Positions 1 through 64,000 of a DNA stretch of 64,000 nt are shown piece after piece. A model generated the notes under the pieces. The model ran no database searches and was not told the origin of the DNA. It saw nothing but the letters and a program-made list of their open reading frames with translations. The stretch is taken from contig NC_052475.1 of NCBI RefSeq assembly GCF_009730915.1, positions 3,162,001 through 3,226,000 of the forward strand. Reading direction: 5' to 3'. The translations under genes were made by a program, and so were the position numbers. The DNA is from Dioscorea cayenensis subsp. rotundata. Its lineage: Eukaryota; Streptophyta; Magnoliopsida; Dioscoreales; Dioscoreaceae. The stretch's first letter is position 1, and each line of letters opens with the position of its first letter.

Positions 1-639
1 ATTAAAAAAGAAAAGTTAACAAGTTAAGTTAATTAAAATGGAAAAACACACACATTGACCGCTAGCACCACAAGGACCATCACCGCATGCATCATCCCTT
101 GTGTTATATGGCATTTGAAAATGTATCAAATAACATGATCCAAAAGATTTGTTCAAGATAAAAAAACAAAAGAAATTTATAAGTATTAAGTAGTGAACCT
201 GTTTATGTATTAATCGATGTGAAACTAATTTTATTAAAAAATATGTTTAATGGAGGTTTGATTATAATGGAATTTGGGTTCACCCAGTTTTTATAGCAGG
301 TCTGGCTAATCCAATTTTAATGTATACAACTTTTATATTAGCAAATAAATATAAAAATTTTCTTACCTTCGACTCAAGTAAAAAGCTAGGGTTTACAAGT
401 GTTTTAAAAAAGAATTTTGTTAGCTAATTATCTCGTCCATTAATTTTTACTAATGACCCATTAATTCCTACTTAATCAACCATTTATTTATTTTATCATA
501 ACATAAAGGATAAAAATAATAAAAAAAGATAAAACAAAACAAAATAAACATAGAAAAAGTGTTCCAAGTTTTTTAGGACAAAATGAAGCAACGGTCTTCC
601 GTCCACCCCTAATTGGACTTGGTTTCACACTCTTGCCTA

Positions 640-658
640 CGTGTCAATTTCTAATTGG
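640..658 (-). promoter_or_regulatory. Candidate plant ER stress response element (CCAAT-N10-CACG)
   Basis: Read on the minus strand, this is CCAAT, ten bases, then CACG. That is the spacing known for the plant ERSE bound by NF-Y together with bZIP17/bZIP28. It lies about 660 bp upstream of the calreticulin-3 start. ER chaperone genes are classic targets of the unfolded protein response, so the location makes sense. The motif is short and could occur by chance. Confidence 0.45.
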
Positions 659-1276
659 CTATTGCCAACACAATCGATGCGATAATTTGTTCAGTTTTTT
701 TCCAAGTCAACGATGACTTCCATATCCTCCACCAACCGGATTTCAATTCCTCCAAACAAATAAATAACATATAATTAATTAATTTTAATATCTCTTTTTT
801 AAAATTTATAAATAATATATATTTTTTTATAACGTGGATAAACCACACCACATACATACTTTTTATTACTATATTACAACTATATTTAAAAAAAATTTGA
901 ACTCTTAATACCAAAAGTGTTAATTTAGTAGCATAATATAAAAAAAAACCTAAAATTGATTTTTCACACGCCCGCTCTCACGTGTGATTTATCTATATGG
1001 AATAATAATAAATAATAATAATAATAAAATAAATAAATAAATAAATAAATTCCATTTAAACAAAATAAGGGACTTATCTGTAATTATATCTTTTTCTAAT
1101 ACGAAGACTTTTCATATGACTATGGCCGTGATGGGGAATCCAAGAGTTCCCAAAATACTCCTATACGTACACATAAATTACATAAATGCCACTGAATAGA
1201 AATTAATTAAATAAAAGAATAAGGGTATTAATGTAATTTAGAGTATGTTCAAGGACTTTTTCATGGTGGTCCTTTT

Positions 1277-1282
1277 TATAAA
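1277..1282 (+). promoter_or_regulatory. Possible TATA box of the calreticulin gene
   Basis: TATAAA lies 38 bp before the ATG at 1320. If used at normal spacing it would leave a leader of only about 10 nt, so it may not be the real core promoter. Confidence 0.3.
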
Positions 1283-1319
1283 GTGTGAGAGCATTGAGCT
1301 TCACTATGGGTAGCCGGAG

Positions 1320-7084
<5,765 letters not shown>

Positions 7085-7616
7085 GAAGACGCCTTCGACG
7101 ACTTCCGGCAATCAAAAATGGCTTCGAAGTTCATCATCATCCAAGGGGCAATAAAGAATTTCATCATATATTGTGTTCATTTATGCTCTCCATTGTACCA
7201 TGAATTGCAAGAAACTTGCAGCTTTTATTTCTGTCTCAAGAAACGCTTTAGAACAAACAAACCTTTTGTTGTATTATTGTATTGTGTCATTGTGAACTAC
7301 ACAGTGCTGATCTCGAGGCAAGGATTTTTTTAAAAAAAATTTAAAACTATTCATTAAACATTAATTTAACTGCACTGATGCTGATAGTTATTTAAGATAA
7401 CATTTTTCCACATTAAATAAATAAATAAATAAATTATCCGAATAAAAATATAAAAAAAAATAAAAAAATAAAAATTAATGAATATTAACCAGAGAAGAAC
7501 ATCGTGATCTCCAAACACACTCGAAAGACAAGGCCACGCTTTTCTTGGAATCCATTTCGCTTTCGTTTAGGGTTTCATTTCCATTCCTCTCTTGAGAGCT
7601 TCGAGATTCATCGTCA
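7085..7616. other. Spacer between calreticulin and bZIP genes
   Basis: This holds the calreticulin 3' UTR, an AT-rich block with AAAT repeats near 7418-7435, and the promoter and leader of the bZIP gene. No coding feature was seen. Confidence 0.5.
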
Positions 7617-9361
7617 ATGGAGATTGAGGGGCCTCAGGAGGATGAATCCAGCTTCAGCCATGAGATCACCACCATGCCTGACCACCCTCCGAGGCGCGGC
7701 GTCGGTCACCGGCGAGCGCAGTCGGAGATCCTTGGCCTCCCGGATGATATCAGCTTCGATAGCGATCTTGGCGTGGTTGGCTCCGCCGCTGAAGGCGGTG
7801 GCCCTTCGCTCTCCGACGAGGCAGATGAGGACTTGCTCAGCGGGGATATGCTTGAATCTTCGCCGGGGGTGATGTCTGGGATGGGCATTGCCGGTGGGGA
7901 GGGTTTGGGTTCGAGTTGGATGGAGAGACCGAGGATTAGGCATCAGCATAGCCAGTCTATGGATGGATCGACAACGGCCAAGCCGGAGACGTTGGGAAAT
8001 GAGGGGATGAGTCCTGCGGAGGCGAAGAAAGCCATGGCGGCTGCGAAGCTTCAAGATCTTGCCGCCATTGATCCGAAGCGCGCCAAGAGGTTTTGTTTCT
8101 TTTCAAAGTTGGATTTTAAGTTGCATGAGTTCACTGTTTTTTATTGGGGCTTTTAGACTATATCAATACAACAAGGGAGGAATGCTGAGAATGAATTAAT
8201 CTTCTCTCTTGGTTAATTATCAGTTGAAAAAAAACTGTTTTTAATTAATTTGAAAGTTGTTTGGCTACTATTGGTTTATGGAAAATAGGAAGTTTGATTT
8301 CTTTTTTATGAATTATATATGATTTTTGTGAATTATATGTGAAAACAAATAGTGTCCATCCTATAAGCTATGTGTTTGGCATTCTTTTAGTATATAACTG
8401 TATGAAAGACATCTGAGATTTTGTTTGAAAGATGTTTAGATTCTTTTCAAGAATACTGTACATAGATTTATCAATAAGCTTGCTTGGAATGTCATTATTA
8501 GGGACAATTGTTATGCCTGCACCTATATGTCTGAAGGTGAATATCAAATGAATGCTGCTTTTGCTTGCAAAGTAAGCAAATGAGCACCCCCTAGGCTGCT
8601 TTCATCAGGAATAATTTAGGTGGGTGGTGAGAATGGTGTTGTGTTGAATGATAATTATCGGGGATAATAGCTTGAGAGCATTTCTTGATGATTGGTGCCT
8701 TTTCTTTCCAGGAGTGACAGCAGTTTAATTATGAAATTTCACATGGTAACGAATCCTTGGAGGTTTAGATTACATGGTGAAGGGGTCTTCATGATAGAAA
8801 CTATGGTAGCATATCTAAGAAATATGAAGAGAAACTATAAAATGATCGTGAGAACTTTATGCTAATTTTGTTTTTGATCTGAGATTGCCCTCGAGAGTAG
8901 AATTTGGCTAGATTTAGAGCTTTAAGTCTTTAGTGGGTTAATGTCCATCAACAGGTAATCATTTGTTGAGCGTTTATCAATAGTCAATCATCAAAACAGT
9001 ATAGCTATGATCACCTCTTTGGCAAAACTGTTTTTTGACCAAATCAACACTGTACTCTAGTTTTTGTTATCAAATTTATAGGCCTTTCTTATTATTTCAC
9101 TTTTGACCTTTTTGGTTTCTTGTTGGTTTCAGTAAACTCAGTTTCTAATAGCTGGCCTATATAACTAGCTATCTGTTGGCACTTGATAGGATATGGGCAA
9201 ATAGGCAATCAGCTGCAAGATCGAAAGAAAGAAAGATGCGTTACATTGCAGAGCTTGAGCGCAAAGTGCAAGCCCTGCAAACAGAATCAACCACAATGTC
9301 AGCTCAATTGGTTATGTTACAGGTATGTCTTTTATTTTATTTATTTTCATTTTTATTTTTA

Positions 9362-9393
<32 letters not shown>

Positions 9394-11222
9394 AACGTAT
9401 AAAAAAGGCCAAAGCTAGGTCTTTTCTGTGTTACACTAACTAAAATTTTATTGTTTGAATCTCTTGAACTGTGATTTTATGCATATTGAATAGAGACCTT
9501 GATTCCTATGCGACTGCATTCAGACTTTTGGTTGTTGAGTGACTCAGGGAAGGGTTTTTCATTCCTTAGATTACTTTGGAGTGATGATGTCATTATTCCT
9601 ATGTCTCTTCATTGCCAGGTGAGACAGCTAAGCTAATAAACTCTTCTACTTCAGACATAAAATTCTTCTTGGTCCATACTAATTATTAATCATCCGTCTT
9701 CATCATGTTCACTTTTGAAAATTAATAATGTTGGGAAACAATAACCTAAGCATTGTCTTGCAATCTTCTACTGGGGACCCTAGAGCATAATTTGTTTTAG
9801 AAAGCTTTATGAAAGTGATGGATGATATTTTATTACTGGTTGTCTGCCTGTTTGTATCTCTACAACCTCAAAAGGGGTCTTACTGCAGAACCTTCCTTTG
9901 CAGATCTATTAGTTGAAGTTTGTACCACTATGAATAACCTAAAAAATATCTCTGGAGTAGAAGAGTTTAACCAAAGGGTTAATAGATTTTCTGTTATAGG
10001 GATGGAGATCGTCTTGAAATGTATTACAAACCAAATGAAAGCAAATAATCAATCATCAATTAGGAGGTAAAGAATGTCAAGTGAAACTGGATAAAACTGG
10101 ATAAAAGCCATTTGAACTTAGAGAAAATGCAGTACTCAAGTAACATTCTTATTGCCATTTCCGTTTCTCTTTGGATATGCCATCTTGTTCCTTTTGTATG
10201 CTTTTTCATGCATTTTGGGGCATACACTTGTTAGCATTGGGAATTATCTATTTGCTAGGAACAAGCTACTTGCTTGCCTAATTGACTTGATCATTCACAT
10301 GGCAGAGAGATCATAACAGCCTGATGGTTCAAAATAATGAACTGAAGCTGCATGTGCAGAGCATGGAACAACAGGTTCTGCTTCAGGATGGTGAGGATTT
10401 ACATTAACAGCTAATATAGATTTTGCACCATTTACTGTAACCTTTCAATGACAAAATTCTTTGATCATGACTGTACAGAAAAGGTTTTCTTATTCTACTC
10501 TTTGATATATCTTACCATAATCATGGTTTTAGCTAAAATAAATCCAAGTGTGTTTGGTTATTAGGTTGTGCAGCTTGTGCTTAGTTTGTCTGATGGAGTT
10601 TGGCTGGTCCTCCGAGACTGAAGTATAGTGTTATTTTCTTTGGATCTCTTCTGAACTTTCTCTAAGCTTTAGCAACTAATGAAGTAAAATTTTACTTGCT
10701 TAGCGTGCTCTTATTTGCATTTGGATCTATTGTGAACTTTCTCTGAACTTTAGCAAAAAATGACATTCTTGATCACGCCTTTCTATCAATAAATATTTCC
10801 AGACTCACAAGTTCTTTTATTTGCTCTACTGAAATAGTGTTATCCTCTCTTGCTGTCTTCGTGCAGGGCAAAACAATTTGATCAGAGAGGAGATTCAACG
10901 ACTGAAAGTGGCAACTGGCCAGGTGTTACCAAATAGCAGCGGGCAAGCAATGAACTACGGTCCATCCTCTTTTGGTGCCAATCAGCAACTATACAATCAC
11001 AATCGCTCAATGCAATCCCTTTTAGCCGCCCAGCAACTGCAGCAACTCCATCTTCATTCACAGCATCAGCAGCAGCTACGGCCAACCCAGCATCAAGACC
11101 ATCAACCACAACAACAATCTGACCATAGAGCTGAGAATGAAAAGGGTGAGGAAACTTTGCACTCAAAGGGTATGTACATGGGACAGCAGCAGCACTCCGG
11201 AGGAATGAATCTAGGGAGGTAA
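7617..11222 (+). CDS. Group I bZIP transcription factor (VIP1/bZIP18/PosF21-like)
   Basis: Exons: 7617-8089, 9190-9322, 10306-10390, 10867-11222, giving 348 residues. The bZIP basic region at 162-170 is NRQSAARSK. Lys replaces the usual Arg at the end of N-x7-R/K, which is diagnostic of plant group I bZIPs. A long leucine zipper coiled coil continues through exons 2-4 (about 174-245). The N-terminus holds the conserved group I element HRRAQSEI (Ser36), and a second [10 protein letters not shown] element precedes the bZIP. In this family such Ser sites bind 14-3-3 proteins and control nuclear entry. The C-terminal 100 residues are Gln/His-rich, typical of an activation domain. The intron that splits the Arg just before the basic region is at the position usual for the group. 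Nuclear, DNA-binding as a dimer. The family is certain; the exact orthologue is not. Confidence 0.92.
9368..9393 (+). repeat. (GT)n microsatellite in bZIP intron 2
   Basis: About 13 GT units start 46 bp after the exon 2 donor site. Confidence 0.9.
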
Positions 11223-11930
11223 ACACTGGTCGAAAACCAAGTCAACTTACCCTACTTGACTGGGCCATGCATAGAGGTCGTATGCCAAACACTACATGTT
11301 GCTTACTCTTTGTTAATAGTAGAACATGTAGATGAAGCAGAGTTCTGTCTTTGAAAATTGCTTCTCTCCAACTGGCCCTGTTAATTATCTCCATTATTAG
11401 GATGCTGATGTTAGATGAGTTCAAGCATATAAGGAAGGTATCTTTCTGAATGTTTTCTATGTTTGACAATGCAAGAGTAATCTAAAGGCTTATTGGTTTG
11501 ACCACTCAATGGATATGCTACAATTGTTCCTCTGGGTATTCATTGTCTATATTTCTGTTTCTACTTGAAAGAACAAACAGAAAGATTGTGCAACCTGTGG
11601 AGCTTGTGACTTGAAGATATCATGACAAAAAAATTGATACAAAAAGTAAGTGATTTATAGTGTTAATAGGAAGCTTTTTTCATGAATAGACATTAGGCCC
11701 TTGTGTGGGCTGAAGGCCGAAGGTGTGTGAGATGTTCCGATCACGATCAATGTTGCTCTTGTGTGTGGAATTGAAAGCCGGAACAGCCTTTTTTTATCTC
11801 GCCTGAACGAGGATGCTTGAAAAGTTTCGAAAGTTATGACAGCCCCATTGAGTCCTTCAGTCTTTGGAGGGAACTGAACCAATGGCAAGAAAAACAAATA
11901 CCAATCAGGTGGTTGTTTCAAGCAGAACGG
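11223..11930. other. Convergent 3' regions of the bZIP gene and the minus-strand gene
   Basis: Two genes converge here. The stretch should hold both 3' UTRs. Open frames in it are short and overlap on both strands, with no recognisable domain. Confidence 0.5.
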
Positions 11931-14900
11931 TTAAAATTTTAAAAATTGCTTCCTATACCTCATCGGAAAATTTGGCAATAATTCTTCTACAACTTGGAAA
12001 AGTATCAGAGGCCCTTTATCGCCATTGGGAGCACAGAAGTGATCTTCTGTATCAGACCCTGATTGTGCAAGACCGATCAAAGGCATGCTAAGAAAGCACT
12101 GAACAAACGAACGCAGAATTAACAAAGAGTGGTTTATTTTAGTTTTACCTCGGAGATCTACAGGATGTGATGGTTCACCTCTAAGATAAGATCTTGTTAT
12201 TGCATCTGTCTGTCTACCTTCAAGCTGCATAATTTTATCGAGCCAGTGACCAATGACTTTGTGATACAACAAGCTGGTCTCGTCACAGATATCTTGGATC
12301 AACTGATAAGTATTTTGACCATGTTCTACCAACTTGGAAGAAGCAATTACGACATTTGTATCTGCATCCTGATCAAGATTAGTTTGATTGATATTTTTTT
12401 GGCTATCGGTAGCAGCTCCCTGATCCATATTACTGGTGCGACGAGAGAATGATTCCCCAGTGGCCTCGAGTTCATTGTTTGTGATAGAATCACAAACATG
12501 TTGGTGATTCAATTCATCATTATAGGAATAATAGTCTCTATCAGACAATACAAAATCATTATTCCCACTTTGGTCGTCACTTTCCATCTCTTCTGCCGAA
12601 TCTTCATGGGTAGCAGTTTCAGGAAGTATGTCCAAGAAAAACTGTTTAAGCTGACAGCTCACATTAAGTACACATTCTATCTCATCTTCCTTTGCCTCTT
12701 TTGAAATCAAGCAAGCTTGGCGTCGTGACCTCCTATTTATCATAATTAGAATCCCGTGAGCTTCCACTGAGAGCTCTGTTTCATCACATTCAAACAAGTA
12801 CTCCATCAGATACTTGGTTAGTGTTGTCCTGAAAGTCTTCCAAGGGATTTCTGCTTTTGGATCTATCAAAGATTGCAAAGCTTTTAGTTCAGAATGTTTA
12901 ACCTTTTGAAGAGACCAAAGAGCTCTTAGAATATCATTCTGCAACTCCATTGTCTTTGGTATGAAGGGGAAAAATTCAGATATCATGATATCTGTACAAC
13001 CAGATTCATATTTGAGAAACAGAAGCATGACCGACAGTGCTTTTGCCAATGGTTTTGGTAGGTCCATGCCTTTCTTGAGTTTCGACATCATTTGGTCACA
13101 TCTCTTCCTGATTCGATCTTTGAACAACTCTTTTTTGCAAGAAATGGATACAGTAGGCGGGAATTGAGGGGCTGCTTTAATTCCCTTGAGCTTTCTGTTC
13201 ATCGCAAGTAAAGTCTGGATGGGCATTTCGTGAAGTCGATCCAATAGATTCTGAATGGACTTCTGAAGAGATTCACAGAAAGGTGTGCAAAGTGTCAATT
13301 GTTTCTCCCGAAAGTTATCTGGCTTCTGGAATATTTGTGAGAGCGTATTCAGTAGGGCAATGCGGCCACACAAATCTGATTCTGCAATTGTCTTTGGAAG
13401 ATATTCTTTTATAATCTTTTTCATCTGTTGACGAGTCCTGTCGAAAACTGACCTTGCTAGATGTTACAGTATTCGCTATAACAAGAAGTGCAGTGTTGTT
13501 CAAATCATCCATAATTGAATAGAAGGTCTTAAAAAATTGTGCCGTATTTTCCACATAAGTTCGCATTTGATGCTTGTCAAAATGTGCCAAATAATCCTGA
13601 ACTACATGGTATTTCCCTTGAGTGAATGATCCAAAACTTTTCTCTATTTTAGTTTTCACTGTCTCAAAGGAAACCTGAAAAGGTGCAACGATAAGTAATA
13701 AATTATGCTCAATAAATTCTGTTTCAAGCACAAAATAAGAAAGTGCGTCATATGCAACCTCAATTGAGTTTTTTTACTTAAATTTTAAGAAATTAGAAGG
13801 GGAAAAGAGAAAACTACTTGATGAACCAACTCAGCAACTTGTTTGTGATCTGATTTATTGAACTTTCAAAAGTTGATAATATAAACAATGGAACATATTG
13901 AAAGCATAAACAAGATGAACAAGTGCATTCTCTAATGCAAATCAAGTCCTTGACAACCACATCAAAACAAGGCACTATCTTTGATCTTGCACTTAAATTG
14001 ACCATTTTAAAAGGCACTGTGTTCTCAAATGAATTGAAGACCATAAGAAATCTTTTTTCCTTTAGCAGTTCGGGTATGAAAAAGCTTATTTACCCTTCAT
14101 ATGGAATGAAACATGTTGTACTCATCATAAATGCCAAAGACGAAGAGAAGATGTAAACAAACCAAATAGATGGCTTGAAGAAAAAATTACCTCGTCTCTC
14201 CTTACAAGTGATTCTGGCAAGAACCTACACCAACAATAAAAAAAGAAATTCATCATTTACCTTTAAATTAGACTCTCAACAAACTATGAAGGGTCATCAT
14301 TTTATTAGACAAAAGCCAATTATAGTCCTTGTAATTTACCTGACAAAATGTTTAATACAGTACATGTGCTTTGCTTTTAGGCCCATTTTTATCTTGCGCC
14401 CACTTTACACCGTATCAACATCTTATAAATTATTCTAAAATATTAAAAGATCTATTTTTAAAACAATTTATGAGATGCTAACATAGAAAAATCCAACCAA
14501 TTGGATAGGCCACACCAGGCATAAATTCGACTTTTACAGGGGAAAGAATAATCATATACTCAAATCATATGCCAAATGGCAGTCATGGGAACTCCTAGAA
14601 CAAAAGACAAAATAAAAGAACCAAACTGAACATTTCGGATGTACAAAAATGGAAGTGAACATTGGGGCAAATTATATTTCATACTGCAGGGAAAAAAAAA
14701 TTCAAACCTCTTACTTGGTTGCCAAAAATTTTGGTCTTTTGACTCTCTTGCGAGCATCTTCAGACATTGGCGTGCTCGGAAATCCCATCAGCCACCTGTA
14801 AAGAATTCAATCTCCAACCTCACATTTTGCAGACCATGAACAACATTATTGAATAAATATCATCATCAGAACTCCATCTGTCATAACACTACTAAGCTGG

Positions 14901-15946
14901 TGCTACTGTCGTCATTTTTTCCAATAATTTCCCATGAATACTAAATCATGACAAGCTAAAGATCCAAATTCCAGCATCTAATCAAGAAAACCAGAAATCA
15001 AACAATTGCCTAGCTTCTATAACTTTTGTGATGCTTTTGACAATTCAATTCAATTATTCTGGTCATGAATGCACTGAGTTGGTGATATTAGCATCATTTT
15101 TTCCAGTAATGTTCACAAATACTAAATTATGACAAGCTAAAAATCCAACTTTCAGCAAACAAATCATGAAAATCCAAAATCAAACTACTTCCAAGAACTT
15201 TTGCCATAATTTCACTAATTCAAGTCTTCTGGCGATGGGTAGCATAACAACACTGAGCTGGTGTTTATTAGCATGATTTTTTACCACTGATTTTCCCCAA
15301 ATACTAAACCATGGCAAGCTAAAGTGTCAAATTTCATCAATAAATCATGAAAAACAGAAAGCAAGTATTTGCCAAGATGCTAAATTTTGCCATATTTTCA
15401 GCAATTCAATTCAATTCCTCCGGCCATGAATAGCATAACAACACTGAGCTTGCACAATTGGCATCACATCTTCCACTAATTCTTCATAAATACAAAATCA
15501 CAAGATGTTTAGTACCCAATTTTTAGCAACAAATCATGAAACCAGAAATCAAACAATTACCAAGATTCTACCTCCAAATTTGCAAGAACAATAGAAGACC
15601 AAATAATCACCAAGCTTCTAACTATTGCCATATTTCCAGCAATTCAATTCAATTCAATTCCTCTGCCCATCAATAGCATAACAACATTGAGCTTCCACAA
15701 TTAGCATAACATCTTCCACCAATTCTTCATCAATACTAAATCTCAAGAACTTAAGTATCCAATTCATAGCAAACAAATCATAAAAACAGAAATCAAACAA
15801 TTAACAAGATTCCATCATTTTGCCATATTTTCAAGAACAATAGAGAACCAAAATCACAAAAGAATTAAATACCTTCGCTTCTTATGGACCAGCTCCTCTT
15901 GATGCCAGAGTACAGACCACAAATCCTTCGCATCTTTCAAAGTCAT
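11931..15946 (-). CDS. Unrecognised conserved-looking protein, one frameshift
   Basis: Minus-strand exons: 15946-15873, 14795-14715, 14224-14191, then a large exon from 13674 downward. All three introns are GT-AG and join in phase. The start Met at 15946 is chosen because a good donor and acceptor pair (GTGAGC near 16059, AG near 15970) suggests the sequence before it is leader. The large exon breaks near 13455-13470: one frame reads up to there, and a frame shifted by one base then continues smoothly to 11931. A splice site at 12149 would give an earlier stop and a slightly shorter tail. About 640 residues: a basic segment near 36-50 (ARKRVKRPK), a long helical region, then an acidic Ser/Asp-rich stretch (EEMESDDQ). 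No membrane segment. I do not recognise a family, so no function is assigned. Confidence 0.7.
14882..15845 (+). repeat. Intronic minisatellite, about five units of 180-240 bp
   Basis: In the first intron of the unrecognised gene a block recurs. Each unit has 'cactgagctggtg'-type sequence, a stretch reading 'aatactaaatcatgacaagctaaa', 'aaatcatgaaaaccagaaatcaaac', then 'caattcaattca'. Units begin near 14886, 15071, 15250, 15441 and 15685. The copies are diverged, so the array is not recent. Confidence 0.85.
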
Positions 15947-16147
15947 ATCCACCTCCGGATCAAAATAGCACTTCAAGAAAGCAAAATCAATCGTCAGACA
16001 AGATGAAAACGAGCAAAGGAGAACCAACCCAGCTCGCAAGGGATCAGCGCGCTCACCGTCCCAATAAGAGACTCCTCTCTCGGCATAGCTTCCTCTAATC
16101 ACTTCGCGAGAAGAGGATAGGAGAGGAGTTGAAGAGAGGGAGACCAA

Positions 16148-17117
16148 GGAGTGATGAATAGCCGCCGGCGAGGGAATCCGGCAACGGCGACGACGAGGAT
16201 AGCGGCGGGAATAGGGATACGAACGATTGCAAGACTACTACTGCTACTACGAGAGAGAGAAATAGAGAGAGAGAGAGAGAGAGAGAGCTTCTTTTAGGAA
16301 ATTGGACTAGATTTTTTTTTAAAGAAAAATTAATTAATTAATAATATTTAACTAAGTCTAATTGGTTTTAGTTTACGGTAACTAAGTAACTTTCATAAAC
16401 TAGAAAAGTATTACAGCAAATCAAAACAATTTGTCCTGATTTATTATCTCATAATTCTTTAAATAAAAGATATTATTTATGATTAAATGGCTTTGTAAAA
16501 AAAAATAAGGTTTTGTTTTCACTTCAAATTTTATGTTTTACTAATTACAGGATATTTATCTCATTGGACAGATAAATTTAAATCTCAACTCACACAAATA
16601 GAAGATATAATTAGTTATAGAATTTAATTCTTTATATGTTTATTTATAACATGTGATTTGTTTATATATACACATATAATAGTGTTAAACTTTAAAATTT
16701 TTTAAAAAAACTGATTTTAGTAACATAACCCTTTACCACTTGTACCAACCACCGTTGATTATGTTCATATGTGGTGACACAAGCAAATGCATTTTAAAGA
16801 TATTTTTAAATTTTATTTTTTAATTATTTTTATTTAGTCTTTGAAGTTTAATAGTGTTTTATTCCAATACTACAATTTTCATTAAGTTTTAATTTGACAT
16901 CATAATTAAAATATATTTATAGAATTAAATTAGTTGGCAGAAAATCACCCTCAACGGTTAATTTTTTGGTTTTTTTCTTCATAACATAAATTAAAAAAAA
17001 GAAAGACCTGATACCAACGAAGAGATTGGTCATTATTATGTACAATCACACATCAATAATGATTTACATGAAATAAAACAAAGATAATAAAGTATAAATT
17101 CTCATTAAATACATAGG
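16148..17117. other. Spacer with (GA)n tract, AT-rich
   Basis: This is the upstream region of the unrecognised minus-strand gene. A (GA)n run at 16251-16288 probably lies in its promoter or 5' leader. The remainder is AT-rich and I see nothing coding in it. Confidence 0.6.
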
Positions 17118-17125
17118 CTAGATGA

Positions 17126-17162
<37 letters not shown>

Positions 17163-19830
17163 CCACATTCTAATCTCCATGAGAAGAGAAATAAGAGCCA
17201 AAATAGTTAGAAAAAGCACATAAGCAATGGTAAATGATTTAGCTTCATGTGCCAAAGAGAGACCAAGGAAGATGTTCCCAATAGCACAGGCAATTGCAGC
17301 TCTTCCAACATACCAGTGATACCAATTCCAATATCTCCTTATTTTTGAACTCTTCTCAGGTCTTACAACCAATGCCATCATCTGCAAAATTTAATGTTAG
17401 CTTCATTAATTAGATATCGATATAAAAATATATAAGTCCGAGATTTTCATCTTTAATCTAATACCGTCTAATTAAATATATATCATTTGTATATTAGTTA
17501 CATAGTATATTTTGCATTGATTATGTTCATAAATATGTTGATTTATGTTATAGCAAATAATATTACATCATTTCTTGTTAAGTTTAATATAATATTAATA
17601 ATTTTATTACTATTATTTTTTTTTAAAAAAAAAGCTTTCTAATTCACTCTCAAAATTTATTGTCAACAATAAATATATATAGATAAATAAATTTTTAAGT
17701 AAATAACCTGCAAAGAGCCAAAGAAAAGGATGGAGATGGCAAGGGACTTGTGTGAGCTCACACTCTCATCATTAGCTTTAGTTAGGCCAAAGCCAGCAAT
17801 AATACCACCAAGTCCAAGACCAAACCCAAGAGCTTGAATGCACATGTGTGTGTTGAACCAATTGGTTGGAATATGAATCATATGACCATGACCTAACTCA
17901 TTCTTCTTCTTGAAATACCTTGCAACCATGACTCCAATTGGCATGAGAATCCCCCACCCTATCATCACCATCAAACCATGTCTCCTCACTACTCCAAATC
18001 CATTCCCAACTCCACTGTCCAATATCATACCCTATATATATATATATCTATATATATATATGCACAAAATGTTTTAGCATTTTAGCATTCATGTTTTTAT
18101 TTAAAAAACAGCGGAAAAATTCGAGGTGTAACTAATTTTAGGTATACGCCGCAAAAATTAGAATATGATTATATATTTCTATAAATTGTTTTTATTGGTT
18201 AAATTAGAATCTGTTTATATATCCCTACAAATTATTTTTATTAATTTATATACATCATAAACTTAAGCAAGTGAACTAAAAATAATAAATAAGAAAATAA
18301 TAAATAAGTAAAATTTAGAAGTTGACTTTAGATTTGAGGGTATATAAGTAAAAAAAAAAAAGACATTTTTGTGAGGTATGTAAATAACTATGAATTTTAT
18401 GAGGGTATGTGTGCAAGTAGCTTTCGTAATATTTATTTTAACAAGTAAGAAGATCGTTTTTTTGAATCATTCATTTATATGTCAAATATTATATCTATAA
18501 AATTAAATAAAATGCACAAAAAAAATATTGTACTTTTATAAAACCTAATTTATTTTAAGTAACATTTGTATGTATAAAAAAATGTATTTTAATATTATAT
18601 GTATTGCAGTTTATTAGTTCATATTTTTAGTTAAATGACAGATTAAATATAAGTAAAATTAAATTGATTATAAAAATTATATATATCTTTCGAAAAATAA
18701 GCATCGATTATTTAAAATTATATCGGTTTAAAAACCTATAAAAATATGGAGATGATAAAAAAAAAATTACCAGTATCATAGTTTATGGAGATCGATAATT
18801 TATTGCGATGAACCGGAAGGAAATTATCAGAAGCCGGTAAAGTGTCTTTTGGTCCAACAGCAAAAATCAAGTATTGTGGCAATTGAGTAATGTTCAATTG
18901 AAATGCAAGATATAAATATGAGGAATATGAATGTGATATTATTAATGACTTTCCATGCATGACTTGAAGGTTCCCTTGGTCTGGCAGGCATTGCCTTGAG
19001 CTTGCACCACCAAGATAATACTGCTTCATAACTCCAATTCCATCATCATTATTAACCCAACCAACAAGTGCACTACTTTTAACCATGCCACCATTGCTAG
19101 AAAACCCTAATGCAATGTATGAACCAGAATTTGGAGCTGAGAGGATGAAATTCCATAGGTTTTGCTCACTCTTGGTATACTGATATATATATACAGTATT
19201 AGATTCAGTACATAATGATTAACCTAATATATATGGAAAAATAAAATAAAATAAAATTACTGTTATAAAAATTAAATTAACTAAGTACGACATCTGGAGA
19301 AACGGTTTTTATTACATAGATGATATGCGTAAGTAAGGATACACAACTCCAGTCGTAGTAATACAATCAACTGTAGTAGTGCATCCTATCTATGTCGTAA
19401 TTCTTTCAATGTGTACGATGTTCACAAGAATAATTAATTACAGACTCAAAATACTAATCAGGATTAATAAAAGATTTTAATGATAAAAGTTATGAACCAC
19501 GATGGTAGATTTGAATCTAAACCTAAATCAAAATAAGGTTTAAATTAATAATTACTACACATACACAAGTATACCATAAAAAAAACAAATACAAGAATAA
19601 TAAATTTTTGAAAATAATAATTATAATAATTAGAATATATGGAGTGCACATACCCTTAGAATGAATGATTCTGAGTTCCAAACAGTGAGGCAATTCATGA
19701 AAGTTGTATTGAAAGGGATGAGATGGTTAACACTAACTAGACTCATGGAAGAGCATGAGTATGGTTGAGAGATCACAGTATTTGAGATCAAACCAAACCA
19801 GATAATGAAACACAAGTACTTCATGATCAT
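17118..19830 (-). CDS. Cytochrome b561 and DOMON domain-containing protein
   Basis: Minus-strand exons: 19830-19654, 19179-18771, 18031-17708, 17381-17118, about 390 residues. A signal peptide (1-21) is followed by a DOMON domain (about 25-190), whose family is thought to bind haem b on the apoplastic side. A b561 core of five or so membrane helices follows. Four candidate haem-ligand histidines are visible in the expected places: His213 (RRHGLM), His257 (FNTHMC), His289 (SSHKSL) and His325 (WYHWYV). The family is expected to carry electrons across the plasma membrane. Exon 2 ends in phase 1, but the frame of exon 3 needs one base fewer than the GGG after the acceptor AG at 18032-18033, so one G looks surplus. 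The C-terminus runs into an (ATT)n tract and encodes about eleven Asn before the stop. Confidence 0.87.
17127..17160 (+). repeat. (ATT)n microsatellite inside the coding end
   Basis: An uninterrupted ATT repeat is translated on the minus strand as a poly-Asn tail of the b561/DOMON protein. Confidence 0.9.
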
Positions 19831-22181
19831 CCTCCTTCCTTTTAATTTTTGTTTCTCTTAATAAGATTGAGAATTAAACTGATAATTAAGTTGGCTTTTG
19901 GATATATACATCTAATTATTTAAGCCCCTATTTATAGCATTTCATTAGTGATCAGGATGAGGATGCATGTCTTAAAATGAAGACAACTTAAGCAGACAAA
20001 TAATAAAAACTAAACATTGTTTGAATGTCTCTAATAAAGAGTATAATTAGAAACCAAGTTAAACATTGTGTACAAGACTTGATAATAATAAATACAGCTA
20101 GTTTTGAAAGTTGTTAGAACTTTAATGTTTCTTGTTTTTTTATTTGAAACAAATGGTATCTTTAGTTTGAAGGAAGTTTTTAATGTTCTTTTGTATATAA
20201 GTTAATAATAGTACATGTGCAAACATGATTGAAATTCAAAGCAAGTTGGAAGTTCCATTGTACTTACAAATATGAAGACCTTGAAGAAATTAATCAAAGA
20301 ACAAGCTAAGATTCCATGTCTAGAAACTATGCATGGGAGTTTTCTATTTCAGTGTGTTAATTTAATTAAGTTTAAGTTTTGAAGGTAGCTTTTCAAAATT
20401 GAAGGAAAATGTCTGGGTTTCTTGTTTGGGAGTGGAAGTGGTGGAAGTAAAAGAAGTATCATTTGTTTTGTTAATTTGTTTGTTTTAGGAGTAGTGGACC
20501 TACTATATATATATATATATATATATAAATCAAAACTTATAAAATAAAACTCACTTTCATATTTTAAGATATTTTATTTTGGAATTAAAAGGTGAAAATA
20601 AACAAGTTGCTTTCATGCCACTGGTTGCTTTAGACTAACTGTAACTAAAATACATATTAATAATTTGTCACCCAACCATATAAAAACTAGTATTTCATTT
20701 CCTACTTCAAGTACAAAAACCATATTTCATTTTTTTCCCCAACTCAAAATTGAGTCCTTCCGCTCAAAATTGGATTATTGGCTCAAAATTAGATTTTTTC
20801 CAAATAATGTAAATTTTTATTTATTTATTTATTTATTTTTGAAAACCCAAATGACAAATAATTACAAAGCGTTACATTTTTTCGTTTTTACCAAAGTGTC
20901 ATATTTTTTTTTTTACAAAAATGACAAACACTATATACATCAAAAACATACACATGCTGAAAATTGACGAAAAATTTGGACTATGAACTTGCATCCACAA
21001 CTGACAACCCGTTAACATTATTATTTCTAATGAGTCTTAAATTCAAGACATTTTAAATATCTCACTCTTATTTCCAGCAATAAAACCAGAAGTCACATGT
21101 ACAACCTTCTACTAATGCCTCAAATTATTAAATTATTCCAAAATACAAAAACACTGCAACACCTCACTTTAGATTGTTCACAATTATATATAAAACATTA
21201 AATGCTTTCAAATATCCTTCCAGTTCCAGAGAGTATTAAAAACTTACAGTTTCTTTTCACTTATTATAAATTTTTTTTAAATATATAGAAAAATATAAAT
21301 AAATCACAGATTCAAACTTCTGAAAAGAAAATCAAATATCAACTTTAACCTCTCCCGTTATAAAGATGGTAAAATAATATATAATTAAAAGGATCCAAGT
21401 GTGTGTGTATATATAGATATAAATAACTTTTCCCAGGAATGAAAGAACAAACTAGAAAAATGGACATGTATGTCAAAAACCTTATCAATTATACAATGAG
21501 TAGAGGTACCTGCACAAAAGAAAATTACACTGAAGAACAAAAGAACAATCAACTAGTGACTGCATATTCATTTCAAAAAATCTCCAAAGGGAATAAAACC
21601 AGAGCTTGTGGGCAAAAAGATTTTAACTGTAAATGAAGTGCAAAGAGCAACAGCAGTGGGAATGCTTTTTTTAAGTATATAAGAACAAAGTGAAAATTAC
21701 GAATCCAATGAATGCAATGCAATGCAGAGCAAAAATTCAGTCAAAAAGATGACAAGAGCGTATTGTTGATACCCCCGTGTGTCCAAACAACAGTTCCCGA
21801 CCGCAAGCTACTAAGGGTGCCTCTGCTACACTCTGATGAAGCTGGGAGGACTTTGAATGAATAGAGAACACAAATTTCTCAGTGTGAAAATCAAACACAT
21901 ATACCTTAGTATTTCACCTCTTGCTCTGGCGAACAAATGGTATCCCTGCCAATTGCTCTTCCGTGTCTTTCGACAATTTGCTCAAGGCTCAAAACCAAAA
22001 GACTCTGAATAAACCACCACAGCTCTCTCTGTTCTGATATGAGCAACGTGCCTGCCAAAAACGGCTGCTATACAAGAAAGTGGAGATAATGAATTTATAC
22101 ACTAAACCTGATTGTGGACAGACATCTCCCTCCAGCCTCTGCAAAATCAGCTGGGCGGATTTTTGGAACACAAGCCCGTAG
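19831..22181. other. AT-rich spacer
   Basis: This holds the promoter of the b561/DOMON gene (minus strand) and the distal 3' region of the GPI-protein gene. A (TA)n run lies near 20505-20527. A short repeat of 'ctcaaaatt' occurs three times at 20742-20790. No credible gene was seen. Confidence 0.5.
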
Positions 22182-25100
22182 TTATAATGTTATGCTTGAA
22201 ATAAGATGCAAAAGAATGAATGTAGCAATGCTGACTCCACTTTTGCTATTGCCTGCATGATCCCACAGATATAGTCATGGTTGTTATTATGAGGAGAAAA
22301 TATCAATTTCCGCGAAAAAAAACAGAAATAGAAAAATTGAAACTTTGATGCAGATATAACTTATGTCTTTTAAGATAGTTTCTTCATATGCTTTTTCATT
22401 CAAAATAGATGTAAATCTCCAAAGCTAGAAAAACTTAAAAGTAAGATTATTTAGCTCAGTACATAACGGTATTAACACAGAAGCCTTTGTATGAAAGAAT
22501 TAATGAGGAGAAAGGGAAAGGGGGCATTTTATAAAATGGACAGGATATCACAAAATTTCTCACAAGTCATAACATGTTTTTTGGAAAGAAACAAAACACC
22601 ATATTTTGTCTTCTCCCATTAAACAAAAAGCATCTTAACTTTTATCAAAAAATCACCTCCCTTGGATAAATTTGTTCCATCCCAAAGCATACCTTTTCAC
22701 CAATTATACCTCTTGCTTTTCTCTCTCTCTATGGAGATATATGTGATATTTTGAAGTGCATACCCTTATAAAAGCTCAGGTTGTATACAATATATTGAAT
22801 CTCATTTTTATATGTACCCATTGCATCATGATTCTTCCATGCATACCATTATACAAACAAAATAAATTTGTTATTCATGGTCATGTATTAGGGATGGGCA
22901 AGAAAACCTGAAAATCCAAACCGAAAAATTCAGTTAACCAAATCAGTAGGTTCAAGTTAGGGTTAGGGTTCGGGGTGGGGTAAAAAGTTCCCATTGGATA
23001 CATGACCCTAAGTGATATATATGTATGTGTGCATAATATATGTATCGCATACCCTCAATATCTATTGTGCATGTGTTTATGAAATTGGGTAATTAAAAAG
23101 ACAAAGTTACTGTATAAATTAAAAGCTGGATTGATTTGAAATTGAACTCCATAATTAGTTAGTGACAAATTAATATACAAAAATATAAAAATCTGACATA
23201 TTCAGATAAGGTTAAAATTTTCAGGTTCAAGTTGGGTGCCCGGCCCATGCTCACCCCTATCTTATCTTAAATGTTCATTCAGAAGTAAAAAGCTTTTATA
23301 CAGACACACTTGTTATTTCTCTATTATGTCCTTGATAAATTTGTAATTGCATATACGCCTTGTATGCGCAAACAGTCCTATTATTAGTATTTACATAAAT
23401 AGCATTGCTAGGAATGCATGCTATAAACTTGTTTTGTCTGGCATATAGCATCCATGCACACATACATGCATATATATATATATATATATAGTCATGTTTT
23501 GGTTCTTAGAATATTACCATGGTGAAAACCACTATCAAAATAATTGCAATTTATTTTTGGACATTGGTGAAAAAATATTTTGATCAAAATTATTCTAACT
23601 CATCAGGTAATTGTTTCTTTATGATGAACATGAAGATTTTTTATTGAATATTTAAAATCATAACTCATACATTAATTATCCAACATTAAGATATTTGGAG
23701 AAAGCAAAGCCATAGTAAGGGTATTGTTGACATTTGACAAATTTGTGTTTTGTTCTACCATAGCATACTAAACAGATAAAAAATAATAAAATTATCTATT
23801 TTGTTTATGACGTCATGTTTTATACTGTATTGTCTCATGTTGTTCTGTACTGCTGCCCATCACTACCAGAATCTACACTTGCTTACCATCACCCTTTAGA
23901 ATCTTAGATCATATATTGTCTTTATACAGAATGTCAAGAATTTAATGTTTTAAGACCTTCCTTTAAGTGCAAGCTTGGTGTATATAAATTCAACCGCACA
24001 AGGGCATCGCAACTTAATACGGTCAAGGGGAAATATCTTGCAGGCATAAATAAAATGTTCATAAAATAGGGGTATAGAGCATACGCTGCATACCTAACTT
24101 TCCAGAGTTCTGGGCCAAAGGTAATGCGGGCAACGACATCTCTGAGATCCACAAAATCCACATTAATTTCATTCTTGCCATAATATCCCTCAAGTAATAA
24201 ATGATATCTTGAAGAAATTACGTTTTCAACAATTCTCACCAGGGGCACAAAGGGACAAAGTTGATAGAGAAGATGAAGAAGGCCATGGTGCCGCAATATT
24301 ATCACTCAAGTCACATGTAAAGCTAAACCCTGTAGCATTGTCAAAGATAACATCTGCTGGCAAACTTCGAAGCAGACAACCTACATTCATTAAAACATAC
24401 CAACATTAGCTGCCATAAGATTCACAAGATTCACAAAGAAACAAGAAAACATTATGAAAGCACATACAAACCTTGTTGGCCATAAGCTGCCATGGTGTCA
24501 CAACATGGATTAACATACAAATAAATAAAAAGAATATTAGTACACTAGTAACATTGAAACAAAAGATCTGTTACAACAATGAATAAATGGAAAAGGTACA
24601 CAAATAGCTAATATACCCTGCAGACTGAAGTCTTTCAAGTCAACATCACAAAGCTCATACACATCTGTCATAACACCACCTTTCTGTAACATGGAGCCAA
24701 ACAACGTCGCACAATTGATGGCTTGACTATTTGTTATTAGCATCTGTTTCTGTATAGCCGCAATGTATGCATTTAATGAATCACAACACAAGGGGATTGG
24801 GAGAGGCTGAAGCACGACATGCATTGATTACAGCTGCAGGCTCCTTGAATTCCAATGGACAAACTACAAGAAGGTGGTTACATATGAGCCAAAAAAATTG
24901 AATTTGAAGAGACGCACATTCTATGCATGGCATGCATACGTATGCGTTATTGTTCGTGGAGATAATGAAAGAAAAATATTGTGCTTCTTTAGATTAGGTG
25001 GCAAGCTCACAAGAAGGAAACAACTGAGTACCAACAGAAACAAGTAATAGCATCATGTATCACATAGTATATATTCCCTGCATATTTGATAAGTTATTTC

Positions 25101-28097
25101 TATACATCTGCACGTCTGTACGGGTAAATCACAAGTGTAACTTCTCCCTCATTTTCATTTAGCGAAAGAATGGAAAGGAATTCACTATGCAAAAACATCA
25201 GCAAAACAATCTGCAACATACCTTTGTTCACCTTGCAACCAGACAATATGCGAAAGGCGGAGTTAGCATCTTCTGGAGAGAGATTCCTGGCAAGCCATGC
25301 GTATACAACCGATTTGCAGTCGTTAATAACATCAATACCAGTAGCACTCATATTAGTGTTATCTAAAGTGCTACTTCCTCCTGATGAAATGTGAAGTGCT
25401 GCTTCCATAATTGCAGGATGACAAATCGGCCTGCAGCACTCCTTAAGAGGGTCAACTGGGTCGCATGCATCTAATAATTTGCTTGTGTTAACTATTTTCT
25501 CAAATGTAGCTATATCCTTCACAGGACAGGAACCACCAGTAAGATTTGATGACTTCACTGAACATAGTCTAGGGATAGTACTGTTTGCCCCTCTACTGGC
25601 TAATATACTAATAATATCAGAAAAACAATCATCTGCTGCTATCTGATGTAGAACTAGGGAACTAGATTCACTGCTGTAGGCACCTTGGAAAATGTGCATC
25701 AAGCTATTAACCTGGGGGCAACAAATCACATTTCCAACCAGACCCGCTAAAGGTGCTGAACAATCTGATGCTGTCTTTTCCATAATACTTGAGATTGAAG
25801 AAAAATTCACAGGACATTTCCCCGTCAAGATTGGCTCATATGTACTTGGGAAGGAAGGATACATGGGTGGTAGTGGTTCAACTGGATATGGATTCCGAGG
25901 TATAACAGCAGGTGAAATTTCTATTGGCTTGAAGAGGCCAATAGGTGGATCTGACAGCACAAATTTGTCAGGAGCATGAGAATTCCTCTGAAGTTCAGTT
26001 TTCTCTGACACTACATCTTGCGACACACAAATCCAAATCGTCAAAACCAGTAATTGGCGGTACACTGTACCTGCAACAAGATGTCATCGACTAAGAAATG
26101 CTGGAGTGCAAGTCAAACATATAGTGGAAACTGTTTTAAAAGGTAAAAAGAAGACAAATGCTAGAACAAAAAAGACACCAAATTAGGTTAAAGATTAAAA
26201 AAGGCAAACAAATGCAAATGCAATTTTATACCAAATAAAATGACCAGGCTTCATTAATCAAAGAAGAAATGTCAAATATTAAAAACATAATGATACTAGT
26301 TTTCATAACTTTTAAAATGAAGTGCCTTAGAGGCACAAAGGGCACTAAAACTGTAAAATTAGCCAATTTTATGATGAAGACATTAGTCTAGATTGATATA
26401 GTTATCCAATAACTCACCTTTAAGATAATAAGCAGCTGTAAACTTGTCCATATCCCTTCAACCCTGAGATTACATAGGTAGCTGACTAATGAAGTGCCCT
26501 AAGGCACCCAATCCCCTCAAGAAAATGCTACTAATTTTCCTGATTGAGCAGACCACCGTAGGATCTCTGAGAAAACCTATGAGACACCATATTATCAGCA
26601 TAATGTGCATAGAAATAGGAGATAATAACTAGGAAACCCCATGGAGCGCAGTTCGTAGCATTCATAACAATGAAGTGAAGTTTCAAAATATATAAGTCAT
26701 GTACCAACAAGATTAGGCTGTGGAGCCGACTCAAAATAAATGCCATGCATTGAAATACCACATAGCCTTTGAGATCTCTTGTCAATTGGATAACCTCAGC
26801 AACTTAGTTGGAATTTTAATTTGATGATGTACACAAAGCTCTCAGAAGTGTTGTATCTGATAATTCTAAAATGGAGAAACTTTCCTGACCAACCACACAA
26901 TATTTCAATGACAAAAAAAAAGCTCCATGGATGTTCTAATGTCCATAAGTCATCAAATATCCAAACTACCTTTGTATGAGATTATGTCAAAATTAACCTT
27001 TGAAAATAATTATAATAATAATCATAATAATAATAATGTTCTACACCATTTCATTACTGCTTGGACTTTAACAGTATAAGTCTTGGAACATACACTAATG
27101 CCTTCTCGTTTGGTGTCAAAAAAACCTTTATTCTGATGGTTTCCTGGTGTAGATGAATTTGATGACAACTAGTCCCAGAGCTAAAATTGGCATATCTAGA
27201 TTGTGTAGGAAAGCCAAGCATGGCGTTCAAACTAGAATTTACCCAGAGCAACAATACGCTACATTATAATATTTTAAAATAATCCTCACTCAATTAGGAA
27301 AGACAAGATCAGATACATCCAAGTATAAGATGTTCCCTTGTCATCTCCCGTTTAAGAAGTGAATCTACTCATCCTAGACTCACACAAGAAGACAAAATAA
27401 GCAAAATAAATCATGGTTGCCAGATGATAAGTGATAATTATTTCTTTAGAAAAAAATGGCAAAATGGCCAATGAACCTATCGTTCCATTTTCCATGCAAT
27501 AAATAAGTAAAAGATCAACCTAGATTCATGCCACTTGGCTATGAGACCTCGAATCACACCTTCCACGAAGCTCAAACTAAAAATCTACTAAAACTTTAAC
27601 CAAAACTCTCCATTTTTGGCATTTTCCATTTTGTCCCATTAGCCCGATCAAAGCAGAACGCGTTTAACTACCAGAAAAAGATCATTTTGGAATATTTTCT
27701 AAAACAAACACCATAAAAGCCATTGCAGCATTTCATAGAAGACTAAAAAACCAAAAATTTCACAAGCCCCATACCATGAAAAATCAACAACTGAAACAAA
27801 GAACAAAACAAACAGTTTTATCTAACAACCATTCCTCACAAACCACCCCCAAATCCACACCAAATCAATCCGCAATGCAACAGTGCAACAAATCACCTAA
27901 AAATAAAACCCCCCAAAACTCCAACTACTAACACATTCAGATCAAACCACAAACCCTAATATCAACAAATAATCCATAAAATAATAAAACATTACCAAAA
28001 CATAAAAACATCAAACAAACAGCTGAAAAAAATCCGCAATTTTTCACACAAATCTTGGATTCGGATCAACAATGGAGATACCTCGAAGTATTCTCAT
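22182..28097 (-). CDS. GPI-anchored protein, At1g61900-like
   Basis: Minus-strand exons: 28097-28082, 26070-25222, 24863-24617, 24486-24472, 24380-24240, 24141-24094, 22252-22182, about 461 residues. The first 16-nt exon supplies the Met and joins to a hydrophobic signal peptide (LLVLTIWICV) ending near residue 28. The body is Cys-rich and carries paired motifs (ICCPQ, ECCRPICHP, LCCDS) plus KDFSLQ, features of the plant At1g61900 family. The last exon encodes a small-residue site (NSKSG) and a hydrophobic tail ending in ITL, a typical GPI attachment signal. The protein is expected on the outer face of the plasma membrane; its molecular role is unknown. One exon is only 15 nt. Exon 3 has a one-base excess: its frame hits a stop after CRASASPNP, and removing one C from CCCC at about 24793 restores it. 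Confidence 0.88.
22889..23262. mobile_element. Candidate small non-autonomous DNA element
   Basis: It lies in the last intron of the GPI-protein gene. The left end reads TAGGGATGGGCAAGAAAACC. The right end, reversed, begins TAGGGGTGAGCATGGGCC, giving imperfect inverted ends. Flanking 8-mers are not identical, so the call is tentative. Confidence 0.4.
23470..23490. repeat. (AT)n microsatellite
   Basis: An AT dinucleotide run in the last intron of the GPI-protein gene. Confidence 0.9.
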
Positions 28098-30631
28098 CCA
28101 CAGATCAAGCTCTCTTCGATGGATTCCGAATCAATGCTGCTCTTTTCTCCAACTCCTCTGCTGCTTTTCTCTCAGCTCCTTTCCCTTCTTCTTTTCAGTG
28201 TTTTTTTTTCCCCTTCTTTTTTCTTATTTCCAAAACCTCAATTTTTATACCTACGGATTCCAAACCGGAATTTATTTCGGCTTTGTGAAATGATTGCTCC
28301 AACTGAATTTACCAAAACACCCTTGTAAAGCTGGGAATGAAGAGGGCCCAGTGAGGGCCCAATAAAGAATGGAGGCCCCTCTTCTTGGGCCCCCAGATTC
28401 ATTAATTTTGGACTTTTTTACATTAGATACCCTTTTTTAAAATTATTTAATTGCATTATAACCCTTCTAAAGTGTGTAATTGCATTTCCAATTATCATCA
28501 GCTCTTGTGTTTCAATTTACCATATGCGAATACTTTGCAATAAAGTTTTACAAAGATTTTTTTTTGGTGAAAAATTAAAAAAATAATAATGAGAAAATAT
28601 TAGAATTTTTTTGCGCAATGTCTGTCATAAAATTATTTGTACTTTTCAGAATATTATACTCAATTTAAAAACATTTTAGTGGATTTCATTTATATACATC
28701 CAACCAAAATCTATAAATAGCATACTAATTATCCAAATCATTTTCTATAACTAACTCCACAATTATTATGAGAGATTTATATTGAAAAATATAAAAAATT
28801 CACAAAAATTCAAGAACCACTAAAATAGCATTCATAATTCTATAAATTATTTAAAAGTACATATAGCTTTTGTGACAAGAAAAAAACATGTGTTGCTCAA
28901 TCCTTTCAGCAATAAAATTAATTCAATTATTTATTGCTAAAATTATTTTAGAATGTTTTAAAAAAATTATTTTAGCTCCCCAACTAAATATGAATAATGA
29001 AACATTAATGAGACATGTCTAGTGGGAAGACTTAAATGTATATATATATCACTAAAATAAAATATATATATCTATATAATTATATATTTTTATAAGGGTA
29101 TATATAAAAAACCCCAAAAAAAAAAAAGCAAAAATGAAAACGAAAAATGAGAAGAAGCCCAATAACGATCCTCAGGCCCAAGGTCAAGTTGGGCAAAACC
29201 TTAAAAAGAAGGCCAGAAAAGTAAGGATGGGCCCAACTTTGGGTGGGACCCACTTAAAAACTAGAATCCAATGTGCTCATGCGCATCAGCACCATGAAAG
29301 TGAAACATCACACCCATTGTTACATTAAATAAATTATTATTAAATTATATATCATTATATATCCTTAATAAACGTCCATAAATAAAAAAATCTATAACAA
29401 TAATCACTATTTTAAATAATAATTACTGTAATTTATCATCATTGGATCGAGATTTAATGATTAATAATAAACATTTATAAATTTTGTATTCATATGTTTC
29501 ACTTTTTTTAAATCATTAATTAATGTAGACAGAGGTCAAAGAGAAGTATTAAAAATTATATATATAATATTTATAAATAGGTTTGTAGGAGACTAGGTTA
29601 GGTCTTTGATTATTGAGGTTGGTGTTTGGTGCTGCACACTGTAATCATCTTAAATGTTAGCAATAATATTAACCATCTTTTTATTTGTTTTTAATTTTAA
29701 TTACTGTTTATACAACTGTCATCACTACTGAGGTTGGACCATCACCATTAACCAATGATCATGGTTTATTAAATTATAAGATCATTTCTTAATTTTAAGA
29801 TGAAAGTTATAATTACTTATATGCCCTTGAAGAGTTCTTATTTTACATAAATGCCCTTTGGGATTATGTCAAGCCACTTCAGATGTCCAACTTGTATTTT
29901 GTTTTAATATTTTTATTTTTTTATATTTTAAAATATGTAAAATAGTCTATTTATTATTTATATGTCTTTTTATTATTTTTGTCTTTATACTTTTAAGTAT
30001 GCAATATGATGGCAACTTAGCGTACAATCTATGATTATTTTTATCTATTTTTCTTATTTATTTATTTTTAGATTCTTAAAATAAACATACACATGCTGAT
30101 ATGGACTACTTTGATGACATTAAAGAAAGTAAATAAAATAATAATATATTTGCATATTGTATAGTTAACGATTATATTAAATGCTCTAAAAAAATATGAA
30201 ATACGAAAAACACCATAAAAATATTTTAAGTATTCACCAATAAAAATAAAAATGAACAAGGAAACAAAATATAGTTAGCATAATTACAATTTTATTAATC
30301 AAGTTGGCTAAATTAATTAACTACTTCTACCATTACTTATATTTTTTTTAATATGTAATTATAAAAATAAAATAAAAATGTGCATAGACGGAGAGTTAGT
30401 ATCTTCACCCACTTGTGCTTTCACCTTATATGATCGATCCCTCACCAACTGTGAAATGATCTCACAGAGGACCCAGATGCCAATTAATCTTGAAGGTTGT
30501 TATCATATTACTTACATTTAATTTTAAAATTTTGCTAAATTTTTTTTTAATAAATGAATTAAATTTGGGTCAATATTTTCAGTTCGTCAACAAATCAGGT
30601 AGTTGTTAATAAACGTTTTTAAAAATATTAA
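28098..30631. other. AT-rich spacer before the copia element
   Basis: The first 300 bp are the pyrimidine-rich promoter/leader of the GPI-protein gene. A GGCCC-rich patch at 28346-28392 and another GGCCCAA-type patch near 29150-29240 resemble plant telo/GGCCCA promoter elements, but no gene follows them. A segment near 29380-29480 resembles part of the hairpin element at 63.7-63.9 kb. The rest is AT-rich. Confidence 0.45.
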
Positions 30632-31152
30632 TGTTGTAAAATATAGGACCGAATAGAGAATACACAGAGAGAAAAATAAATGAAAAATAATCTTTGAAAA
30701 ATAAAAGAACACAAAAGATATACGTGGAAAAACCCCTAAATAATTAGGGGTAAAAAACCACTGAGCAAAGATGGAAGAATTTACTAAGTGGGAAAATTTC
30801 AAGAGTTACAAACTCTCTCTAATAACAAGGAGAAAACCAAAACTCTCTCTTATACTAGGAGATTGGACTAACTCTCAAAATATTTTTCCACACTTTTCTT
30901 CTCTCTCTAATTTCCTCTCACTCTCACTTGTTTCTTCAATTGGTTGTTCACTCAAGTTGTGTGTTGATGGAATGAGAACCTCACATATTTATAGGCCAAC
31001 TAAAACCACCATTTTCCTTTAACATATGGGCATTAATCCATGGGTTAAGATCATGGTTTAGGTAGCTGATGATTTAAGTAAGCCATTAGTTTCTTTTTAT
31101 GTGCCATTGGTTTTGGGTTGATGGTTTAAGAGGAGTTAGTTTTGGGCCAACA
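30632..31152 (-). repeat. Copia 3' LTR
   Basis: 521 bp, paired with 35987-36499. The two LTRs differ at scattered positions. In the first 140 bp many A-runs are one base longer here than in the other LTR. Confidence 0.93.
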
Positions 31153-31229
31153 ATTCTCCCACTTGAAGATTTGATTGAAAAACAATCAGATCTTCACACC
31201 ATTTTTCCTATCTTGCCATTCGATGTTGC

Positions 31230-31694
31230 TTACGTCTCCGTCAGACCACAAGAGGATCGACACCATATGAATCTATCAGTGTTGATTGCTTTTGTCATAA
31301 AGTCTGCTAGGTTGTCCTTGGTATGGATCTTTTGCATGTTCACTGTACCTTCTTCCACTTTCTCACGAACAAAGTGGTACTGAACTTTGATATGTTTTGT
31401 CTTTGAATGAAATGTTGGATTCCTTGCAAGATGCAATGCACTATGGTTGTCACAATATAGAGTGATGTTCTCTTGTTTATGCCCGAGTTCTTCCAACACC
31501 ATCTTCAACCATACTGCTTCTTTACTAGCTTGTGTAGCTGCTAAATACTCTGCTTCTGTCGTTGACATAGCCACGACTGACTGTAGTTTTGAAACCCAGC
31601 TCACAGCTCCACCTGCTACTGTGAACACATATCCAGTAGTGGATTTGCTTTTATCAAGATTATCTGCATAATCAGCATCAACATATCCACTCAC
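31230..31694 (-). pseudogene. Copia RNase H region
   Basis: The frame contains the copia RNase H hallmarks: ADYADNLDKSKSTTGY, STTEAEYLA and the YCDNHSAL motif. It is separated from the reverse transcriptase by a frame break near 31695-31782. It is part of the minus-strand copia polyprotein. Confidence 0.92.
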
Positions 31695-31781
31695 AGTAAA
31701 GTCAAATCCCCCATAACATAATGCAACATCTGAGGTTCCCTTTATATATCTAAGAATCCTCTTAACAACACTCCAATGCTC

Positions 31782-33330
31782 TCAACCAGGATTCGCCATG
31801 TACCGACTTACCACTCCCACTGCATGTGCAATGTCTGGTCTTGTACAGATTATGGCAAACATTAGGCTTCCCACTGCTGATGCATACGGTACTCGAGGCA
31901 TCTCCATCCTCTCTTCTTCACTGTTAGGACACATACTTGAGGATAACTTGAAATTAACAGAAAGTGGGGTAGAAATTGGCTTACAGTCTTGCATGTTGAA
32001 CCATCGCAAGATCTTCTTTAGATAAGTCTTCTGAGAAAGCCAAATCTTCCTATTATTTCTGTCTCGGTGAATTTGCATCCCTAAAATCTTGTTTGTCGGT
32101 CCCAAGTCCTTTATTTCAAACTCCCTAGCCAATTGTGACTTCAACTCCTTGATACGATCTTTGTTGAGGCCTGCTACCAACATGTCGTCAACATACAGCA
32201 ACAAGAAGACAAAATCTTCTTTTTCAAACCTCTTGGCATATGCAAAAGGGTCTGTATTGAATCTGCTGTATCCAAGGCTCATGATAAAGAAATCAAATCT
32301 CTTGTACCAATATCTTGGTGCCTGCTTTATACCGTACAGAGATTTGTTTAACCTGCAAACCAAGTTCTCTTTACCTTTTTCTTCAAAGCCTTCTGGTTGG
32401 AGCATGTAAATTTCTTCTTCAAGATCTCCATGAAGAAATGCAGTTTTGATATCTAACTGCTCAAGCTGCAAGTTAAATGTAGCACACATCGCCAGGACTA
32501 CTCGGACTGTTGTAAGTCGAACCATAGGTAAAAATATTTCGTTGAAGTCAATACCTTCCTTCTGAGCATATCCTTTCACCACCAATCTAGCATGGTAACA
32601 ATCTACATGATCATCACTATTGCGCTTGATCTTGTAGACCCATTTGTTGCCAATGGGTTTTCGCCCTTGTGGTAGCGACACCAGTTCCCATGTCCTATTT
32701 TTATGAAGAGATTTAATTTCTTCTTCCATTGCTGCCATCCACTGAGATGCATCTGAACTGTTCAGTGCTTTTTAAAGAGTTGATGGCTCTCCATCCTTAG
32801 TTAGAAAACAGTATGCAATATTACTCTCCATAATATAGTCAGAATGCCAACTTGGTGCCTTTCTTGTACGAGTTGACCGCCGAACTTCTGGAACTTCAGA
32901 TTCAGCTGGCTCTTGTACCTTGTGCTCTGGTGTAGCTTCAGCTTCTTTTTCTACCTGTATTGTTGTAGTCTCTGTGCTTTCACCATCTACTTGCTCTTGT
33001 TCTTTATCTTCTATAAAGATAACATCCATGCTGATTACAACCTTATGAGCAGTGGGATCCCATAAGCAGTACCCCTTAATACCATCAGCATATGCTAAGA
33101 ACATACATTTTCTGGATTTGGGATCCAATTTTATAGTTTCTTGGGTATTGTACATTACATATACAGGACTTCAAAATATATGAAGGTTTGAATAATCAAC
33201 TGGCTTACCAGTCCACATCTCCATCGGTGTTTTCAACTCGATTGCAATTGATGGGGCCCGATTCACCACATAACAGGCGGTGCTGGCTGCTTCTGCCCAG
33301 AACTTCTTGTCTAAGCCTGCAGCTCCCAAC
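31782..33330 (-). pseudogene. Copia reverse transcriptase and integrase C-terminal region
   Basis: The reverse transcriptase (32738-31782) starts near the WELV..P.GRKPIGNKWVYK block and contains the catalytic YVDDM motif. Upstream, 33155-32772 encodes the linker that follows the integrase, and 33330-33156 encodes the downstream part of the integrase core (DKKFWAEAASTACYV). Frames are interrupted near 32760 and 33160. Confidence 0.9.
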
Positions 33331-34042
33331 TGATATTCACTACGAAGAGAATTTAGTTGTAGAAGAACAAGTTTCTTATATAAAGAAACTTGAAAAACTC
33401 AGCCACTTGATCAGGAAAAATCACACAAGCACAAGAACACAAGAAAACAGCAAAACATAGAACAACAACCTTATAATAAAAATACCAGACTGTATATAAC
33501 TCGGTTGCCTCTGAAATTCAATACACACAGTGTTAAGATCACGATCAACAACTTCCTTATACAAACTTTGGACAAAAACTCACTCGTTAAAGCTGAAAAA
33601 TTCATACAAGAAGTGGCTTCAAGAAAAAACAGAAAAAACATTCTCACTAAACTTATAAAAACTTTAGAACAACCTTTTATACAAAATATCAGTGACTAAA
33701 ATGAAACAGGTGAGTCATAACTCACGCGTCTGAACCAAATCAACTCCACCGCTCTTCATCCAATCCACTACTCTGCCTCGAACTAACAATATTATATGTG
33801 ATTATCAAATCTCAGCCGTTCATTTCTTCCCAACTCTTTGCTTCTGCATCTGCCTCGAACTTACTCATTTTCCCTGATGAAACCCATCACATCCATTCAT
33901 TTTCTTCCAACCATCAACTAACGAATTTACCTGTAATTTGAACACTTGAAAAGACACAAAAGCCCTTCAAATCAAAACTAATACCACCAGGACAGTTTCA
34001 ACTTTTTCTCAGCATTCTTCAAATCTTCAATCATAACCAACA
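33331..34042 (-). mobile_element. Solo LTR nested inside the copia integrase
   Basis: This 712 bp segment begins TGTTGGTTATG and ends ATATCA on the minus strand. It is flanked by a perfect 5-bp duplication GTTGG (plus-strand CCAAC at 33326-33330 and 34043-34047). Removing it with one copy of the duplication rejoins the integrase frame without loss. It has no coding capacity, as expected of a solo LTR left by recombination. Confidence 0.82.
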
Positions 34043-34574
34043 CCAACATAGCTCTTGTTCTTTCCAACAGAGTTCTATTCATCCGCTCTGCCACTCCATT
34101 TTGTTGAGGAGTGTATGTTGTAGTGAACTGTCTTTTAACGCCTTCTTGCTTACAGAATTCATCAAATTCTTTACCAGTGTATTCTCCTCCATTATCAGTC
34201 CTCAAGCACTTGATCTTCTTGCCAGATTCAAGTTCTACCCGCGCTTTGTAAAATTTGAAGACTTGAAACACATCAGTCTTCCTCTTGATAGGGTACACCC
34301 AACATCTCCTGGAATAGTCATCAATAAATGATACAAAGTAATTTGCTCCTCCCAGGGATGTAACCGGTGCTTGCCACACATCAGAGTGATCCAATTCTAG
34401 AATTGCTTTGCTTCTAGAATTAGATGTGTTGAACTTGAGTCGATGCTGCTTGCTTACAATGCAATGTTCACAAAAGGGTAGTATTACCTTTGTGAGACCT
34501 TGAAGTAGATTCCTCTCTGCAAGAATCTTCATTCCTTGTTCTGACATGTATCTAAGTTTTCTGTGCCAAGTCAT
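34043..34574 (-). pseudogene. Copia integrase N-terminal and catalytic region
   Basis: Contains the zinc-binding H...CEHC block, the first catalytic Asp in FIDDYSRR, the second in LRTDNGGEY and the Glu in QNGVAERMNRTLLER. The frame is cut by the nested solo LTR at 34042. Confidence 0.92.
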
Positions 34575-34622
34575 TGTGCATCTTTCACTTGGACTACTTG
34601 TGGCAACTGAAGCTTCTCCTTC

Positions 34623-35930
34623 TTACAAAGTTTCTCCCTTCAGCATGTATAGATTTGCAGCTATCTTCTCTCTGTTCATGCATACAAGCTCTCCTCGAAT
34701 TATCTTCATGATCTTGTTTTGAACTTCAATTTTGCAACCAAGATCATCAAGTTGTCCTATAGACAACAAATTCTTCTTGAGGCCCTCCACATGTCGGACT
34801 TCTTGGATGGTCCGAACCGTGCCATCGTATATCTTCAGTGTGATGGTGCCAATACCAACGATCTTCAAGGCTTGATCTTTACAGCTGTATACAGATCCCC
34901 CAGAGATAGGTTCATAATGATGGAACCATTCTCTTCTGAAGGTCATGTGAAAAGTGGTTGTAATATCCAAAAGCTATACATCAGTAAATCTTTTATCTGA
35001 TGTAGTTGCTGCTTCACACACCATGGCCTCTCTATCATCTGAAATGTTTGCAATATTCCCTTGAGGATTGTAATCTTTCTTATTTAGACTCCAACAATCC
35101 TTCTTCAAGTGACCTTTCTTGCCATAGCGGTAACACTTGAAAGTCTTCTTACTCCTTGACTTTGATCTACCACGATTGTAGCTTCCACTGGATTCACGTT
35201 CTGTTGGTCTTCCTCTTGTCACCATTAAAGCCTCCGTTTGTTGTGAACTTGCTAGCTTGTCTTCCTTGTTCTTGCGGCGACTTTCTTCCTCCAGAACAGC
35301 AGCTGCAATATTGTCAAAGACTAGACTGTCCGTGGGGACATTATTTGTTAAGTTAATAACGAGTTGATCATACGAATCTGGTAGACTTTGGAGTAGAATT
35401 TCTGCACGTTCACCCGACTCTATTGTATGTCCCAATGATGTGAGTTGGGAAAATAGAGTGTTTAGTGTGTTCATGTGCCCTGTCACTGAAGTAGATTCTG
35501 CCATACGCAAAGTATAGAGTCTCTTCTTAAGGAAAATTTTGTTATGGAGTAACTTGGCCTCGTACAACTTAGTGAGGTGATCCCATATCTCCTTCGCTGT
35601 CTTCTTCTCCGCTATGCTTGATAGAACTCCATCATCAAGTGCCAGATGAAGATCGCCAGCTGCTCCCGTCCCATCTCATTCCACTTATCATCTTTCGACC
35701 TCGACTAGTCTTTCGGTGATGGCACTGAGCGATTGTCCTTCCTCGGGATTGCCTTTTATCTTTAGCTTCCACAGGGTAGAAATTACTCCCACCGAATTTT
35801 TTTCAAATCTCATATTTTTGCCGCCATTGCTTCTATTAGAAATTGCTGCAAGAGCGATGAATCGCCTTTTCAAAAGGTGAATAATTGTCCAACTTATTTT
35901 CTGATGTGGAGGATCCAGTAATAGTGGCAA
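34623..35930 (-). pseudogene. Copia gag, protease and pre-integrase region
   Basis: Pieces in different frames: 35930-35688 and 35567-34974 encode gag, and 34970-34623 encodes the protease/GAG-pre-integrase region (KKNLLSIGQL). The gag zinc knuckle reads CYRYGKKGHLKKDC. The second Cys of the normal C-x2-C is Tyr, another sign of decay. Confidence 0.85.
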
Positions 35931-35986
35931 CCACAGAACATACGATAAGTAGATATATTACACCAAGATCTAGCTCGGATACAACT

Positions 35987-36499
35987 TACTGTAAAATATA
36001 GGACCGAATAGAGCAATACAGTAGCAAAATAAATGAAAATTATGCTGAAAAATAAAGAACACAAAGATGTTACGTGGAAAACCCCTAAATAATTAAGGTA
36101 AAAACCACGGGCAAAAATGGAAGAATTTACTAAGTGGAAAAATTTCAAGAGTTACAAACTTTCTCTAATAACAAGGAGAAAACCAAAACTCTCTCTTATA
36201 CTAGGATATTGGACTAACTCTCAAAATATTTTTCCACACTTTTCTTTTCTTTCTAATTTCCTCTCACTCTCACTTGTTTTCTTCAATTGGTTGTTCACTC
36301 AAATTGTGTGCTGATGGAATGAGAACCTCACATATTTATAGGCCAACTAAAACCACCATTTTCCTTTAACATATGGGCACTAATCCATGGGTTAAGATCA
36401 TGGTTTAGGTAGCTGATGGTTTAAGTAAGCCATTAGTTTCTTTTGATGTGCCATTGGTTTTTTGTTGATGGTCTAAGAGGAGTTAGTTTTGGGCTAACA
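35987..36499 (-). repeat. Copia 5' LTR
   Basis: 513 bp partner of the LTR at 30632-31152. In element orientation it begins TGTTAGCCCAAAAC and ends near CCTATATTTTACAGTA. Confidence 0.92.
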
Positions 36500-36825
36500 A
36501 TTAAGTAATACAAAAATTTATCTAAAACATTAAAATCTTAATTTTACGATATATTTAAAAAAATTTATTTTTATTAATTTTTTTTTATCATCAAATCATT
36601 AATCATGCAAAGAGTTGCTTGCAAGATCACCAAAATAAATAAATAAACAAAAAAAGCACGTGATATAAAGGTCCAAAGATGTCTACCAAACGGACGGTTA
36701 AGATTTGAATCTGAAAATCAACAAGAAAACCGAATCTCAAAGCGGGTTTCACTGTTCTCACCTCCTCCGTTGAAAAGAGGTGGAAGAGCAACGGTGATGG
36801 TCGGAGTGGCGCTGCGAGCGAACCC

Positions 36826-39800
36826 ATGAAGAGCGGCGACGGCGCGGGAGGCCGGAGAGAAATCGCCGGAGGGAGTAGCAGTGGGAGCTCTAATCTCGAG
36901 TCGCGCTTCAACCAGACACTAAGGAACGTTCAAGGGTTTGTTCTCGATCTCCCCTCTTTGGTAGCTCTCACATTGATTAATTCTTCATTAATTCTCATCT
37001 CATGCTCGAATTTTGATCTTCTTGTTGGAAATTTGCACCTGGTTTAGCTAGTTCTACTATTTCATTTCCTGCGATGGGATCTTGGTTTCTATCTGCTTGC
37101 ATTTGATCTGTTTGTTTTAATGATGGGTATAATTCTTTCTGCGGAGATCTGCATCTTTAGCAAAGGGAGAACTTTGTGGTTGAGAGCTTCGTTTATTGCT
37201 TCTATTTATAAGGAATGGATTTATAAATAATTGAGTTCATTGATCAGCAGTGCATTTGCTAACTGGAAAGATTAGATTTGTTTAAATTCTTTGTGGGTTT
37301 TTGAGCCCTAGAATTAGATGAAGAATAGCTGTGCCAATATGTAACATGATATGTGTTTGATGTAGCTAGAGATTGTTCAATTGATTTCATCGTTTCATCC
37401 CTCTGATCCATAACAGCTATCAGGTTTTCTATTTTAGCTGGGAGTTCTTTGAATCTAGTTGATTCAGCCATAAGGAGATTGACAACGAAAACACCGATGT
37501 AATGTCTTAAATTTTCAGACAATCTGATTGAGCAATTCACGGAGAAATTTACTGAAACTAAAGCATCAGATGAAGTAATTTATCCATTCAGAACATCATC
37601 AAATTAACATGAGATATAGCCAGAACACCAATGAAGGGTTGAATACGGCCATACAAGCCATAGATCTAGCTCCAAATAACAGATACTAAGCAGCAGGAAA
37701 TAGCGGCAAGATTAAGAAACAAGCAAAGATGAATAAGATATAGAATTATCTCACAGAGACAACATCCATAACTCCCAACTCCCAACACAAGGCTGGGCCA
37801 AGCTTCACAATCTTCTCCTCCTCTCTTCTTTCTGTCCCCCATCTATATATATTCTTAAGATCATGAGGAAATCCTCATACCAACGATCACCTTGCCTTTG
37901 CCTATTGTTTGCCATCCTTGTCTCATTGCCCATCACGTGCATTGGTTAATTCCCATCAGATGGTTCAGCTTCCTCCACCTGTCTTCCTTTTACGATATGC
38001 TCATCCTGCGGTTGATCGTTACCCACATATCCTCCTATCAATGCTCTCCCCTTTTCTCCACTTGATTGGTGCTTCGACCCCAAAGATGATTCTTCCACTC
38101 TGGGTTCCATTGACTTGTCAACAGCCACGTGACTCTCTTTGACTTCCACCTTGAGCGGATACATGACAGTTTGCTGTTTAAATTATTTAGGACAAGTCTT
38201 CTGTTGAATTAGAATTCCTAGTTCATGAGTGAAGCCTCATTCCATCCAATCTGGAAGAAAGCATTTTTCATATCTGCTTCAAAGTATGACCTTGAAGGGA
38301 ACTTACTCGGTAAAGGTTCTCATTCATTGTAAAACAAACATACTTGGTGAAATATTTTATTTTTAGAAATGAAATCATACTTTCTAAGGTTTAGATGGAC
38401 CATTCTCATTTAAGCCATATCCAATTAAAATGTGTGTTTTATGTTTGGAATTGGACTTCATTCTTTTTTGTCATTTTTTTTTGTTCGTCGACCCAAAAAA
38501 CAGAGCAAGGTATTGGGAGCCTTATAAAAGGGTAGGCATCTCCCAACAAGTGTTTTTGCAAACATAAGGATTTGAACTCGAATCCATGCTTAAGTGACCT
38601 AAGTTTCTACCACTTGGACCAAACCCGTAGGTGACTTGATTCCATTTTACATTTGTGTCTCCAACATATTCATGTAAAATAGACTTCCCAATCACATGGT
38701 AGCATATGGAGGACATATCCCTGTGGAACTTGGAAGTCTTATTTGACATGGTTTATGAGGTTGTTGATCAGTGAAATAGCATGCACGTAAAGATTGAACA
38801 CAATTTGTTCAAGCGAATGTTTGTTTTCTTTTGGTTATTGCTATGAACGGCAACAAGTAGGGGTGGGAGAGCAGCTCTGCAGCAGTGCAGTTCAAAAGGA
38901 TCTGACAGTTGACACACAAATATAACAACCTCTGCTTCTAAAGTTACTAGCCAATCTATTTTCTATATGATGTGAACTTCACTTTGATGGCATGGTATGG
39001 CTAACTCATTTTCAAATGTATCTTTTTGATGCAATGTAGTAAGTTAGCAAGTTTTGTATTGATGGAGCAGGCCCCTGGTGGAAATTCATGACATGTTTGT
39101 TCATATTTCTATTCCTCTTCTTCCCCTGATACTGGCTGAACAGCTGTGTGTTTTCTAGCTAATTATAATTCATTGTTAGTTTTATTTTTTAGGTTACTTA
39201 AAGGCCGAACTTTTCCTGGCAAGGTTTTGCTAACGCGAAAATTTGAACCTCCAAATGTGTGTACTTCACCTGAACACACTGAAGAATTTGAAAGAAGCCA
39301 CTCAGAAAATGACCTTGAACCAAAGTGATTGGGTAGAGATTTCTTCAGAGGTAAGATTAACAAAATTTATGATTCTTGTCTTCTATCTGTTGCTTCATTT
39401 AGATTAACCAGCAAAAGTTAACATATTAGGTGGAGTTTCAACATTCAAGCAACACAAAAACCAATGCAAGTCTTCTAAAATCTAAATCAACACCTTCAAA
39501 GATTGGTAGTATGTCCCCAGATGCTCAGAAATCAGTTTCTGGAGCTAGAGCTACAGACTCGGCAAGAATTGCAAAATTTACAAAGGAATTATCTGGAACA
39601 TCTGTCATAATGGGTGTGTTTTTCCACAACCAACTTGTTTCTTTCTGTACATTTTGGTTATCATGCAGTAAGGACCTAAATAGATTTTCTTTTCATTATC
39701 AATAACAAACTTCCATGACAATGCTTGTCTATGTGTCATGACTAACCTGGTAGCGCTTCAGATAGCATCTTCTAGTGTGCTATGCTGATATAACTATATC

Positions 39801-42800
39801 TGCACTTTTAATTTGTTCAACCTAATAATGCAAATCTCAAAATTACAATACCAATTCCTATGCATCATTAATTCATTGCTTTTATGTTTATGTATCTATT
39901 ATTAGCACTCAATTCCATGATAGAGGATTTGTTCACATCATATCTAAGCCTTGACAGTGAGGCCTTTTTCTCACATGTGCAATTTGGTGGCTGTTTCTTA
40001 CAGGTCAATTATTTATGCTTCTTACATCCAGATTTTTCTGAGATTTTTCTTTCCCTATTTCATGCAGAAAAATTGCGTGAATTAGCTTGGAGTGGTGTAC
40101 CACCATATATGCGCCCTAACATTTGGAGACTTCTTTTGGTAACCTCTTGATGATGATCTCCATTTTTTTAATAGCATTAATTACAATTTACTTATGTCAA
40201 TAATGAAGAAAAAGCACCGAAAAAAAAAAGAAAATTCCTTGGCTATGTCAATTTTATTTTCCTTTTTTGTTTAATATGATACTTTATCTAACTGTTACTT
40301 TACATTTGTCCCTGTGGTTATATTTTCACTGATTTTAATGCTTGAATTTTATGGAGTATTTAAAAAGTATATTTCCTGTTTTGCTTGTATTGTCTGCAAA
40401 TAGATAACATCTTATTATAGATTATTTTATGACACAATGTTCTCTTAAAGCTACCAAAAAGCTGGAACCAGCTTGATAGTCCGTTAATATAAACATGTAA
40501 TCATTATCCAGTGAACAACAAATACGACTATTTTTGCTGGGGACCTTAACTCTATTGTGACCCCAATTTCCTTCATGAAAAAGCTCTCCTTTTAGCTGTT
40601 TTGGCAGTTTAGTGTTTCTCTCCTACGAAAGACTTGGTGTCAAGAGAGTTTTATTTTACAGAATTCAATTTTAATTTTTTTTTTATGAGAAGAAGGGTAT
40701 ATTAGTTTCGATATTCTCTGCAAGGTTGGGTGAATCTAGGTCATATCTTTTTTTCTTTTCTTTTTTATACTCTGTGCATCTTTTCGTTCATGGTATATCA
40801 CTGGTTGTGCACACTTCACTAAAGTGTTTCTGTATGCATTTAAACTAGTATTCTTTAGAATTTTGTTCTTATTCACTAGTATCCCTCATTAAGTGTTTCG
40901 CTGTTTTATTGTAATTTAAATATCAGCTGACAACAGGGGTATGCATCACCTAATTCAGATAGACGGGAGGGAGCTTTGAGAAGGAAACGGCTGGAATATG
41001 TTGACTGTGTCTCACAATATTATGATATTCCTGAAACAGAACGTTCTGAAGATGAGATCAACATGCTACGCCAGGTTCTTAGAGAGGATTAACTTTCTTC
41101 TGTTATTTTCTTCATTCAAACCACCCAGATCCATTCTTTAATTCTGCATCTGTGTTTTGGTGATCAGATTGCTGTTGATTGTCCAAGGACTGTGCCTGAT
41201 GTTGCTTTCTTCCAGCAGGAACAAGTTCAGAAATCTCTGGAGCGTGTTCTTTATACATGGTTAGTTTATGCTGTTTCTGATGCTGGAAGGAATTTTTTAC
41301 ATTTTTGATGTTCTGGTTTTTTGTTGCTTCTTCGTTGGAAATATCTTTCCTGATCATCATCAAAGTAATATTAAGGTCTTGAAGAGCAGAATCAAGTAGA
41401 AGTTGAGAATCTTGGTCGTCTTCTTCCTCATCAATTGCTGTTTACAGTCTCAGAGGATGTTTCTATGCTTAATTGCTGCCTAGTTTATTTTTCGATCCTC
41501 CACTTTCAAATATTGACTAAAATTGACTCATGGTTACTGTATCCATTGTATGTAAACCTTGGACTTTAGTCATGACTGCATTTGATCCTGATCCCTGCTT
41601 GATACGTGGCTAATTCTTTATAAATAACCAGCAAACTTTTTTATTTTAGCAATATGAGACATTCAATGCCTATTCTTCTATCAACTTTAAGCTGCATTGC
41701 AGCAGTAACTTTTATCATGCACTAGCATTATTCAATTCAAGGCAATCTAAGCAAGTAGATCCAAATTTGTTCAGATTGTTTAAATTCCTTCTGTAGGATG
41801 GTACTAGACCATGAGGTGCTAATCTGGTTACATCGGAAAACTCTGCTTAATTACAAGTCATCTTTCTGGCAGATATCTTAATTGTTTGTTTGTTTTCCTG
41901 CAGTTATCCTTATTTGTATGAAAGCTGCACTTATGTTTGAGTTTTCTGATTTTGGATTAATTCGTGCAAAATAATTCTGGGTGATTGATATCGTAATTAC
42001 TTGCTCATTTTGTTTCAATCATCTTTGGTAAAATTCACGATAACAAAGCTAGGAAACTTTTCTGGTATTCATGGTGTATCCATGGAGCTGTAATCCTGAG
42101 TTTTCTTCTTTCAGTTATTAGGTGAGCTGCTGGTTTGTGGCTTCATGAATAACCTCTAAAATGTTTTTCAGGGCTATTCGTCATCCAGCAAGTGGATATG
42201 TTCAAGGCATAAATGACCTTGTCACACCTTTTATGATAGTGTTTTTGTCAGAGTATCTACAGGGAAGCATGGAGAATTGGTTAATTTCTGACTTATCTCC
42301 AGAAAAGATCTCTGATGTGGAAGCCGACTGCTATTGGTGTCTCTCAAAACTTCTTGATGGCATGCAAGATCACTACACATTTGCTCAACCAGGAATTCAA
42401 CGACTTGTCTTCAAACTGAAAGAGCTTGTTCGGCGGATAGATGGTACTCCCTCTTTCCCATCTGACACCTTCTGTGGATAATTTTGTGATTTCTTGGCTG
42501 CATGTTGTAGCAGTGGAAAACAGCACATTTTGCTTATTTCTATCAGTCCAATCAATCCTCACTTGGATTATACATGCAAGGGCGTCCTTAACATAACAAA
42601 AGACTGTCCTTGCAAGAACAAAGCGGCATGTCTGTTAATTTGCATGCTTAGCATGTGAAGTATTTTAGCTCACCTGTTCTCCTACATAGTCTACATTTTT
42701 TTGCATGGTAGAATAGTGTGGAAGAGAAGTATATAATCTACAAAAAGGTCTGGAATGCTAATAGGGGATCTTCTTTTATTTATTTATTTGTTTATTTACT

Positions 42801-44266
42801 CTGCTAAAATTCTTGAGGTTCTGTTAAAGTCTGTCATCAAGTTTAGCTTAATAGTACATAGGTCTCAATTTGTATGCAATGTGAAATTCTAACTCTTCCT
42901 TTTTTATCCCTAAATAATCTTTTGCGGTTGATATAATATATGAAAATGACTTTTACCCATCAAGATTCAGAACAATTATGAAATATGAAAAAAAAACTTA
43001 TGTTTTCTTCTTTTTTCTTAGTAGCTTTTCTCATGTTCCTGGTTTTAACAACGCCATTGGGCCTGGAATTGCATCTCGGTTTTTGTGAAGCAGAGACTAA
43101 TTTCTCAATTTTGTGGCATACCTTCCTTTTTCTGTATCTATTTATTGCATTTCTGACTTATCCAAAATCTATGTACTGATCTTTTTTACCTTTAACCTGT
43201 CAAAGAACCGGTATCCAGACACATGGAGGAGCAAGGGCTAGATTTTCTCCAGTTTGCTTTTCGATGGTTCAATTGCCTCTTGATTCGTGAGGTAGGTCAT
43301 CATTAATTTCAAGAATTTGAGACATTAGTTCTATTTTAGAAGCTATTGTTTCAAACATTACAGATCCCTTTCTGTCTGGTTACACGCTTATGGGATACTT
43401 ATCTGGCCGAAGGTGATTCCCTTCCTGATTTCCTTGTCTACATAGCTGCCAGTTTTCTACTGACGGTAAGACCCACTCCTTAATTACTACTAATTTGAAC
43501 ATTTTTTAAGTGTATTATATTTTGGGTAAAATCTAGAGCAGTTAAACCTCAAAAGTTTGCACTGATAGACTCATTCTTTACCTTGCTCTATATTTTCTGC
43601 TATCCCTTATTTGCCTTGCTTAATTGCCTTCATGCATGCTTCAACAGCCATTGAAGGATGTTATGGGTTCTACTAGACAACAACAAGACTACAGCATTTA
43701 GTCTGTATGTTTTCTTAGGCTGCATTCACTTCTATACCTTATTTCATCCACTGAAATTTAGCTTAACAAATTAGAGAATGTAAAACTGGAGCCTGTTTAC
43801 AAGTCGAATTATATGTTACAGCATTACAACTACCAGTTTTCTCGGTACGGTTAATTTAGTTACATGTTTTTGTTATTAAACTCGACTTGGCTGTATATAA
43901 AAAACTAAGTGGGTCTTCAGAATCCATAAACAACTGATTTAATGGTTTTGGAAAATCAACAAGAAGGAATTTGTCTATTCTATCTCAAAACCTTTACCTG
44001 ATGCCGACTTATTGAACATCTTGCATTGGATAACATCATGTTTATTCAATTGCTTGTTTTCTGCCGACAAATATCTGAAGTGTTGCTATGTCGGTTTCTT
44101 TCAGTGGTCCGATATGCTTCTAAAACTTGAATTCCAAGAGATGGTCATGTTCCTTCAACACTTACCAACCCAGAACTGGACACACCATGAATTGGAGATG
44201 GTTCTATCAAGAGCATTCATGTGGCATGCCATGTTTGATAGATCTCCAAGTCATCTAGCCAGCTAG
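36826..44266 (+). CDS. TBC-domain Rab GTPase-activating protein (GYP1/TBC1D22-like)
   Basis: Exons: 36826-36935, 39193-39350, 39430-39613, 40068-40138, 40937-41074, 41168-41259, 42172-42443, 43206-43291, 43364-43465, 44105-44266, about 457 residues. The TBC domain (about 155-440) carries both catalytic fingers. The Arg finger lies in AVDCPRTVPD (Arg227) and the Gln finger in SGYVQGIND (Gln262), so it should be an active dual-finger GAP that switches off a Rab GTPase on endomembranes. WRLLL and LWDTYLAE are further TBC landmarks. The Ser/Gly-rich N-terminus looks disordered. Exon 2 has a one-base excess: CCAAAGTGAT at about 39320-39329 gives a stop, whereas one A fewer reads on as PSDWVEISSE into exon 3. 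The first intron is 2.3 kb and holds a SINE-like repeat. Confidence 0.92.
38473..38632 (-). mobile_element. tRNA-derived SINE-like element
   Basis: On the minus strand there is an A-box-like TGGTCCAAGTGGTAGA (about 38607-38622). A B-box-like GGATTCGAGTTCAAATCC (38568-38585) follows at the spacing of an internal RNA polymerase III promoter. The element ends in an A-rich tail (T-run on the plus strand at 38474-38482). It sits in intron 1 of the TBC gene. I did not find a clear target duplication. Confidence 0.55.
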
Positions 44267-44769
44267 CTCAGCACAACCAAACCATCTTTAAATTCTGGTT
44301 TGTCCTCTCTCTCTTTTGCTTTCAGTTTTCAAATCTGGTTTTTCTTGGGAGTTATAATAAGTCTATTTGCTAAGATATGTGCTTTCTTTGCCTGTGTTAT
44401 AAGATTTGTATCTATCTTTCAAACCTTCTAAAATTGTTAAGATATGTGTGCTGAATGATCTTGATAAAACATATACTGACATGCATTCTGCACAAATAGC
44501 ATTGATATAGATAATGCTTAAAAACCTAAAGTACAATACATTAGCATCATTTTAATGATCAAATTCCAGAAGAACATTCACTCAAAGTCACTGTTTGAGA
44601 GAGAGAGAGTTAGTTTCATTATCTAAGGCAAAAAAATTTAAACATTTTTTGCTTCATATTGAGTCTACAAAATTCTTCCTGTCTGTGTCATACCAAATAT
44701 ACATCTCTTCCTTTTTTTTTTCCTGTAATCCAAAAATGTTGAAGCCATGATGTTTGTGGCAGAGTTCCT
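44267..44769. other. Convergent 3' region of the TBC and PPR genes
   Basis: The two genes end toward each other 503 bp apart. A short (GA)n run lies at 44596-44610. Nothing coding was seen. Confidence 0.5.
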
Positions 44770-47427
44770 TCAAACAACTTTAAATGATCTTCTTTTAGGC
44801 TGCAAAGGGGTAAAATGAAAGAAATTATTAGATTTCTTATACATTTCTTGCAAAAACATGTTGCAATTTACTAAGTATCAATCTAATTCTTTAATTCAAA
44901 CGCAAGAAGTAAAGAAATTGCAGAGCATTAAGAGTAACTATATGCTTAAATCTTTGGCAATAGAATGAAATTAACTTAATGGTTTAATGGTATTCCTTGT
45001 TCATTAAACAAATTGCAAAAATAATCATGCTTAATGTGTTTAGGTTCAAATTCACCATTTGTCCCTATATTTCATCCTAACATGTCTTTGTGTTTAGATG
45101 AAATTATCAATATTGTCCTATTGAAATACATGTTTTTAATATATATATATATACAACGTTATGCTACATTTTTTTTTTATGATTTTTTAAGTTCATGATA
45201 GGGCAAATCTACCGGTGCATGATGACATATCATTTTATAAATCATTAAAAAAATTTGAAAACTTAATGTTGCCTGCCATGTCAACTATATGAAATACTGC
45301 ATATGCAAAAACTAAATTTTGTAAAAACACATTTATTTCAATATTTGTTGATTTAACTGCATGGACAATCATGAACAATTCTATCTAAATACAGAGACTA
45401 TATTGAGTATTCTGACAATATACTGATAAAATGGACATTACGGTCAAATATAGCAATGAATTGTGTATTTAAACCTAACATATATGAATTTCGTCTATGG
45501 TCTATACTCACTAAGAATCTATTTACCATAACACAAAAAAATGACAATCAAACAAAAATAACAACTTTTAACAAAGCCTGGATCATAAATTGAAGCTATA
45601 CTCACAAATTTTGTATATACTTCACTGAGAAATTTCTCTGGTTCATCGATATACTTTTCGCAATCCCTCCTCACGGAACATGCAAGATCTTGCGCCCCGG
45701 CCTTCTCAAGATTCCTGATAAGAATGACTAGGGTTAATTTATCAGGATTGCAACCTTCTTCCTTCATTGATTTGTATAAATCCATGGCTTTCTCCACCAT
45801 TCCAACTCTCAAGAATGCTCCTATCATTTCAGTATAAGCTCTGGTATCAGGCTTTATTCCTTCTTTCTCTATTTCGGAGAAAAGCTGTTCGGCAGTTTCA
45901 ATCATCTTCTTCTTTCCGAACATCATAATCATATCACTATATAACGATAAATCCGGTTTATACCACACTTCCGTTCGGATAAATCCAAATACCTAAAGAA
46001 CAGATTCGATATCAGATCAACTTGTTGATAATATGAAAGATTAACAAGCTTGTGTGCATTCTATTACTTAGTTTTGGAGAATGATAAATAACTCTTAAGA
46101 AAACAAATGTAGTTGTGTAGAATTTTTCACCGCAAAACTTGTCATCTAACTTTGTACAATTTGGAATGAAATTCAAACAAAAGGAACTATTTGTGTGTGT
46201 TTTATAAATGATTGCATACCAAATTACTCAATTAACTCCCACATTTCTTCAAAATTTTGACACCTAAACCATATCCACATCTGATTTTTCAATTTTCAAG
46301 GGGCTGATTCATCAAAAGCCTGTTTTTACAGCAACAACATATGAACAATGCATATGAGTTTTCCTGTCCTCAACTCAGACAAGCTAAAAAATAAATCAAA
46401 AGTAATCAAACAAGACTTACCATCATCTATGGATGCACAATTTGGAAACATATGCAAACCAAAGAAACTATTATAATTCCCAAATAATGCATAAACAAGT
46501 AAAGACTAAAAATCAGTAAATTAATCATCATAAAAGTTCTATAAGAGTTCTTCACATATGCAAACAGAAAAGAGAAAATCACAACAATTGAAAGTTAGAC
46601 TACAATGAGAAATTATACATAAAAGTTATAAAAAGAGTGTTTTGTGATTGATCAAACACAACATAGTCATGCAGGAAGGAAAAAAAAAAACAGCACCTGA
46701 ATGTTATACACTTATACTAAAGTTATCAAGCTATTCATCATAGAATTTATTCTAAAATAGTGTGAATATATTCTGTGGAGCATTTGATCAAACACTGCAT
46801 GGGCATGTGGGAAAAACGAAAAAGCACAGCAATTGAATGTTATACTAAAGCTATCATGCTATTCATCAACAAGGTTCGTCAAACGGTGCTGTTTCACAGC
46901 TAACTTGTTTTCTTTGGGGCATTTGATCAAACATCACATGGGCATGAAGTAATAAAAAACACAGCATTTGACTGGAAAGCTATGATATCATTGAAGTCTT
47001 GAAGAATGAATGGTTCGCGCATTAGCTTATATTCTCTGAAGCATTTGATCAAACACCAGATAGGCATAAAAAAAGGGGAAATCGTTGCTGTTGAAGGATG
47101 GAATACCTGGAGAGCGAGGTCCCACTCATGCTGGCGCCTGAGTTCGGCGAGCACGGAGATGAGGTCGGCCTTCAAGAGCCGCCCAATACGGGACTGGAAC
47201 ACCTGGTCTAGAGAGGGAGAAGAGCTCGATTTGGCGAGCTTGAGAGCTTGGACTGCTTGTATAGCCTCCGTGGACAAGATTCTTCCTCTCCATAGAGGCT
47301 TCCTGGGGCCGTCGCGCAAGCCGCAGAGGACTCTGGAGGGCAGACGAGGATGGAATCCATGGCAAAAGGTTGGAGCTTTTGGATTGAAACGAAGAAGGGG
47401 AGCAGGTCTATGGAGAGAAGAAGCCAT
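44770..47427 (-). CDS. Short P-type PPR protein, THA8-like
   Basis: Minus-strand exons: 47427-47107, 45992-45606, 44799-44770, 245 residues, no frame breaks. The Arg/Pro/Ser-rich, acid-poor start (1-50) looks like an organelle transit peptide. The body has a few pentatricopeptide repeats, e.g. WYKPDLSLYSDMIMMFGKK, KPDTRAYTEMIGAFLRVG and NPDKLTLVILIRNLEKAG. The overall form matches the short THA8/At1g62350-type proteins, which bind intron RNA in chloroplasts or mitochondria and aid group II intron splicing. The 30-nt last exon, ending KRRSFKVV, is supported by a strong donor (GTGAGT) and acceptor (TTTGCAG). The alternative is read-through into the intron (stop at 45519), which yields an unlikely hydrophobic tail. 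The exact orthologue is uncertain. Confidence 0.82.
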
Positions 47428-47960
47428 TGTTGGAGCCTTTTTGAGTTTCTATGGATTTTGGAAATTTTAAAAGAAATACAATATATATATATATATATAT
47501 ATCTATATATATGCTCTGAAATCTCTGGTTTTTAAGTCCATTTATATAGTAAAAATAATAATATTATTACTATATATATATAGGGAAAAGTTTTTTTTTT
47601 CCGATTATATGATGCGTGGTTTCCCATATTTGTAAAAAAAGGAACAATAATTACCAAATCATTAATATTTAACAGTGTTAACTCAAAAGGTAAAATCGTT
47701 ATTTCATTTAAAAACTACCTTATATATATATATATATATAAAGTTTTTTAATTGCTTCTAAAATTCTACTAAATAAAATAACTTAAATTCCAAAAATCAA
47801 ATAAAATCATGTTGAAAAAACATATTTTTTATGTCAAACGGCAGTTTTTACATGAATAGACAGTTTTGTTTCTATAAAAAATGACAAAATTAACACTATT
47901 AATGATTTTTCCTCTTTTTATAAATCTAGGAAACCATCATAGAATTGAGAAAAAAAAACC
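47428..47960. other. Upstream region of the PPR gene with (AT)n runs
   Basis: AT dinucleotide runs occur at about 47480-47502 and 47720-47740. The rest is AT-rich and nothing else is recognisable. Confidence 0.6.
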
Positions 47961-48242
47961 AATGTTGTCAGACCCGGACCGGCCCGACAGGGTTCAACCG
48001 GAAAAAGCGGAACCGCCATGTAGGCCGTGATACTCCCCATCGACCCGGGTATTAAAAATCCAGTGTTAACCCGGTGACCCAGGGCGGTTCAACTGGGAAC
48101 CAGTTGACCCGTACGGGTCAATCAGTCACAATGTTTAATTTTTACAATATTTAATAATTTATTATTATTTTCTCATTAAAAACCACAAAATCGTAGTATA
48201 TTTATTAATATTAATTTATAATTTATAATCAATAAATAGAAT

Positions 48243-48280
<38 letters not shown>

Positions 48281-48869
48281 ACAAAAAAATTAACATTTAA
48301 AAAAATAAAAATATATTAATGTATTATGTAAATACTTTCTAAAAAAATTTAATTTATTAAGAAAAATAAAACAATAAATGAGTGTAATTTTATTATAAAA
48401 AAATATAAAAATTAAAAAGTATTCTAATTAAATAAAAAAATATAAGAAAATTTAAAACAAAATAAAGACTCAATTGAGATATAAAAATTAGTGAATTAAA
48501 TTTCTTATTTATTTTAACAAAATCAACCAATAAATAAATAAATAAATAACACCAAGAGAAGTTTGATAATTATATATTAATATATTAAATTTGTAAATAT
48601 TTAAAAAATGTAAAAATAAATGACAAAATTAGAAAAACTTTTATTGTATATAAGGTCATTTATCAATTTAAATATCAAATTTGAGTAGGTTTTTATAATA
48701 TAATTATGTATTTAATATTATATTTGCTTATTATTAATTATTATAATATTTTTTTATATTTAATTATTGACCTCGGTTTAACCCCTTAGCTCAACCCTAG
48801 TTGAACCCATTGACCCTGACCCACTGGCCCTAGCGGGTGTCATTGCGCGCAGGGTCTCGATAACCCTTG
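47961..48869. mobile_element. hAT-like non-autonomous element, 909 bp
   Basis: A GC-rich left end (47961-48130, many GACCCGG/GGTTCAAC motifs) and right end (48770-48869) surround an AT-rich core. The ends are imperfect inverted repeats: CAATGTTGTCAGACCC against CAAGGGTTATCGAGACCC. An identical 8-bp sequence AAAAACCA flanks it (47953-47960 and 48870-48877), the target-duplication length of hAT elements. No transposase is encoded. An (AT)n run lies at 48245-48278. Confidence 0.72.
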
Positions 48870-48932
48870 AAAAACCACATCTTTTTATTTTACAAATTTC
48901 AAAAACCACAAAGATTTTTGTATTTTTTTCCC

Positions 48933-48959
48933 ATATATATATATATATATATATATATA
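48933..48959. repeat. (AT)n microsatellite
   Basis: A dinucleotide run between the hAT-like and Mutator-like elements. Confidence 0.9.
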
Positions 48960-48981
48960 AACACATTATTGATGTTCTGAT

Positions 48982-49017
48982 AATATAAATCATATCTCAA
49001 GCATGCAACTTATATAT
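48982..49017 (+). repeat. First copy of a short tandem repeat split by the Mutator-like element
   Basis: The segment from AATATAAATCATATCTC to GCATGCAAC here recurs at 54935-54961 on the other side of the 5.9 kb element. Without the element the two copies would lie side by side. Confidence 0.75.
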
Positions 49018-49026
49018 AATATAAAT

Positions 49027-49298
49027 GGTCAAAATATCAAATTAGTCCCTGTATTTTGCGTTTTCTGCCCTTTTAGTCCCCTTAAAATAAAATCCGCCCT
49101 TTTAGTCCCTGTATTTGCACATTTTTAACTTTTTGGTCCCTTCATCTAATAGACGTTGGTTAGGCCGTTTGCTGGCGCTGATGTGGCAACATTAACATTA
49201 AATTATTCATTAAAAAATTCAGATATGTAAATAGTATTAATAAAAAAATAAAATGAGGATTCGGATCCCTTCAAAGGGATCCGAATCCACTATCATCC
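49027..49298 (+). repeat. Left TIR of the MULE
   Basis: Begins GGTCAAAATATCAAATTAG and matches the reverse complement of 54662-54934 with few differences. Confidence 0.93.
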
Positions 49299-49383
49299 TC
49301 TCTCTTGTCTTCAACCTTAGTTTTGTAGCCCCAATCAAGCAAACAAATGTCAGTACAGTTCACCGACGATCTCCACCCTCTTG

Positions 49384-49482
49384 ACGTCGGCAATAGCAAG
49401 ACTCTCCTTGCCCGCCATGTCCATCCTCGTGACGCCGACAATAACAAAACTCTCCTTGCCCGCCATTGCATGGCGTCACCCA
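49384..49482 (+). repeat. Subterminal 48-bp tandem repeat, left side
   Basis: Two units, starting at 49384 (GACGTCGGCAATAGCAAGAC) and 49432 (GACGCCGACAATAACAAAAC), just inside the left TIR. They are more GC-rich than the surroundings. Confidence 0.75.
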
Positions 49483-50099
49483 AAGCTTCTTTGGCCAGGT
49501 ATCTGTTTCTGTTGCATCACTCATTTTTCTTTGTATGGTATGCCATTTAGATGATATTTTAATATTTATCTGATATTATTATTTTTTTATGCAGATCCAA
49601 GACTTGTTGAGATAAATATTATTATTTGTTTCTCTTGCATCACTCCTTTTTCTTTGTTTTTTATATGTCTCTTTCTCTATCAATGCCATTTAGTAGAGAA
49701 AAAGAAGTTTGTTGTTGAGCTTTAGAACAAGTGGAGACAAAATTCATCATATATAAAATCCAAGCATTGTGTCCAGTTTTTATTTTCAACAATGTTGTAA
49801 ACATAAAGGACAATGAAAATTATGTTAATGTAAAGGTTATTCTATCAAGCTGTAAGCATCTTTGCATTGAGTTAACAACAATTACTGAACGACAACAACA
49901 ACAATTAAACTTATATTAAACTTATAAGAAACCAAAATAACAACAACAATTAAAGTTGTTTTAAGAGTAAATATCTTCCAATATCACAGTTAATGAACAA
50001 AACATTGGAAGTCATCAAGTATTAGATAGTTCTATCTCAGACAAGCATACACATTCTCCAAAAAAAGCAAAATATCCTACAGTCTGAGCCGTTCCTACT

Positions 50100-50251
50100 T
50101 TCAAGGCTGAGGGTCTTCTGTAAGCACATCACTTGTCATGCTCTGTTGTGTTGGTAAGTCAACTTCTTCTATTGTGGAGCTCATCAAGTTTTCTCCAGTT
50201 TGGTTGTTGGTTGTTTTAATCTTTGCATTCCTTCTAGCCTAGTATCACAAG

Positions 50252-50293
<42 letters not shown>

Positions 50294-53200
50294 AATACAG
50301 ACATAGTACTCATTAGAAGTAAATTTTAGTACAAAATTAGAAGAAATTTTACAGCCAATTCTGCAGCAGTAATGAAGCTTGAACCATGTGGAAATTCACT
50401 TCCGACAATTAATTCTCCAGTATAAGCACCCTACAACATTGAGAGAGTATACTGTAACCCATAGACATGGTTAAATTTAGTACAAGAAGAACACCTATGC
50501 AATTTCAATCATACAAAACATTTCAATCATCCAGCCTAATGAACTCTTTTGGCATTCAAATACAGGACATTTAGCATAAATCATCAATCCTAAAACATAA
50601 TTGGCTCACAAGTATACAACAGAAATCTTTTGGCATTCAAATACAATGTAACATTAATCCAAGTGTAAAGTAATAGAACATTTAGTCATATAATTATATG
50701 ACAAGTATAAATTCTTAAACATCAGGACAAATAATTTCAAATTCTTCATTAAAATGAAAAGAAGAAAAATTTAACAAGTAGCACTCACTCTTAAAACAGT
50801 GAAATAACTAGCATCAGAATTCCTCCTTGCTTGTGAAGTAGCAGCTACCTTTTCTTTTCCTTTGGCCTTTTTATTCTTACCTTGCTGTGTTGTCTGACCA
50901 CTTGCACCAATGGCAGATGATGTGGCCTACATAAATAGAATGAAATGAAGAAGATAACAAGAAATAAGGATTACAAAGCTGGTACTAATTTAATAAGAAC
51001 TCACAACATAATTTGTTTTGGGGCAGCCCCTCCTGTTGTGCCCTTCAGCATGACAAACTCCACACTTGAAGACTCTGCCTTTCCTAGACAATTTTGTAGT
51101 AGTGCCTTTTCCTTCCATAGGTTCTCTCCTCCTCTTCTTTTGTGGTCTATCGGGCATCCTCTTAGGTATAGATGGTAATAGTGGTCCTTCATCACTACTT
51201 GGCCAGAACATTCTACTTCTAACTGGATTAATATTGAATTGATATGACTTAAGATAAGTTTCTCTCTTGAACCAGTTAGAGACAAAATTAAGAGGATCTT
51301 CCCCATGGTATGCTATTGCAGATAGAGCATGCTGACAAGGGATTCCAGATTTATCCCATTTCTGACAAGTACAACTCTTGCTTGCCAACTTGACATCATA
51401 GCTTTCCCTGACATGCTGCTCTGGATCATACCACCACACCTCGTGACTTGCAGCACCATTCCAATCAACCTCCCATTTTCCACATTTGCTCCTTTCTTTC
51501 TCTATCTTTGCAATAATGTTAGGTCCACAATCTGATTTCCACTTGGCAACTTGTTCTCTTTTTGCAACTAATCTATTCATGACATATCGCCTGATTTCAT
51601 CCAGCATGGCAATCACAGGCTTGCTCCTAACTTCGACCAGAACTCTATTGAAAGTCTCGCACATGTTATTGTCAATTGTATCACACTTGACAACATTATT
51701 GAAAAATGCCTGGCACCATCCATTTATAGGCCACTTCTCTACCAAATCCTGAACTGCCATTTCCCCTCCTTTTATAGCTTTCATAGCTTTCATTCTATCC
51801 AACTGCTTCCGCATCTCAGGCTGGGAAGTGCATCTAGCAATTGTCTAGAACTGAATCTGCAATTCTTTACCTGGGTGTTGCTTACCCCATCGTGCATAAA
51901 TGTGTCTTGCACACATTCTATGCTCGATAAATGGCATAAGTGTTATAACTGCATGGATCAATCCCTGCAACATAATAATAAAGTTAGACAATGAAATTTG
52001 ATATAGCTTGGTAATTACTGAGGGATTTTTATTGAATTTGCATACCTTTTTGCATGTCACTAACAAGTGACCATCCAAGCCCCTCTCCTATGCAAAGATC
52101 TCGTACTCAAGTATTGAAAAACCATGTCCATGTCTCGAGTGGTCTCCTTATCCACAATTGCCCATGCAATGGGGAACATGTGATTGTTCCCATCTCTCCC
52201 TCACGCAACCAACAACTGTCCTTTCATTATTCCTTTTAAGAAGCATCCATCAACACCTATAAGCCTCCTGCAACCAGCTAAAAAACCTTCTTTAACAGCA
52301 TTCAGGCATATGTATACCCTTTGAAATATGGGTAATCCATTGGGGTTTTGCTTCTCAGATACAACCACTACATTGCTGCCAGGATTTGTTTCTTTTAGTT
52401 CCATTACATAATTATTCAACACCCCAAAATCTTCTACAAACTGTTGTTCAATCCTCCTAATTGCCAACCTTTTAGCATTCCTACAAACCTTATCAGTAAT
52501 GAATACTCCTAGCTCCTTCCTCACCATTGTCTTTAAATGTCTAGGCTTAATAAAAGGCATAGAAGCTATAATATCTCCAAATCTCCTAGCAACTGTAGAA
52601 GCTGTGACTCTTTTGTTCTTACTGGTTCCAAGAATGCATGAATGTTCAGAGACATAATGTTTAACAACATACATTTTTTTTTGTGCTGCACCATGAACAC
52701 AAAATTATCCAATCACAACCCTTTACAGAACATCTGGCTCTTACCCTCTTTCCATCATTTTTTACATACTTGAATTGAAATCCCTTCTTCATTGAGAAGT
52801 CAACAAGCTGATTCTTGAATATTTTTAGTTCTTTAAACCTAAGATCAATTCTAAAATCTTTGATAGGCTTGTGAGGATCAAAAAGGCTATTACTTGATTT
52901 GTGTCTGACTGCGTCATCTGCTTCAGAACCCTCGCTAGTGTCTGAATAACTTCTGGGATCTGAGGAATCAATGTAATCAGATTCATAGCCACTAACTTTT
53001 CCACTGTCAATTGCCTGTGATATATCTTCATTCTTAGAAAATTTTCCACCTTGAGAGGTCCTTCCTTCCTCCTCATTATCACTGTGATCAACATTCTCAG
53101 TTATTTTTTTCCCTCAATTTAATATATTTTGTGACTTGATGCCTAGCATTTTCCCTTTCTTCATCAACATCTGAACTATAGTTAATAACTTGCTCATCTG

Positions 53201-53621
53201 CCAGCATATTCTCATCATCTTCAAAACACTCCCTCTCATTGTCCTTCTCCAAACCCAAGTCAACATCATTTTCAGAATCAGATAATAGGACATTTGGCAT
53301 TGTTTTTTCATGGTCAACATCTAAAAACTCCACATAGATGTCTACTTTGCAAGTACTCCTTAATTGTTCAACTAAGACCATCACCCCCTCATCATCACAA
53401 ATCTCCTTCAATTCAACCTCCTTGTCTATGAAGAATAAATTCACTGCCTTTTTAATATCATAACCTAGCTCCTTAAGATCTCCTATTAAGTCCCAATAAC
53501 AAAGCTTATCTGGGTCCACAACAAATTCCACCATTGTTCCATTGTCATATCTAAAATCTCCATCTTTAACCAATTTCCCTCCATGATGGTAGGTAATAAG
53601 ATAAGTATCACAAGCAGCCAT
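50100..53621 (-). pseudogene. MuDR-type MULE transposase, broken
   Basis: The N-terminal MuDR domain starts at Met 53621 (MAACDTYLITYHHGGK), with an acidic linker to 53100. The DNA-binding and transposase core spans 52830-51850 (LIGVDGCFLKG, FIEHRMCARHIYARW). The SWIM zinc finger (CTCQKWDKSGIPCQHA) and a CCHC knuckle (CGVCHAEGHNRRGC) lie at 51814-50990. A Lys-rich tail probably continues in exons down to about 50100. Defects: one A too many in runs at about 53107 and 52674-52682, a stop at about 52203, and further breaks at 52040-52140. In this form it cannot make an intact transposase, although the two A-run shifts may be sequence errors. Confidence 0.9.
50255..50289. repeat. (AT)n microsatellite inside the MULE
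   Basis: An AT dinucleotide run in the 3' part of the transposase gene region. Confidence 0.9.
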
Positions 53622-53659
53622 ACTATTTGCAATAGAAAAAAAAATGCAAAACAATCAAA

Positions 53660-54661
53660 ATTCCATGTAAAAGTACAACAATAACAACAACTATAGTTAA
53701 GAACAACAATTCAAGAAATGGAATAAATTACTGTCTTTCAAATTTTTTAAGTATGTGCACACACATACATAACATATCCACTTATAGCATATTCAAACTA
53801 TCAACTCAAGCAAACCTAAGTCAGGAAGGAATAAAATACACTTAACATAAAGGAACGAGTTACTATCAATTCAAGAAAATACTAACTCAAGAAAAAAATC
53901 ATGCTTATCAGTAATACCCTAACTTGCTAGAGGGAATAGCTAACCTTCAACTAAGAGTTTAAATTTATACTTGCATGATGTAACAAACTAGAAGCAATCA
54001 TAGGGAAGAATGGAGACATTAACAACATTAAAGGGACCAATTAGGTATTTTCATCATTAATGTATACAATTGAACCAGAACTTGAAAGGTGTAGATGCTT
54101 TGCAAAGATTCCTAAGTTTCACCACATGATCTATTATGGTCCCCACCCAACACTTATGGATTGCAAGGTTATAATTATCCTTTGCTTACACATGTACAAG
54201 GTGGTCCTGCATATGATTGTCACATGTACAAACAACTACAACATGACACTACATCAAGCATGAATTCATAAGTAGAACTCTTATAAAAAAAAATATGAGG
54301 GTCCTACCATACCACATTCATAACCATCTATATACACATCCACATCCATCCGTAGTTACAAAATAAATTGGCCAGATTAGACCTAAATGACAGACCATTC
54401 ACATAAAGGAAACAGAGGACAAAGATACCTAGCAAGAGAAGACGCAAGCTAGAGGCCCAGATGGTTTTGCGATCGCCGAAGGCACGACAATGGAGATTAG
54501 TGGGGGGAGATCCTCAGGTAATGGGTCACGAGGGTGGAGATTGGTGGTGGAGATCGTCGAGGGAGATCGTCAGGGCAACGTATCACGAGGGTGGAGATTG
54601 GCGGGGGAGATCGGTTGGGCTCAAATTTAGGGATTTCGAGAGATATGGGCAAAGATGGAAG
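53660..54661. other. MULE 5' internal region
   Basis: This is the non-coding region between the transposase start and the right TIR, expected to hold its promoter. At 54480-54630 a G-rich stretch contains two copies, 57 bp apart (54526, 54583), of TCACGAGGGTGGAGATTGG. It could be a captured host fragment or a subterminal transposase-binding array. Confidence 0.6.
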
Positions 54662-54934
54662 GGATGATAGTGGATTCGGATCCCTTTGAAGGGATCCGAA
54701 TCCTCATTTTATTTTTTTTATTAATTTTTTTTACATATCTGAATTTTTTTAATGAATAATTTAATGTTAATGTTGCCACATCAGCGCCAGCAAACGGCCT
54801 AACCAACGTCTGTTAGATGGAGGGACCAAAAAGTTAAAAATGTGCAAATACAGGGACTAAAAAGACAGATTTTATTTTAAGGGGACTAAAAGGGTAGAAA
54901 ACGCAAAATACAGGGACTAATTTGATATTTTACC
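54662..54934 (-). repeat. Right TIR of the MULE
   Basis: Inverted partner of 49027-49298, ending TTTGATATTTTACC. Confidence 0.93.
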
Positions 54935-54943
54935 AATATAAAT

Positions 54944-57305
54944 CATATCTCAAGCATGCAACGTTTATATATATACACACATATATCCTTTTAATTACCA
55001 TAAAAATTTTACAAAATCAATATTCAAGGTTGAATCTCATTTTTAAATATACAAATCTACGATGCTTGTAGTGAAAGTATCTCTTTGTGTATATATATGT
55101 ATATAAATAATACATCATCATCTAATGATTATAAATAAACATTTTTAATAAACAGTGCATCTGAAAACGTATTTGATGACTTAAATATATTTAAGGCCTA
55201 TGTATATAAATTCAAAAAGGGGAGAGCTAAGAGCTGTGTGCTAAGTTATTTATTTATTTATTTATTTATTCATTTATTTTGTTTTAATATTGAAGAGAAA
55301 GTGTTTGCCATGACTTCACTCTATTGACACCTTTATACATGACACACAAGCATATAAATAAACATAGGAATGAGATAAAGCAGAACCATCATCATTCATC
55401 CTTAATTTGTTTTTGTTTTTGTTTTTATTTATTATTATTATTTTTTTAAATTAAAATAAAAAATGAGATCAGTGGAATAGGAAATAACAAGCTCATATGA
55501 TAAGTATACCTATAAGCAACACTATACTTCATAGAAAAATCACAGAAGTATGAGCTGAAAAATTCAATGAAATCCTATTCTGATTTTTTTTACGGATAAA
55601 ATATTATCAATATCCAATAAATTATTTAATACATAAAAGGATAAAAATATCTTATTGAACTCTTTACAAGAATGCTAGTTAGTAGCCCCACTAATGTCCA
55701 AACTTTTTTTTTTCTAAGGTGGATAAACCTTTCATAGTAAATATATACGGAAAATTAATACCTCGACCCATATACAATGAATCTAGAGTGGAGCTACCCC
55801 CACTCAATTTTGACAAATCCATTAGATAATATTGAATTTTTTTTTCTAATTTGTCCTCACTAAAACCAAGAAGTAAAATTTATATAAAAGCAAGTAAAGA
55901 TTTGCTTTAGGACTTATATGAAAAAATCTATTATAAAAATTAATTCATTTTTCCATGTCTCAAGACTCAATTTTATAACTCATGTTCTTCTCATTCATTT
56001 GCCGTTCTGAAACTTAGAGTATGAGATGCGAATCACGGAATCAGAAAGCTTACATCCTCGTTATTGAGTTATTGTTTGCAATAAGCTAAGGATGTATTTA
56101 CAATCCAAATTCCTGCTTTTTAAAATATTTGCATTAGAATTATTTTAAAATCATATCCTATCCAATTCTACATAGATATTTGATGCAGAATCATTTTAAT
56201 ATAATTCTCATTTCTGCATTTTCTTTGGATCTCAAACATCAAATACCGAGGTTTCAACTAGAATATTAATTTCATTCTGTAACTCATAAAAATCATATTA
56301 AAATTTGATTGATAGAACACTAAGGCCGCTAAACCAAGCCAATGAAAATAATTACTGAATTCTTAATTGCTTCTTCATTTTTCCCATGAATTTTTTTTTC
56401 TTATTTATGACTTACTTGATAGTGATATAGCCATATAGGGTTAACTTACCAATACAATATTTTCTAACATCACTGTAGTATTGAGAATAAAAAAACATGC
56501 ATTGTTTTCAAACTATGAAACACGTATAGAATAATTGTAATATGTAACTTTTTATATGACAAATTTTTTTGATGTACTTATGTTTTATTATATTTGTTAT
56601 ATTTAATATTAGTTTATTCTCTCTAAAAAAATTATGGATCCATTTTTTCTCATATATACTCTCATTTGACATAAGTTAAAATTTAAACTTATTTTATAAA
56701 TAAGAACATGACTATTTTGCACAATGGATCTAATGTTGCTTATAAACCAAAAACTAATTAGAATGTCAGAATAATATATATGATCGCCTTGGTTCACACG
56801 GTGAACATAAGTTATTCCAATCTTTCTTGGGAATTGAAGCCAACCTTTCTTTTCGTGATCATTACATCGTGGGTGTATATATATATATATCCTTCATTTC
56901 TTTTTATTTATCTAATTCACATCTATAAAAAAAAATTGGTTAAAATGATTTAATTACCTATATTTTTATAAAAAAATTATTACTTTTCAAAACTACACCT
57001 ATTTAAAACTCCACTAGTTGTCTAGTTGAGTATATAATTTAATACTTAATTGATTATAATTTATTAAAAATTAAATAAGTGCATTAAATTAAAAAGTAAA
57101 TTTAGAAAAAAAATATTTAATATTGTACAAAATTTCTAATGTGACAAGTAAAAAAGAACAAGGAATAATTCCAAAATATGACAAGTAAAAAAAAACGAAG
57201 GAAGTATATTATAATGTAGACAAATCATTCAAATATACACATTATTTATTATAAAAAAATTTTTATCATATATGTACAGTATGTTGAACTATCAACCTCC
57301 TATAT
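54944..57305. other. AT-rich spacer
   Basis: Contains TTTA repeats near 55250-55275 and AT runs. No open frame shows coding character and no clear element ends were found. Confidence 0.55.
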
Positions 57306-57885
57306 TGTTAGATTTTATATTTTTGGTACTAGTGGGCCCTATATGGGCTTTATATGGGTTTAGGGGTCTTACACCAAAAAATCTCAAGACTTAGTGGCTC
57401 AACCCCTATATCTATATATAAACTAATTACAATTCTATCACACAACCGATGTGGTACTATATTTTCAACACCCTCTCTCAAGTTCAACTTGGTCGAACTC
57501 TGGCAGACTCTAGTACACCGGAGGTCTATTTTACCGGGACTTGTACACTACTTTGTGTCTCGGAGGTCCCTACACATACTGGACTTGTACACTACTTGTG
57601 TCTCAAGGTCCTATTTTTAACTTGACTTTGGTTCCTCCGGAACCCTCGGAGGTCTTTTACTAGGTCTCACTATAAGCTGCTTAATCGGGATCATCCCCGA
57701 ATCTACGATCAGTGTTAGATTTTATATTTTTAGTATTAAGTGGGGATCTTTATATGAGCTTTATGAGAACTTAGTGGGTCTTACACCAAAAAGTCTCAAG
57801 ACTTGAGTGACTCACCCTCTATGTCTATATATAAACTCATTCTGATTATCAGTCACACAACCGATGTGGTACTATATTTCCAACA
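57306..57885 (-). mobile_element. TRIM-type miniature LTR retroelement, 580 bp
   Basis: Two direct repeats, 57306-57470 (165 bp) and 57713-57885 (173 bp), each beginning TGTTAGATTTTATATTTTT and ending CAACA. A perfect 5-bp duplication TATAT flanks them (57301-57305, 57886-57890). The 242 bp between them has no coding capacity. On the minus strand a purine tract GAGAGAGGG directly precedes the LTR at 57470, which sets the orientation. Each LTR carries a TATATATA promoter-like motif. No clear tRNA primer site was found. Confidence 0.85.
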
Positions 57886-59309
57886 TATATAAATATCAAA
57901 TATCAAATATCTTAATTACTAGATTATTACCACAATGCCATAATCATATATATATATATATATATACACCACACACATGTATAATTATATTTTCACATAT
58001 GGCAAAGCTCATGACTGGCTGTTTAATCAAACATTTAAAAAACAATATGAATATTGTCTTCCCTGATGTTTCCATCTTGACTTGTTAGGGAGCAGTGGAG
58101 CACATGCACATGTAACCATAACAAACGGGCACGCAAGCTTGCTTCATGCCTTGAAAATGTTGAATTTAGTGGCCGCAAGCATGTGTTTTTTGAAATGTAG
58201 TGTTGTCTTGGTCAACCCTTTTTAAGTTTCCACTTTAGACTCTTGCTTGTTTGTCATTCAATGCAACTGTACTTTTTCAATGAAAATGCTTGGTTGAATA
58301 TTATTGTAATCAGGAGGAATAATGAATGGTCTTTAATTAAGTTATTGTGGCTTTCATTCATCTATCAAAATCTTTCAATATCCAAACCAGTCTTTGAGTT
58401 TTGTTATAATTAATTTGGAGAGGTAATGAGAATAAAGTTAATTATTATAACACAATCTTTGAGATACGTCTTATTAGAATTAATGAAAATTAAAGAAAAA
58501 AAAAAAACTCAAGCCGAGTAAAAATTTGGGTTGGTGACTTATGAGACTGCGGTCATTTTAAAATATTTATTATACAATGAAAGGGATTCTAGTTCTGATG
58601 GAGATGTTAATGAAATTTTTTTAAAGAAAAACTAAAAATAAATAAAACCGGCCAACATTATTAGTTCTAAAAAGACATCCAAATATTTATTTTGATTTTT
58701 GAAAGGCATAAACATGTTCTCTTTTATTTACAAACAATATAAACATGTTGATTTTTATCATTAAATAGCATATAAATCTATTCTTCGTTTTCCTTTTGAC
58801 ATCTCATATAAATAAAAAATTAATATAATCTATAATGCATATAATGAAATAAGGCCAATTAACACTATACAAACAATTATCAACATTTATCAAATATTTA
58901 TGTTGATCATAAATGCAATTTCCACCGCACGTGGATGTTGAAAACTTTTTGAAATTTTGGTTCATTGTCGGTGGTTACATCCTTTGGCATTTCTCATACA
59001 TTAACATTTAATAAATAGTGTTCATTCATTCCTACCAAAATCTAAGCCCTTCATTCCAACCAAAACATAGTCAACAAAAAATGCATGTCCCAAGAAATTC
59101 TCTACACTTGCTACACGCTTTCATATCAAGCAAGCGTGACTTATAAAAATAAAAAAAATTAAAATAAAATAAAATAAATAAGAGCATCATCAACCATCCT
59201 ATAAATTCTATAACTCAACCACAAACTCTCTCATTCATCTCCAATACACAATACAAAACTTCTCAATTTCTCTTGCTCTTCAATTTTTATTTTATTTTAT
59301 TTTTGAGTC
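57886..59309. other. Spacer and promoter of the peptide gene
   Basis: AT-rich with a TATAAAT at 59200-59206, about 110 bp before the peptide start codon, a reasonable TATA box. Nothing else was recognised. Confidence 0.5.
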
Positions 59310-59604
59310 ATGAATCTTTACAAGTTAGGATCAAAAGGTCGGAAGTTCTGTATTTATCGCTATTATTATCGTCATTGCTTTTGCGATCAGTACTAACGCC
59401 GCGAGACCGATATCAGAGTACGATAACGATGCCGACCGCGGTGATGATGTCACGGTTATTGTTGATTGTTTTAACGGTATTAGTGAGTTGGTGAGATATC
59501 CAAGCATGTATGAGAAGGCTAGAACAACTATGGCTTGTTGGATGGGGAAGTTGGCTTCTGGTCCTAGTCCTAAAGGGTCCTGGTCATTAGACCAAACTAT
59601 TTAA
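59310..59604 (+). CDS. PIP-like secreted signalling peptide precursor (two one-base excesses)
   Basis: A single-exon gene. The Met at 59310 starts a hydrophobic signal peptide (VFIAIIIVIAFAIS) cut near NAARP, followed by a variable Asp-rich pro-region. The C-terminal Ser-Gly-Pro-Ser-Pro-Lys motif is the core of plant PAMP-induced peptides (PIP/PIPL), which are processed and sensed by the receptor kinase RLK7. As written the frame is broken twice. The A-run at 59328-59331 has one base too many, so the ATG frame does not join the signal peptide. At GGG (59576-59578) one G too many turns the family ending GxGH-stop (TAG at 59588-59590) into a longer tail with a stop at 59602-59604. With both excess bases discounted it is a 92-residue precursor ending exactly on the family motif. 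Possibly apoplastic immune or growth signalling. Confidence 0.75.
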
Positions 59605-61249
59605 TTTTTGTGATTATGTATACCTTAATTAGCTTATTATGTTTAGTTTCATGGGTATATATTGATATTGATATATATAGTTCATGGTAGATCACTAGAT
59701 ATAGATGAATAAATTTTGTGTAAATTTATTTTAGAGAAATTTGATTTGTGTTTGTTGTGTATTTATTTTTCATTTATATATATGATTTTGCATTAATGAT
59801 TTTCTTTTCTTTTTTATTCTTATCTTTTGTTTGGGTTTTGATTGAATTGTTTGAATAAAGAAAAATAAGAGTACAATCCATGTAATGATAGAATTTATGC
59901 TTTATTCTCATTTCATTATGTGCAAACATTTTAATCAATCCTCGCTCCTATGCTAAAACTTTACAAAATTTATAATTATTGTATCTTTAATATTTTAAAT
60001 ATTTTTTTACATAACTTTAAATTTAGTAATAATATTACCAACAAAAAAATAATCTAGTTTTTATAAGCACAACAACCTAATCTCCTATCAGCAAGTGAAG
60101 TTATGGACAAACCAAGATCTCCTTTATATATTATTACAATAAATTACTTTTCTAATACATGATAAATAATATTTAATAAAATTATTATTTTTTCTTTTTT
60201 GGACAAAGGATAAATCCGAGTTAGCTAAGAGCATACATGGAGTTAGTATTTCACAAACCCTTACTTTGAGTTATTATGATTCGTACAGAAAATCCAAACT
60301 ACCACTGAGTTATTTGTCTTTATATATATTTTGAACTCATGACCGATTTTTTTATCTCCCCTTAAATAATTTTAGTTACTATTACTAGCCATCCAAACTC
60401 GTTGGCTTTGGCTGTCATTTGAAAATAATTTATAAAGAGAAAAATATATATATATCAAGCTTCTATAATAAATCCTCCTCCACACACATATGCACAAGAA
60501 TACTCGGACTCATAATTATATAAAAACAAAATATTTTCAATAATAATGCTAGATATGTATGTTAAAATAATTCCTATTATGTAGCTTTCATTGAAATGTC
60601 TTACTTTATTTGATTTTATTCTATATTTACAAATAAAAATGAGATTGAACCCAATCTAATGAATTAATTAGGTACAGTTATACACTGATGAAAAACCACA
60701 GTATAAATTAGATTACATTTTGGAGTTTAGTTCCCAAAAATTAATTTTTATTAGTATATTTTTTTAACTTAAAAAAATTAACATTAAAAAAATTGAAACA
60801 GTGCAATTTGGAGCTGAACTACTTTAAAACTGTACTCAAACCACTGCCTTAAAAGTTCAAGTTCCAGTTTCAAAGTATACAAAATCAATTTAAAACCAGA
60901 ATCGAAATCATACCGAGATATATTTTTCTTTTTTCTACACTAAATGATAAATACCCCCATTTAAAGTTTCCATCAGGGTAAATACAGATATGCATGCACT
61001 CACAAGCTCAATAACACTTTACCCTCATCTTTTTGTTCTCGAAATACCTCTGAAAACCCGACATTAATAAGCAAGCAAATGTTGATTCATGGGTGTATTC
61101 TAACCTAGCGTGATCTTTGAATTGAGATGCCAAATAAACAACGAACTACTTTATTTATTGCAGGGATGGTCATAATTATTAAAAATACATACTCAGCAGC
61201 ATGAGAACCTAAAATACCAAACACGTCCAAGCAATACATAAAACACCAT
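59605..61249. other. AT-rich spacer
   Basis: 3' regions of the peptide gene and of the chitinase-like gene. No coding or repeat structure was recognised beyond short AT runs. Confidence 0.5.
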
Positions 61250-63053
61250 TTAGCAACACAGTTTATCTCCAGGTTGCACACCAAACATGCCACAATAATC
61301 AAGATAATAACCTACACGGCCTTTGACATCTTTAGGAAACCGGCCATTGCACACACCGGGGTTAATAACTCGAATGGTGTCACCGAAACCTTCGCCGGAG
61401 ATGAAGCGCTTGTGGACGTAAGTCATCCAGAACCAGAGTGATGCTTTGAAGCACAAGACCGGATCCTGTGAGATAAGCTCCGGCGAGTTAAGGCCATCGA
61501 AGCCGAGCTTCTGGCCGGCGAGACCATAATTGTAATTCCATGTCAACTGAAGAGGTCCTCGGCCGAGGTACTTCTTTTCCGGGTTGCATGGGTAGTCTGG
61601 ATTCTCCTCACAGTATACTTTGCCATTTACTTGGTTAATGTAGCAAAAGTCTGCCAATATTTGTCTAATGTTAATTATCAATGTATTCATTTTGTAATTT
61701 ACTTTATATTATTCTAATATTTTTAACTAAGTTTTCACTATATATATATATATATGAAAAATAAAAAGTTGATAATTTTTCTTTTTTTAAAAAAAGGGTC
61801 AATACTAAAAAAAATTCATGGCTTAACATCATTTGGCTCCACGGTGAAAATTAAAAGTGAAACATTCAAAGATCTTAAGTTACTCAATAAAAATAGTGAT
61901 AATAATAGATTAGCGATTGTGAGTGAAGATTCGCAGTCTTGTTCTTAACATGTGGCTGTAACCTAAATTATATGATGTACTCTATATGTAGTACTATTAT
62001 ATGAATATATCTAGAAAATAAAAAGTAATATTTTTTTAAAAAAATAAGCCAAAACTAAAGGGCTAAAAACTCAAGCGGTAATTGGCTCCACAGTGAAAAA
62101 TTACGAGTGAAACATTCAAAAGAAAACAATGGTGATAATGGATGAATCACCGGTTATGGGTGAAGGTTCACAGTTTTAACCCTCGTGATTGACATATGGC
62201 TAGAATCTAAGTTATATGATGTACATGATATATGACTCTATACCAACTACCAAGCATTTGTATATGTATGTAAACTGTGAGTTCAACCAGGCATGTGAAA
62301 TGGTGGTTAATCTAATGTGTCCTACATGTGAGTGTCACTGTCACAGTAATGTATTCACTAACTAGCCCATATCTGTTGTTTGTCTGTAGCTCAAAACCCA
62401 CGTGTCCCAAATCCGATTCAACTATTAAAGATGGCGAGTTGTTAATTAATTAATATATTGATTTATTTAAATGAATAAACAAATAATTAAATAAACTAAT
62501 AAAGAAACACGTCACGTGAAGAGATACTGCTTGATTTGGCAATCCTTTGTGTGGCGATGCGAATGCAGTCAATATTAAAATAATAATAATAACAAGTTAA
62601 AAATCAATAAATTAGAAAGAAAAATAGAAATTTAAAATTTTTTTAAAAAAAAAAGAACTGACGGCCGGTTTCAAGAGTGGCGTGGGCGAAGAAGGCGGCG
62701 ATCTCGCGGAGGGAGTCGTCGGGGGAGCCAGCGCGGGCGAAGTCAGGGTAAGATTCTAGGGCTTTGAAGAAGGCGTCGAGAGTGTAGAAACCTTTGCCCT
62801 CGCATTTGGCCGAGGCTTTGGAGATGATGCCGTTGAAGAACTCGGGAGTGACAATGTCGGCGACGGTGAAGGCATTGTGGTGAGTGGTGACGGTGGATGC
62901 ACGGAGAGGGAGGAGAAAGGAGCGTTGTTGATGATGATGATGATGATGATGATGGAGTTTGAGAGGTTTGGGGAAAGTGATAGGGTTTTTTGGGAGGAGG
63001 AGGAGGGGGTTGGGGATGCTTGGTGCTGTGATTCCTGTGAATGAGAGGGCCAT
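61250..63053 (-). CDS. GH19 chitinase-like protein, class IV type catalytic domain
   Basis: Two exons, 63053-62663 and 61650-61250, split in phase by a 1,012 bp GT-AG intron, giving 263 residues with no frame break. The GH19 domain (about 66-263) resembles class IV/II enzymes: FFNGIIS, REIAAFFAHAT, GRGPLQLTWNYNYG and ASLWFWM. The general acid Glu is kept at 128 (LETGH). The second catalytic Glu, nine residues on in class IV (normally INEING), is Gln137 here (INQVNG). No chitin-binding (hevein) domain is present. The N-terminus is not a normal secretory signal. It is Ser/Pro/Leu/Lys-rich without acidic residues, includes eight consecutive His, and looks like a plastid transit peptide. Family membership is certain; activity and location are open. 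Confidence 0.9.
61775..62240 (+). repeat. Two diverged copies of a ~200 bp unit in the chitinase intron
   Basis: Segments 61790-61990 and 62035-62240 share TTGGCTCCAC.GTGAAAA, GAGTGAAACATTCAAA, GTGATAAT and ATTATATGATGTAC in the same order and orientation, so this is an old tandem duplication inside the intron. Confidence 0.7.
62930..62955 (+). repeat. (ATG)n microsatellite coding for a His tract
   Basis: The repeat is read on the minus strand as CAT codons and gives the poly-His stretch of the chitinase-like N-terminus. Confidence 0.9.
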
Positions 63054-64000
63054 GATGGAGAGATTGAGAGATGATGGAGAGATGGATTTTGAAGGAGAGA
63101 ATGAGGATTGGTTGGTTCAGACTCCAGAGTGGGTGTCACATCACATGGGAATAGCTAAACAGGGAGGGAGGGAGGGGGGGATCAATTATTGTTTGCTTTC
63201 TTGTTTTATGTTCGTGGGTGACATGGGGATTGGGAATCAAATATTATTTGTTTTCTAGTTTATGACTAGGTTGGGTATTTTTTTAAAATATATTTATTTA
63301 TTTATTTTATTTTATTTTATTTACGGTGAGAGTCTACTACTCTTTGTTGATAATTAAAATCTTAATAATTTTTTTTACTTGTAATTACGGGCTTTAATAA
63401 TAATTTAGCATTAATTGGCATGTGAATTTTTTATATAATTTAAAAAAATAATAATAATAATAATAATGTAATGGGAGAATGGGGCTTAACCCATCGGTTC
63501 TCAAATGCCTTACAATTGCAAATACACAGCTCCCTTTCATAATTGCATGGCGAATATAATAAATTTTTTTTTATTGTTTAACTAACAGTCGGGACACATG
63601 ATAAAACTTAATAACTCGGATACGCTATGATAACACATGAACACAAAACTTGTTCACCTATTATATATATATATATAAGAAATCTATGGGTATCCAACTA
63701 TCAACAATTAGATCCCAATATTGATTAATAATAATTACTGTATTAATTACTGTTTCATCAATGTTATCGTTGGATCTTGATCGTTGGATCGAGATCCAAC
63801 GATTAATAATGAACATCCATAGATTTCTTATTTATAAACATTTAAACATAAATGGTCATCTCTATATATTACATACATATGGATCTAATGGCTAATAATG
63901 AACGTTTATAGATTTTCAAAGATGAATGTTCCTATATATATATATATATACAACTATAAAACTTTGCACCCTCCTTTCGCTGGGTGCCTTCTTATACCCA
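63054..64000. other. Promoter of the chitinase-like gene and AT-rich DNA
   Basis: The first 100 bp are the likely 5' leader on the minus strand. The rest is AT-rich with TTTA and AAT runs (63288-63315, 63449-63468) and the hairpin element listed separately. Confidence 0.5.
63675..63831. mobile_element. Small hairpin element (MITE-like)
   Basis: Inverted ends ATAAGAAATCTATGG (63675-63689) and CCATAGATTTCTTAT (63817-63831). An inner perfect palindrome ATCGTTGGATC-GA-GATCCAACGAT spans 63780-63803. Related sequence (TTAATAATGAACnTTnATAGATTT) recurs at 63890-63920 and near 29455-29480, so it belongs to a small dispersed family. Confidence 0.55.

Follow-up and report, generated by a model that had tools for sequence, protein, structure and literature searches.

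The locus at 59310-59590 on the plus strand of the window, the whole 64-kb stretch of DNA that was analysed, is by its sequence features a broken homologue within a known family, the PIP1-type precursors with one SGPS; assignment to the PIP1 type follows from the presence of one SGPS only. As written, the locus makes no PIP peptide, since none of its frames on its own specifies a secreted precursor that terminates in the motif. The proposal of a hidden working gene, made in an earlier sequence-only reading, is therefore not borne out. The elements of the precursor reading are distributed over three frames as follows.

59310-59590, plus strand: PIP-type precursor reading, three frames in succession, approximately 92 residues by hand codon count
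59310-59342, plus strand: ATG and first residues MNLYKLGSK, in the frame from 59310, which itself continues to a stop at 59396
59329-59393, plus strand: span allowed for the first frame change, both frames being open there
59333-59336, plus strand: run of four A, the simplest place for the first frame change
59329-59604, plus strand: open body frame of 91 codons, with core, AARP, acidic pro-region and KLASGPSPK, then SWSLDQTI and a stop
59344-59400, plus strand: signal-peptide-like core SSVFIAIIIVIAFAISTNA, from a hydrophobicity ranking of 15-residue stretches
59551-59577, plus strand: LASGPSPKG, the body-frame stretch around SGPS, whose codons are at 59557-59568
59569-59575, plus strand: span required for the second frame change, seven bases separating the SGPS codons from those of GxGH
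59576-59590, plus strand: GPGH and a TAG stop, in the third frame, adjoining the body frame

In the open reading frame listing, the frame that starts at the ATG encodes 28 residues, MNLYKLGSKGRKFCIYRYYYRHCFCDQY, followed by its stop. The signal-type core, predicted from hydrophobicity, lies in a different frame from the ATG and is followed by STNA-ARP. The body frame is translated as DQKVGSSVFIAIIIVIAFAISTNAARPISEYDNDADRGDDVTVIVDCFNGISELVRYPSMYEKARTTMACWMGKLASGPSPKGSWSLDQTI up to its stop; it contains SSVFIAIIIVIAFAISTNAARP, followed by the acidic pro-region and KLASGPSPK, and an Arg is present after the core, within AARP. The body frame is preceded by a TAG at 59326-59328, and no ATG is found between that point and the hydrophobic core. 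The GPGH-TAG element is correctly spaced from SGPS but one frame over, and the tail of the body frame beyond the motif, SWSLDQTI, consists of eight unrelated residues. Of the extent originally proposed, 59310-59604, the start is retained but the end is not: the PIP reading itself stops at 59590, and it is the body frame that terminates at 59604. The signal-type region, pro-region, SGPSP motif and stop exactly after Gly-His that had been described are all present across the three frames. It had also been stated that ORF finding lists only an unrelated frame here, which is incorrect, because a stop-to-stop listing displays the 91-codon body and a TTG-start listing its last 38 codons. The expectation that automated annotation would miss the gene does hold for ATG-only finding.

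Both frame changes are in the same direction, each equivalent to the gain of one base, modulo 3. The first was placed near the A-run at 59333-59336 because MNLYKLGS then joins the hydrophobic core. The runs at the two changes are short, four A and three A. Two frame changes stand in the sequence in place of the single continuous intronless frame of PIP/PIPL genes, and for this reason the locus is filed as a broken homologue and not as a working member.

The hallmarks of the family are set out in passages of several published papers. Arabidopsis PIP/PIPL precursors are described in part of PMC4526919 as beginning with an aliphatic signal peptide, which is followed by a conserved Arg and then a variable region, and as carrying S(G,A,V)PS and, at the extreme C-terminus, GxGH; they are 69-108 residues long, and their genes have no introns. 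Similar hallmarks are given in a section of PMC4154866, where the precursors are secreted and C-terminally processed, hydroxyproline at position 6 raises the activity of the peptide, and RLK7 is the receptor; at least 11 Arabidopsis prePIP homologues, seven annotated and four unannotated, were counted there in 2014. Dependence on the co-receptor SERK3/BAK1 is reported in part of PMC10667265, where AtPIP1 is printed as RLASGPSPRGRGH and StPIP1_1 as RLPSGPSPRGPGH. AtPIP2 is printed as VKHSGPSPSGPGH in an excerpt of PMC10704477, which divides the family into two clades, and it carries two SGPS motifs (PMC4154866 and PMC4526919, in part).

At the level of sequence, identification as PIP-type is supported by SGPS, by GxGH followed by a stop, by the signal-type core with an Arg behind it and by the total size, so that the family name originally proposed stands; the hand-counted length of approximately 92 residues falls inside the range of the Arabidopsis PIP/PIPL table. 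When KLASGPSPK plus GPGH was compared by hand with the last 13 residues of known members, 10/13 were identical for AtPIP1, 10/13 for StPIP1_1 and 9/13 for AtPIP2. The locus resembles the PIP1 type (AtPIP1, At4g28460; potato StPIP1_1) in its predicted signal-type N-terminus, the Arg after it, the variable region, the one SGPS and, in the adjoining frame, GxGH directly before the stop. It differs in that its reading requires three frames, in carrying K in place of R at two peptide positions relative to AtPIP1 and StPIP1_1, and in length, AtPIP1 having 72 residues and StPIP1_1 76. The C-terminal residues held in common with AtPIP2 include SGPSP and GPGH, whereas AtPIP2 has two SGPS motifs and one was seen here. 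IDA/IDL precursors, which share the size, the signal-type N-terminus and SGPS, were also considered. In IDLs, SGPS is followed by (R/K)(R/K)HN and a variable tail (described in part of PMC4526919, as is the CEP ending); here it is followed by PKG and then by SWSLDQTI (PKGSWSLDQTI) or, in the next frame, GPGH, with no (R/K)(R/K)HN, and this family was ruled out. CEPs share the GxGH end but lack SGPS and terminate in SPG(I/V)GH; they were likewise ruled out, as the locus has SGPS and its end reads PKG/GPGH.

A chance resemblance is most improbable. The pattern of S(G/A/V)PS, 4-8 bases and GxGH-stop occurs once in the 64-kb window (both strands) and in 0 of 150 windows of 64 kb simulated with a first-order Markov model; with an exact spacing of six bases between SGPS and GxGH-stop, it occurs in neither the window nor the 150 simulations. 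The remaining features, furthermore, are in the correct order and of the correct size. The SGPS-type core alone does arise randomly, with seven occurrences in the window (both strands) against a simulated mean of 3.2, and the GxGH-stop tail alone is present once against a simulated mean of 0.3. The hydrophobicity of the signal-like core is matched by 87 of the window's 52012 stop-free stretches of 15 residues. The codon-usage score of the body frame is 15.3 bits, compared with -3.9 and -55.7 bits for its neighbours, weak support given that 32% of 973 open 75-codon stretches score equally well. The five 60-base bins that cover 59320-59619 have a GC content of 0.35-0.53, against 0.17-0.30 in the three preceding bins and 0.12-0.27 in the seven following bins; this local rise is not the only one, since 0.32-0.42 is also reached further upstream, at 58900-59139. 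Chance would be consistent with the lack of a match to the body in Pfam (0 families at E up to 1, although Pfam may hold no PIP model) and in the PDB (0 chains at E up to 10). A six-frame scan of the window for a second PIP-like locus yielded one other SGPS, at 51180-51191, which lies in an open frame lacking GxGH, and no further GxGH-stop. In tblastn of the body against the window only the self match was obtained, the next having an E of 1.2. No relative of the body was found among prokaryote and viral contigs, which is expected for a plant gene and so uninformative, and GPSPKGPGH, ASGPSPKG and SGPSPKGPGH had no match in paper text, a scope that excludes figures and supplements. TATAAA at 59200, AATAAA at 59708 and a W-box-type word at 59069-59074 were dismissed as promoter or polyadenylation evidence because such words are too common, with densities in the window of 2.1, 2.3 and 0.4 per kb per strand, respectively.

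It is also very improbable that the gene works as written, whether the body frame has a different first exon or start or ribosomal frameshifting occurs, with or without the SWSLDQTI end. The body frame alone does possess a hydrophobic core, a pro-region and SGPS, and an upstream exon spliced to an AG just before it is possible from the DNA. However, a new first exon would leave the second break, with its seven bases of room only, while frameshifting would require two separate events in one short message; the Arabidopsis genes of the family, moreover, are without introns in the passages of PMC4526919 already cited.

The origin of the two breaks lies chiefly between error and mutation. Base-call or assembly errors are narrowly and tentatively preferred over real mutations, the two readings being about even. 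In favour of error, the conserved recognisable parts are intact except at the two breaks, and both breaks lie in the insertion direction. Against this, two breaks within 0.29 kb are dense and the adjoining runs are short, and short runs are not where homopolymer errors are commonest. The same two observations, independent breaks in close proximity and short runs, favour real loss, in which a PIP1-type gene inactivated very recently, or an allele without function, would yield no peptide product; this reading falls a little short of an even chance. The shared insertion direction speaks against it, as decaying DNA usually gathers more small deletions than insertions. An older pseudogene would be expected to show substitutions and stops too, whereas the signal core, the Arg that follows it and the motif show no further damage. 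A more specific form of this reading, a very recent real loss that spared the rest of the conserved parts, perhaps with working alleles still segregating, is unlikely. Losses within the family are frequent, 94 having been inferred against 60 duplications for 128 precursors in 23 species (PMC10704477, in part), which is in favour of real loss.

Frame changes elsewhere in the window served as controls. The gene at 11931-13773 on the minus strand has a 510-codon open frame and no Pfam or PDB identity; a Fanconi-type assignment would be an unsupported guess. Its best-scoring frame switches between the 120-base windows starting at 13533 and 13473, near 13450, by one extra base in the same direction as the PIP breaks and close to a run of four T. 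A similar switch may be present in this gene, an alternative being an intron in the 149-base overlap of the two frames, which holds the donor-like word GTCAGT; with that possible intron and no identity, the gene is weak as a control. Pieces of a MuDR-type transposase at 50990-53654 on the minus strand were recognised by Pfam (DBD_Tnp_Mut and SWIM). Within 53654-52201 they contain two frame changes (53113-52661) in the same direction, beside A-runs of seven and nine, weak evidence of error because transposon frames decay neutrally. Nine exons of other genes, 3734 nt in total, are each in one frame, and 6/9 have a Pfam match above the cut-off; having been chosen as open frames, they give no fair error rate.

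Regarding the surroundings, we infer that the window is plant nuclear DNA. Pfam curated cut-offs were passed by pieces of a GH19 chitinase, a PPR gene, a TBC gene, a SPARK-domain gene and a bZIP gene, and the window also holds Copia-type (RVT_2) and MuDR-type transposon pieces (Pfam). The GH19 chitinase, at 61250-63116 on the minus strand, comprises two or more exons, with Pfam E-values of 1.8e-31 and 6.7e-11; on visual inspection its N-terminus, which contains a run of eight His, resembles a plastid transit peptide more closely than a secretory signal. The Copia-type element at 30754-36502 displays an RVT_2 match and flanking direct repeats that are 94-96% alike, and its minus-strand pol pieces are mostly in one frame, split by stops.

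The locus most probably descends from an intronless single-SGPS PIP1-type plant precursor gene; by analogy with the family, a working copy would produce a secreted precursor of approximately 92 residues. That precursor would be cut near its C-terminus to give a proline-hydroxylated peptide of approximately 13 residues ending in GxGH, which would be sensed by an RLK7-type receptor kinase with a BAK1-type co-receptor and would thereby amplify immune signalling. Since neither the family nor its mode of action is new, there is little biological surprise, and a broken or mis-sequenced homologue of such a peptide family is of modest interest. With one or two indels, real or not, a signalling-peptide gene of fewer than 100 codons escapes ATG-based gene finding, and whether error or loss is accepted at such loci alters the counts of immune-peptide families across plants. 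If recent loss is the true explanation, the locus would constitute a natural knock-out that tests redundancy within the PIP family.
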